Program-made: the position numbers and the translations under genes
NCBI GenBank assembly: GCA_963920705.1
Contig: OY987238.1
Coordinates: forward strand, 11,960,183-12,024,182
Reading direction: 5' to 3'
Length of the DNA stretch: 64,000 bases
From: Odiellus spinosus
Taxonomy: Eukaryota; Arthropoda; Arachnida; Opiliones; Phalangiidae
The notes under the pieces: generated by a model
Seen by the model: only the letters and a program-made list of their open reading frames with translations
Database searches by the model: none
Told to the model about the DNA's origin: nothing
Part shown: positions 1 through 64,000 of the stretch, one piece after another
How positions within the stretch are numbered: position 1 is the first letter of the stretch
How the letters are laid out: each line of letters starts with the position of its first letter

Positions 1-139
1 AAACGAGAAAAATAAGGGAAACTAACATTGTAGGTTTTAAGTTTTCCAATTAGGCCTATGATAAATCTTATTAATAATTGATTCCCTGAAATTTCGAAAA
101 CAAAACTATAGTTATACTTTTTGTTTCATAGATGGCGCC

Positions 140-289
140 ACAGTACACGCAGAGCCTTTTCAATGCCGAACGAAGAGGGACGGCCGGACGGGGGAAGGAA
201 GTTCACCTTTCTTTCTGCTGGAAAGATTGCGATTTGCCAAGAGAGCGGCTGCGTCTTTGAAGTTGGAACGCGTAATTCTAGACAAAGCG
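140..289 (+). CDS. possible exon, unknown gene
   Basis: Not recognised. The stretch is clearly GC-richer than its surroundings and is bounded by a pyrimidine-rich TTTGTTTCATAG acceptor and a GCG|GTATGA donor. The frame that stays open reads MPNEEGRPDGGRKFTF and later AGKIAICQESGC, and ends in phase 1. That phase fits an acceptor at 488/489, which opens a second exon in frame. An ATG directly after the acceptor opens a competing frame (MAPQYTQ...) that stops inside the exon. It may be a coding or untranslated exon of a gene extending left of the window. No domain was identified. Confidence 0.3.
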
Positions 290-488
290 GTATGATTTAC
301 TTTTAGTTTAAGGTATATAATCGATGACTACAGGCCTGAATTGAAGATAAACGATGGTAAAGTGCTTATATTTCATATTAAGTACAGTATCCGCTATAAA
401 TCGCGTTTAATTTATTGGAAATTTTTGAAATTGAGTCGAGACGGTAAGCCTTGGTTTAGCTTGATCAAGTCTGAATAGTATAGTGCAG

Positions 489-691
489 GGCTGCAGGCTG
501 TGGCTGTCGGTGGGTCAGTGTACGTACGGCGTTTGCGAACTGTAGTCTCAACTTCTCAAGCGTGTGTTGTGTGCCAGGAAGAAGCCAAGACTGTCCAAAG
601 ACTCCAAAAGCAGGCCTTGCTCCTTCATAACAAGATTGAACTTGAAATTTTGGACATCTATGTGGTTCTTTCATTTTCTACCTACCTGTGA
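489..691 (+). CDS. possible terminal exon, unknown gene
   Basis: If joined to 140-289 (phase 1 to phase 1), this gives an open tail containing CVVCQEEAKTVQRLQKQALL and ending at a stop codon at 689-691. The middle looks like a short helical segment with one CxxC pair. The opposite strand is also open here for about 70 codons, which weakens the coding argument. No polyadenylation signal was noticed just downstream. It could equally be part of a long non-coding transcript. Confidence 0.25.
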
Positions 692-3129
692 ATGTAATCT
701 CGATGACAGTGTCTGAGTGAGTCTTATTTAATTTTTCTTCATAATTATTAAGATTTTAAACTTGTATCCTGCATTTTTTGGGTATTATGTTTCATTTAAT
801 GAAAGAGTTGTCTGTACGAGACACTGCAAAATAATCATTGAACGCAGTGAAAGTTTTTTTAAGAATGTTTGTTGAACCGAGGGCAACTTACAATTTTAGT
901 TTAGTCTTGTAGTAAAATTGCCTCAAGTTTTTGATAAAAGATTACGGTATGATCTTTCATATCACTTTTTATGGCATAACGCATAATAAGGATAGCGGAA
1001 ATTAGAATGATAAGGTGCTGCTGAGATTTAAGATCGAAAACCAAACATACATTTGAAGCTCGCTAGTTTAGAAAATACTTTTGATGTTGATATAATTGAT
1101 TTCCTAGCCATACCAAGATTACGGTGGTTTGTATCTCAATTATGAGCTGCTTGCAGCTAAGACATTGACGAGGGACATAAAGTTTATTAGATCATTCACC
1201 CAAGACTAAATTATGTCCAATCAAATTTCATTGATGATGGTTATATCCAAGAGTTCTGAACTTTGGTTTCAAATTGCTATTAAAGCTATAAAGATATTTT
1301 CCAAGCTAAGCCACCATCCAATGATCAGTTTTAAAGATTTCAGGGCATGTGAAGCTAGTCATAGCGTAATCTTAATCTTTATATTTTGGTTTGTAAAAGT
1401 TTTAGAGAGATACTAGCGTTGTAGGTAGCGTAAACTGGAAAATGATTCTCAATGATTCATACGTAACTTTGATTTTAAGTAGAACGTCTTTTAAGCGAAT
1501 GAATCAGAAGCTAGATTCTTAAGAATTTTAAACGTCGTTCCAAATATGACAATCGCGTCACTTAAACGAAAACAGGATGTTGAAAAATGAAGAGGGTGGA
1601 ATTGTTAAAAAGACGGAGAGAGGGGAGGGTAAGAAATCAAAAGCTGGATTCAAACCGATTATGACTAACCACAAATTTTATTTGTAATGGTATGACCTAA
1701 ACAACTTGTAAGGCCCCTCCTAACTACATGACTAGTTTATAATAGTGTCATGGTAATAATGTTAGGCTTAAGAAGGTATTAAAGTGAAAAAACATCAGCC
1801 CCTTTAAATAAATCGCTAAGGGCAAGAATCACTAAAAAATATAGTTGACAACACACTATATCATCCCCGTAATCACTTCACCGGCAAGTTACATTAGGAA
1901 ACAACACGTCTCTCGCGTTAGTGATTGCTTTATCCTTTATTTAATGAGCTAGGCCTCAAAAGTGCAAACAGGGGTTTCCGAGGTATTAATCACTCTCTGA
2001 TTACGGATTATGCCTAATAATTTTAGCACTGTCAAAGGCAAGAATTTTAAAGATTACTCTTACTAGTACAGTCAAAGGTACAGCCTCTATACCTATTACG
2101 CTGAATGACAAGCATCTCCGGTGATTCAACATCTAGCGTAAAATCTTAGATCATCGCAACCCATGGCTGGTTGAATTCAGCGTGAAACTTCTCATTTAAC
2201 ACGAGATTACCGCAGTAACCGCTATGCTATACCCAAATGATATACCGTTTTGGCATGGTTGTTGTTTTGGCACCCATTTGGCAATTCTCTTAATTAAATA
2301 TAAGACTTGTTCTTTATAAATATTTTACTATTAAGCTTAAAGAAAATATTCTATTCAAATCATACAACACAATGAAATTCATTCCCCCCTTAATAATATC
2401 TATCGTGGGATTACTAGGAGTATTGGGGAAGGGGGAGGGGGGTTTGATCCAAGCGCGTTTAATTTGGAAACACGCCCGTAAGGTTACCACCAATGTTCTG
2501 GCACACCCTCGATTAGTTCCCGTGGCTATTTGACAGCGAGCGATTTTTAATGCTGACTTTTTTTTTTTTTTGGCGTGGGCCCCTAACTCGTGACATTGCT
2601 AAGTTATTTTCCATATTACGATTATTCTTGTTGGAAATAAATTTTCCCTCGGTTTGATTTATTTATTAAACACAAACTACACGGGTTTCTTCAACTTATT
2701 AGCGTAACTAAATACTTGCCAGACTGTTTGTGTAATAAAATGTTAAGGGAAATTTTCTATTTTAAAGGAATTGTGAAATGTTGGGTTTTATAGTAGGGAT
2801 GGGTTTTTGAAAAAGGCGACCATCTGTTAAACAGAAAAAGTTCTTTCTTATTGGTTGGTTTTATATCATCATCTTATTTGCTCAATTACACTTCATTGAT
2901 ATCTTGATACACCAAAGAACCTATAAAGGGTGGCAAGGGAGACGTTCAGACGTCCCCCTTTGCCATTTCCTGTCTCACTATTGAAGACTTTAAATTATTT
3001 GCGTATTTAAATTTACTCTTCGATATAGGGTTTGTAATAAACAGGCCAGTGGAAGCCAATCTATTTATTGATATTAACCAACTACAAAAAATAAATTTTC
3101 CCACGTTTTTTTTAAATGAAAGATATGTC
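692..3129. other. gene-free stretch
   Basis: AT-rich DNA with no exon pair I can support. It holds short open frames without splice context, a T run near 2560, and a small hairpin at 2931-2965. Confidence 0.5.
2931..2965. repeat. small hairpin
   Basis: TGGCAAGGGAGACGT pairs with ACGTCCCCCTTTGCCA with one bulge. No terminator role is implied in a eukaryotic genome. Confidence 0.6.
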
Positions 3130-3260
3130 TTTCTGAATCAAGTACTTTTACGAACGATACCGCGCGAAAACAACCATATCACGTGCCAGAACGTGCGATA
3201 GATAGTGATGACGTAGTATGTGAGATATTTTGGGAAATTTTCATTATCCCTTTACGTTGC
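3130..3260 (-). repeat. repeat I, copy 1 (core)
   Basis: Carries the family I core: a CCGCGCGAAAAC block, TATCACGTGCCAGAACG, then AGTGATGACGTAGTA and a TTTCATT tail. The same ordered blocks recur near 4.5, 5.7, 6.9, 47.6, 50.4, 55.4, 56.1 and 60.9 kb in both orientations. Ends and class are unknown. Confidence 0.7.
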
Positions 3261-3772
3261 GTTCTTATACCTAGGTATCTTAGGAACTTTTAAGATTTCT
3301 TCACTCTCATCTAAAGAAGAAGTCGTAAAACTTAGCTATAAACATATATGGTACCCCAATAAATTTATTTTGGACAATTTTACAACTACAGACTTGTAGT
3401 TCTTTTGTATTTCACCGTAGAATAGAAATTTCTTTTCAAATCTGGGCATCTTTTGTTTTCCACCTTATAAAGTACAAGGTCAAATTCTTCAGACATTTTG
3501 CCCAACCAAAAAAACACCATTAAAAATAAATTTTCGAAAAAAAAGTATCATCAAAAACAAAAAAGTTTTTCCTTTGGGACAAGTCTTACAAATATGAAGG
3601 TACAAAATTTTAGTTGGTTTTATATTAATCTCATTTTAAAGCTACAATTATATTTTTAAAGTTTAATTTAAAAGAAAAAACATAACGAAATGCTTCTAGT
3701 GACAATGTTGTGACGTCATTACATGAGTTAAAGTCGATTTGGTGTGAAAACGCCTGTAAAGAGAGGCTATCA

Positions 3773-3775
<3 letters not shown>

Positions 3776-3804
<29 letters not shown>
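3776..3804. repeat. poly-T tract
   Basis: About 29 consecutive T. No target duplication marking it as a retroposed tail was found. Confidence 0.9.
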
Positions 3805-4449
3805 CGAATTCCTATGGATTGTATTTTTATTTTTCACATAATATTAAAACGCCATGTTCCAAATTTTATAACATCTGCCTTAAGTAACTTGAAAATGAAA
3901 AATTTTTTACGTAAGACTTGTTCTTTGGAGTTGAGGTTAAATTTTCTTTTCCCCGATAGATTTTTCTTTTCCTTAGCCGTAATCTTGTCACATTTTGACG
4001 CGAGAGCTCGCTTGGAATTCGAATTTTAAGGTTCCCTAACTTTAAATGCTATAGTATGTTGGTAGGCGCCTTAGCTAAAGCGGAAATATTGGCCCATCCC
4101 CCTATAAAACTCCTATAGACCCGACTTGGCTACCCAGGCATCTCGAACCCAAAGAAAGGTCAAGATGGAGGGCGTGCGAAACACTCCCTAAATCTGACAA
4201 TAACGTTCTCGTCTTCAATTTTCGTCTTATTTTTTTCTTAGCCCTAATTATTCAAATTTGATTTCACTGAATAATTTTAAAACTAAATGGCTAGGAGGAT
4301 ATATGATTGGAGAAGTAAGAATTTGTCCATTTTGTATAAGAAGCTTTGGTATCACGTGACTACAATTCACGTCACATTGAAGGAGGGGCATGGCAAAATT
4401 ACACTTTAAGAGGTAGTTCTTACTTTAGCCGTTGTTTACCGTTAGAAGG

Positions 4450-4920
4450 CGCCAGTAAAAATAAAATTTCCCCGTAATACTACGTCATCACTATGCTCGC
4501 GTTATTTCGCTATAGCATTCAGGTTCCATAAGAATATGGGAGGGCCGCGATTCAATAACCATCCTCCCAAACTTTGTAGCAAAAGTTCGTCCGCTTCGAA
4601 TCGATTTTTCAAGTAAATCGCTCCTGCCATTATATTATTAACCCGCGCCACTAACGACCTTGACATAATATTTTGGGTAATAAAAATGGAGCCCACCGAA
4701 AAAAGATCTAAGCGTACAAATGTTGCGAAAATTGCGGACGAACTTTTGATACAAAGTTTGGGAGGATGGTACCAGAGGCTAAAGCTATGCTCCCATATTC
4801 TTATGGAACCTGAATGGATTCTTGGCTATAGTTGATTCTGGTACTCAATAAGGTTGCATTCGCGCCGTTTTTCTCGTGAAAGTACTTAATACAGAAAGTC
4901 TTGTGCCTTTCGCATTGAAA
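4450..4920 (+). repeat. repeat I, copy 2, split by element E1
   Basis: Left part (about 4450-4515) has CCCCGTAATACTACGTCATC and the CTCGCG block. Right part (about 4832-4920) resumes with GTTGATTCTGG, GCGCCGTTTTTCTCG and AGTACTTAATACAGAAAG. The two halves are separated by element E1, so I was present first. Confidence 0.75.
4516..4824 (-). mobile_element. MITE family E, copy 1
   Basis: Inverted-repeat element flanked by the 7-base duplication GCTATAG (4509-4515 and 4825-4831). The right end reads GGATTCTTG; its partner end has lost a few bases and starts CATTCAGGTTCC. The inside matches copy E2 (44803-45119) in reverse. The short open frame across it recurs in E2 only because the DNA repeats; no transposase motif is visible. 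Confidence 0.85.
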
Positions 4921-5654
4921 AAGAATGGTAACAGCGTCACTTTGGTTCCATCATGTGAACCAAACTTGACTCCCTATCCTGGCTTCATTCCTAAAATATT
5001 TTTACTCCATACTCTATATATGTATCAAGTTTCCTTGAATATTATTAATTGCCTTATTATATCATCCGAAACCCCCTCTTACTTACAACTCCAACTAATT
5101 TCGTCTTATTTCAACGGTTAAATAAATTTCCCATATAGACGAATGATTGTTCGATTCAAAATTTAGGATGGAATAAATTTTCCGTGTCGGTACTCTTTTT
5201 GAATAATCATTATATAACTAAATGCGATTTGGCGGGAAAATTTTCGGTCTTGAGTTTATAATACATCCAACGCTAACGTTAACCTCTATCTAAGGGATCA
5301 ACTCCTAAAGATAACGGCTGTTGATGCTTAGTTAATGCTAGAATCTCAAGGTGATTTTGTAGATGGTCGTTTAAAAACGTAAGGGGTACCTCAAAACTTG
5401 AAAGGGAACTTGGTGTACGAAGTTTGGAACTTTTTGCATCGTCAAAGTTAAATTTGGTATTTTTAAGGACCCTTCACACTAATTATCCATTTTTTTTATC
5501 ATACTATTAAAACTTATACCTCTATTCAAAATTTTATACCTCTGATTGGACGAGATCTTAAGTCCACTTATATTTATTTTTTTTTCGATTTATGACGTAG
5601 TTTATTTCTGGAATGTAATTAAAGATAATTTTAATACATTCTAGATTAAGTACT

Positions 5655-5935
5655 TTTACTAAAAAGACCGCGCGAAAGCGTCCTTATCACGTGTCAGAAC
5701 GCGCGTGAATCAACTGTAGGCGAATTAAAACAATAGCGAAATCACGCGACCATAGTGATGACGTAGTATTGCGGGGAATTTTCATTTTAAAAATTTCGAA
5801 AATGGCCGATTATAAAATATGTATTTTTACTGTCGCTGTGATTTTTTTTCTATGACATATGTATATATATTTTGAATCGTTTTTTAACGATCTATCTGAA
5901 AATTGTACTCAATTTTTATTTGGAGGTCAAATTAA
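5655..5935 (-). repeat. repeat I, copy 3
   Basis: One of the longest copies: CCGCGCGAAAGCGTCC, TTATCACGTGTCAGAACG, ACCATAGTGATGACGTAGTA, then CATATGTATATATATTTTGA and a TTTTTAACGATC segment. Orientation is opposite to the copy near 47.6 kb. Confidence 0.8.
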
Positions 5936-6433
5936 AGGTCAAGAAGACCTGACTTAGAAGACTGAATTTATAGTTTTTGATTTGGGTGTTGGACCAACTA
6001 ATTGCTGCATTTAATTGGTCCAAATTGTTGAAGGAATGTATTGACTGGTGTGAAAGGCCCTTGAAGTGTACAACACATTCACAAATGTGCGCCCCCCCCC
6101 CTCAGTTTAATATAGAGTTAGCCAGAGGCAATCAAACGAATTTTATCTTCTTCGTTAAGACGCGAAAGAATTAACGACTTTGAAGCATAAAAATGTGAAA
6201 AAGAAAAAGTTTAAAATTTACTTCTTATCAAAGAGAACGAGTTTCTTTTTCTTTATATACCTAGAATAATCTTTTTAAAAGTAGCGTCATCAAAAAAATA
6301 CTCTCCCAGAAGCTTAGGATCTTCACTGCAGACTCTAAATAAAATATTTTTACACCTTCGGAATTTATTTGTAATGAGTTCTTTAAAGTGACACTGTTAA
6401 GGAATTTTCACGATGGCATTTTCGGAAAGATCA
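5936..6433. other. gene-free stretch
   Basis: Contains a C run near 6090 and AT-rich DNA. No exon was recognised. Confidence 0.45.
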
Positions 6434-6855
6434 TTTCATACTGGGCCTGATTTAAACCGTTTCAAAACGTTTCGAAAGAGTCGTGTGAACCGTCTTTTCT
6501 CGAATCGATTTGATTCGATTTCTCGAAACTGCTTCGGGAACCAGTTTCATACCGATTCGGCTGGTTTCAACAACCGATAGATGAAGCTACAATAGATGCG
6601 TTCATACTAGGCCTTGGAATCGATTTAAACCGATTCGAAAGAGTCGTGTGAACGAGAAATCGTCTTTTCTCGAATCGATTTCTCGAAACTGCTTCGGGAA
6701 CCAGTTTCATACCGATTCAGTTTCAACAACCGATAAATCGATTTATAAAGATAATGCGTGAACAATTGAGGCTTTAAAACGATTCCTGGAGGTTTGAATA
6801 TCGGTTTGATTTCACCGTTTCAAATCGTTTGAGAAATGATAATGTGATCGTAGCT
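6434..6855 (+). mobile_element. MITE family B, two overlapping copies
   Basis: Two B bodies lie head to tail: one from about 6434 that stops after GATGAAGCTACAATA, and a second from about 6596 (GCGTTCATACTAGGCC) to GATCGTAGCT near 6855. The second lacks the GATGAAGCTACAAT segment with which the first ends, suggesting rearrangement between copies. Confidence 0.8.
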
Positions 6856-6867
6856 CTTCTGTCATAG

Positions 6868-6995
6868 AACAGTAATATATTTCTAATCGCCATTTTCGAA
6901 ATTGTTCAAATTAAAATACTACGTCATCACTATGGTCGCTATTATAGAGCTTACAGTTGACTGAACTTGATTTTCGCACGCTTTGTCACGTGAGA
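6868..6995 (+). repeat. repeat I, copy 4
   Basis: Core blocks ATTTTCGAAATTGTTCAAA, TACTACGTCATCACTATGGT, TTACAGTTGA, and a decayed TTTGTCACGTGAGATAAG. Abuts the preceding family B copies. Confidence 0.7.
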
Positions 6996-7529
6996 TAAGT
7001 GGGAAACCATTGGCTCCACTCGGGCTATGCTTCTTAAACTACTTTTTTTTCTTCTTACTGGCATATTTTCAATTGTTGATGTTATCCAACTTGTTAATGT
7101 ATATATATATATATTTTTTTCTCCCCAAACGGACCAAAAATCCGATTTTGGCATAGTGGCGTAAAATAAGGGGGTAAATTTTAAACTTAGGGGGTTAAAA
7201 ATGCTTTCGAAAGTGAAAATATATAAAAGATTAGTCCCAGACATTAACCGAGCAGCGGGTTGGGAATAAAATAAAAAAATAAAAAATACAAGATGGTGAA
7301 GTCCATCAAGAAAGCAACACCCCGAGAATAAATTTTTAATATGTATATATATTTTGAATCGTTTTTAAAGGGAGAATGAAAGGCCAAAACAACCTATTTT
7401 TAATCGATTAAGAATGCTAAAATAATGAGAAAACAATAATATAACTCACCAAAAATATTTCGTTATTTTATAATCAATTTCCAAAGTTCCGAAACTTGCA
7501 GTTGCTAAGCCTTGGCTGCCTAGCTCGGC

Positions 7530-7680
7530 GAACTAGGCGAGCACGAGCCGTATTTTTTTTCTTTAATATTCGCGGCTGTTCTTGTCGCCAATCACGAGCG
7601 AGTACGCGTACTCGCTCATGATTGGCGACAAGAACAGACGTGAATATTAAAAAAAAATACAGATCGTGCTAGCCTAGTTC
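7530..7680. repeat. large near-perfect palindrome
   Basis: Two arms of about 75 bases meet without a loop at GAGCGAGTACGCGTACTCGC. Going outward both arms carry ATGATTGGCGACAAGAACAG-like sequence, an AATATT block, an A/T run, and GCTCGTGCT.GCCTAGTTC. It could form a cruciform or be a foldback element. No clear target duplication was found. Confidence 0.85.
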
Positions 7681-9167
7681 AAAAATTTTACAAAAATTCA
7701 GAAATTAATTTAAACCAAAAACGTGTCTAAAAATCTGTTACATTTTTAGCTCCAAGTTTATTTTTAAATTTTAGTTATCCCTGCACGATAACGCCAATTA
7801 CAACTACAACTACGTAGAGACCGTCACAATGAATACAGATCTACATCTTCCCCAGTAAAAAGTGTTGCTAAAAAAGCAACGAATATGAACTTTGTCGGTT
7901 AGTTTCATCCATGAAGAATGAAAGGGCAGATTTTAGAAATTATAGTGGCGAAGTAAACGTGGCTGTACTTGAAACCATTTCTAATTTTCAGTACGTAAAA
8001 TCCTAGATCCACCTCCAATCTCTATGATATGATTTGTAAACCGATTTTGTCTTACCCGAAGATGCTGAAGTTTTGCAATAAAACATTGGTTAGGGTAGCT
8101 AAAGAAAATAACCCTAGTTTTTTCTTCGTTTATGCAATACGCATGAAGTTATGGCGCATTTATACTCAATTTTAAAACTCGTATGAAATGAAAATAGAAC
8201 CCCCTGGACCAACTTCTTCATAACGTTATAGTTTTCCCGCTTTATTTCTCGCTAGTTTTCGGGTTAAACATTGCGTTTGTTTTGGAAAATTGACGCCTTG
8301 AAGTTGGGAGGTTAAAGGTGTCTTACTGCATGGGCCGACGATCAACTATAATACTATTATAATAGAAGCTTTCCTACTACTTTAGAAACGGTAATGGGGC
8401 TGTAAGAATTGGTTTAAATCGTTGACATGGTGAAGAAAACCATAGGTTGAGATGGTGGTGAAATTATCGTGCCTTTCTTTTTTAGGTTTTGTAAGAATGA
8501 TCGTTGTTTATTCGTTTTAACCCCTGATAGTTTGACTTATTAGTACCAAAAATATCAATTTAAAAGAAGAACCCAAACGTACCATTATAATTTTAGGGGC
8601 AAATATGGTTTTATCAGAAATTATTTAAATTTGGAAACTTTTCTTTTTTTTTTTCTCCACAAAAATTGGAAAAACTATTACTCTAAATGGAATATTGCTT
8701 CCTTTAAAGGCAACAGATATGCAGAATCTTCCGACTTTATCACTGGAGCAAACTCTCCACCAAAATTTAATTAATTATTAATATGATGTTTAATTTTAGA
8801 TCAAACATAAAAATAATTTTCAAAATTTAATTTCAAATGGCGTTTGGGTTTTTCAAAAATGATTCAACCTTTAATTGGCTGTAATTATTTCAACGTGTTT
8901 AAACATTTTCAATTCGAACTAGTTTGTAAAATTCTTGGTATCCCGACTTTTATTTAAAAGAAAAAAAATTTCATACCGGGTTAAAAATTTCAAATTAAAT
9001 TTCCGATTTTTATCACATATTTTATAACACCCCTCTTATTAAAGAGACGGTGAAAGAAAACTTTTCTTTTAAAGGGAAAATATTAGATTAAACTTAATTT
9101 GGTTCGTACTAATTTTGACAATGTAATGAAACCCAGGACGCATATGATAATTATCATGAAAATCTTG
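7681..9167. other. gene-free stretch
   Basis: AT-rich DNA with small direct and inverted motifs only. No exon or repeat family was recognised. Confidence 0.45.
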
Positions 9168-9240
9168 TGTTCATAGCCTTCCTCTAACGGCAATCAGTTA
9201 CTACTTTTGCCTGCACTGTCTACCGTTAGAGAACGCTTAT
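9168..9240. mobile_element. MITE family J, copy 1 (short)
   Basis: Ends GTTCATAGCCTTCCTCTAAC and CCGTTAGAGAACGCTTAT are an imperfect inverted pair around CCTCTAACGGCAA. Longer copies lie at 18579 and 63009. Confidence 0.7.
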
Positions 9241-9644
9241 ATTATTTATCTTTATTTATTGAGATAGGTGTCCGTTGTTAATAGTCCAAGATGGAACTAT
9301 CCCTTGGACACTCAAACGGTGTCCACGGGGCGCTATGCGAGTTTTTCCATGGCCCCACATTGAATTTCACGCGCCTTTATCGAGTTCTCGTTATAAACGT
9401 AGTTTACGATGCCTTCCGATCATTTATTAGAACCTATAAGAATAATATTTTCTTTCCCAAACCTTCGGGCCATTAACAAATCCCCTAACTAATATTCTAT
9501 TCCACCTTGTAGTTTCAATATGGCGATAAACCTAGGCTACCTAAGTAATCATCAAATAGAAATAATTATAATTTAGCTTTATTAGCGCAGATAAATCGAG
9601 TTGGGATGCATTGAAAGCTACTTTTTTAAAATTAAAATTAAAAT

Positions 9645-10175
9645 TAGAGCTCGGAATTCGTATAGTTTTTATTAATTGGATAAAATCTACTAAATTCTGA
9701 TATATATTATCTGTTTGATTAAAACAGATTTTTCATTCGAGTTTACTTATTCGAAGATAAATTAAAAAAACAATCCATATCCTTAGAATATTATCCGCGT
9801 TATACGTTCGGATAAAAAAATTCAAAATTTATTTTCCTGAAATATAAGGAATAAAAAGATGATTTAAAATCTTAGTTTCGTTGTTTTATTTATATTCTTC
9901 AAATTAAAAGTCAATTTGAAATATTTTTCTTATATTTTAGACTAATTCTGAAAATGTGAATTTTCTTATCTATCGTTATACGTTTGAATACGAGTAATTT
10001 GTAGGTAGATAAAGCGCCAGTCGCTTATCTTCGGGTAAGCCTTATACGTTTAACAATTATACGAATATACAAATTTCATTGTTTTAGTTACAAACAATTT
10101 ATCCGAAAATAAAATACCTGAGAGTATACGAATAACGGAAGATAATGGATCGATCCGATTCCGAGCTCTACTTAA
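9645..10175. mobile_element. candidate inverted-repeat element O
   Basis: AGAGCTCGGAATTCG on the left pairs with CGATTCCGAGCTCT on the right, enclosing about 500 AT-rich bases containing TTATCCG/CGGATAA-like motifs. Only one copy was seen and no target duplication was found, so this is provisional. Confidence 0.45.
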
Positions 10176-11050
10176 ATCCAACACTTTGATAATGTTAATA
10201 GATATATTAATTTCTCTTGCCATTTATAATTATTGGCTTTTATAAGAAATTTTACATCTGTTGATTGTGATAAAATATAACTGCGTAACAAATATCTGGA
10301 ATTTGTAAATTAACGATAGGTCAAATTATTGACCCTTAAATACATAAATATGTCCGTAAAATTTCTTGATAATAACTAGAACTAAAAATTGTCCCAGCCA
10401 GACCTTGACAAGATAGCATTTGTCGAAACGTAATTTATTTCTCGAGATAAAAGATAAATTCTTTTCGAAAAAGCAAATGCCGATTTTTTTTTTTTCTTTT
10501 TTGAAAAATTATTTCAGAAAAATAGATTAAGATTTGACAAACTGCTAAGCTCCCGTTTAACCTCTTGAACCCTAGCTACCATCGGTCGCTCTTTCTCTCA
10601 AATATCCTTCATTCTTAGAGGTCATAACCTTCAAATATATTTATCACCCCTAATACTCCGATGACCCGTACACAGTTGACATTTTTGGGACCCTAAGATA
10701 GCAATCCTTAAGACCATGCAGTAAAAACCTTTTAATTTTGCGATTTTAGATTGTAAAATTTTTTCTTTCTTTATACAGCCAAAAACTCGTGTAATTTTGA
10801 AAGTTTATTTCGCTTTGATTTGACACCACACGCGAAGCTAAGCTACCGTTATATCTATTATTAGTTAATGTTAGTTGTAAAGTGGGGTCTAACTTTAAGC
10901 TGGCTGTCAAATCTTGGCTGAAATTGACTATAAAAGTAGTAATTTTATCCCTAAGGCGGCTACAAGTTTAGAATGAAGAAGGAAAATTTTACCTGCGTTT
11001 TAAATTCCTTTTATTGAAGCTGAGTTTTCATAAAAAATATTGTATATTAG
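10176..11050. other. gene-free stretch
   Basis: AT-rich; nothing recognised. Confidence 0.45.
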
Positions 11051-11057
11051 TTCATAG

Positions 11058-11397
11058 CAGAAGCCGATGAAACCCTCCTTTAAAGTCTATTACTCCCTGG
11101 TCTTGTCTACCCCTCTCTGTATGGTTTAGTTTCAAAAAGCGCGATTCGTACGCCACCTAACGGTAGATATTTTCGGGGCGGGAGTTCGTCCAGCGAATAT
11201 CTCTAGCAGCCTTGGAGTTCGTCAAAAAAACGTCGTCGTTTGTGGAGAGAGAGAATTTCCAATTTTCCGTAGACAGGGGGGTATGAAGTAGGACCCCTCC
11301 GGGATCTCGTAAAATTGGGAATTTTACCCATACAGAGAGGAGCGCTATATCGAACATTAGAGTAGTAGACTTCAAAGGAGGGTTTCATCTACTTCTG
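11058..11397. mobile_element. MITE family A, copy 1
   Basis: About 340 bases with ends CAGAAGCCGATGAAACCC and GGGTTTCATC.ACTTCTG, flanked by the 7-base duplication TTCATAG (11051-11057 and 11398-11404). The inside is highly similar to copies at 45944, 60917 and 63186. Short open frames appear in both directions across all copies; these are by-products of the repeat. Confidence 0.9.
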
Positions 11398-11404
11398 TTC
11401 ATAG

Positions 11405-12567
11405 CATAAGTGGCTCGTATTTAAGTTCTTTGAAAATTCAGCTTTAAATGGACAGCAGGGAATTGTGGGCCAACCTTTTTTTTTCTTCTTTTTCTTCGTT
11501 CCTTATTTTTTTGTTGGTTAAAAGCATTCCCTTTTATTATCAGTCCATCTTTTTGGACCATAATGGCATGGCCGTTGAACAGGGCCTTTAGCGCTAGTGG
11601 GCCGGGATTTGACAAAGATGAATTGTTGTTTGGTCCAGTTTTTACAAGTCCTCCGTCTTCAGATTACCTTTCTTTGTATTTTTCTCTACATTTTTATTAC
11701 CATTAATATTTTCTTCTCGTTGCTGGTTTCTTTACATTCAATCGTAAAATACATAACGTAGGATATTACGGCGTAGTGATACTCTATGTTAACAAATATA
11801 AAGTACGAAAGAGATACGAGGGACTTCTAACTTGGTGTAGAGGTTATTTCTAGAATATCGTTTGTTAAACAATTTCTTTAGTAGTTATGTTGGACCAGGG
11901 GTTGGACAGAAGCTGTCTTCGTTCGCGGTTCTCCTAGGGGTTGTTATAACGGAGTGATGGCATTTCTTTACCTAACGTCGTGTTGATGTCTATGCCAGAA
12001 TGACAAAGGGTGCCATTAGTTTCTAACTATAGTTAGAAATGTTGTTTTCAATTTTCGCTTCTATCGTTATTTTTACGCGTGTTGAAAACGCAACACTGAT
12101 TTCAAATATTGATTTGTTATTCACGAAACCTACTATTAATTGAATTCTAATTTGGAGAGAATTATTTCATTTAGTAGAGTTTTTATTTTACCTTATACCC
12201 TAAGTCTACATCCACTTTAAAATATTAACAGGTCATTCCCACACTTGAAAAGTGTTGCCATTATGTAAATCAAACTTAAAGTTGCGAAATTATTTCTTAA
12301 TAATTTTCCCTCGAGAAAGGTTCTTCCCTTTTATCAATTATTCAAGGTTAATATTATTATTGGTATAGGAATTAGTAACGATATAATTAAGTAAAATTAT
12401 GTAAACTAACACCTGGTAATTGATTATTCCTTTTAAACTCTTGGGAAATTGTAGACTGTCTTGCTAATTTAATTCAAAGCTAATATATCATTTAAAAAAA
12501 CAACGCCCATCTTTCAAAATTTGGATTTTAGTTTCGTAATAACAGAAGGAAATACGGAGAGAAGTGA
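11405..12567. other. gene-free stretch with a 20-base perfect palindrome
   Basis: No exon recognised. A perfect palindrome TTTCTAACTATAGTTAGAAA lies at 12020-12039. Confidence 0.5.
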
Positions 12568-13047
12568 GACTATCCAGGGAAACTGGTCAAAGATAGTCCG
12601 GGGAAACTGGTCAAAGATAGTCCGGGGAAAAATGGTCAAAGATAGTCCGGGGAAAAATGGTCAAAGATAGTCGAAGGAAAATGGTCAAAAATAGTCGAAG
12701 GAAAATGGTCAAAAATAGTCGAAGGAAAACGGTCAAAAATAGTCCGGGGAAACTGGTCAAAAATAGTCCGGGGAAACTGGTCAAAGATAGTCCGGGGAAA
12801 CTGGTCAAAGATAGTCCGGGGAAACTGGTCAAAGATAGTCCGGGGAAACTGGTCAAAGATAGTCCGGGGAAAAATGGTCAAAGATAGTCCGGGGAAAAAT
12901 GGTCAAAGATAGTCCGGGGAAAAATGGTCAAAGATAGTCCGGGGAAAAATGGTCAAAGATAGTCGAAGGAAAATGGTCAAAAATAGTCGAAGGAAAACGG
13001 TCAAAACTAGTCCAATAGTCCAAAGAAAATGGTCAAAGATGGTCAAG
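12568..13047 (+). repeat. minisatellite 1 (24-25 base unit)
   Basis: About 19 tandem copies of a 24-25 base unit built on TAGTCCGGGGAAACTGGTCA. Three subtypes occur in blocks: CCGGGGAAACTGG, CCGGGGAAAAATGG and CGAAGGAAAATGG. The run of subtypes partly repeats, indicating local block duplication. Open frames through it in three frames are purely periodic. Confidence 0.95.
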
Positions 13048-13591
13048 AAATTTTGTTACAACTTCTACAACCATTTTCTCCTTTCTCTATACTGTCACCT
13101 TATGATAATAATGATACTGGAGGTCTTTTTCGGTTGATGTATTACAGGGTCTGGCATAACAGATTATTTTTCTCAGTCAAACTCATTGCGGCATATCACG
13201 CGAAAACGTTGAAGGAATCGCGCGATTTAATTTTGCCCCTTCCCTACCCATAAGACGCGAACATTCCTAGGCGGCGAGTTTCTTTATTGTTTGTTATACT
13301 CGTATAACTAGCCAAAATTCCCCCTTCCAAGACTTTAGGAGCCTCATTAAATTTGAAAGTTTCCATTATAGGAATTAGTTCTGCCTCGAGCCTCAAAAAA
13401 AGGCGTCCAAAAAAAGTTACTGTGACACGTAGAAACTGAATTAAAAGGCATATAGGAACCACATTCCTATCAAACAGGTAGAAAAGAGATGAAAAATCGT
13501 TGAACTAGCGCTCGAAATAACAGGGAATTTTATTTGTCACGTAAAAAATGACCTTTGACCACTTTTGTGGAATTTAGAATATATAATTTGG
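13048..13591. other. gene-free stretch
   Basis: Short frames without splice context; nothing recognised. Confidence 0.4.
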
Positions 13592-13765
13592 TCGATTTAT
13601 TGCAGCTTCATCTATAGGTTGTTGAAACCAAATCGGTATGAAACTGCTTCCGGAAGCAGTTTCTGAAAAATCTAATCAATCGATTGGAGAAAACAAGGTT
13701 TTCCGTTCACACGACTCTAGCGAAACGTTTTATATCGATTCCAAGGCCTACTATGAACGTAGCTA
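13592..13765 (-). mobile_element. MITE family B, copy 3 (truncated)
   Basis: Reverse copy: starts inside the element at TCGATTTATTGCAGCTTCAT and runs to the intact outer end TATGAACGTAGCTA. Confidence 0.85.
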
Positions 13766-14443
13766 TCGGGAAAGCCGATTTCTTTCATTATTCTAAGGAA
13801 ATGAATAGTAAAAATAGTCTCAGGAATTGTTTTTAAATTTCTTGTGACTCGGTTTTTAGAAACCCAGGAAAAAATACCGTTTTTATTCACTTTTGGTGGC
13901 AATAATTATTTAAATCATGTAAATATCGTTGTCACTTTGACTTTAAAAAGTATATGGTCGTGTGTCTAATGTTAACTGTCAGTGAGGTTTGTCGGAGAGG
14001 CCTTTTATAGATCATTGTTCTTTTAACTCGGTATATGAACACTTTTTACACGCTTCAAGAAACTTTCTCTTCTCTCTCTCTCTTCGGTTATTTGGCACTC
14101 TGGGGACTAAACAATTTTTTCTTTTTTTTTTTCTCCAAGAGATGGAAACATAGCTAAACATCGCCTTTCCCTGTCGTTGAGCTTTTTAGAAGCGCGTTCT
14201 ATATGTTTTAAAAACCATTATAGAACTATGAAACTATTTTAGTTTCCGCTACATATCTGTTTATTTCTCTCCCTCTCTCTCTTTCTGGAACCAAGAACTA
14301 AAATATGTAACCCAAGAATGTACAAGATGGGGATGATTACGTGTAGTGATACATTTTGATTAGGAAGCTGTAGTCATCTATCAGGACACTTTTAGCCATG
14401 GATCAGTTGGTTAAAATTTAATTTGAGATTCGAAGAAAATATT
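13766..14443. other. gene-free stretch
   Basis: Contains two short CT-rich runs (near 14070 and 14268). No exon recognised. Confidence 0.4.
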
Positions 14444-15065
14444 ATGGAATTTAAAAATTGCGCCAAAAGGTCAGTGATAAGTTAGGGAATTTAAAAATTG
14501 CGCTTAAAGGTCAGTGATAAGTTAGGGAATTTAAAAATTGCGCCAAAAAGGTCAGTGATAAGTTAGGGAATTTAAAAATTGCGCCTAAAGGTCAGTGATA
14601 AGTTAGGGAATTTAAAAATTGCGCCAAAAAGGTCAGTGATAAATTAGGAAATTTAAAAATTGCGCCAGAAAGGTCAGGAAAAAGTCGCGGAAATTAAAAA
14701 TTGCGCCAAAAGGATCAGTGATAAGATAGGGAATTTAGAAATTGCGCCAAAAGGGTCAGTGATAAATTAGGAAATTTAAAAATTGCGCCAGAAAGGTCAG
14801 GAAAAAGTCGTGGAAATTAAAAATTGTTCCAAATTGTCACTGGAAAGTTGGGGAATTTCAAAATTGCGCCAAAAGATCAGGGAAAGGTCGTGGAAATTAA
14901 AAATTGCTCCAAAATGTCACTGATAAGTTAGGGTATTTAAAACCTACGACAAAAGGTCCACGAAACTAGATATTTCTGTATATGTAACTCGCGATGTCAC
15001 TGTCAGTCATTTGGTCAGTGAAAACTCTCAAAGATGGTCAAAGAAAACCTTTGAAATTCAGGGAA
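14444..15065 (+). repeat. minisatellite 2 (about 40-base unit)
   Basis: About a dozen tandem units of roughly 40 bases, each with GGTCAGTGATAAGTTAGGGA followed by ATTTAAAAATTGCGCC. Later units drift (GGAAAAAGTCGTGG). After about 14960 the array decays into a tail with GATGGTCAAAGAAAACC. The unit aligns with that of the array at 42068. Confidence 0.9.
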
Positions 15066-15690
15066 TTCGCTCTACGTGCTGAAAAAAAGGTGGAATTGTC
15101 AATTCTTTCATGTCGTATTATTCAACTTGTTTCTCTTCACGCCATTTACCAAGAATTATACGCGGGGAGTTGCAAAACGCTATTTTATATTTATTATCAG
15201 CGCATCAAACCGCTTTAATTTGTTCTTTCCGCGCTTCGTTCCACCTTTTCCTTTACTTTTTTTTTTGGAATAAAAAAAAGTTTATCGCTTTCGGAAATCG
15301 GCATTTCGAATCAGCTGACGCGTCCCATCTCTCGAATTCTACATCTTCTCATCCCGTAAGGATGAAGGAGGAGATTTGCCCCGTTTTTAAACGTTTTGAA
15401 GGATTTTCAACGCTTAGCGTGAAGTATTTATCCAACTAGAGAGAGAGAGAGAAAGAGAGACAGTCCGTGATTTAAAAAGAATCTGTTATATAACTCTGAC
15501 TGAATGCATTGCCCCTACTAGGATAGTCCCCAAGATTATTCTAAGAATCATTTTCCTGAACATAAGCTTATAAGTCGTATATCAGTTTTGAAAAAGAATT
15601 AAATAAAAAAAAGATATAAAGTTCTTTTCATACCATTGAATATATGAACGAGTGATGATGTTGAATGTACTTCTCAACCGTTTCCCTACT
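15066..15690. other. gene-free stretch
   Basis: A T run near 15258 and a GA-rich run near 15440. Overlapping open frames have no splice support. Confidence 0.4.
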
Positions 15691-15691
15691 A

Positions 15692-15990
15692 AAGTTGCGT
15701 TCAAACTAAGTCATGGAATCGATTTAAACCGTTTGTAAACGTTTCGCTAGAGTCGTGTGAACGGGAAACCATCTTTTCTCGAGTCGATTTGATTCGATTT
15801 CTCGAAACTGCTTCGGGAACCAGTTTCGTACCGATTCGGCTGGTTTCAACAACCGATAGATGAAGCTACAATAAATCGATTTATAAAGATAATGCCTGAA
15901 CAATTGAGGCTTAAAACGATTCCAGGAGGTTTGAATATCGGTTTGATTTTACCGTTTCAAATCGATTAAGAAATGCTAGTATGGAAAAGT
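15692..15990 (+). mobile_element. MITE family B, copy 4
   Basis: Nearly full length: TTGCGTTCAAACTAAG at the left, ACTGCTTCGGGAACCAG and ACAACCGATAGATGAAGC inside, AAGAAATGCTAGTATG at the right. Confidence 0.85.
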
Positions 15991-16560
15991 TGAGGCAATT
16001 ATATCTAACTTTACTAATGTGGAAATATTTTGTTTGTTTTTAAGACATTCACTTTGGCGTAAATTAAATGTTATTACTTTGCGCGGCTCGTTTTGCGATA
16101 GGGATAGATACAAAGAACTTTCTTGTTCCGCGGTTTCACCGCTGATCTTTGGTTTTGATTTACTTTATCACAAAACCATTTCTTGGCATTTCCTTTTTTT
16201 CCTTTCGTTCCCGAGCGCGCTCGTAAACCGAGCTACTCGCGTTACATGATTTATTTAATCCTATTTATAAGAACTAAGATGGTTTATAAAGATTAATTTA
16301 TTGATATGGATAGTTAGACCTTGATTCGCCATTCTCTTGCCAACTCTCTATTCGTCTAAAATAACCCTATAAATAATTTGATATCCTACTAGAGGTATTT
16401 TGATATAAGGCTTAAGGATGTTAAATCCGATTATACCCCGACATATTATTTTTTTATTTCGATGAAATTTGTTTGAATTTATTGAGGCATTTCGAATTAA
16501 AGGGAAACTCTGGGTTGAACGTAATATCTCTTAATAACTTGTCAAGTTTTTGTATTTCAT

Positions 16561-16860
16561 TAGCCGCGTTCATACTAGGCCTTGGAATCGATTTAAACCG
16601 CGTTTCAAAACGTTTCGCTATAGAGTCTTGAACGGGAAAGCGTCTTTTCTCGAATTGATTTGATTCGCTTTCTCGAAACTGCTTCGGGAACCAGTTTGCT
16701 ACCGATTCGGTTTCAACAACGGATAGATGAAGCTGCAATATATCGATTTATAAAGATAGTGTGTGAACACGTGACGCTTAAAACGATTCCTGGCGATTTG
16801 AATATTGGTTTGATTTTACCGTTTCAAATCGATTAAGGAATGCTAGTGTGACCGTAGCTA
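16561..16860 (+). mobile_element. MITE family B, copy 5 (intact ends)
   Basis: Full-length copy with both ends: TAGCCGCGTTCATACTAG and CTAGTGTGACCGTAGCTA, which are imperfect inverted repeats of 18 bases. About 300 bases long. A reverse copy follows directly. Confidence 0.9.
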
Positions 16861-17060
16861 TATTCAAATCGCCATGAATCGTTTTAAGCGTCACGTGTTC
16901 ACGCATTGTCTTTATAAATCTATTTATTGTAGCTTCCTCTATCGGTTGTTGAAACCGAATCGGTACGAAAATGGTTCCCGAAGCAGTCTCGAGAAATCAA
17001 ATCGATTCGAGAAAGGACGATTTCCCGTTCACATAACCATCTTGTTTTTTGTTTCGAAAC
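16861..17060 (-). mobile_element. MITE family B, copy 6, inverted next to copy 5
   Basis: Truncated reverse copy beginning at ATTCAAATCGCCATGAATCG and fading after TTTCCCGTTCACA. With copy 5 it makes a foldback of about 500 bases. Confidence 0.85.
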
Positions 17061-17169
17061 CTTTTGTAACATTTGTAATTTATAGTTTTTGCAATATATT
17101 TCCATAAGTTATTTTTATTTTATTGCTTTTTCGAGATTAACACCTTGGAAATACTTTAGTTAAGGCTTC

Positions 17170-17190
17170 TTTTTTTTTTTTTTTTTTTTT
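17170..17190. repeat. poly-T tract
   Basis: About 21 consecutive T. Confidence 0.85.
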
Positions 17191-17479
17191 AATTTAACAT
17201 TGTTACTATAGTAGGGATTTGGCAACTATAACAGCTAAGGCAAGGCAAGCCACTGCATTCCAGCGAATATAATTAAGAACTTGTATTCAACACCCGTGTT
17301 TCGCGGGACTTGTGAAGTTGCCGCGGGCACCCCGACATATACGATGTTCTATAACTATACAAATCCCGTATGGCTCGTAAATTAAGTCCTTTTTTAAAAA
17401 AATATATCACCTTGTACTAAAATCCCAGTGAAAAGATGTGATAAACCACGAACGGAGAAGGGGATTAATAAAGAGAGGA

Positions 17480-17700
17480 AGAAAAATGTTTTTCATGATA
17501 TGTTTAACCATTTGACTTTTGAAAAATAACTCAGACATGAAAAATGACATAAACAAGCCTTTGATGACCCTAAACAAGTATAACCCTTGAAAAGTTGACT
17601 TGTAGACGATTTCAAAGGTTAAACTTAAACCTCTTTTAGCAATTTATTCACATTTAATCCCAAAAAAATCTAAATTATAAATTACCAGTTTGGTAAAAAC
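17480..17700 (+). repeat. dispersed repeat N, copy 1
   Basis: Shares ordered blocks with 40762-40960: TGTTTTTCATGATA, GACATGAAAAAT, AACCTCTTTTAG, and AATTACCAGTTTGGTAA. Ends unknown. Confidence 0.6.
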
Positions 17701-18030
17701 GTATTAGATTAAGTTTTTAGAAATGTATGGTGGGTTGCTTTGCTGTCATCATATATCCGCCTCTTATATAAACCAAAACCACTACCCGCACATCCCTAAA
17801 AATGTGGTATAAAAATTCTTATAGCCTTTAACTTAGTTTTATCCTCCATTGAAACTAAAATATAAAAATAATAAAAAAAAACTTAAATGGAATTCGCTAC
17901 CAGTTCCCCAACCCACATAAATATTGAAATACAGTCGCCATTATATTAAAAAAAATCTAGCCAAACCCGACCGCGTAACTTTCCCAGACTGGTTAAAGAG
18001 ATGAAAGAACCTATTGGCTTGATAAAAAAA

Positions 18031-18054
18031 AACACACACACACACACACACACA
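18031..18054. repeat. (CA)n microsatellite
   Basis: About 12 CA units. Confidence 0.9.
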
Positions 18055-18166
18055 AAAAGATTTTTTGCGACATGCATCTAAACCCATCTGTGTTTCGGTT
18101 TCTAGCCTATTAAAAAAAATTGTTTTTAATTTTTATTGAAGGTTATTTGGTCATGGTTCTTTGAAG

Positions 18167-18486
18167 TTAAATCATAGAGGGTAGAGAGGGGAGGAGTGGA
18201 AACCGACAGCTTTGGCTCTGCATTTTGAGAGTTCTCGGATTTTGCCTTTCCAATTTTCCTCTCAACATCCTGTGTTTTACTATTGGCTGATTTTGAAACC
18301 AGTACAACCAATTACAGCGCAGAAAAAATATCGTCTGCCTCAGAAGCAGATGACCCTCTATGGAAGCTGATGACCGGGTGTTAAAAAACGACGCGCGCAT
18401 ATACCGGATGTTCCGTGGAAAAAATGAAAAACGAGAACTCTTTAAGAGCCCCTTCCACTCCTCCCCTATCTACCCTCTATGGTTAA
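18167..18486. mobile_element. element L, TTAA-flanked, long inverted repeats
   Basis: About 320 bases with roughly 35-base ends. The left has CATAGAGGGTAGAGAGGGGA and the right is its near-exact reverse complement. Both sides carry TTAA (18167-18170 and 18483-18486), as in piggyBac or Kolobok targets. Only one copy was seen here. Confidence 0.75.
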
Positions 18487-18578
18487 ATACATAATTAATA
18501 TTCATATATTTAACCTAGGGCTATTAAGAATACAATGGACACCTTTCTTAATATATTAAAATGAATAACTTAACCTGG

Positions 18579-18711
18579 TGTTCATAAGCACTCTCTAACG
18601 GCAAACAGTGCAGTCAAAAGTAGTAACTGACATAACAGCTAATTCATAGCAGCACGAGGTTTTGTTACTTCTTATTTTAACCTCGATTTGCCGTTAGAGG
18701 ATGCTTATGAA
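18579..18711. mobile_element. MITE family J, copy 2
   Basis: About 133 bases; TTCATAAGCACTCTCTAACG at the left pairs with CCGTTAGAGGATGCTTATGA at the right. The interior carries GTAGTAACTGACA and CACGAGGTTTTGTTA, shared with copy 3. Confidence 0.8.
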
Positions 18712-18761
18712 ACCTAGATTATGTTAATCATCTTTATCTATTAAGATTATACAAGACTCTA

Positions 18762-19054
18762 AAGCTACGATCACACTAGCATTTCTTAATCGATTTGAAA
18801 CGGTAAAATCAAACCGATATTCGAATCGCCAGGAATCATTTTAAGCGTCACTCGTTCACACACGATCTTTATAAATCGATTTATTGTAGCCTTGATCTAT
18901 TGGGTGTTGAAACCGAATCGGTACGAAACTGGTTCCCGAAGCAGTTTCGAGAAATCGAATCAAATCGATTCGATAAAAGTCGGTTTGCACGACTCTAGCG
19001 AATCGTTTTGAAACGGTTTAAATCGATTCCAAGACTTAATATGAACGCAACTTA
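18762..19054 (-). mobile_element. MITE family B, copy 7
   Basis: Nearly full-length reverse copy, from AGCTACGATCACACTAGC to TAATATGAACGCAACTTA. Confidence 0.85.
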
Positions 19055-19278
19055 TGAGTAACAATAATATGAGCTTTTTTTTTCTATTTGAACGCCTGTA
19101 AAAGGATTTGGGGTAAAAACATCGAACCTGTAAACCATGAAAACGAAGGGGAAAATGAATATATCTATTTTAGACATTTTAGTTTTGAAGCTTTCTTAAA
19201 AACGCATCAACTTCAAGGTGTAAATCTATACCATAACGTCTCGGTATATGATCAAAATATTTTCACACTCTTTTGACG

Positions 19279-19296
19279 CCCCCCCCCCCCCCCCCC
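19279..19296. repeat. poly-C tract
   Basis: Eighteen consecutive C. Confidence 0.9.
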
Positions 19297-20502
19297 AAAG
19301 TTTCATCTTTTTCTAGCAGCTGTGGTTTTTCTCGTCTTCATCATCAAGTTCACGGATGCCAAAACCCTAAATATTCACCATTAATATGTCTTATTACGGG
19401 GTGGAGTTAAATTAGCTTAGATTGTGTGACGTCATCAATTATAATAGTAGTTTTCAATCGAGGAATCTAGAGCTAATTAGTTGGCGTCCCTGCCAGTCCA
19501 CGCTGAAAGATAAAGCAAGAAGAGGATGAGGGATGAGACATCTTCTCACTCCTTGACTTCTCGTGGTCCATTGCGAACCTACAAGTACTACTTGCGGAGA
19601 ATGCAGCGAGTATTAAGAAGCATACGAAGCTTAAACCGTATCTTATTGTATCTAGATAAAAAGGAACTTAACTTTAAACGTGTTGAAAATTGGATTTGAT
19701 CTTTACTCAGGCGGGAGAGAGAGGGCGTTACGGGCCTGACTTAATGATGTCTAGCTCAAGAAAAAAAGGCGTTTTGAAAGACGCGCATCTAAGCACTTTG
19801 TTTTTAGTTTCAGCCATGTTAAAGAAGTTTTTATGGAACTACTACTATATTAACAATTATCTAAAAGAACCTAAATAGTTAATGTCACTTTTAAACTACT
19901 CTTTAATCATTATAGACAATTATCTTTAACGCTTAATGATAAAATTTGTACAAGAAACGATTTCACATGAACAAGAACTCATTCAAGTACTTTAGAACAG
20001 CCTAAAAGCTCTGGTACCATAGCCGAAATTCGTCTCCTATTCGTTTTCTCAGATCTCTAATAAAAACATGAGTGTGTTACATTTTTGCTCATGAGGCTGT
20101 TTCTCTAAGCTAATCCTTGTTGTATCACAGCAATAGTTACGCAATTTACAAGTTTCCCAAACCTTTATCCAGGGTGAAACCAATATCTCTAGGGTCTGAC
20201 CATCTCATTCTTATTCATCCCTCCTGTTTCTTGAACTACCCGAAAAGGGGGGGGGGGTGGAGAAGGACATCATGGTTGTTTTTTTCATTATCAATGTCAT
20301 TAATTAACGAAGCGAGGTGTAGAAGGACGCGATCGCAGTTAGTGACCCCTGGCGTCGAGTTGAGAAATCGAGAAAAAAAGATCTTTGGCGTCTTTTAGCT
20401 CGCGTTGGTTTTTTTTCGCTCGTGCGAAATTAAACACCCGATTGCAACAATATTTTGTTCTTGAAAAGTTCGTACACTAAATTAATCTTATTGAAGATAC
20501 AT
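19297..20502. other. gene-free stretch
   Basis: A GC-richer patch at about 19480-19640 could be a non-coding exon, but no convincing frame or splice pair was found. A G run lies near 20250. Confidence 0.35.
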
Positions 20503-20605
20503 CATAGGCTGCGTTCAGCATCAAATACCGAAGCGACTACCGTTAATGTTTTTTTATAGAGATAGTATCTCCGGTACGCGTCTCTGAACGCTGCTTGATG
20601 AAAGT
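20503..20605. repeat. short imperfect inverted repeat P
   Basis: GCTGCGTTCAGCATCAAATA on the left pairs loosely with CTGAACGCTGCTTGATG on the right, around GGTA/TACC motifs. Single copy; possibly a degenerate MITE. Confidence 0.4.
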
Positions 20606-21476
20606 AGAAAAACGCGGGAAAGTAATTGGTTAGTTTATACATTCCATCTAATTCGGCTCTTTAAGTGGATGGTTAAACTGTCGAGGGGGTACCAAAAAAA
20701 TTTAAAGGGTGGCGTATCTTTCCCTACAATCCTTTCAATCTTAATATCGCCCGCTAAGGTCACGATTTAAGTTTCGCGTCTTCTCAATTCTTGAAAGAGA
20801 AATCAGATCTCAAAGAGTTTGAAACTTTCCCATGAGCTTTTAAAACTTCAAGCGTTAAAAAATTCAAACCCCATGCCCAAGAAAAATTAATACAACAGTC
20901 TCCTGCTTTTCTTTAAGCCCAAATTCAGATATACAACCAGAGATTAAGTAACTATTCAAGGCTAAATGATAATTTATTCCTACAGTCCCGCGCAGATGTC
21001 ATTTTTAACCCCCTATTTAAGACCATTTTATTTTCCTTTAAAGAGAAAATCTCACGAATGTTTTAAGGACACGAAAGAAATTCTTATCAAAGTATAAAAT
21101 TAAATTAATTTTTGTAAGGTTTTCCCTTTAATTTTTAATATTAATATTCCCTAGTATTATGCAAAGTTACGTCTTTGATTTTAAATTTTCTCCACCCTAC
21201 TATGTCTTAATCAATCTATTTTAATTTTATTTCATAAGTATATATAGGTGTAAGAATCTATTTTTTGGGAAGCATTCACATTAGGAGAATTTTAATATCT
21301 GCTCGTTTTATTGGTAATTCGTGATTTTTAGTAGTGATTTCAATTTAATATATAAAAATGTATTTATAGTGAGGCTGTTACCTTTTTTTTCTAATATCTA
21401 TATAGTTTATTTTTAGTTATATTATGCTATTAAAACGCCATATTACAAAATTTTATACCTCTGGGTTGATTCGTTC

Positions 21477-21571
21477 TTAAAGGGAGAATGTAACCTAACA
21501 ACAATCGATTTTTTTTTATCGATTCCTTATCGATAAATATTATTTAATTTTTATCTTCACACTCCCTTTAA
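21477..21571. mobile_element. short family G-like element
   Basis: TTAAAGGGAGAATGTAACC at the left and ACTCCCTTTAA at the right, about 95 bases, with ATCGATT repeats inside. The ends match the larger G elements. Confidence 0.65.
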
Positions 21572-24567
21572 AGATCCAAAAGATTGGAATCATTATTTTT
21601 AAAGGCAAGAATGTTTATACCTGTCTTTCGTTCTATTGCTTCTTTGACAATGAACAAGTTATAAAAAATCTTAAAAACTAAATTCGGAAATTTCCCCGTA
21701 GGCTTGTTTAAATTAGGTGGGTTTGATAAGATGATTTTGATCAAAATGAAATCCTAGAAACGGATGTATTATCATTCTTAATTTTTTAACTTTTTGTTCG
21801 ATTTAACTTTAGTATTTTTTTCGCGAAGCTAGTTATATTAAAGTTCAAGCGTAATAATACATAATATTTAATGCCATTGGAATGAAAGTAGATTTGAAAA
21901 ACATTTATAAAGATCTGATAGTTTCAATTTAGGGTTATTATATCAACCCACCAACTTATTCGAAACTAATATTAATAGTTCAACTTTTAATAATGATCGT
22001 ACGATTTCCACGAGTTAAATATTATTAATGAACTAATCCAGAATTTTTAGCAGCTTTTTAACCTCATTGAGAAAAACGGGTCGAGGCCTTTTTCAAAATT
22101 AATATAATTTATTAATTTTTGGAAGCCTAATTGAATTTCTAGAAAACCTTTAGGCCTAACTTTAACATTATTGTGTAAGCTAGGATTAATAATCTATATC
22201 GATTATATTAATCCAATTTATTATTAAACTGTTAATTCGACTTCCTGGATTGGACTGTTTTAATTTTAATGTGAATTTCCGACCCAGTTGTTTAGGAAAC
22301 GTTTTACAACTTACTCGTTGACAAGTACCGAGTTTAATCGATTAAGGCATTAGATAGATCACCCAAGTTGCGTTTGAGCCATTATCTATTGAGTGATGAA
22401 CCTCCCAGAGTGCGTATCAAAATAAATAAATAAATATAAAATTATCCCTGCAATGAAACTATTATTGTAAAACCCCTTCTCTGCCTGAAATGGAAATTAG
22501 TTCAAGACGCGTTAAGAGTGGTTCTCGAGTCTTCCTGTTTCCTCTTTATACAATTTTAAGTTCTCGTTCTTTTGTTTTCAATTCACGCCTTATTTGTCCT
22601 TATATTTATTATATCAAACTCGAATTTCCCGGACTCAAGGTCGTGACGTTGACCGTACCGAAGGAAATTCATCTAAATTTATGCCTTAACGAATAACGAT
22701 ATCCAATTCAGTTTTTAAACCCTTTGAAAAAAATGTTTTTGCGGTTTTATTTTGAACTCCATTTGGCTGGCTGCGGGTTTTGTTCCAAAATGGCAGGCTT
22801 TTATAAATGATAACAAAATACTCTCTGGAAAAGCAGATAGAAAATTGATTAAGGGTTTTATTTTCCCAGTGGAGTACAAAAAAACTGATATTTATTGCCT
22901 TGATTCGCTCATTGGAATGTAAAACTCGCTATCCGAGTGATTTCTCTTGCTCGAGAGCACCCAGTTCGCTATTAGTTCAGGGTAGATTGTACGGACTACA
23001 TTTCCGAATGAAGTTTAATATTGTGTATCAGTTCGCTTCAGTTTTTTGTCATTTTAAAGTTGCCTAATCATTTTAGCGTTAATGTCTGACAGACAGACAT
23101 TGTTACGCAGAGAATTTGTTCGTGTGCTTATTATAGAACCTACAGTTTATTCTCGCGTCGTCTGTTTCGTAAATCATCTAATAATATAATCGTTATTCTC
23201 CCAACTTTTGGGTGTCAAGGCTTTTATCATGTTTGTTACCCAACTTGTTTCTATAAATTTCCTCCTATCTTACTCAGCCATACAGTAGACGAGTCAAATA
23301 AATATAAAGACACTCGGAGGAAATGGGGTGATTATTTTGTTATTGCCAATTGTCTGGGTGCGTGTTACAGTCGCGACGTTATATGGTATAACTTATTTGA
23401 CAAGGATCATTGAAAAAAACTACTTCGATTAGTTGCAACTACCAAAACTATCTTTTTATGGACACATATCCTCATGTTTTATCGTTAAGATTGTGTAAAT
23501 ATGACAGGGTATTAATTTTCATCTTCAACGAATCACCGTCAGCCGCGCTAACCCTAATAGTAAGTGACTTAAGATATGCCACCCCCGGAGTACCCAACTA
23601 ACCAAATCTTAATTTCGTTTAATAAAAATCATTCGAAGCAATGCGTTGGAAACTAGATGACAAGGTTTATTTCTTTATCACAAGACTGCCATAATTTTTA
23701 TCTTTCTTCGAACGTCAGTTTATTGTCTCAAATAATTTTATACAAGCAACAGAAATCACTGCTTGTTACTATCTATCGTTAGATTGTAAAGGGGGAGTGA
23801 TTTATCAGTGGCTTCACTCGGTTTATTCATAGTCAGTGTTGGTATTGATTGATAAATTTAACTAGTGTGTTGTCATGAAATCCAATGGTTTGATTTCCCG
23901 CGTAAATTACCGATTGAAAAGCTGAATTTTGAACAATCTCTGTATTAGTTTATTTTACTTTTCGTTCCACTGTCTCTTTAAAGATCCCAGATCTCACTCC
24001 TCCCTTTATGCCTGCCATGATCTGTTTCTCTCTGCTCTGTCATTCTTTTTCTTTGGTATTGGAGCATAGAAGCTGGGAAGAGTCTATCAATCAGAATTAA
24101 AAACAAAACTTTACGCCAGCGGTTTCTAATTTCGTCCGTATTTATTTTTATATTCATAAATAAGTTTTCTTATAAGTTTGCTCCCTACTTATATTCAAGA
24201 TGCATCCCAATTCATCATTGCGAAACCTCTCTTCTAGAGAACACGCTTTAAACTATACCGTTAGCCCCCTTTTAGGCTTAACTTGATTATTTGCCTCTTT
24301 AAAGTTATATATATTTTTTTTTTGATTAGCAGACGACGTTTGCCATAAGAAATTGTAGTCAAAGCTAGGCTGTGTGTGTAAAATTATTACTACTTGACAA
24401 CTTGTGCATAAAAACAATTAAACATTTAGCCAAATCTTCCGATTTTGTAGATAATTAGTGGAATAGCTTTTCTAATTGATTCGTCCAGTCTCCTAATGAC
24501 GTCACTATAATCACTGTCAGCACGCGCAACTATTGTAGTTTTTAAATTGTATTTAGGCTTAGCTCAT
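21572..24567. other. gene-free stretch
   Basis: AT-rich. No exon supported, although the pyrimidine-rich stretch near 23970-24100 could belong to an unseen leader of the receptor gene. Confidence 0.4.
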
Positions 24568-24609
24568 AGCCATAGATAAAATAACTAAGTAGTTATTTTA
24601 TCTATGGCT
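24568..24609. repeat. perfect 19-base hairpin
   Basis: AGCCATAGATAAAATAACT and its exact complement are separated by AAGT. Probably the scar or core of a foldback element. Confidence 0.85.
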
Positions 24610-24840
24610 TAGCTTTAGATATGGTATTAATTGGGATACCATTATCTAAGGTGTCTCTGTTAAAAACCATCCATCCTCCAAGTTACTTTGTAACCTCCCC
24701 TCTTTGCATATATTTTGAATGAAATTCTTCTAATTTTTCACTATGCAACGGTGGTAAATTTTCTTTTTAACATATATCTTTTATCGCCTTTCTGAATTCT
24801 TACGTATTTAGAGATGCTGTTTGGTTAACCATCTTGTTTT

Positions 24841-24879
<39 letters not shown>

Positions 24880-25752
24880 ATCTTCCGTTTCTATCTTTCC
24901 ATTCGTTCTCTTGTCTCAGTCTCTTTAGCTCGTCTCACAGTGTTAAATTCGGTCAGCCTCTTCGAATACTCTCATAAAGATAAATTTAACCAACCAGTTA
25001 AAATGCTGATAATACCCTTCTACAAATTTTAATCCTGTTGAAAAATAATTAGGAAAAATTTTTATATGAGGTATGTTTTAAATTGTTTAAAATCTTAATT
25101 TTTAACATAACTATCGTAAATATGGGATTGTAAATGTGGCTGCAGTCTTGAAAGTAGAATACCTTGTTGGTTTAGTTTTTTAATATAAATATATGTTACT
25201 TATTTGATTGCAAAAGGGACTGGTAGATCCGAAAGTTCTCGAAAAACGTTTAAGAAATTTAATATTATGATTAATATATTTTGCGTAAAGGATTTAAATG
25301 ATAAAATTAAGTTTAAAATTTGTTATTTAATTATAAAACACAACCCTTCCGGATTATAGTACACATTGTTAACTCCCCTTTTACTACATTTATATTAATT
25401 TAAATTAATCATGGAGATTAAATAATTAAAAAACTTTTTTGTGGACTTTTCCACTATGTTATCTTGGTTGAAACTTGAAAACGACTCCAAAAAATTGTTT
25501 TTGAGGTTTAAGTATAAGTCTCATTCATTAAATTTGTTTAAATATTCCCATATATTTAATTGGAAGTCATTTTAATTATAACATTTATACATTATTATAA
25601 TTAAAAGTTAAATTTAATCAGTGACGCCGAATAATATTACTAATTATTATTTTGGTGAACCTGTTACTATCATTTTAAAATTTCGTTTTATGATCCACTA
25701 TAATTAATTCCATTAGAGTTTGCATCGTGCGCTAAGCTAGATTTCCATAGAG
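24610..25752. promoter_or_regulatory. upstream region of the Ihog-like gene, with (CT)n
   Basis: Contains a (CT)n run of about 17 units at 24844-24877 and pyrimidine-rich DNA after it. GAGA/CT tracts often mark arthropod promoters, but no transcription start can be placed from sequence. Both first coding exons are preceded by AG acceptors, so an untranslated leader exon probably lies upstream. Confidence 0.3.
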
Positions 25753-25807
25753 ATGGTTTTTAGAATAACTTTGCTTTTATCTGCTCTGCTTTCGTTGTCA
25801 ACTCAAG
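25753..25807 (+). CDS. ihog: alternative first coding exon 1a, Ihog-like (signal peptide)
   Basis: ATG at 25753 opens MVFRITLLLSALLSLSTQ, a textbook hydrophobic signal peptide. The exon then ends after one base of the next codon (G at 25807) at a GTGAAA donor. That phase 1 end is identical to the end of exon 1b (26225), so either exon can splice to exon 2 at 26636 and preserve the mature protein. Splicing 1a onto 1b would instead hit a stop after six codons, so the two look mutually exclusive in productive mRNA. An acceptor-like CCATAG precedes the ATG by two bases. Confidence 0.7.
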
Positions 25808-26105
25808 GTGAAATTAATTTTAGTGTAATTAAAAGTCGTTACGCTATGCATTCATTTAATGATGTTAAAAATAACGAATTTGGGATAAATATTTTAAGAG
25901 TTTTAACTTTAAATTTCTTCTCAAACTCGTAATTTAAAAATACCTCAAAATTCCTTAGGGCATATAATTTTATTTTCATTTTTTTAATATTTTATTTTTT
26001 TTTCTGGATAAAATTTGCATAAAATTATAATTTAATAGTATCATTTATTCCCATCTTAGCAAACGATTTTCATAATTATAATTTTCTTCTTTTCTATCTT
26101 TACAG

Positions 26106-29100
26106 CAGTGAATGAATGGCAATGAAGGCCCAAGATGACTGAAAACATGTTGGTGTCTTCGATAAGACCCATACTCTTTCAAATATCAATATGGTTATTT
26201 TACAGCCACGTCTGTACTGCCACAGGTAATTATCAATTAAAGGGGTAGTATCAAATAATTTTGGATACGTTTCTAACCTTGGAAATGTCAGGGTACAAAT
26301 TGGAAATGTCTGAGAGAACTTGGGAATGTCAGGGAAAACTTGGGAATGTCTGGGAGAACTTGGAAATGTTAGGGGAAACCTGGAAATGCTTTATTTGAAA
26401 TCAAGGAGCTTGAGTTTTGACTGACAGTCTAGTGACGTCATAGCATTGTCGTATTATAAATTTATCAAAAAGTTTGGGGATGATTTCTCTGGAAAGTAGG
26501 AAATATTTTGAATGACAAATTTTTTTCTTTATCATAATGGAACTTTCAAACTGTTTTTAACTCAATCTAAATTTCGACAATATCACTCGGGTAACAACTA
26601 TCCCATCATTTAAAATATTTATTCTCTATTTTTAGGTGATGTAGTGCTTAGGTTCAATAATGAACCTATAACGGTGATGGACAAACCAGGTAGTGGTCGA
26701 GCCGCGTTTAGGTGTTCCGCTGTTCCAGCTTTCGCTAGCATAGAGTGGTTACAAAATGGCCAACCAATCGTCGAAGACTCCGAAGGGATTTTTCGCATTC
26801 AAGACCAAAAGTTAACTATTAAATTGCCCAAAAAACAAGAAGAAAGTGGACCAGGAAGGCCGCAAGGTTTATCAAATAACTTGATTCACGTTGGTCTTTA
26901 TCTTCAATGTCTGGCTCGTTTTAAGGGCCAAGCTTTGATCAGTAAACCAGCCAAACTAATTGTAGCGGGTATGTTTTGATTTATTTTTATGTATTTTAAC
27001 TTTAATAGTATATTTACTCCACAATTTTTTTTTTTTTTTTTTGGCAATTCAGAGATCTCATCATTCGCTAATGAATCTGATATTTCTTTGAAAATTATTG
27101 CTGGAAATACCGCATTTATACCATGTAGACCGCCATACTCAGTCCCTGATGCTGTTACTGAATTTGAATTCAATGGCAACAAAATTGATAGAACAAGAGG
27201 TACAGTAGTAGTAGCATCGCTGTTTTTGGTTTCAAACGTTTGCATTATAATCATACATAAAAGGGTGTCCCAATTCTGATACAAGTCGCCACAATTTTGA
27301 TACGGGTTTGGCTCGTCGCGATTCTGATAATGGAGCACCCCAATTTGATCAAAGAGGGATTCAAATTGAATTTCTGTTCTTTTAGGTCGATATTTATTGC
27401 ATTCCTCTGGAAATCTTGAAATTCAGAACGCTGATATTAGTGACTCAGGAGAATATCACTGCATCGCCCATAATCCATTCTTAGAAGAACGTCGAAAAGC
27501 CAAACACAAAGTTCATATTCAAGTGATTGGTGAGTAAATTTATTTGAAATTGAATGTGGTGTTGGACATTCGGAAAAAAGTGTACGGGATTTTGTACGTC
27601 TTTTTCTATAATTTCTTGATTTCTTTACTGAAATTCCTCTAAATGATTTCGTGATAAGCATATAGTATTTTGTGTAAATGTCTGACCCCTCACAACTTAG
27701 TCTTGATTTTTTGACGAAGAAAAATGACCAAATATAATTATTATTTCTTAACTATTAGCTGATCAGAGGCCAGTTCCCGCTAGCTTTACCAATTTCCCCG
27801 AATCGACGAAAACAGCGGTGAAAGGTAGCAATGTTACGCTAGAATGTGGCGCTCAGGGTTTACCAATTCCAAATATTACGTGGCATAGACAAGAACATAG
27901 AATACCTGGACATAGACACTCTCAGATATCGGGTAATTTAACTTTACCTTGAAGTTTATATGCAACTTGATTGCCGAGCTCAATTCCAAACCTTTTTCCA
28001 GGAAATTTATTACTGTTTTCGGTACGTAAAAGTGACGAAGGTACTTACGTATGTACAGCAGATAATGGTCTCGGTAGTCCAGTTGCTGGTGAAATTTATT
28101 TAGAGGTTCAAGGTAAGAAATATTAATTGATGGATAAGCCCGTGGAATGAATTTATTAATAATGTTATTGTTTATTTCCTTTTTGACCCCAGAACCTCCG
28201 CAAATAGTTAAATCTTCACCAAATAAGAAAATTAACGAAGGGGAGAGTGTTACTTTCGATTGTATGACCAAAGGTCGACCAAAACCAGTCGTAATGTGGT
28301 TTCATAATGGTGCTAAAGTTCACGAACATGCGAAAATTACTATTAAAGGTACAGTATTTATTAAATTTTTACAAAACCATTTCTTTTCAACAAAATTTAA
28401 GGCTGAGCGAGTATAGAAATATTTCACTATCAGTTACCGGTACTAATCGAAATTAATTACCGAGTAGTTGGGCCTTGGATATTTTAAGATTAAATGGTTT
28501 CTTGGAATTTGCTCAACGAGTACTCGTTATAAATGCTCTGAATGTAACTAACGAATGCTAGTAAATTCCTCTATAAGTACCAAGAACAAGGCTTAATAGT
28601 TAGCAATTTGAGTACTCGTCAGGAAACGACCGAGTAACTCAATTCGAGTACTCGCTCAACCGAAAAAAAGTGTTAATTTGAATTTAACAAAATTATTCCT
28701 GTTATGTTCAAGAAAACAAATTAGTCTTGCATAATGTTAAACATCATCATGGAGGCATGTATCAATGTTTCGCCAGCAACGAGCTTGGCGCAATTTACGC
28801 AGCTAGTCATTTAATCGTGATTTCTCGCGGTAACTCCTCCAACTCGAGTTTACCCGACGAACCTCATCATCATCATAAAAGTAAACAGGATAAAGGCAAA
28901 GATGGAAAGAAAGGTAAAAGAAAAGGAGGTGAGAATAAAAATATTTTTATTTCAATTTAAGAATACAAATTTAATTTGTCTTTTTGATATCGTAGTTAAA
29001 ATGGTTCCACCAACCAGACCGGAAGTTAGTCGACTATCGGAAGATTCTGTAATGGTTCGTTGGGACGTACCGCCCAATGACGGTCTACCAATTCAATTCT

Positions 29101-31482
29101 TTAAAGTTCAATATCGCGAAGTTGGCGATTCTACAACCGATATTTGGAACACGATTGATGATGATATCGTTGCCTATATCAAGTCTTACGCCGTAAATGG
29201 ATTGAAAACTGGTATGTTACAAACTACAAATATATTTCCAGCCTGAACAATTTATAACTTAAAAGGATAATTGATAAAAACTTTCTTTATCGAGTTTTAA
29301 CAATTTTAACTTCATTTTCTTTTATTACGCAGGTGGTACATATAGGTTTAGAATAGCGGCTGTTTATTCAAACTATGACAACAAAGATGGTCCCAAATCT
29401 TCCAAATTCACTTTATACAAAGATCCACCTATGAAAAAACCGACTTACGGGCCTAATATAATTCGAGCCGTACCTACTAGCCCTTCGGCCATCACCCTCA
29501 CTTGGGACGTAAGTCTTTTCATTATTTAAAATTAATTTAACACTGAAATAGTAGAATTCAAACATTAAATGAATCTTCACTTTCCCATTTTCGCAGTATT
29601 TAGATATTGATGAAGTTCCTATCGATGGATTTTTCATTTATTATCGAGCGACTCATAACGCCGGAGATTACGCTAAAATAACAGTTCTCGGTTCTAATAC
29701 TCGATCGCATATAATTTCTCATTTACTTCCCGAAACTTCGTACGATATGAAAATGCAATGTTTCAACGTAGCTGGAACTTCAGATTTCTCCAAAATCTAC
29801 ATTAGCAAAACCAAACGTAAATATTCTTCTTAAACGATACTTAATTAATCTGATCTTTAATGTATTTCATCCTAATCAATTTAAATAAACTCAATGGTTT
29901 GAGAAAACTTTGTATTCTCCTTTTATTTTAGCTTCGGAGTACGATTCGAGCTTAAAAACTACAGTTTCGCCAAAATCGGAATCTAGCGAACAAAGTGAGA
30001 AAAGCTCCTCAACAACATACACTAATAAACTACTATACATTATACTCGGAGTGGCTTTAGCAGTCATGCTCATCGTTCTCATTGTCTTCTTATTTTTATG
30101 CGCCAAACATAAACGACGTCAAAGACGAGGTCAGTTTTAAATCTTTTTGTTGATTTGTCTTATTCGGGAAAACCTTGTTATAACGAAATAGCGCTTATAT
30201 AGGGGCTCCTACTCGTTCAGTATTTCTATTTGGAGTCACTAAAACGCCATAAAACTAACCTTTGGCCACAAAATTGACTGATTTTTCAATAAAACCCAAT
30301 AACTGGTTACAAATTTTAAAAGTTCCCTTCAGTTGAAATATCCTGATTTAAGCCAAGATAAAGAAGTTTAGAATTTGTTTTTACATAAATAAATTATTCT
30401 CTCTGTAAAAAGGTGCCAGTCCTTTGAATCGACTCGGAATTTGTCAGGGAAGGAAATGTTTTCCCCCCCCCAGAATCTCGTTATAACCAGGTTTTAATGT
30501 ATTTTGTCATGGATTCTAACCGGTATCGGTTACCGACAGTGAGATTTTACTGATATATTGGTTTAAAACAAATAGTTCTGAAAGGTTTTTAAAAGTTTTG
30601 ACTATTTCTTACGAACAGGAGATAGAGTGGTAGCTCAAAATACACCGTTGCCAAAAATAACGTCTAATGGACACGGTGGTTCTGAATTAAATGGGTACAA
30701 CGGTTCCAGACCAAGACCCAAAATTAATATATCCGTTAATCCATTGGCGGATATTGAAAATAATAAACAGAACGAAGTAAGTCCGATCAATTTTGTAGCT
30801 TTACAATTTTATTTAATGTTCCTTGGTCTTTTTTTTTATTTAAAGAGTTATCCGCAATATCAGGAAGTTCCGTCAAATAACAACGAAGTTATCTTATTAA
30901 ATAGTGCGAGAAATGAAAATCACGGCCGCGAACGTGGATTGAACGAAAACGAACAAGCTCAGCAACAACAAAGACTTGTTTTGGGTGAGTGTTAATTTTT
31001 CTTCAGTTTTTGCTTTTATTAAAATGTGGTTCATCGTAAAAGTGGAGCATGCTTTTAAAATGTTCGTAAAAATGTTAGAGGCTTGCGAATGTTTAGCATT
31101 GAATGTTGGGCAATATTGAGCACGATGTAGAGGGTAGAAAAAATTGAGCAGTATGTGTAGATGACAAAGATTGAGCAAGATGTATAGGATAGAAAAGATT
31201 GAGCCTTATTTAGAGGATAGAAAATATTGAGCACAATATAGAGGGTTAGTAAAGATTGACCAGGATGTGGAGAACAAAGATTGAGCAGAAGATAGAAAAT
31301 ATTGAGCCTTATTTGGAGGATAGGAAAAATTAAGCATGATTTAAACGCTTGTGAAAGTTGAGCATGATTTAAACACTTCAAATTAAGTGTCTTTAAATTA
31401 TTCAAAAACACACCTAAACGCACGAATATATTTTATAATTTAAGGCGAGAATGAGGGTGAAATCCAAGAAACGGCAACGTGA
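26106..31482 (+). CDS. ihog: Interference hedgehog (Ihog/Boi)-like Hedgehog co-receptor
   Basis: Single-pass cell-surface receptor of the Ihog/Boi/CDON/BOC family, which binds Hedgehog through FN3 domains and works with Patched. Exons read in phase: 26106-26225 (ATG 26135), 26636-26968, 27053-27199, 27386-27529, 27759-27932, 28002-28112, 28193-28348, 28713-28928, 28996-29211, 29333-29508, 29597-29816, 29932-30129, 30619-30776, 30846-30984, 31445-31482. The protein is 838 residues (826 with exon 1a). Domains: signal peptide 1-30; four Ig domains with cysteine pairs C57-C122, C166-C216, C268-C314 and C357-C404; a basic His/Lys linker (about 435-457); FN3-1 (about 462-557) and FN3-2 (about 560-660); Ser-rich stalk; transmembrane segment 695-718; cytoplasmic tail 719-838 with a Gln run. 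Four Ig plus two FN3 fits arthropod Ihog rather than vertebrate CDON/BOC (three FN3). A possible AATAAA is at 31581. Whether it is Ihog or Boi is undecided. Confidence 0.93.
26282..26392 (+). repeat. minisatellite 3 in intron 1
   Basis: About five units of around 21 bases with GGAAATGTCAGGG/GGGAATGTCTGGGAGAACTT. Lies between exon 1b and exon 2 of the receptor gene. Confidence 0.75.
28430..28660. repeat. palindromic GAGTACTC cluster in intron 7
   Basis: The palindrome GAGTACTC, extended by flanking bases, occurs at 28516-28527, 28610-28618 and 28645-28654, with related CCGAGTAGTT and CCGAGTAACTC nearby. Could be a degenerate foldback element. Confidence 0.55.
30163..30499. mobile_element. pogo/Tigger-like MITE, intron 12
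   Basis: GGGAAAACCTTGTTATAACG on the left and the complement of ACCTGGTTATAACGAGA on the right are typical of pogo-group ends. TA lies on both sides (30161-30162 and 30500-30501). About 337 bases, with a C run near 30464. Confidence 0.65.
31105..31375 (+). repeat. minisatellite 4 in last intron
   Basis: About eight loose units of around 33 bases, each with GATTGAGCA, a GATGTAGAGGA-like part, and TAGAAAA. Occupies most of the final intron of the receptor gene; its open frames on the - strand are periodic. Confidence 0.8.
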
Positions 31483-31589
31483 TAAAAACGTGTCAAATAT
31501 GTGCCTTAAAAAGTCTAAAATATATATAAACAGTGATGCTCAAAAACCTAAAAACATAAACTCTTCTTCAAACTTGAAAAAATAAAAGT

Positions 31590-32480
31590 GTGAAAATGAA
31601 GAATTTTGTTTGTGCCAAGGAGAGAAAATCAACGTTCGTAAAGCAAGGATAGTAGAAAACATTTATATTTAACTTATTCAACAACGCGCTTTTAAAAGAA
31701 AAAAACAATCATATTTTATTTTCATTTCCTTTTCCACGGTTTTCGCATAATTGTCATACAACATGTGCGATAACTTTTTATTAGATCTGCTTAAGAGTTT
31801 TTTTATAGAAGTACAAATTTATTTAAAATAATGATGGATGAAGTTAAAAAAAAGTTTTATGCATAAATTAAACTCTGAAGGGACTGGAAATTCTAGTGGG
31901 AATTAAAGAATTACCCGCTCGTTAGAGTTAATTAGTCTATTTCAGGTTTTGTTAGATTTTTCTTTAAAGGGATAGTTCTATGTGGAATAAGCATACATTT
32001 TCTTGATCTACAAAGTGTCTTCTACATTTTAAAATAAAGAAAATGTGCCGAAGAACATACGATGTCATCTAATGATGGATCTGAACCCCGCAATAAGATA
32101 CCAAGGTTTTACCAAGAAAGGATAGAAGTTACAGTGGGAATTCCTAAGGGTCACGGAATTGCAGGGTTCAATGTTGAATTATACATGGTAGTCGCTTGAA
32201 AACGTTATTTAGTGACGCAGATCATCAATAATGCCCCGGTTATATCCAACTTACCTTCCCAGAGTCCCTGAATCTCGAAAAATAACTCATAGTGGCCAAG
32301 TATCACTATCGTCTTCGATCTTACCAAACTCCATAACTGCGAGACAGTTTCATTTCTTGTCAGCTAGTAATACAAAAGTATCCGCCCCCTTTTTCTAAAA
32401 CCATCCTACAATGGGATTCTCGGAGACTTTCTTGGTTTTACCGATATATCTTTAACTTTAACGCAAACTAAAATAGTTTT
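31590..32480. other. convergent intergenic region
   Basis: Between the 3' ends of the receptor gene and PPOX. No exon recognised. Confidence 0.45.
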
Positions 32481-32481
32481 G

Positions 32482-32690
32482 AAATGATGAAATTAAATAG
32501 TTAAATCGCCCGGAATTGATTTTAAGCACCATCTTCATAAACCGATTTATTATCGTTTCATCCGTCGGTTTTTCAAGTTGAAACAGTTTTAAACTGGTTC
32601 CCGAAGTAGCCTTTAGAAATAATTGGTTTCTAGTTCACACGACACCAACGGAACATTTCAAATGGCTAATTCTCAAACCACAGGCTCTTT
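32482..32690 (-). mobile_element. MITE family B, copy 8 (degenerate)
   Basis: Reverse, diverged copy: ATAAACCGATTTATTATCG, CGGTTTTTCAAGTTGAAAC, AACTGGTTCCCGAAGTAG and AGTTCACACGACACCAACGG are recognisable. Confidence 0.65.
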
Positions 32691-32794
32691 TTAATATCAG
32701 AACCAGTTTGGATTTAAACGTTGGTTCGTTTAACAAGTACTATTTTAGTATTTTTATTTTAAATATTGAAACGATACGAAGGTTCCAAATGTTT

Positions 32795-32800
32795 TTTATT
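32795..32800 (-). terminator. candidate PPOX poly(A) signal
   Basis: AATAAA on the - strand about 155 bases after the PPOX stop codon. AT-rich context makes chance matches likely. Confidence 0.4.
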
Positions 32801-32953
32801 AATTAATATATGTAAATAAAATTTAAAAGAATCTGACAGAAATCTATCTGTTGGAATAAAATGAATTGAGTAAATGTAGATGGACTAACGAAACTAAAAA
32901 AAAATACAAAATCATTTCCAAGAACTTTTAATTCGTTACTAGTTACTTTTTAA

Positions 32954-35520
32954 TTAACTATTTAAATTTTTAACATAATTTTCAGCTGCTACTTTAGCAA
33001 AATAGATACAATCGTTAACGCTGACTCCTTCGTAGGAGCAACCGAGTAACGTTAGGCACATTTCTTCGTTGCTAATTTCCTTTTTTATATTCGTTAAAAT
33101 AGAATGATGTCCGACTTTATATTGCGGAATGCAATTCTGAAAGATCGTAAATTGGTATGATATTAATAACATTTCATCTAAAACTATATTATTAAACTTA
33201 AAAGGGCTAATGAAGACAAAAAAATTATTTTGAATCAATTAAACGGTTCTAAAATATGCTTAGAGTCGAAACTCTGGCTTTTCTTATCCAGCTAATACCT
33301 TTTCAGACGAGACGTAATTAACCGCGGTTTACATAGCCTTCGCAGTTAGATAAACTTCGGTTAAATCGGCTAGTTACGCCTCATCTGAAAAGCGTATTAG
33401 GGTCGAGTTCCTGGTTTACTTATCTTATTAAACGGGGTATTTATTATTTAACACGTTCCTGGTCCTCGTTATCCCTTAGTTTAATTATATATTTACCCTC
33501 ATAATGTTAACTCGATATCTAGTAGGTTCTTGGCTGATATTTAGAATATTTCGAGTTCCTTCTAACGCTACTTCTAATAGTTTATCGGGAGATACTGTAT
33601 CGATAGATCCGAAAAGATCTTGGAACCAATGACCACCCATCATGACCTGAAGTAAAATTATCGTTAAAGAATAAAATATGAGGTAAATAAATAGATTTTT
33701 AACTTTAATCTTACAGTTAAGCGAGTTTTATCCGAATATTTGCCATCATGGGCTGGAAAACAACACGAATCAAATGTTATACCCAAAAGTTTGGAGTTTT
33801 GATTCGATGGTATTAGAAAACCAAATCCCTAAGTTAAAAAATAAAATTAGTCTAGAAATTTAAAGCTATATACAATAAAACCTCGTTATAACGAAATTCC
33901 ATTAGAGTTTATGGAAATGTTACGTTTTAAGCCACGATATTTTTGTTATAACTTTTTTCAGGTTGGACAAACAAATTTTGTTATAAGCGGTTTTTCGCCT
34001 TAACGAGGTTTTGCTGTACAAAATTACTTACTTCTTCTTTGAGTAATTTTCCTTTAAATTCTAAATTAACAACTGCTACGTGAACGGACGGAATAAACGA
34101 GAGATGTTTTCCGATCGTTGGGTGATGAGAACTAACAATTCTTGATAAACGCTTAGCTGGGATGCAAGAAAATACGTGATCAACTGAAGTGTTCGTGGCA
34201 TCGCCTTCAAAATGTACCTTAATTTAAAAAAAGTTAAACTGTAGTGAAGTTAATATAATTTTTAAGGATATAGAACATTACTAAAGCTTTCCCATCCTCG
34301 AAATGAATTTTATCGCAAGGTACGTTAGTTAAAATTTGAACTTTAGGATCTTCTTCTAAAACGGCGCTTAATCTTTCAGGTAACATTTGTAAACCATTTT
34401 TAAGTGACCACATAGCCCAGCGATCTTTTTTCGCTATAGTTGCTAAGTTGCTCTTCAAATACGTACCCAGAGGAATGTCTATAAAATGAATACGTTAATG
34501 GTTTAGTTTTCCTTTTAAGTAGACTTGCAGCCTGACTCTATTCAGGCCTCGTCAAATTGCTCTTGCGCCCCAAGCTCGTGAATTTAATCTGCAGATTTAC
34601 TTTTAATTTTAATTTATTCTAAACGATAAATTCGCAAGATTAATTTGACAAGGCTGACTCAAGACAAGTTGGAGGTCTACTTTTAAAATTTTATCCTTAG
34701 TTACCGGCGCCTTTTTTCAACTGTCCTTTAATAATGGAACCATGCTCTTGCTCGGCTTTAAAAATTCCACCGAGAAGAGATCGAACGCTAATTTGTTTGG
34801 AATCTCCAGCCACAATTCCCCGTACAACAGGATCAAAGATATAATCGGCAAGCTGCGAATTTTTTTTAGTAAATTATCATATTTTTATTATTTTCCCGTA
34901 ACTTTTTAATTTTCTTACTTCGGAACCAAATCTTCTTGTGATGAAAGAATGTACACTTTCATCTTCGACATGTTGTTTCTTTCCAAATAATTCTTTAATT
35001 CCATAATAAGCGAATGAATGTTTAAGAGGAGGAATAGTTTTAAACAAATCTTTCACTCCACTCGGTATTGAGACGAGATTATTGTTAATTAATATGAGAC
35101 GTTTTCTGGCAGCCGAATCAGTCATTTTAATTGGCAGAATGTCGTTGGCTAAGCCAAGTTCGTCAATCTATTTTTTTAATTTAATTAAATTACATTTTGC
35201 GAATCCTTCGCTTGTTATAATTGCAAATTTTACTTACTAAGGATAATGAATTGAATCCTGATTGGCCAAAGACTCTCATACTTTTTGGCCCATGTTCGTA
35301 AACTGTACCGTCAGGAAAACGGCTCGATTGAAGCCATCCTCCTAATGTTGTACTCTTTTCAACTAAAATAACCTACAATTGAATTTATTGAATATTAATC
35401 AAAACATCAAATTCAATATTAATAACGTACTTTTTTAATTGCGTCTTTTCCAAATTTTGATAAATAATAAGCGCAAGAAAGCCCAGTAATTCCACCTCCC
35501 AATACAATTATGTTAGCCAT
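32954..35520 (-). CDS. PPOX: protoporphyrinogen oxidase
   Basis: FAD flavoenzyme of the inner mitochondrial membrane that oxidises protoporphyrinogen IX to protoporphyrin IX, the penultimate step of haem synthesis. Nine exons read in phase on the - strand: 35520-35431, 35372-35238, 35167-34919, 34852-34705, 34478-34282, 34217-34032, 33828-33715, 33646-33497, 33136-32954 (stop). They encode 483 residues, close to the animal norm of about 477. Visible features: N-terminal dinucleotide fold with GGGITG at residues 8-13 and acidic E35 at the end of the second strand; GGWLQSSR and EHGPKSMR near 41-61; NCIPQY at 424-429; and the C-terminal FAD-contact segment SYEGVSVNDC. As usual in the family there is no cleavable presequence. 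A splice acceptor at 35547/35546 leaves a 25-base leader in front of the ATG. Introns hold several MITEs. Confidence 0.97.
33293..33399. mobile_element. MITE family H, copy 2 (PPOX intron 8)
   Basis: About 107 bases; TAATACCTTTTCAGACGAGA on the left pairs over about 30 bases with the complementary right end. TTCAGACGA is shared with H1 at 39363. TA flanks both ends. Confidence 0.75.
33873..34016. mobile_element. pogo/Tigger-like MITE (PPOX intron 6)
   Basis: 144 bases between TA dinucleotides (33871-33872, 34017-34018). Ends CAATAAAACCTCGTTATAAC and the complement of AACGAGGTTTTGCTG, the typical pogo-group terminus. It makes up most of this 203-base intron. Confidence 0.85.
34513..34688. mobile_element. 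inverted-repeat element M (PPOX intron 4)
   Basis: Imperfect ends of about 45 bases: TTTTAAGTAGACTTGCAGCC on the left against the complement of GGTCTACTTTTAAAA on the right, with GTCAAATT/AATTTGAC further in. Single copy in the window. Confidence 0.65.
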
Positions 35521-35544
35521 TTTTACGGAGATTCAAGATCTTCA

Positions 35545-35652
35545 GCTAAAAGAATAAAAAACAATGTATATTTGTTAAGATATTATAAAACAAGTCTTAG
35601 CTTGAATAGCCATTTTAATTTTAAAAGCTCATTAATAAACTATAAGCTCAAA
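35545..35652 (-). promoter_or_regulatory. GSKIP-PPOX intercistronic gap
   Basis: Only 132 bases separate the GSKIP stop from the PPOX ATG. The gap holds a variant ATTAAA at 35619-35614 and a pyrimidine-rich TTTTTTATTCTTTTAG acceptor 25 bases before the ATG. No obvious separate promoter is visible. Confidence 0.5.
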
Positions 35653-36033
35653 TTAAAAACTACACCTACATGTTAAATCCTTTAATTTTTGAAGTTTTTC
35701 ACAAAGTGCATTCCCAAATGCGTGGTTATAAGCGGGACTACACTTAGAGAGTAGAGAGTAAATTGTCTCAAAGCATTTCTCTTCGTCAGAAACATTATTG
35801 GGAACTTTAAGGCAAAAACCATTAGTCGTCATTTCCACGCGTAGCTCGTTATTTTCTAGCGTCTTTATATTTAACAAAACTGAAAGATCTTCCTCGTAAT
35901 TTTGAGACTGATCTATTTCAATTTCTTTTACGGCAAAGCCAATATCTTTAATAATTCCGTTGGCTTCTAAAAGTAGCCATTCCAAAGAATTTTCGATACC
36001 TTTATCGAGTTCATCCATATGAATTAATTTCAA
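35653..36033 (-). CDS. GSKIP: GSK3B-interacting protein homologue
   Basis: Small cytosolic scaffold; in mammals it binds GSK3 through a conserved C-terminal segment and the PKA regulatory subunit through an amphipathic helix. The intronless frame gives 126 residues (human about 139). The helix LLEANGIIKDIGFAVKEIEI (residues 21-40) lies where the family binds PKA. The GSK3-interaction segment at residues 89-118 contains ETIYSLLSKCSPAYNHAFGN followed by ALCEKLQKLK, the most diagnostic part. The start at 36033 is the first ATG of the frame; a second ATG at codon 6 is possible. The last eight residues (DLTCRCSF) are not typical, and a GT after TGTAG could be a splice donor changing the very end. 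Upstream lies a likely shared promoter. Confidence 0.92.
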   Translation of the reverse strand: MKLIHMDELDKGIENSLEWLLLEANGIIKDIGFAVKEIEIDQSQNYEEDLSVLLNIKTLENNELRVEMTTNGFCLKVPNNVSDEEKCFETIYSLLSKCSPAYNHAFGNALCEKLQKLKDLTCRCSF

Positions 36034-36430
36034 TTTAACTAAACATAATCCGAAAGGGTCATGGGGTTATAGAGATATAATTTATTAACGAAAATTTCTC
36101 TAAACATCAGCTTAAAATTACATATTAATCACTTACGGAAATGCTATTTTATATTATGACGAAGTTTTTTTAATATTTCATTACTTTTAAATTAATGGAT
36201 CTTATCAAATTATTTCGAGTGGATTGATAAACGGATACCGCACATGTTGTAGATGAGGTTAAAGGTTATTCCACCAGATGGCAAACTCCAGCAGACGAAA
36301 ATTTTCCGTAACCGTTTCTTTCTTTTTTGGCGCTCGAAAATCGCGGCCGCACATTGTGGAGTGGATCTTGTCATTGTTTCTCAACTTTAAAATATTAATC
36401 TGCAATGTATTTAATCAGTTAAAAAGGTAT
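36034..36430. promoter_or_regulatory. probable bidirectional promoter
   Basis: Region between GSKIP (leftward) and a rightward leader exon. The GC-richer patch about 36270-36390 contains CCAGATGGCAAACTCCAGC, a NotI site (GCGGCCGC) and GGCGCTCGAAAATCGC. No TATA box is evident. A donor AAAAAG|GTATGT ends a putative + strand leader exon at 36426. Confidence 0.5.
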
Positions 36431-36659
36431 GTTATTTAGTGAATTAATATAAGCCAGAATCCAGTACACATATTAATTTTGTATTAATCTAAAGATCTTT
36501 TGTGTAGGAAGATGGAAAACCATTGATCCATTGTCTAGAATCTTCTAATTGTTTTTCGCTAATGGCGTCGAAGCCGCTTGGAAGCCGGGAATGAAGAAAC
36601 GCAATGAAAGGCTTTAGACTCCATCATCGACATTGAATTTCTTAATCCTGAGTGGCATT
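36270..36659 (+). other. putative non-coding leader exons of a + strand gene
   Basis: Two exons are inferred. The first starts somewhere after about 36270 and ends at 36426 before GTATGT. The second is 36508-36659, between TTTTGTGTAG and GTAAGTAT, a near-ideal donor. The second is GC-richer and has only very short upstream frames (for example MASKPLGSRE then stop). The next exon in the series is probably 41531-41699. Confidence 0.5.
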
Positions 36660-37703
36660 GTAAGTATAATAAGAAGTAATGGAGTGGGTTTGGGATAATA
36701 ATGGGAGCGGTTATCGCCCTAATTATAATTTGAACGCGAAAAAGATTTTTCGAAATTACGAATTAGCCCGAGCATGGCCTAAGCGTATTTTTCGCCTTCT
36801 TCTAAACGGCCGCCATTGAACCAGCTGCAGGCTGCAGCGATCCTACCACTAGGCCTAGGCCTAGCTAAAGGTTTTAGCAATATCACAAAGAGATATTTTA
36901 ATTTTAGGTTAGTTTTGTTTTTATTCTTTTAATTTTCATTCGCTACGTTTTAATTAAAAACGCTATGATACATAAAGCGACATGAATGGTGTATTATTAT
37001 AAGACTGAAAAATATTTTTGAATTATTTATGGGTATTTTTTTTTCTACACTTCCAATGAAGCCGCCCCGACGGGTCGGCCATTCAGGAAAAAACGTATGG
37101 GATTTTGAATTTCTTTATTTCTGAGTTTTGAAAAAAAAAAATGGAATTTTCTAGAAATCCTTTGGATATTATAGAAGGATTTATATTTTTTCCTGGGATT
37201 TTGAATTAAATCCCTTTTTTTTTTCGTTTGTTTGAGGATTTTCAAATTTTTTTTTGTTTTGGATCTTTGGATTTCGCTTAGATTTAAGATTTTTTTTTTT
37301 AATTTGTGGGTTTTCCGAATTTTTTCGCGAACGTACGGGTGTTTTCTGAATGACTGACCCCTCGAGCCGCCTTGAATTTTGGTTGAGTCATGGCGCTGTT
37401 AATAGTAGTACTAGTGATCGTGACGTCACCATATAATTCGCTTTCTCTATTCGAATTAGCGTGACGTCAAAATCCCACAAATCTTTCCAATTGCACCCTA
37501 TTCCTCACTCTGTTCACAATATCTCTCAAATGTAGTAGAAACTAAAACTATTTAAGGCTGTTGAAATGATTTCTTCTATCTGAAGTTATTACTAAAACCA
37601 AAAGTACATAAAAAGTTCTCTAAAAGTATTTTTGTCATTCAGCCGAACTGGCATCCGTTAAATATAAAGTAATTTAAATTTTTTTGTCAGTCATTGGCGT
37701 ACC
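36660..37703. other. intron-like stretch
   Basis: Contains T runs near 37220-37310 and a pair of TGACGTCA palindromes (about 37420 and 37463) around an AATTCG.../CGAATT hairpin. No exon recognised. Confidence 0.4.
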
Positions 37704-37833
37704 CCGAGGGGCAGACACTCGTGAACTCAGGTGTCGAAATTTTTGAACTCTTTGCACTATCAAAGCTGAACTCAGAGTTCATGAGAGTTCGAACACAATG
37801 CACTGTCAAAACTGAACTGGGTGAACTCAGGTG
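37704..37833 (+). mobile_element. MITE family F, copy 1 (truncated)
   Basis: Begins CGAGGGGCAGACACTCGTGA and carries the CTTTGCACTATCAAAGCTGA and GCACTGTCAAAACTGAAC blocks, but the right end is missing. Confidence 0.8.
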
Positions 37834-38700
37834 TTTTCCACCCAACCCGATTATTTTTACAAAGTCTGCAAAAAGCGGGGCAAGAGTTAATACTTAAAAG
37901 AGAGGGTGCAAATGCCCCACGGTTGAAAAACCCCTGAATCCGTACTCAATGGCGGCCTCTGGAGGCAATAAAAATTTTCAAAAATGGTCAGGATAGGAAT
38001 TTTTATATCTCTAGAGTTGACTTTTTATTACTGAAGTGACTGATGGCTCCTAAAATAATTTCTCAATTGTAACAAGGTTGAGTGATTGGCTCTCTCAGAG
38101 AACCCCTTATTGCATCCGTTTCGAATGAGTATAGATACAGCTGAGAAAGATGAGCCCAATGAGAAACGATCTCTCTAGTTTTTTTAGCACAAAATTGAAA
38201 AATATTCGACGATTTGGAGTTCAATTTTCTAGCCCACTGTCTCCGAGATATCTCTGTCCTTTTTATTTCCAAGTTTTCAGTGAAATTCACTGACTTCTTT
38301 CTAATCCAGAGGGAAGAATTTTTTCGAGTAAAACCTGTCTCTCCTACTGTAGTTGGTTTCATTGTTATAAAGTATCGAAAACCCGACAGAAAACCATTGT
38401 TTTCAATGACAAGCTTGATCTCTATCAAGATTGCAACTGTCTATAGTCTGAACATACTTTAACCCCCTTTCTCTAAAAGCCTAACCTTGTTCCATGGATA
38501 GCTTTAGATAACGATAGTGAAAACATTTTTTTTCTCGCCTCGAATTTTTTTTTTTTTTTGCAATTTTACACCACCCTTTCCACCTTATTCGCTCATTTAG
38601 AAGCAATAGAAAGTCTCGGGATGAACGAGGGGATTGGACCGAGAAAAAAAATAGGTGATGACGTCATTAAAGGGATTGTTACACTTATTTTTTACGACAG

Positions 38701-39105
38701 TAAGAATTTTAATAGGTTCGCTCTGAAAATTTAAGCCTAGGTGAATCTAAACATTGACGTAGTTTTAATTTACGTCAGAGAGTGCTTTAATAACCTTGAT
38801 GAGGGCACGGGGTCATGCTTAGGACAAGTTTTTTTGGTTTCAGAAATAAAAATGACATTTATTTTTGGTATTTTTGAAGTTTCTTAAAGGGAGAATGCAA
38901 CCATTAAGAATTTTAATAGGTTCGCTCTGAAAATTCAAGCCTAGGTGAATCTAAACATTGACGTAGTTTTAATTTACGTCAGATAGTGCTTTAATAACCT
39001 TGATGAGGTCACGGGGTCATCCTTAGGACAAGTTTTTTAGTTCCAGAAATAAAAATTACCTTTATTTTTGATATTTTTGAAGTTTATTAAAGGGAGAATG
39101 CAACA
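38701..39105 (+). repeat. direct tandem duplication, about 203-base unit
   Basis: The segment starting TAAGAATTTTAATAGGTTCG and ending AAAGGGAGAATGCAAC occurs twice in a row (38701-38903, 38904-39105) with few differences. Each unit ends with a family G terminus, so the duplication involves the G element edge. Confidence 0.9.
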
Positions 39106-39362
39106 TAACCAAAACTGTAATAAAAACTTGAAAGATATTTACAACTTGCCTGGAAAATAGGTTTAGCTGGATTCATGGAGATCCTTCCCCGTATAAGGGC
39201 CATGGATCAATGTCATTGGTTGCTAGTCCTTATATGTGGAGCTCGGGATATCTCCATGAATCCAGCTAAGGCTATTTTGATAAGTTTTAAATTTGTAGTT
39301 TAATATTTGTTTCATTTTTTTTTACTGTTTGATTAGGTCTTTTTAAATTAGAATGAATGTTA

Positions 39363-39853
39363 TACCCTCTTCAGACGAGCCTATAAAACTGGGTTTAGTA
39401 AACCAAAGTTCATTTTTAAACCAGGTTTAGTGTTTCAGACGGTGTAAATTTAAAACCCAGATTCAAACCGAAACCGCGGTTAAAAAATAAACCAACGCCA
39501 TCCGCGCGCGGGAAAAGCTAAGCCTAATTACGTCAAATTAGGCTTAGCTCTTCCCGCGCGCGCGGCTTAATTTCTCCGCCTCAACCTTTTCTCCGCTTTT
39601 AAAAAATGATTGTGATCGAACTGATTATGAAATAAAGGTTGAAAATATTGGAAAATAAATCTCAAAGGTAATTTACTTTCAAAAAATCAAATCCCATATT
39701 TTTGGCGGGAAACATATTGCTATTAAATTTCAGTTCGTTTTGTTTCTCGTCTGAAAACATAGGTCGTAAGCTTTTAAACCAGTTTAAACTTCAGTTTATT
39801 TTGGCTTAAAATAAACCGAACTCGGCTTATTTTATGATCGTCTGAAGAGGGTA
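39363..39853. mobile_element. element H1, nested in G1
   Basis: About 490 bases with ends TACCCTCTTCAGACGAG and the complement of CGTCTGAAGAGGGTA. TA lies at both junctions. Inside are AAACCAGGTTTAG-like motifs and a 64-base palindrome at 39502-39565. Confidence 0.8.
39502..39565. repeat. GC-rich palindrome inside H1
   Basis: CCGCGCGCGGGAAAAGCTAA and onward pairs with TTAGCTCTTCCCGCGCGCG across a six-base loop. It stands out strongly against the AT-rich surroundings. Confidence 0.85.
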
Positions 39854-40761
39854 TTAGGTTGCATTCTCCCTTCATAAAATGATGTTAACCTCACTTTAAT
39901 TTCAACTATTATATTTTAATCATGGTAAATAATAAGTATTTTTTATATCGTGAAAATTTCTTCCTAAAAGTCATTCCGTGTAGTTTCTAAACCAGTCTAC
40001 TATCTTTAATATAGTAAAAATTGTAAACAATTTTAAATGTTAAAGCTCATGGTTAAAAACTACTTTCTCCTATAAGATTTAACACTGCGTATCAAAACAC
40101 CTTTAGTTTAAATCATTATGAAACTTCTTATTGAAATAGAGACGTACTTAAACTTGAAAACACTGAAAGCTTTCGACGATGTTCAATTTTCGTATTTCGT
40201 GTAAAAAAAAAATGGAAAATTTTATTTTTCTTGTACATCCGTTGGATCAGTTAGAAGCCTATCTATATATAATTTAACCATGTACGTTTTCAGTACGTAC
40301 AAAGCTAGGATCACTATATATCTCTAAAGAAACGGAGTCCTAAATATTGTATGGAATATAACGTTATACGTGCTGAAAATCTAAAAAAGTAAAATACTAC
40401 AGTTTTCGAGAAAGCAAACTTATCCATTATGCCCAAAAAAAAAATTTTTTTACAAGGGTTTAAAGTCGATGACACGCAATGGGTTTTTGAAATTGAAAAG
40501 TTGAATTACTGTTAGCTAGGCTTTTGGTTTTTTGAGATGTGATTTCGCTTTGGGCTTACCTTTGAGATGTTTTTTTATATTTTTTGATAAATTTTTTAAA
40601 AAATGATCTTGTTTCTGTTGCTTTTCAATTCGGTATAAAACTTAAAGGGACACTTCAAGCGTATCAAAAATAGTTTTAAAATTACCCCTATCAGAATTTC
40701 TGTTATTTTAAATCCTTTCTAACGCTTCTAAATTATTTCTGACTAAACAACCCCCTACACT

Positions 40762-40960
40762 TGTGAAAAATATGTTTTTCATGATACGCATGACCATTTA
40801 AGTTTATATTGACATAGAAAGTAACTCGGGTATGAAAAATTACTAACCTTAACCTCTTTTAGAAAATTTGTTCTATTTTTTACTCCAAAAGATTTAAATT
40901 GTGAATTACCAATTTGGTAATTTTTTCTATGGAGCAAATCGTAGATTACCAGGGTAAATT
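40762..40960 (+). repeat. dispersed repeat N, copy 2
   Basis: Shares ATGTTTTTCATGATACG, AACCTCTTTTAG and AATTACCAATTTGGTAA with 17480-17700; borders G2. Confidence 0.6.
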
Positions 40961-40975
40961 ACCTATTTTGAACTT

Positions 40976-41362
40976 TTAAAGGGAGAATGCAACCTAACAA
41001 GTGTTTTTTATCGATTTCTTATTGTTTAAATAGGCCTAATCCACTAGTGAAATAATTTACGAACAAATATTAAACTAGAAATCAATTTAAAACTTACCCG
41101 GAAAATAGGCTTAGCGGGATTCATGGAGATCAGCTGATTTCCTCGCGTATAAGGTCTAGCTTCCAATCAAATTCGATTGTAAGTCTCGTGGAGATCTCGC
41201 GTGAGCGACGAACCTTTGCTCATTGGTTGTTAAGACCTTACACGGAGGCAATTCAGCTGATCTCCATGAATCCCGCTAAGCCTATTTTCAGGGTATGTTT
41301 TAAATTTATTTCTAGTTTGTTTTGTAAACTTTTTTTGGTGGATTAGGCCTATTTAAACGAAG
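40976..41362. mobile_element. foldback element G2
   Basis: Left end TTAAAGGGAGAATGCAACC. Both arms carry TTTAAATAGGCCTAATCCAC and GCGGGATTCATGGAGATCAG in opposite orientation, so the element is almost entirely an inverted repeat with arms of about 170 bases. The outermost right end is missing. Confidence 0.85.
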
Positions 41363-41530
41363 CGGTTTCGTCATATTTATCAAAGTTTCCTATTGTTAAC
41401 CAATTGGAAAGACCCGCCATATAGAGTAGCACTCATATATATGAACAAGGCCTCCCTTTACCACCTCCAGTGTCTGAAACCTTGTTGTTTATTGTATTTA
41501 AAATTTAATTATTTAACCTTTTCATTTCAG

Positions 41531-41699
41531 ATTTGTATAAATTCAAAGTTATAAGTCATTACTTTGGTTTGTCATCGTCATCATCATCATAGAACGTCTC
41601 TGAAAGGCCACGTTTGGCCACTGGAGTTGCGAGAGGCCGAACAACGATGGGATCAAGTAAAATTAGCGGTCCTGATGTGAGAGGGTCGCGGGAAACCAG
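41531..41699 (+). CDS. first coding exon of an unidentified + strand gene
   Basis: Bounded by CTTTTCATTTCAG and a donor ACCAG|GTATTA, and clearly GC-richer than its flanks. ATG at 41647 in context AACAACGATGG opens MGSSKISGPDVRGSRET and leaves phase 2 at the donor; unspliced, it stops seven codons further. The leader exons at 36.3-36.7 kb are the likely upstream part. No later exon was found up to 64000, so the next intron would exceed 22 kb. Gly follows Met, but residue 6 is Ile rather than Ser/Thr, so N-myristoylation is not supported by consensus. I do not recognise the protein. Confidence 0.5.
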
Positions 41700-42067
41700 G
41701 TATTACAAAGTTCCAAAATAATGGTTCCCGAACGCGTAGTGCCATGAAGTTCAAAAAATGGCCCAACAAAAGTTCGCGTAGTGTCGTGCGGTTTTCCGGT
41801 TTCGCGTTAATTCCACGAACAAAATTTAATTATTCTTCAAGAACTTCAAACCTGTAAGTACATGAATTACAAAGTTTTCTTAAAGTTTTAAGTTTGAACA
41901 GACGTAAATGAACCGAAGTTGCGAATGAGATTGTTACATTTCTAAAATACACTAAGCCTAACTTGTGGCGGGAAAAATAGAGCTGAATTGTTCAACATTA
42001 TTCGTTGTTCCTAGCTTTTCAAAATATCGTCTGCTTAAATTTTAGTGTATTTAGGCTTATTGTCTTC

Positions 42068-42222
42068 AGGGTTCGTACACGACCTGGAAAACCTGGAAAA
42101 GTCAGGGAATTTGGTAATTGGCCCAAAACGTCAGGGAAAAGTCAGGGAATTTGGAAAGTGGCCCCAAAGGTCAGGGAAAAGTCAGGGAATTTGAAAATAG
42201 CTCAAATGGTCAGAGAAAAATT
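42068..42222 (+). repeat. minisatellite 5 (about 40-47 base unit)
   Basis: Begins GTTCGTACACGACCTGG, then three units of GTCAGGGAATTTGG.AA.TGGCCC followed by GGTCAGGGAAAA. The unit aligns with minisatellite 2. Confidence 0.9.
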
Positions 42223-43497
42223 TTTTTTTTGTGTAGTAGAGTTGGAATTAACGAAGTAATAATATGCATTTAACTTCGGTTCAATTACTTATTGTTTGAC
42301 CCCGAAAGTGTATTTTGTGAAAATTTAAATTGAGAAACGGGGCGACTGAAATGTCATTAGAAATATAAGTGAACACTCGATCTTTCAATATGGGTGGCGT
42401 TTAGACCACGTGACCGCAGAGAAACCATAGATATCATCAGGCTTAAATACTTTAATTTAGTGACATAGCTGTTAGAAATGGTATTTAATTCACGAAACTA
42501 AATTTATTTAACTCGCAACGCGCGTTAAGCATCGTAAAAACATTATCTCTAAAAACACGCTAAGCCTAAATGCAGCCTAAAAAAATGAAATTAAACTCGC
42601 GCGTTTGTAACACGAGTGAACGTGGGACTTTGTGAGAGCTCCTATTGGCCGCAAACCTTTTTGTCACTTCTAACATAGGCGGCCCATGCTTTTTCATAGC
42701 AGACGACAGAGTCTGTTCTTATAAGATTAGTAAATATAATAGTTGATATTTTTATTACTTCTTCGATATTATAGATAAGGAAAACCGTAAAATCAGTTTT
42801 CATTTGCACTTTAAGAAACCATTTCTAATATAATTTCATCTTTCAAAATTAAGAATCGGATAAAAAATATTCAATTTTAGTTAATAATAAGTTATAAATA
42901 TAACAGAAGTAGTAAAACTTCATCCCTACAACGAAATAGTCTTTTCAATTTTTGTTGGAGGTCTTGATATATTTATGATTTGAAACAATAAGACTTTAGG
43001 GGAAATAAAACCAAGAAAAATGCTTAAAAAAAGAAGAGGAACATATCTTATAAACAAAAGATTCTTATTAATCCATTACGCTAGAGTTTTTGCGATAATA
43101 CTTGATCTTGGTTCGTGATACGAATCATTTCATTTTATACGAAATCTTCTGTAAATCCTAGCTCGCTTATCCGCAAGCAAGGGTCTCGTGGTTGTCGGGT
43201 ATCTATCATTCTGAGGCTTCTCTTTCGAATACTAATGCGTTTTTCTCCCCGTCCTGAGAGACTGAAGGTCTCGAAGTTGACTGTAGACAGTCACTCAAAT
43301 CCCCTTTTCAATATATAGATTCACAATTCCCCTTTCTGACCCTCAGCATCTCCTTATTCTGATATTAAGTCGAGATCCATGTATATTTAATGCCCCCCCC
43401 CCCCCCACACCTTCGCTTGTTCATCTCCGCGATTCGCGAACTCCTTTTGGCAACACGTGCAAAGATATTATCTATAAAGCTTGTAACTTTGATATCC
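42223..43497. other. gene-free stretch
   Basis: AT-rich with a C run near 43393. No exon recognised. Confidence 0.4.
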
Positions 43498-44033
43498 CTC
43501 TAAGGCTAAACTAAGAGCGAATTCTGAGAATGCTCTGAAACTCGCTGAAAACCGAATTGCTAAAGAATTTGTGAAAAACGCGCGAATTTGCGCTCGTGCC
43601 ACTCTCGATTACATTCCTTTTTAGTACGAAAGCGCGCGAAAATCACGTGATATTTCTGATTTTTCTTCCGCGCTGAGGCACCACTTGTAGGGATCTATTT
43701 TAAATAAACTCCACATTCATAGAATTTATGGACCATTCTCACTTTGAAATCACTTCTAAGGCTAAACTAATAGCGAGTTCCAATGAACCATTCTCAGAAT
43801 GCTCTGAAACTCTCTGAAAACCTAATTGATCTTGCCTTCGCTCGCTAAAGAGCATCGAGCTAATTCGAGAAAAAATGCGCGAATTTATGCGCGTGCCGAT
43901 CTCGATTATATTAATTTTTAGTACGAAAGCGCGCGAAAAATCACGTGATATTTCTGATTTTTCTTCCCGCGGTGTGGCGCCACTTGTAGGGATCTATTTG
44001 AAATAAACCACCTCCCCCCGCTTCACAGAATTT
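43498..44033 (+). repeat. direct tandem duplication, about 255 bases
   Basis: Units 43498-43734 and 43753-44033 share CTAAGGCTAAACTAA, AGAATGCTCTGAAACTC, AGTACGAAAGCGCGCGAAAA, TCACGTGATATTTCTGATTT and CACTTGTAGGGATCTATTT. Unit 2 carries an extra internal segment (CTTGCCTTCGCTCGC). Confidence 0.85.
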
Positions 44034-44666
44034 GCGAGCATATTTTTCTTAAATCAATTTGAGGGTACAAAAAAGTGTTTTTATATTTCTAAATAATTTT
44101 TTCTGCTCAATATTTTGAGCCCTTTTACATCATAATGGGCAAGATCCTTAGATTAGTGTCAACATTGTCGGTTTTCTTTCCTTTTGCTTGACCAAGAGGG
44201 GGGGGGGACCTAAAATTTTAAATAATTGAATATTTGACGGGATTTAAATTTAATCCCGGATGATTTGGTTTTATTTTCAATCTCACCAAACTTTGTGAGA
44301 ATTTTTTCTTTTATTCCATCTTGAAATACAATAGCGTGGGGCGTGAATAAAAAAGAAATTGGAAAGAAACCAATTTTCTAAAATTAATAAAAAATAAGAT
44401 GCTGGGAATAAAAAGGAAAAGGGAACCACTTTTCGGGTTTTTTTTATTTCTTTTTTTCCCCGTTTCTGGGCCGTTAAGAAAACTGCTTTTATTTGAACCG
44501 ACAATCGGCAGATATCCTTTAATTTATAAAAAGGTAGGCTATTTCCGAATAGCCCCGGCTCCGATTGCAACTCTTCCTCAAACCCTCGCAAAGGGAGAGT
44601 GAAATCTCTTTTCATTTCATTTAATCTGATTTTTATAGTCTTTGGAATTCGTATAATTGTTCTTTT

Positions 44667-45346
44667 TTAAAGGGAGAATGATATTTATCGTTTAAATAGG
44701 CCTAATGCAAAAGTAAAATTAATCGTAAATTAGCTTAGCTGGATTCCTGGAGACTCTGAATTTCTTCGCATTGATTGGTCAGCGATCAATCGAATGTTTT
44801 ATTAAAAATCCATTCAGGTTCCATAAGAATATGGGAGCATAGCTTTAGCCTCTGGTACCATCCTCCCAAACTTTGTAACAAAAGTTCGTCCGCAATTTTC
44901 GCAACATTTGTACGCCTAGATCTTTTTTCGGTCGGCTCCATTTTTATTACCCAAAATATTATGTCAAGGTCGTTAGTGGCGCGGGTTAATAATTTAATGT
45001 CAGGAGCGATTTACTTGAAAAATCGATTCGAAGCAGACGAACTTTTGCCACAAAGTTTGGGAGGATGGTTATTGAATCGCGGCCCTGCTATATTCTTATG
45101 GAACCTGAAAGGATTCTTGGTTTTATGAAATCTCATGGAGATCTCGCCTTAACTACAGTCCTTTGCTCATGGGTTGCTGATCCATCATTGCGAGTATTCA
45201 TCTTATCTTCATGAATCTAGGTAAACCTATTATTCAGGTTAAATTTATTTCTAGTTTAATATTTATCTTGTAATTTTTTACTAGTGGATTATTTAAATTA
45301 TAATAGATCCATAAAAATCACGTGATAGGTTGCATTCTCCCTTTAA
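44667..45346. mobile_element. foldback element G3, carrying E2
   Basis: TTAAAGGGAGAATGA at the left and TAGGTTGCATTCTCCCTTTA at the right, with TTAA at each edge. AAATAGGCCTAATGC and AGCTGGATTCCTGGAGA mark the family arms. Interrupted by E2 at 44803-45119. Confidence 0.85.
44803..45119 (+). mobile_element. MITE family E, copy 2, nested in G3
   Basis: About 317 bases flanked by the 7-base duplication GTTTTAT (44796-44802 and 45120-45126). Ends TAAAAATCCATTCAGGTTCC and the complement GGAACCTGAAAGGATTCTTG. Confidence 0.9.
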
Positions 45347-45350
45347 ATTT

Positions 45351-45936
45351 GATATACAATAAACCTTGAAATATTTTATAAAATCTTCGGATAAGTTAAA
45401 CTAGAATACAATTGGTTAATTTATGCAAACTGATATTATCCAATATGTTACTCCTTTGTAGTATTATAATGACATTTGAGCACCTCTTTAAAAGGCTTTC
45501 TTATAGTTCGCTTTTGGAATAATAAAAAGTATAAAGAAAACTAGTCACAGGGGTCACGGAGAGAAAAATTCCGTTGCCGGAAAGAAATATTATATCTCGA
45601 TTTATTTTTATTTCACATTCCCCCCTGTAAACCCCCTAAAAAAATAAAAGGATGGGAGCTAGCGCGTGCTGGAAACCTTAATCGTATTAGAGCCCCTTTT
45701 GCCGTAGAGTTTTAAAGGATTCATCGGATTTTGGGGGGTCCCCGCCGCTAACAAATGCACCAGGGTGAATGTGGGACTAAAGCCGAGCCCCCCCAACTAC
45801 TGGATCCTAGCTGACATAGCTTACCCAGCCTCTTAACGCTAAAAATAAGTTTTACGTGTACGTCAAGCCGAACATAATACCAGTATTTTTCATGGTCGGC
45901 CATCATTGATTAGTAAATTTTATATTTCCCTTTTTA
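45351..45936. other. gene-free stretch
   Basis: Nothing recognised. Confidence 0.4.
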
Positions 45937-45943
45937 TTTTCAT

Positions 45944-46280
45944 CAGAAGCCGATGAAACCCTCCTTTGAAGTCTACTACTCCAATGTTCGATATAGCGCT
46001 CCTCTCTGTATGTGTAAAATTCCCTATTTTAGGAGATCGGAGGGGTCCTACTTCATACCCCCTGTCTACGGAAAATTGGAAATTCTCTCTCTCCACAAAC
46101 GACGACGTTTTTTTGACGAACTCCAAGGCTGCTAGAGATATTCGCTCGACGAACTCTCGCTCCGAAAACATCTACCGTTAGGAGGCGTACGAATCGCGCC
46201 TTTTGAGAATAATCCATACAGAGAGGGGTAAACAAGACCCGGGAGTAATAGACTTCAAAGGAGTGTTTCATCGGCTTCTG
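45944..46280. mobile_element. MITE family A, copy 2
   Basis: 337 bases; ends CAGAAGCCGATGAAACC and GTTTCATCGGCTTCTG; 7-base duplication TTTTCAT (45937-45943 and 46281-46287). Confidence 0.92.
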
Positions 46281-46287
46281 TTTTCAT

Positions 46288-47554
46288 GAGCAAACGCGAC
46301 ACTTTGAAGACTTGTAATTATTTCAGGGGTATACATTTCTAGTTATATTTCAAACTACCATTCAAGTATATTGTTACCAGCGTTAATTATCAGGTTTTTA
46401 TATTAGCCCTATAAATCTATGGGAAATTTTAGTATTTTTTTTACACTTTTATTCGTGTCATTTAAATAGAAATATTAGATTTAAATTGTTAATTGTAAAA
46501 TTATCAACCCCGAAATTTTGTACACGTATCAACACTACTAAAAAAAAACCTTTCGTTACTTATCTCTATCTCAGTATCTTTGGTTGGTTTCAAGCCGAGG
46601 GGAGGGCTATAAAGAAGCTCTGTATGTCTAGGGTGGGGAAGGTTTTAGGGATAACGTCTCAATCCAGCTCTTGCCGAAGATAAATGGCATTTCATCCATT
46701 CTGTCGCGAGACTGTCTTCCAGAGGAAGCTACCCCTGGGGAGGGGGGGGGGGGTGCGAAAGAGATGGGGAAGTAGTCCCACCCCCATAGCCCGTTTACTT
46801 CCGGAAGCCGACGAAAATGGGCTGACTTTTAAATAAAACATGTCGTTCATATATATATAGCATTGCCTTTCCTCTCTTCAAGATCTTTTTTGCTCCTCTG
46901 TCCATTCGTCGTTAACTTCCACGCTCTCCTCATTCGAAATGGACATAGGACTACAGATCTTGGTTGCGAAAGATTCCTTTAGTTGGACCCTAGTCGCGTG
47001 TTGGGATAGATTAGAAATTATTGATAATTTAAGTAGTATTTTACGTAACATCTTTAAGAAATGAAGTGATAGATTTTTGAGGAAATTACCGCGACAGTAA
47101 AATAAATATAATCGTCATCTTCGGAATTTTTGAAAACAAAAATTTTCCACAATTTTACACTTTGTATCGCTTATGCTCCGTAGATTCTCCTATTCTTCTT
47201 ATCCTTAAAATTTCCGGTGATATATGAATCTAGAGATTTTTATTTAGCAAGATTATGGTTTGATTTCCGCTCATTTGCGTACTCTGTAGAGTTTTCTAAA
47301 AAGCCTGAATAAAAAGGTTCTACATCCGTTTCCACTCTCGAAAGAAAAAAAACCTAACTTGCTTCGAAACTTGTTACTTTAGGCCTTTTAATGGGACCGA
47401 TATATTTCCGCTTGTTGTTGGGTAAGGGTGAGGGGCGGGTCCCTTTAGTTTTCGGCGAAAAGTGAGGTATATACGTTATCTACCTTGGATTGATTCAGTT
47501 TACCTTTCAAGGAGGAATGAACTTAAGAAACAATTTGTGAGTAGTTTTAGTGAG
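46288..47554. other. gene-free stretch
   Basis: Contains a G run near 46740. No exon recognised. Confidence 0.4.
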
Positions 47555-47842
47555 GCTATTACCTATTTTTCAAGAACTCTAAATGAAAATTGAGTCGCAT
47601 TTTCGGAAAGTTCGTTAAAAAATGATTCAAAATATATATACATATGTTATAGAGCAAAATTACTGTGACAGTAAAAATACATTTTATAGTCGCCATTTTC
47701 GATATTTTTAAAATAAAATTCCCCGCAATACTACGTCATCACTATGGTCGCGTGATTTGTATAGAGCCTACAGTTGGTTCTGGCACCAGTGATAAGCTTC
47801 CTTTCGCGCGGTCTTTTTCGTAAAAGTACTTAATCCAGAAGG
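47555..47842 (+). repeat. repeat I, copy 5
   Basis: Forward copy with AGTGAGGCTATTACC, AACTCTAAATGAAAATTGAG, AATATATATACATATGTTAT, ACTACGTCATCACTATGGTC, AGAGCCTACAGTTGGTTC and the AAGTACTTAATCCAGAAG tail; the best reference copy in the window. Confidence 0.8.
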
Positions 47843-48884
47843 TACGAAAATTATCGTTAATTATGTTCCCAGAATCATATTTTTTATCTTAATTCAAAAA
47901 CTAAATTCTTGAATAGTTTTTACGGACTTTCATATAAATTTCATTGATTTCTGAAATTAGCTGTTGTCTTTCTTCCTTCAAAAAGAACAAGGCCCTTATA
48001 TGATCGCGACGGAAAACCTTATAGATTCTGTAAAAATAATGGAAGACTATTGGGACAAACGGAAGAAAAGGAGTTGAATACAAAGAGTTACTCCCCCTTC
48101 TAGGCGCGCTTTTACTATCATCAGTTTCAGTTTGCAACGCGTACAAAGCTATCTTTCCTTCTATCTCTTTGTGACCAAATCATAGTGATAAAGCGTAAAC
48201 CTACGATTGTGCGTATTGAAGATTTAAACTGATTCTTATCGTATACAAAAAGATTGATTAGCTTGCTGTATAACTTCGGGTTCGCGCGCTCCTAATGACT
48301 CCACCTACATTATTTACATTCCATTCCTTCAAATTGAAGTAACGCCTTGAAAAGTCACTAGTTCACGTGTTTTCAAGCATCGTGTCTACTGGGCTTTCCT
48401 CTTTCCACCTAGATTTCTTTATTAACTCGGATAAATAGAAAAGCATTCTCGTATAATGGACAGTTAACACCGGGAACTTGTGCAAAGGGAAGAATGGTTG
48501 CTGAAAATGATACTTATGTCCAATTGGGGGGACAGAAACGGAGGGGGAACCAGACAAACTGACTGACTGAGAATTGGTGTGTGTGTGTGTGTCTGTAAGG
48601 GGGTTTCCAGGGTGGGGTAGGGTTTGTCACCAAAGTATAGGGAGTCAGCAAGGGAGACATGGATACGTCAGAGGTTTCTATCTCTAACCTCGGTGTCATC
48701 CCCTTAGTGAGGGAGTTACAGTATTAGCCATTACAAACGCTCCCCCAATAAGGGGGTTCCATGACGTCAGTCTTTCTTTCCCCCTTGGCTCTTTGCTGTC
48801 TCCCTATTATTTGTGCAATTATTGCTTAACTGAACTTATTGAATTTAAAAAATTAAAATTAGGGTTCAAAAATTTGTTTTAGTA
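47843..48884. other. gene-free stretch
   Basis: A (GT)n run of about 8 units near 48576. Open frames lack splice support. Confidence 0.4.
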
Positions 48885-49110
48885 AGGTCAGGTACCTCAA
48901 ATTCTAAAGGTCAGGGGATTTGTAAAGTTTAATTCTAAAGGTCAGGGGATTTGTAAAGTTTAATTCTAAAGGTCAGGGGATTTGTAAAGTTTAATTCTAA
49001 AGGTCAGGGGATTTGTAAAGTTTAATTCTAAAGGTCAGGGGATTTGTTAAGTTTAACTCTATAGGTCAGGGGATTTGTAAAAATAACTTTAAAGGTCAAG
49101 GTATTTGTAA
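48885..49110 (+). repeat. minisatellite 6 (31-base unit)
   Basis: About seven units of 31 bases, each with AAAGGTCAGGGGATTTGTAA followed by AGTTTAATTCT. Very homogeneous in the first five units. Confidence 0.93.
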
Positions 49111-50378
49111 AATTGAATATTTTCTACAGTTGTAACTGAAATAGCCTGTAAATATATACACAGGGATGAAAAAGAAATGTAAATGACTCGAATGGGATCG
49201 TAAATAAATCGTTGGACGATTCATTCGCTGTTGCGAGTAAACGGACGTTAATGACCTTGTCCAACGACCATTAATTCCTCTATACCATCTTTTACCCTCA
49301 ATTCGATGTAGACATATACAAGAGCATCTCGACTAGATTATTTTTTCTCTCTCTCCAACTCTCTCTCTCACAGCGTCTCCTATCGAGTTTCCACTTCATT
49401 TTTAAGCAAAGTTACTACCTCCTTTAAATTTTTATTCATAATGTATATCTTAATAACTACCCTATGAATATAGGCGCGGTCAACTCAGGTGTACAGCGAA
49501 TTGTAGAGATAGTCTTGACCAAAAAAGGTGACGACATATATTAGGAGTGGCAACTCCTTGGCAAATTTGTTGCTTTTTAGTTAAGCTTAGGTTTAAATAG
49601 GCGCATTTCAGAGAAACGTCCGTTTCTGCTTGTACCCCAAACTAACCGGAAACTCTTGTGTAGTAAGCTTTCTCTTACTAACTCGCTTTCCCTTCCTGGG
49701 TCTCGGGTTTATTGCTAACATATTATTTTCCTAAATGAAAACTAATTGTCCGAATATTTTAGTAAATTATACCATCATTTTACAAGTCCTGAAGTTGGTG
49801 AGGAAATAATTTTACTTCTACAAATATTTAAATCCGTCTCGTCGATCTTGTTTGTCTCTTTATTTCGTGGTGGTACCCTCGGGGGTTTGTAGAATCATCA
49901 ACCCGTCCTAACGTCATTTTCCGGAACGAAACCTAGCTAGTCTTCCATGTTGAGCAAAATTCCGAATGAAGAAGTGTTGAATTATATCAGAAATTTAGGT
50001 AAAAGACGCGATTGAAACGTACCTTTCACATCATTCGTATTTTCCAGATGAATACGACGGTTTGTCCTTGCGTATTAGAAGCAATCTTCTCTTTCGCACT
50101 TATCCAGCTACCTTCTTTTCTAGATTTTGGGCCCTTTTTTATTTTTTCAAATTTATTCCTCCATTCTCCTTCCTCTTTCTTTTTCTACTTTTGATTCTTT
50201 TCTCATCTTTTATTTTTCTTCAAATAGCGTGGAGTGCGTGGCGCCAAGAAAGAGAAGTTTTTTGAGTGGGAAAAGGTGGTTTTTACCCCTGGGAAAGTTT
50301 TCTTTGCGAGCTAGCGAGGGAATTAAAGAGGTAGTAGCGCGATATAACAAATATATTTCTTCTTCCTTCTAAGCCGAA
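49111..50378. other. gene-free stretch
   Basis: Pyrimidine-rich patches and a family F-like fragment (CAACTCAGGTGTACAGCGAA) near 49481. No exon recognised. Confidence 0.4.
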
Positions 50379-50535
50379 TTTACACTTGGTACGTTGATGA
50401 TTCTCGCGCGTTCTGGCACGTGATAAGGTCCCTTTCCCGCAGTATTTTTCGTGTAGGTACTTAAAACAGAAAGTCCTCCCTTTCGTATAAAAAATATAGT
50501 TCCAGAAATATTCTACGTCATATATCGGGAACAAC
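50379..50535 (+). repeat. repeat I, copy 6 (right part)
   Basis: CGCGCGTTCTGGCACGTGAT, GGTACTTAAAACAGAAAGTC and TCTACGTCATATATCGGG. Confidence 0.7.
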
Positions 50536-51085
50536 TAAATTTACATTTTAATTTTGACGTTGTTTTAAAACGTGAAAACCCATACATAAATGGCGACTGC
50601 TTTTTGTGTTTTCGACCCATTTTAATTTTATCAGAATCGTGATACTGTTACTTTAAAGAGAATTGGTCTCTGCAGTGTATATATAAGTCTGAAAGCTTCT
50701 TTTGTATGATGGAAGTATTTTAATGCAAATAGCTTTACATGGGCTAACATAATGGTCCTTAATCTATACGTAAAAATGGGTAAAGTATATGGAGTGGTAG
50801 TGCTAAAATTAAGTGGTCGACTTATTCTCCCTTCCCCTTTTAAGGTTCTTAAAGGAAGACGGTCAGAATATTTTTTTAGAAATCAGTGTATACTATAATA
50901 CAAAGTTTCCCTAAAATATAATCGTTATTATCACAAAAACAAATTGAAACTCTCGTTTTGAACTGAAATTGCTCGATTTCCTCTCTATCCTCACTTTGAA
51001 AGAATAATGAAACCTAAAGCTAATTATTTATCGATTCATTATCGTTTAAAAAGGTCCAATTCAACAGAAAAATAAATATTAAACT

Positions 51086-51228
51086 CGAGGGGTCCGACAC
51101 TCTTGAATTCGCTGTACACCTGAGTTCAACTTTGAGTTCGAACTCTTATGAACTCTGAGTTCAGCTTTGATAGTGCAAAGAGTTGAAAAATTTGTGTATG
51201 CCCGAGTTCGCGAGTGTCTGCCCCCTCG
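51086..51228. mobile_element. MITE family F, copy 2, nested in G4
   Basis: 143 bases; CGAGGGGTCCGACACTC and GAGTGTCTGCCCCCTCG ends; 8-base flanks ATTAAACT (51078-51085) and ATTAAAAT (51229-51236), matching at seven of eight positions. Confidence 0.9.
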
Positions 51229-51445
51229 ATTAAAATAAATTTAAAACTTACCCCGAAAATAGGCTTAGCTGGATTTATGGAGAACAACTGAATTTCTTCG
51301 CATTGATGGGTCAGCGACCAATCGAATGTTATTGGAAGTCTCACTGAGATCTCGCCTTAACTACGGGCATTTGCTCATTGGTTGATCATCCTTCAATGCG
51401 AAAAAATTCAGGATCTAAGCCTATTTTGATGGTAAGTTTTAAATA

Positions 51446-51573
51446 CACCATTTAGCCATTATTTAGGGCGCTATAGCGGCATAGGGCGAACTTTCGCTTT
51501 GTGAAAATGGCAGGGGATAATACGCACCGAGCGTTTCGCGCGGGCATGCGCACAGTGGAAGAGCAAAGTGGTG
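51446..51573. mobile_element. element Q, nested in G4
   Basis: 128 bases, GC-richer than surroundings, between TA dinucleotides. Ends CACCATTTAGC and the complement of GCAAAGTGGTG. Removing it with one TA restores the family G sequence. Confidence 0.75.
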
Positions 51574-51638
51574 TATTTATTTCTAATTTAATATTTGCTT
51601 GTAAATTTTTTTTGCTAGGTTATATTTTCCCTTTAAGC

Positions 51639-52209
51639 AATTTTCCCAATCTCAAACTCTTCTAACATTATTATCCTTTTTTATAATTTTATAAATCAAA
51701 AAGAAAATATATAAATATATTCTTTTCTCCGAGCTTAAATGGGTTTTCATTTTTGATGCGTTTAAGCCTCAACCTGTCGCGAAATTTTCTAAAAGTAGCT
51801 CCTCTCTCTCTCTGTTGTACAAGTAATACTTGTTGGCTTTGGCGTGGTTCGAACAACTTATACTCCCCTTGGAACCACACCCCCACTCTCTCGGCTTGAA
51901 CTGTCAATCACAGTCGCCGAATATAACCTCTAACAAAGAATGTTCGACTAAAATAAGAAAAATTTCCAATAATTTTTAACAAACAATCGCGGCTACTCGC
52001 CTGAAAATGACGAGCTGAACCAAAAGAAAAATAATGAAAAATGTTTTTGGAGAGATGATGCCCAGCGAAAAAATGCGACGACGATGGTTTTTGTCGTGCG
52101 TTCGTAAATATTCAGAACTGTTCATCCTTTTTTTTTAGTTTTAAACCTTTAGAATGTTTAAATTTTCACAGTTTCTTGAATGTAAGATACTATTATCTCA
52201 ATTTACTCA
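51639..52209. other. gene-free stretch
   Basis: Nothing recognised. Confidence 0.4.
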
Positions 52210-52260
52210 TAAGCCGCGTTCATACAAGGTCTTGGAATCGATTTAAACCGCGTTTCAAAA

Positions 52261-52439
52261 CAGCTACGTTCACACTTGACACTTTGGAACCGTTTTCAAA
52301 CCGTTTCGAATGTTCAAATCGACTTTTTAAAATATTATTTTGTTGCTTGATCAAAGGTCTACACGGGTGACCCCAAAATTTTATAATTTGACCTTTCCAA
52401 AACTGTTAAAAACGGTTTCAAAGAGTGTGAACGCAGCTG
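52261..52439. mobile_element. MITE family C, copy 1
   Basis: About 179 bases; CAGCTACGTTCACACTT and AGTGTGAACGCAGCTG are inverted. AACCGTTTTCAAACCGTTTC and AAAACGGTTTCAAAG repeat the symmetry further in. The ends resemble those of family B. Confidence 0.85.
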
Positions 52440-52730
52440 AATTGATTTGCTTCGGGAACCAGTTTCATACCGATTCGGTTTCAACAACCGATAGATTGAG
52501 CTACAATAAATCGATATATAAAGATTATAGCAACGGTCACACTAGCATCGGCTTGAAAAGGTAAAATCAAACCGATATTAAAATCATCAGGAATCGTTTT
52601 AAGCGTCACGTGTTCATTCATTATCTTTATAAATCGATTTATTGTAGCTTCATCCATCGGTTGTTGAAACCGAATCGGTATGAAAATGGTTCCCGAAGCA
52701 GTTTCGAGAAATCGAGAAAAGATGTTTTCC

Positions 52731-52891
52731 CTGGGGGACGTCACTCTTGATTTTCTTGTACAACTGAGTTCATGCAAGTCCAGCTTTGGTTAAGCAAATA
52801 GTTCGAATTCTTGCTGAACTCAGTCCAGCTTTGGTAGTGCAAAGAGTTCAAACATTTTGTACATCTGAGTTCTCAAGTGTCTGACCCCTCG
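52731..52891. mobile_element. MITE family F, copy 3, nested in B10
   Basis: 161 bases; CTGGGGGACGTCACTC and GTGTCTGACCCCTCG ends; 8-base flanks TGTTTTCC and CGGTTTCC (six of eight match). Confidence 0.85.
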
Positions 52892-52929
52892 CGGTTTCCC
52901 GTTCACACGACTCTAGCGAAACGTTTTGA

Positions 52930-53082
52930 CGAGGGATCAGACACTCTTGAATTTGCTGTACACCTGAGTTCAGTTTTGACAGTGCATTGAGTTCAAACTC
53001 TTATGAGCTCTGAGTTTAGCTTTGATAGTGCAAAGAGTTCAAGAGTTTTGTACACCTGAGTTCGCGAGTGGCTGCCCCTTCG
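52930..53082. mobile_element. MITE family F, copy 4, nested in B10
   Basis: 153 bases; CGAGGGATCAGACACTC to GCGAGTGGCTGCCCCTTCG; perfect 8-base duplication CGTTTTGA (52922-52929 and 53083-53090). Confidence 0.93.
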
Positions 53083-53794
53083 CGTTTTGAAAAGGTTTAA
53101 ATCGATTCCAAGTCCTAGTATAAACGCGGCTAATGTATGAACACATGACGCTTAAAACAATTCCTGGCGATTTCAATATCGGTTTGATTTCACGGTTTCA
53201 AATTGATTAGGAAATTGTATTGTTACCGTAGCTAATATGCCTTGTCAATCTTGTTTGGTTTGGTGCTAGATCTTTGCCACTTTTTCCCCCGGATTTCTTT
53301 TTAAATATATACAGTGTATAAGGTGGAGGAAGGATGGTTTGGTCTGTGGGTGGGTGGAAGATACGCTTGTAATATTTGTCTTCATTTTTATGTTAACCCT
53401 CGCCTCGTCCTCCTTTCTTTGACATGTCTCTCGATCTTATTGGCGCTGCTATTCCTGGCTGAGAGTTGAGTAAGACATCGTATTGGGGCAAGGAACTAAA
53501 GGGGTGAATAAGTTCGATACGTTGTTTGATCCTTCTTTTATTGATTAGGGAAAGTCAAACAATATTTTTACTCGAGCTTTGAATATTAATTTTTTTCCTA
53601 TCCATCTCTCGCACTCTCTTCATATCTCTTTCGGTTTGATTTTCTATGTCGAATCCAGGTTAAAAACAAGAGTGTGTGTGTTACTTTTTGTAGATGGAGT
53701 TTTAGTTATTGATTACGTCTCTATAAACGTTATCTAATCATAAGTAAAGCGAGTTACAAAGTATTTAAAGGGAAGCAAAAACATGGAACATATT

Positions 53795-53977
53795 AGCTAC
53801 GTTCACACTAGTAACTTAGAAATCGTTTTCAAACCGTTTCGAATGTTAAAATTGACTTTTAAAGTAAATAATTACATTCTTTGACAAATGATATTTACAG
53901 TTGACCTGGAAATTTTCAATTTTGACCTTTCCAAAACGATTGAAAACGGTTTCAAAGTCTCTAGTGTGAACACAGCT
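53795..53977. mobile_element. MITE family C, copy 2
   Basis: About 183 bases; AGCTACGTTCACACTAG and CTAGTGTGAACACAGCT. Surrounding TTTAAAGGGAAGCA (53764) and TGCATTTTCCCTTTAAAT (about 54071) suggest it sits inside a decayed family G copy. Confidence 0.85.
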
Positions 53978-54088
53978 TTTATGTTTACTTTAAACCTATT
54001 TTCTTAGCAAGTTTGAAGTTGATTTATTGGTTAAAGATTGCAAGGAATCGGTACAAATCACTTGTCTGGCTGCATTTTCCCTTTAAAT

Positions 54089-55319
54089 TTTAATGATTTC
54101 GAAATTAATTTTTATGTTTCATCATCTCTTTACCAACCTTTTTTTTCTAATATTATAACAATCGAGATTAAAGATTGCCCAATTAATTAACCTAGATAGT
54201 GGTACCCTTTATATTAAAATAGCGATTGCACCAACCATTTAATTAGTTATTCACGATGTAATCAAGCCTTAAATCCTCCCCTCGCTTAAATAGAAAATAC
54301 TAAATTGATCAACCTATAGCCAATTATCCTTAGAATTCAGTTTTCTTTTGCTGTACGTTAAAAGCTTATTTCTATGCCAGTTTTCTGAATTTTCTTTAAG
54401 GTTTAGATAGCTTTGTACGTGCTGAAACGTCACAATGAATCGATAATATCATAAGTGTTCACGCAAAAGTAAGGCAGCTTCGTATCCAATAACGTAGCCA
54501 GCTTTTTCTTCCAATTTACGAGAGCGTTTTCATTCTATGACATAAGACTCAATTTCCAATTGGAGTTCACGACAAACTGACTTTAATGGAACGTAATAAC
54601 TTATAAGGAACTAGAACTAAATTAACTTATGGTAGTAAAAATATATATGTAGTTTGCCTTTAATCAAAACTTTTCTTAGAGGCTCTAACTAAATGCGCAA
54701 TAAATTTCATTCTAATTCTACAGCGCTATCTAACCTAGGTACCCCTTCATATTGAAGAAAAAATTCTATAGAGATACAGGTGTGGTATAGCTTTGTAAGT
54801 GCTGTCAAATCAAAATGAAATAAACTGATTTTGATCACTCAACTGCGCGGCGTTGGTAGCAACCAGGGAAAACTCGTATCTTAATTGGATTGTTTTTAAT
54901 TTGACAAGTTAGAAGGCTACAAGAAGTGTTAGAAACTTGAGAGAGGTGGGAGAGGTTTAAACACCATCCCATCAAATCAGTACAACGTTTTCCCTAGAGT
55001 CATTGATTCCCTCGACGATAGGGTGTGGCTAATACCACAAACCCACAGGCTCACACAACGTGAGCTACTTAATTCAGACCTTGCAGTGTATTGTAAAAAA
55101 AAAAAAAAAAATCCGAAAAGTAGGTTTGCGTTTAAAGTGAGACAGTCATCATTTCTTTTTAGAAATAATTAAATTTTAATTATTTTTATATTATTAAAAA
55201 GCCATATTGAAACTTTTACATCCCGGTATTGACTAATTTTATAAGAAACTTAAAAATTAAAAATATATATATAGATTTAATTTTTCTGGATTAAGTTTGG
55301 ACTTCATGATTTAAGAACC
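54089..55319. other. gene-free stretch
   Basis: Contains recurring AGCTTTGTACGTGCTGA-like motifs (54410, 54790) also seen near 40300, 48140 and 57950, and an A run at 55094-55110. No exon recognised. Confidence 0.4.
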
Positions 55320-55445
55320 TTCGCAAAAGGAACCAATCACTTGCCAGAATGCATGAAAATTAAGTTTCGGGCTCTATGATAGCCAAGATACTATAGTGAT
55401 GACGTAGTTTACCTGTAAAGCAATTTTTTAAAACATAATTTTAAA
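55320..55445 (-). repeat. repeat I, copy 7 (diverged)
   Basis: CAATCACTTGCCAGAATGCA, GGCTCTATGATAGC, ATAGTGATGACGTAGTTT. Confidence 0.65.
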
Positions 55446-55530
55446 ATGAAAATCTGAAAAATTTTCCATTTTCGTGATTAGATGTTAAATTTTAATTTCA
55501 TAATAGATTGTATTAGGAATTATTGTTATG

Positions 55531-55548
55531 ATTAGTCCTAGGACTAAT
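55531..55548. repeat. perfect 18-base palindrome
   Basis: ATTAGTCCTAGGACTAAT; followed at about 55591 by a family J half element (ACGTCCTCTAACGGCAAACA). Confidence 0.8.
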
Positions 55549-56079
55549 TACTACTAATAGATAAAGAGGAATAAGATAACCTAACAGTAATAAACGTCCT
55601 CTAACGGCAAACAGAGGTTATTGAACTAAGCCTAAATACTTTTATACCCTTCTTTATAAAATTTAATCTACGATATGTTTCCATCTTTCTTTAGGTATCT
55701 TTACTTACAGTACGTTTCCATTTGATTTAGAATTAACCACAATATAGCTATGTAGTTTCAACACCATTGCATTGTTAAATTGACTAAGTGCCAAGTCCCA
55801 AAGTAATTTTATATTCGCACGCTATCTTTTTTTTTCCTTTGAAAATAATTTTGGGGGAGAGGCGACGTTCGTTCAAAGATTTAAATATTTAATGTTTCTC
55901 CGAACGCTCTTTGCCAAGAAATATATAATTACTGACACTGCTTTTGTTAAACGTTATTTTTTTGGCGCATTGCTCATTGCTCCCTTGCTCTTATCACTAT
56001 TTTATCTCGACTTCGCGTTTTCTGAGAAATATAAGGATATGTATCGGTTAATTTCACAATGTGATGTTGTGGTTAAAGT

Positions 56080-56275
56080 AATGCTATCACACTTTCATGA
56101 ACTCCAAGTAGAAATTGAGTAGTATTTTCGGAAAGATCGTTAAAAAACTATCCAAAATATATATACATATGTCATAGAAAAATTTACCATGATCAGTAAA
56201 AATATATCGACGTTTTCGAAATTCTTAAAATAAAAATTCCTCGCAATACTGCGGCACTATGGTCCAGACTGCGAA
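56080..56275 (+). repeat. repeat I, copy 8
   Basis: GAACTCCAAGTAGAAATTGAG, GTTAAAAAACTATCC, AATATATATACATATGTCAT, TTCCTCGCAATACTGC; truncated before the CGCGCG block. Confidence 0.75.
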
Positions 56276-56401
56276 ATAAGACTAGTACACAGATCAAAAA
56301 CCAGTTTATTTATTACTTGGACCACTTTTTAATTCAAAATCTGAGGGTCATTGGTCCCTGGGACTAGTTTATTAATTATAACAATTAAAATTATACTCGG
56401 G

Positions 56402-56523
56402 ACAATTTACCACGAAGCATCTCTACCCCCGTCTGTCCCCCGTTCTCCCAGAGTGGGAGTTTAGGCCGACGCAGTAGGAGCCGCGCCGTTACCACTTTTC
56501 CTCTCCTTATCTGATCCTTCTTG
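56402..56523 (-). mobile_element. MITE family D, copy 2 (half element)
   Basis: Reverse of the left part of D1: ACAATTTACCACGAAGCATC through to ATCTGATCCTTCTTG. The other half is absent. Confidence 0.85.
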
Positions 56524-58494
56524 GTTCAACGAGACTTTGATGTTTTGTTTTTCACTCTAGAGGCACTTCCCTTTGAAAATAAGGTTTTAATAAACTTCTG
56601 ATAATATTTAATGATAATACAATTTAGTACTTGAGGTATTTTTCTTTTCTTTTATTGGGTGGCTGCGAAGGTCTAGCTTTGTTAGCGTTACTAGTTAATG
56701 ATTAACGATTTAGAGCCCTATATAGCTAGCGATCACTATCAGACCTATCATTAATTAGTTCTTGGATCTATCTCTCTGCCAGTCAATTCGTCTTTGTTCT
56801 TCTATAGAGATTTAGTCTTGGGTCCAACCCTATTACACGAGCTATTACAATTATTATACTGCTTAACAAATATCAGGGTCATCCATAGATTAACCATAGG
56901 CTTTAGTTTTATTATCTTTTTGCTCTTAAAGGATATCAGATGGAATCTTAGCTTATTCGGTAAACCCTTTAGGATTTAAACGTTAAACTTTGTCAGGTAA
57001 TTTATTTGAAACTGTTAGAATCAAAAATCATTTTAAATAATTTTCCGATTGAAAAAAAATATAGAATAATCAGGAATAACTCTTTGGGGTACAAAGCTTG
57101 AATTATTCGGAATTTCCGATCAATTGAAATCATGTAATTTAATATTCCTTCGCGCCTGCGCACTCCTTTTTAAATTTCATCTATCGATTACGGTTTTCTA
57201 ATGCATTTGGCATAAAAATAACACCCACAAACCTTTTAGAACCGAATCCTTCCCGAGTTCGCTTGAAAAGAGAGATCACTGAAGAAAAAAAAAAAAAAAA
57301 AAAAATACCAAATATTAAGTTTTTATTACTCCACAATCTAAATAATAGAGTAACCATTATTTTTAACGCCTTATATAAACACTAAAAGGTGTCTGTCCGT
57401 CTTATTAATACGTGTAAGGCTTCAAAATATCCGTCTTGAAGTATTATTAGAGGAAATTAATATTAGGCTGTAAAATAATAATGAAGTTTTTGTAAATTAA
57501 CATTTTGTTAATTTACCGAAGAAAATATCAAATTACCGCAACTCTTGTAATTTAGAGAGTACATTACTACTGTAAATTACGGATAGAACTCCATATAGAA
57601 CGCAATCTTCCAGGGTAAATAAAATGGTAGAGCTTGAACAATAAGGTTTGCGTAGTCTTGTTTCTCTGTAGGATTCCGGATGTTCTTAGACCGGGACGCG
57701 TGGCGAAGGACTTATTCCTTAGAAAACGAGCCGATCCGGTCGAGTTTGGTTAGAATTTTTAGACGGATTTTTGTCCCATCTATCTTCGTTCGAAAAATGC
57801 AAATGACATTTTACGCTCTCCTTGCACCAAGCTACGTCCGTCCGAGTAGATAGAACATTCTGTTGCAGTTGACATTGTATTTAAAGCTAGGCTTCTATCT
57901 ACCGCCATAAAACAAATCGGGAAAATATATATTGTACGAAGATAACCGTACCTTTGTACGCGCTGACTTATTTAACTGTTTCTGACCACCGCTCTATTCA
58001 TCGAACAAGACCGAATAAAGAGATGTAAAGGGATAAGAACGGCTAAAATGGAATATTTAGTTTAATATAAATTATATAATTCTATAGTTATGTCTGTCTG
58101 TCCGTATGGGAACGCTAAAATTCACACGCTTTGATAAACTTCGTTACAAACTCCGGTTAAAAATCAGTATACTGACCATTTGTCATTTTGAAATGAACTT
58201 AGTCTGTGTCTTGCTGCCCTCACATACTGTTCAGTTTCTCAACATGGATAAAATATGCATATATGAATTATTTTCGGGGGTATTGGAATAAACACGAGAG
58301 GGGAAGGCAGGATGGAATAAGTTTTAAAAGCCTAGAGGAAAAAAAACCCATGTTTCTCACGAGTTTCATCAGTTTTGTAAGGTTTTCTTGAACAATATAC
58401 TATATGTACCGTCCTGTAGTTGTGGTAGAGGCTGTGGTAATTTCAAGGCTTTTATATACAGTTAAGGAAAGAAAGGGAAATTTTTTTAAACGCT
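56524..58494. other. gene-free stretch
   Basis: A run of 21 A at 57285-57305; TAATTTACC/GGTAAATTA-like motifs near 57510-57600. No exon recognised. Confidence 0.4.
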
Positions 58495-59100
58495 GAAAAA
58501 TAGCCCTCGAGGTCAAATGAAATTCGGTAATTCGGTGGTGTTTAAAAATTAGCTCGGAAGATTAGTAAAACTCAGGAAAGTTGAAAATAACGCAGGTTAG
58601 AAAGCAAATAAACTTGAAAATAGCCCAGAAGGTCAAGGATATTTCGGGGAAGTTAAAAAAAATAACCCCGAAGGTCAAGGAAATTTCGTGGAAGTTAAAA
58701 AAATAACCCCATAAGATCAGTAATGGTCAGGGAATTTGAAAAATAATCTAGAAGGTCAGAAAAAATGTAAAATAACTTAAAACTGGGTTAATACACGAAC
58801 TAGGAAACCTGGGGAAGTCATGGAATTCCAAAATAGGCCCAAAATTAACGCCATGGTATTTCGTAATTAGCGCAAAAGGTCAGGGAAAGGTCAAGGAAAT
58901 AAAACATTTAAATATGATAGATTTGTTTTAGGCTGAAAATATCCCCCTAAAAATTTTGATTTTTTTTTCTAATATTCTGAGTAAACTATCCACTGTATGA
59001 TAGACTGCGTCAAATCACAAATGAGGTCATGAATATGAGGTCATGTAAAATATTACATTAGAAATGGTCAAGGAAAACCTGGAAAGGTTGAGGAAGCTCA
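58495..59100 (+). repeat. minisatellite 7 (diverged)
   Basis: Loose units with GAAGGTCAAGGAAATTTCG, GGAAGTTAAAAAAATAACCC, then AATACACGAACTAGGAAACC as in the start of minisatellite 5, and GGTCAAGGAAAACCTGGAAA at the end. Confidence 0.75.
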
Positions 59101-59804
59101 GTTCGAAAATTTTGTTCCAACGTTACAAAAGTGCAGGTGTGTTGAAAATTTCCATCGAGAATTCAAGAAGGATCAAAAATAAGTCATTAAGGATGGCGAA
59201 ATTATACAAAAAATATTAAGTGTTATCTATGTCAATGGAGTTGTGTTATATTCTCCATGGACAATTATACCGTGGTTCATTGAAATTCTAATTTTCGGAG
59301 TCGTGTAAATGAGTTTAAACTAAGCCTTGAGTATCCATATATATAGTTTTTGCATACATAAAGCTCAATATTTTAAAGTCTTGATTCTGAGATCCTTGTG
59401 TAACTTTCAGGCTAATTATAAATTATAATTTCATCTGTCAATATATGTATTATCCCGTGAAAGTTCGTCTTTGATGTGTTAGAACTTGGTTTAAAGTTTT
59501 CGAAACTTGAATATTAATGATTATATCAAATAATATTCAATCAAATTCAATATGCCAATATAATTATTATAATTTAGTACAAATATTTTGAAGTTCTTTG
59601 CACGTTTCTTAAATTATTAGAGAATTTATTATTATAAATAAATAATTTCAATTTATTTGAACTAAAATATAATAATCAAACTCTAAATGAATCGAGACAC
59701 TTGCTTCTTTTGTTTAGGATTTTAGGAATTTGGAAAGATTGCGAGTTTAAAAGAGATTTTTAGGAGATATTTGGGGTTTTTATGTTATTTTCACGTAGAA
59801 AACG

Positions 59805-60255
59805 TTTAGACTATCAGCTTTGAAATCGTTTTTATTTTTAAATCGGTTTGTTTCATGATAATGATTTCATTGCTTGGCATATATCTTTACAGTTGACCCC
59901 AAAATTTCAGTTTGACCAAGAAGGATCAGATAAGGAGAGGAAAAGTGGGAACGGCGCGGCTCCTACTGTGTCGGCCTAAACTCCCACTCTGGGAGAACGG
60001 GGGACAGACGGGGGTAGAGATGCTTCGTGGTAAATTGTTGTCACGTGGGTAAAACGAATCCTTTATGAGACGCGCTAGCTAGCGACCACGTGACAACAGT
60101 TTACCTCGAGAATTTCCTATCCCCCTTTCCACCCGAGTGGGAGGTTGGCTCTTCTCTCTCTAACTCAACGCAGCCCCACTTTTCCTCTCCTTATCTGATC
60201 CTTCTTGGTTTGACCTTTGTAAAAGTTTTAAGAACGATTTCAAAGTCAAATATGA
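59805..60255. mobile_element. MITE family C, copy 3 (decayed), carrying D1
   Basis: GAAATCG.TTTT, TTACAGTTGACCCCAAAATT, and on the far side TTTGACCTTTGTAAAAGTTT and ACGATTTCAAAGTC follow family C order; D1 interrupts it. Confidence 0.7.
59917..60207 (+). mobile_element. MITE family D, copy 1
   Basis: 291 bases with perfect ends of about 34 bases (CAAGAAGGATCAGATAAGGA onward), and the 7-base duplication GTTTGAC (59910-59916 and 60208-60214). Contains CACGTGGG and CACGTGAC. Confidence 0.93.
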
Positions 60256-60835
60256 ACCTGGATAGTGTACGTGTCGACTCCTCGAAAGAATTACTTGTCT
60301 CTGAATTCGATTTGGACAATCTTGTTAATTTCAGATTGTATTAAAATGACGCAATTGCTGGTCACTCTGTTCATCCTTTTTTTTGGTTTTAGAAAAATTT
60401 ACGAAAATTCTACTTAAATTCTATCTAAAACTCGTAGAAAGACTAAGAAAATTCGTGAGAGCTTCCCTTTAAAACTCTACGTAAATTTTTTCCCACCGTT
60501 ACGATTTAAGGTCGTCGAAACTGACTTAAGATTTCCGAATGTTATTTGAGATTTTTAAAGCCAATTTTAACTGAACTTTTAATCCCGTAATATTTTTCTT
60601 TTTTAATTTTCTTTCTTTGTAACATTTTCCGCTGTTGGTGAATCCCGCCTAATTTAGAATTCTCTTTAGTGTATACTTTGCGCCCTGGTTTCGCGCTCAT
60701 TTTGCCTAAGGGCCAAAAAATGCTTTCACTCTTCTTCTTTAACTTTGGCGTCGAAAGACAACTTTTAATGAATTTCTTCTCACGGTTTCTCTTAAAAGGA
60801 TAGATGCAAAATATAGTTTAAAGTGCGGCTTTCAC

Positions 60836-61345
60836 TGATTTTTATGAACTCTAAATAGAAATTGAGTTATATTTTCGGGTTGATCGTTAAAAAACGATTC
60901 AAAATATACATATGTCCAGAAGCCGATGAAACCCTCCTTTGAAGTCTACTACTCCAATGTTCGATATAGCGCTCCTCTCTGTATGGGTAAAATTCCCAAT
61001 TTTACGAGTTAGAAGGGGTCCTACTTCATCCCCCTGTCTACGGAAAATTGGAAATTCTCCCTCTCCACAAACGACGACGTTTTTTGACGAACTCCAAGGC
61101 TGCTAGAGATATTCGCTCGACGAACTCCCTCTCCGAAAATATCTACCGTTAGGAGGCGTACGAATCGCGCTTTTTGAAACTAACCCATACAGAGAGGGGT
61201 AGACAAGACCCGGGAGTAATAGACTTCAAAGGAGGGTTTTATCGGCTTCTGACACAAGCTATAAGATCGCTTTCGCGCAGTTTTTTTTCGTAGAGGTACT
61301 TATCTTCCGTATGAAAATACGTCATATATCGGAAAACAATTGCCT
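60836..61345 (+). repeat. repeat I, copy 9, split by A3
   Basis: Left 60836-60916 (TATGAACTCTAAATAGAAAT to ATACATATGTC); right 61252-61345 (AAGATCGCTTTCGCGCAG, GAGGTACTTATC, TACGTCATATATCGG). Confidence 0.75.
60917..61251. mobile_element. MITE family A, copy 3, nested in repeat I
   Basis: 335 bases with intact ends but no matching 7-base flanks (ATATGTC versus ACACAAG), so the junction has a deletion of host repeat or the copy arose by exchange. Confidence 0.88.
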
Positions 61346-63008
61346 CTTTATTTTAAACATTTTATTTAAACTTTTACAACCATCCTTTAATCTCCAGCTT
61401 ATTCTTACGTATGAAGAAATTAACTAAAACCTCTACATTAATTTTTAATTATATTTCAAGAAACTGCTCGCTTGTTTAAATTATTTTTATTAATTTAGGA
61501 ACATTTTCTATACCGTAAATTCTTTTGTTCATTCATTTTTAAATAATTAATGCAATTAATAATTAAACGTCGGGTATAAAATAATTTACTTGAATTTCTC
61601 ACTTTTAAACGAAGATTCCCGCGCTTTTTAAACGTAATACACACTTTGGAAATTCGCGGGAAATACAAATTTGGATAATTTTTATTTTGAAAATTAAGAA
61701 ATTTTATTAACTTTTTTTCTTCTGTATATGTAGGTATATATATTTTACATATTTCAACGTTTAATTATGTCTTAAAACATACAATATGGAAATAATTAAA
61801 TTTGGCTTGCTTGCGTATCTATATTTAGAACTGTATGCAAATTTGAGATCCAGAAATATTTCTCTTTCAAGCAAGATTGCGAGGTTACTTTCTATTATAT
61901 CGTTTATCAAAGTCCGTGTCATTGAATTCTTTACGAAACTAACGAAAATTCTATCCTTTAAAGACCCAAATTCGTAGAAAGTTTAATTAAAGAGCCTGAC
62001 GAAAAGTTTCGTCTGACAATTAGAAAAGGGAAACGTGATAGACCGTGGTATACTCAACATCTTCATCACTGACTAAATTGGAATCTTGTATAGGCTCTCT
62101 TTCAGATGCTTAGTTAACACTCTTAAAATGTGCCTTAATTACCATTGCTAAAGAGGTTTTTCTTTGGAATTTATAACCCTTCAATAGCTACAACTCTGTA
62201 TAATATACGCCCATCTTTGGTACCGTCGTGTTTATATTAGAAGTCGATGTATATAGTAGAAGTATGTTTTAGTTTTCTACATTTAGGGCAGAAGGGTACA
62301 TGTTATATTAAAGGCATAATACCATGAAAATTTATCTGAAAAATTTAACAAAAAAACTGACGACCATTACCGTCCTGTAGCACTTGATAAACATTGGGTA
62401 AACTGTGTAACTAACAAAACCTTGCTCTTATCTGAACGCTGTGAGTTAGAAAGTAGAGTATTTTTCGAGCTAAGGATACAAGTTTTCCTGGAAATATATA
62501 TCATTTTTAAAGTTAGATCAAAATTACGTCGAACAAGAAATGTGGTGCTAAATAAAGGAAAGGTCTTTATTAACAATTAGGCGGTAAGCTTTGAGTTTTT
62601 TAAGACGCAATTAAGCCTATATTTCCCCCTAACGATGCTTAAACTAATCGGGCCTTGCCAAAAAGATTGTCACTTATCGGAGTAAGAAATATGTGCACTA
62701 TTTAACTTTATATCACAACTCGCTGTTCTTATTTCATCATATTGTTGGATGGTATCAAGTCACAGTTATTCTCGTACTTGAAAAATCAATTTAAAATCGA
62801 GTGAATGAACCTTGTCGAACTCGATGGTAAACCCGAAACCAAACAAAAAGATCTTCAAAGCTTTAAAAGTTTTAATAAAATTTGTAGCTCGAAAACTAAG
62901 AGTTTGGACTTGGAGGAAATATAAGAGTGGATACCTGATTGTTTTCACAAATAGACTCTCTCATTGAACTTAGATTATATAGGTAAAGATGATTAACAAA
63001 ACATGCCC
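61346..63008. other. gene-free stretch
   Basis: AT-rich. Short frames only; nothing recognised. Confidence 0.4.
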
Positions 63009-63138
63009 TTCATAAGCTTCCCCTAACGGCAAACAGTGCAAAAAGTAGGAACTAACTAAATTCCATAGTTGTCACTCACGAGGTTTTGTTAGTTTCTACT
63101 TTTGCCAGCTCTGTTTGCCGTTAGAGGACGATTATGAA
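63009..63138. mobile_element. MITE family J, copy 3
   Basis: About 130 bases; TTCATAAGCTTCCCCTAACG and CCGTTAGAGGACGATTATGA ends; CACGAGGTTTTGTTAG inside as in copy 2. Confidence 0.8.
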
Positions 63139-63185
63139 CGCTAGGTTTTTGTTATTCATCGTTATCTCTTAAGATTGAGTTCTAG

Positions 63186-63513
63186 CAGAAGCCGATGAAA
63201 CCCTCCTTTGAAGTCTACTACTCCCGGGTCTTGTCTACCCCTCTCTGTATGGGTTATTCTGAAAAGGCGCGATTCGTACGCCTTGTAACGGTAGATGTTT
63301 TCGGAGCGAGAGCTCGTATCTCTAGCAGCCTTGGAGTTCGTCCAAAAAACGTCGTCGTTTGTGGAGAGAGAGAATTTCCAATTTTCCGTAGACAGGGGGG
63401 ATGAAGTAGGACCCCTTCTAACTCGTAAAATTGGGAATTTTACCCATACAGAGAGGAGCGCTATATGGAACATTGGAGTAGTAGACTTCAAAGGAGGGTT
63501 TCATCGGCTTCTG
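63186..63513. mobile_element. MITE family A, copy 4
   Basis: 328 bases, opposite orientation to copy 2; 7-base duplication GTTCTAG (63179-63185 and 63514-63520). Confidence 0.93.
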
Positions 63514-63520
63514 GTTCTAG

Positions 63521-64000
63521 ATTGAATTCCAATTCTGTCAATATATTTACTGGCTTAGCTCTGATATTCAAAACGTGAAGAGATCTGTGATACCTTCAAT
63601 ATTTTCTCCAAGGCTTGTAGATGGGTTTCCTGTAACGATGCTCGTTGCATCGTATAGGAAAAGATAAGGGAAAACTGTTAAACAACAACCAGATATCCCC
63701 CTGGTACTTCTTTCTATAGTCGAAACAAGTATTAAATTTCAGTTCATAAAACAAATTCACCTGCTTAACAACCAACTCGAAAGTTTTGAGCGAAAGAAAA
63801 TATAAAAATAGTTGGGTTTTTGTTGAAAACTGATACGGACCTACTGAGTTCAATATCAAATTTATATTTCGGCACGCACGTATAGACAAACCGAACTCCT
63901 TCGCTTCTTTACTTAATGCTTTTTAATCTAAGAAATAAGACCAAATTTTACATTGTAGTTTCTAAAATTTCAACCTGACTATTTAAAATATATATAACAT
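63521..64000. other. gene-free right edge
   Basis: Nothing recognised. An open - strand frame of about 100 codons at 63596-63889 has no splice or similarity support. Confidence 0.4.

Follow-up and report, generated by a model that had tools for sequence, protein, structure and literature searches.

Two candidate leader exons ahead of one predicted mature receptor in an Ihog-like gene of Odiellus spinosus

The window is a stretch of 64,000 nucleotides from Odiellus spinosus (Opiliones, Phalangiidae), positions 11,960,183 to 12,024,182 of contig OY987238.1 in assembly GCA_963920705.1, and positions below are counted from its first letter. On its forward strand, 26636..30984 holds a gene whose sequence supports its assignment as an Ihog-like Hedgehog co-receptor. 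Thirteen exons with GT-AG borders lie in this interval and, with the split Gly codon, keep 796 residues open behind either of two leader exons, 1a and 1b (Table 1). Pfam placed Ig_3 on three stretches and fn3 on two, both over their cut-offs, which gives the tandem Ig and then FNIII layout of Ihog, CDON and BOC; a fourth Ig-type unit is suggested by a reading of exon 2. A single transmembrane segment (LLYIILGVALAVMLIVLIVFLFLC), recognised by reading only, is followed by basic residues in the exon at 29932-30129. The stretch that connects the last Ig domain to FN1 (28850-28928), at an exon end, contains many His and Lys residues (PHHHHKSKQDKGKDGKKGKRKG) and may be an extra heparin contact. An imperfect 28/55-bp tandem repeat occupies 31115-31287, in the intron behind the exon ending at 30984.

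Table 1. Coordinates of the exons, start codons, upstream frames and donor candidate discussed in the text
Feature	Position	Strand	Details
Candidate non-coding exon, 3' end	25065..25070	+	donor GAG|GTATGT, 10.6; could be joined to 26106 with exon 1a skipped; a lead only
Exon 1a, coding part	25753..25807	+	MVFRITLLLSALLSLSTQ plus first Gly base; frame and phase
Exon 1b	26106..26225	+	acceptor TTTCTATCTTTACAG|C; leader MTENMLVSSIRPILFQISIWLFYSHVCTAT plus first Gly base
Upstream frame MNGNEGPR, then stop	26112..26138	+	8 codons; stop at 26136-26138 overlaps the ATG at 26135
Upstream frame MAMKAQDD, then stop	26116..26142	+	also entered at 26122
Exon 1b start codon of the preliminary description	26135..26137	+	context caagATGA
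Second exon 1b start codon, in frame	26147..26149	+	context aaacATGT
Exon 2, first common exon	26636..26968	+	phase 1 entry; mature start DVVLRF; acceptor 10.8 (in training set)
Twelve more common exons	27053..30984	+	Ig domains, two FNIII, transmembrane segment, tail; GT-AG borders, open frame, Pfam
Probable last exon	31445..31482	+	ends GENEGEIQETAT, then stop; acceptor 7.0 and phase; one among several candidate acceptors

At E <= 0.001 the whole 796-residue protein matched 262 different PDB sequences; among the best 60 of these 262, Robo2 led in total bits and Ihog followed further down at 139.6 bits, with Robo2, Dscam, contactins and others outranking Ihog through summed Ig matches. Because of this ranking, the FNIII pair was searched alone. 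Its best solved-structure match was the FN1-FN2 pair of Drosophila Ihog (CG9211; PDB 2ibb/2ibg), in an alignment that took in residues 3-200 of 203 and scored 143 bits. Below it came two titin chains (107.8 and 88.6 as summed bits, with no single stretch above the cut-off), then Ihog FN1 alone, Cdon 3d1m (77.8) and Boc 3n1g (73.8), and Dscam (46.5) was last among the nine matches. In the 443-Mb genome (286 contigs), 38 candidates for the FNIII pair were scored and three matched at E <= 0.001, all three being exons of this gene; a second FN1-FN2 locus was therefore not found genome-wide at that threshold, which divergent paralogs could escape. The leader region 25741-26240 likewise had no further copy in the genome (one match only), and since neither a second locus nor a copy was found, no splice junction can be read from a paralog or a processed copy. 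Against bacterial and archaeal contigs, 395 receptor residues gave 39 pattern matches and no confirmed one, as expected for such genomes.

Exons 1a and 1b share a phase and join one common exon: 1a has 55 nt and 1b 91 nt from the ATG at 26135, each length being 1 modulo 3, and each reads GDVVLRF into exon 2. Signal-peptide cleavage was scored with the classical eukaryotic weight matrix (columns sum to 161), for which the usual cut-off is 3.5. Exon 1a scored 11.4 at TQG^DV and 1b 3.8 at ATG^DV, and the second-best site in 1b (CTA^TG) scored 2.4; the first ~415 residues of the receptor body reached at most 2.6. By this prediction the 1a leader is excellent and the 1b leader marginal, barely over the cut-off. 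The predicted cut falls at one bond for both, G^DVVLRF, after the split Gly, and the mature receptor is predicted to be identical from either. The preliminary description had presented 25753-25807 and 26135-26225 as two mutually exclusive exons, each with its own hydrophobic leader ending one base into Gly, in an Ihog-like receptor gene. The leaders agree with the matrix scores, the frames into exon 2 hold, and two leader exons, one mature receptor and the Ihog-like identity stand by sequence; mutual exclusion is drawn from the reading frames alone.

The rarity of such exons was gauged against 20 stretches of 10 kb spread along the contig, together with the window except for 25001-32400, on both strands (513,200 strand-bases), the unit being an ATG with 10-60 codons, a phase-1 donor of at least 6.0 and a cleavage score of at least 3.8. 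These cut-offs were set after 1a and 1b had been seen, so the rates are guides and not p-values. The background held one leader-plus-donor unit at a cleavage score of at least 3.8, two at at least 3.5 and none at at least 5, compared with two within 0.9 kb here, and at these cut-offs neither exon has the appearance of a chance find. First-order Markov sequence (1,064,000 bases) held eight units at at least 3.8, four at at least 7 and none at at least 10. A looser test for hydrophobicity (9-residue mean of at least 2.0, donor of at least 6) found 14 cases in 513,200 strand-bases, or 0.027 per kb, and two in the last 0.9 kb ahead of exon 2; over the whole 26.6 kb before exon 2 it found three donors (3910, 25807 and 26225) against ~0.7 expected. 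Exon 1a was lost when the donor had to reach at least 6.4, and 1b when the 9-residue hydrophobicity had to reach at least 2.2. With the looser tests each exon taken singly becomes less convincing, an effect that is smaller for a pair this near to exon 2.

Exon 1a might be the only one that makes the receptor, with 1b rarely used or a relic and its leader-like frame fortuitous. The far stronger signal peptide of 1a (11.4 versus 3.8), the upstream ATGs that could lower translation from 1b and the failure of 1b in the hydrophobicity test at at least 2.2 all speak for this, but 1b combines a strong acceptor, a good donor, the right phase and a passing leader, and triples of acceptor, leader and donor like that of 1b numbered zero in the 513,200 strand-bases; we regard this account as unlikely. 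The converse, that 1b alone is used, reached from an upstream non-coding exon, and that 1a is a chance intronic frame, draws on the better donor and strong acceptor of 1b and on the loss of 1a at a donor cut-off of 6.4. It seems to us slightly less likely still, given that a cleavage score like that of 1a with a donor of at least 6.0 occurred neither in the 513,200 background strand-bases nor in the 1,064,000 simulated bases.

Splice sites were scored with a matrix trained on this gene's own 13 exon borders. Exon 1b has an acceptor of 9.0 at 26106 and a donor (CAG|GTAATT) of 8.2; the donor of 1a (AAG|GTGAAA) scored 6.1, compared with a range of 6.4-10.8 for the trained donors and 4.3-9.3 when each was left out in turn, in which case three of the 13 true donors fell below 6.1. 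Under the same leave-one-out scoring, true acceptors of the gene reached down to -1.1. Among the 15 AG sites in 25300-25753 the best were 25513 (6.5) and 25360 (5.1), background acceptor-like sites of at least 6.5 occur at 1.45 per kb, and no AG lying up to 40 nt from the 1a ATG scored above 1.2. Since the acceptor at 26106 is strong, 1b should be an internal exon preceded by a non-coding one; since no acceptor above background lies ahead of 1a, 1a more likely starts the transcript, and it is probably a transcription-start exon. An internal position for 1a is disfavoured, although the sites at 25513 and 25360 make its role as a start exon no more than probable. A start of 1b by a splice right before the ATG at 26135 was also tried and rejected (acceptor -4.7). 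An imperfect 20/40-bp tandem repeat (CTTGGAAATGTCTGGGAGAA) lies at 26278-26388, shortly past the 1b donor, in the intron between 1b and exon 2.

These sites bear on two further arrangements. Were 1a and 1b both internal and joined alternatively to a common non-coding exon upstream, as the phrase 'mutually exclusive' in the preliminary description suggests, 25513 could serve 1a as 26106 serves 1b; yet sites as good as 25513 are found at the background rate given above, the 1a ATG is 240 nt further on, and we give this arrangement very little weight. Consecutive use in one transcript, 1a being a regulatory upstream frame and 1b providing the receptor, is compatible with the usable splice sites that flank the 298-nt intron between them: spliced to 26106, 1a runs through six codons (AVNEWQ) to a TGA whose last base is 26125, 9 bases ahead of 26135. 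Such an upstream frame, however, needs no excellent signal peptide in the phase of exon 2 with cleavage at the junction, and we hold this arrangement to be quite improbable. The stop after six codons had been noted in the preliminary description, and the frames, when rechecked, gave the same result. Its broader proposal of a promoter- or splice-controlled choice of leader is narrowed: two promoters are favoured, with an acceptor of 9.0 on 1b and none above background on 1a, and a splicing choice between sister exons less so.

Three ATGs fall in the 29 nt before 26135, compared with 0.32 expected from the background frequency, and the 5' untranslated part of exon 1b is 29 nt to the ATG at 26135 or 41 nt to that at 26147. 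The latter codon is in frame with 26135 and lies past the stops (26138 and 26142) of the frames of all three upstream ATGs; it would give a leader of 26 residues, none of them acidic, and it fits the insect start-context consensus better than 26135 does. We think that 26147 is the likelier main start of 1b. The ATGs at 26112, 26116 and 26122 do open short overlapping frames, as had been described, but the argument built on them for the level of translation is weaker than was held, since 26147 is in frame and downstream of their stops and the upstream frames may thus matter less. Before 1a, the sole ATG within 25500-25752 is at 25690 and opens five codons.

Upstream of 1a, the donor ending the candidate non-coding exon in Table 1 is the only forward-strand donor of at least 10.5 in 1-25752, with ~1.4 expected at 0.053 per kb. 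Core-promoter motifs in 24700-25760 were limited to one TCAGTY, at 24916 (background 0.37 per kb), and two copies of TATAAA, at 25184 and 25332 (0.9 per kb), so that the motifs tried near 1a do not exceed background. RNA families gave no match at the gathering threshold. A six-frame Pfam scan of 1-25001, in pieces split at 15,000, gave no match at E <= 0.01, which leaves room for distal non-coding exons; the scan is blind to non-coding and short coding exons, and the same method found the single-exon GSKIP domain downstream.

A leader-like frame (MKFIPPLIISIVGLLGVLGKGEG) with phase-1 donors at 2441 and 2477 lies at 2372-2477, 24 kb upstream, and is possibly a distal leader, part of another gene or a product of chance. 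Such a distal leader, for example 2372-2441, might be the true start or a third alternative one: joined to exon 2, the frame would be cleaved with scores of 5.6 (VLG^KG) and 4.7 (GEG^GD), and 1-25001 is free of Pfam matches. However, both donors (4.1 and 5.7) are weak and lie 24 kb off, and loose cut-offs by themselves lead one to expect ~2 candidates in 26.6 kb (0.076 per kb), where five donors were seen; the chance that this frame is a start of the receptor appears slim.

The account that we consider somewhat probable is that of two promoters, two leaders and one mature receptor, that is, an Ihog-like gene with two alternative 5' ends. It is favoured because the joins of 1a and of 1b to exon 2 are open and in frame and a join of 1a to 1b is closed, and it builds on the frames, splice signals, leader predictions and rarity observed in the window; use of both exons is what we infer from these. 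A proximal promoter 5' of 25753 would produce transcripts that begin in 1a, skip 1b and join exon 2. A promoter farther upstream would produce a non-coding first exon, for which the donor at 25070 is a candidate, spliced over 1a into 1b and then to exon 2. Either leader would be removed at the same G^D bond to give the same mature receptor, and what could vary is the place and time of transcription and the translation and targeting of each mRNA. Promoter choice together with skipping of 1b is likelier than a choice between sister exons. Against the account of two promoters stand the weak 1a donor, the site at 25513, the low scores of some true acceptors, the marginal 1b leader, the promoter motifs at background level near 1a and the post hoc cut-offs. 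A more specific proposal, that one locus has two output levels, with a strong 1a leader, a weak 1b leader behind three ATGs and the product of 1a-1b splicing acting as an 'off' form, the amount of receptor thereby being tuned and the receptor unchanged, is tentative and seems unlikely to us; in it, the ATG at 25690 precedes 1a only if the 5' untranslated region of 1a extends that far.

As either leader should yield the same mature protein, the locus is of interest for its regulation. Flies split the Hedgehog co-receptor between two paralogs, ihog and boi; should both starts be in use, a single gene here could do the work of the two, with the co-receptor level controlled separately from tissue to tissue. 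The alternative first exons of Ptch1 alter the N-terminus of the protein, in contrast to the present gene, where by prediction only the removed leader changes. Ptch1 resembles it in encoding a Hedgehog receptor from multiple first exons (1, 1A, 1B and 1C), which PMC3449132 describes as tissue-specific and capable of modulating signalling. The mouse IgLON genes Lsamp, Ntm and Opcml have promoters 1a and 1b with alternative signal peptides, and PMC5288359 describes Ig-domain surface proteins with two 5' regions and, per its authors, identical processed N-termini. They differ in being vertebrate genes with a GPI-anchor site and measured expression, the present one being an Ihog-like transmembrane receptor known from sequence, and in that the IgLON exon 1b is partly common to both forms (PMC5288359), whereas the present 1b looks like an internal exon. 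Introns of phase 1 near signal-peptide cleavage sites are a known pattern (PMC1626468), from which the two junctions here, both phase 1 at the predicted cleavage site, do not differ, and because the pattern is common the shared split Gly codon is ordinary. Among the open-licence PMC papers listed for ihog and brother of ihog, nothing pointed to twin leaders in this family. The twin-leader layout is already known and the new part would be its presence in an Ihog-type gene; if the account of two promoters is true, it adds an Ihog-type Hedgehog component to the known twin-leader genes.

Downstream of the gene, on the minus strand, 35653-36066 holds a frame with a GSKIP domain (Pfam GSKIP_dom, E 1.1e-20), and frames in 33000-36066 on the same strand resemble protoporphyrinogen oxidase by eye, Pfam DAO being under its cut-off. 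TTAGG arrays, which suit an arthropod but are not specific to any one order, are very abundant genome-wide, with 7,014 forward and 2,583 reverse 30-mer matches, and the places listed scatter along contig C1.
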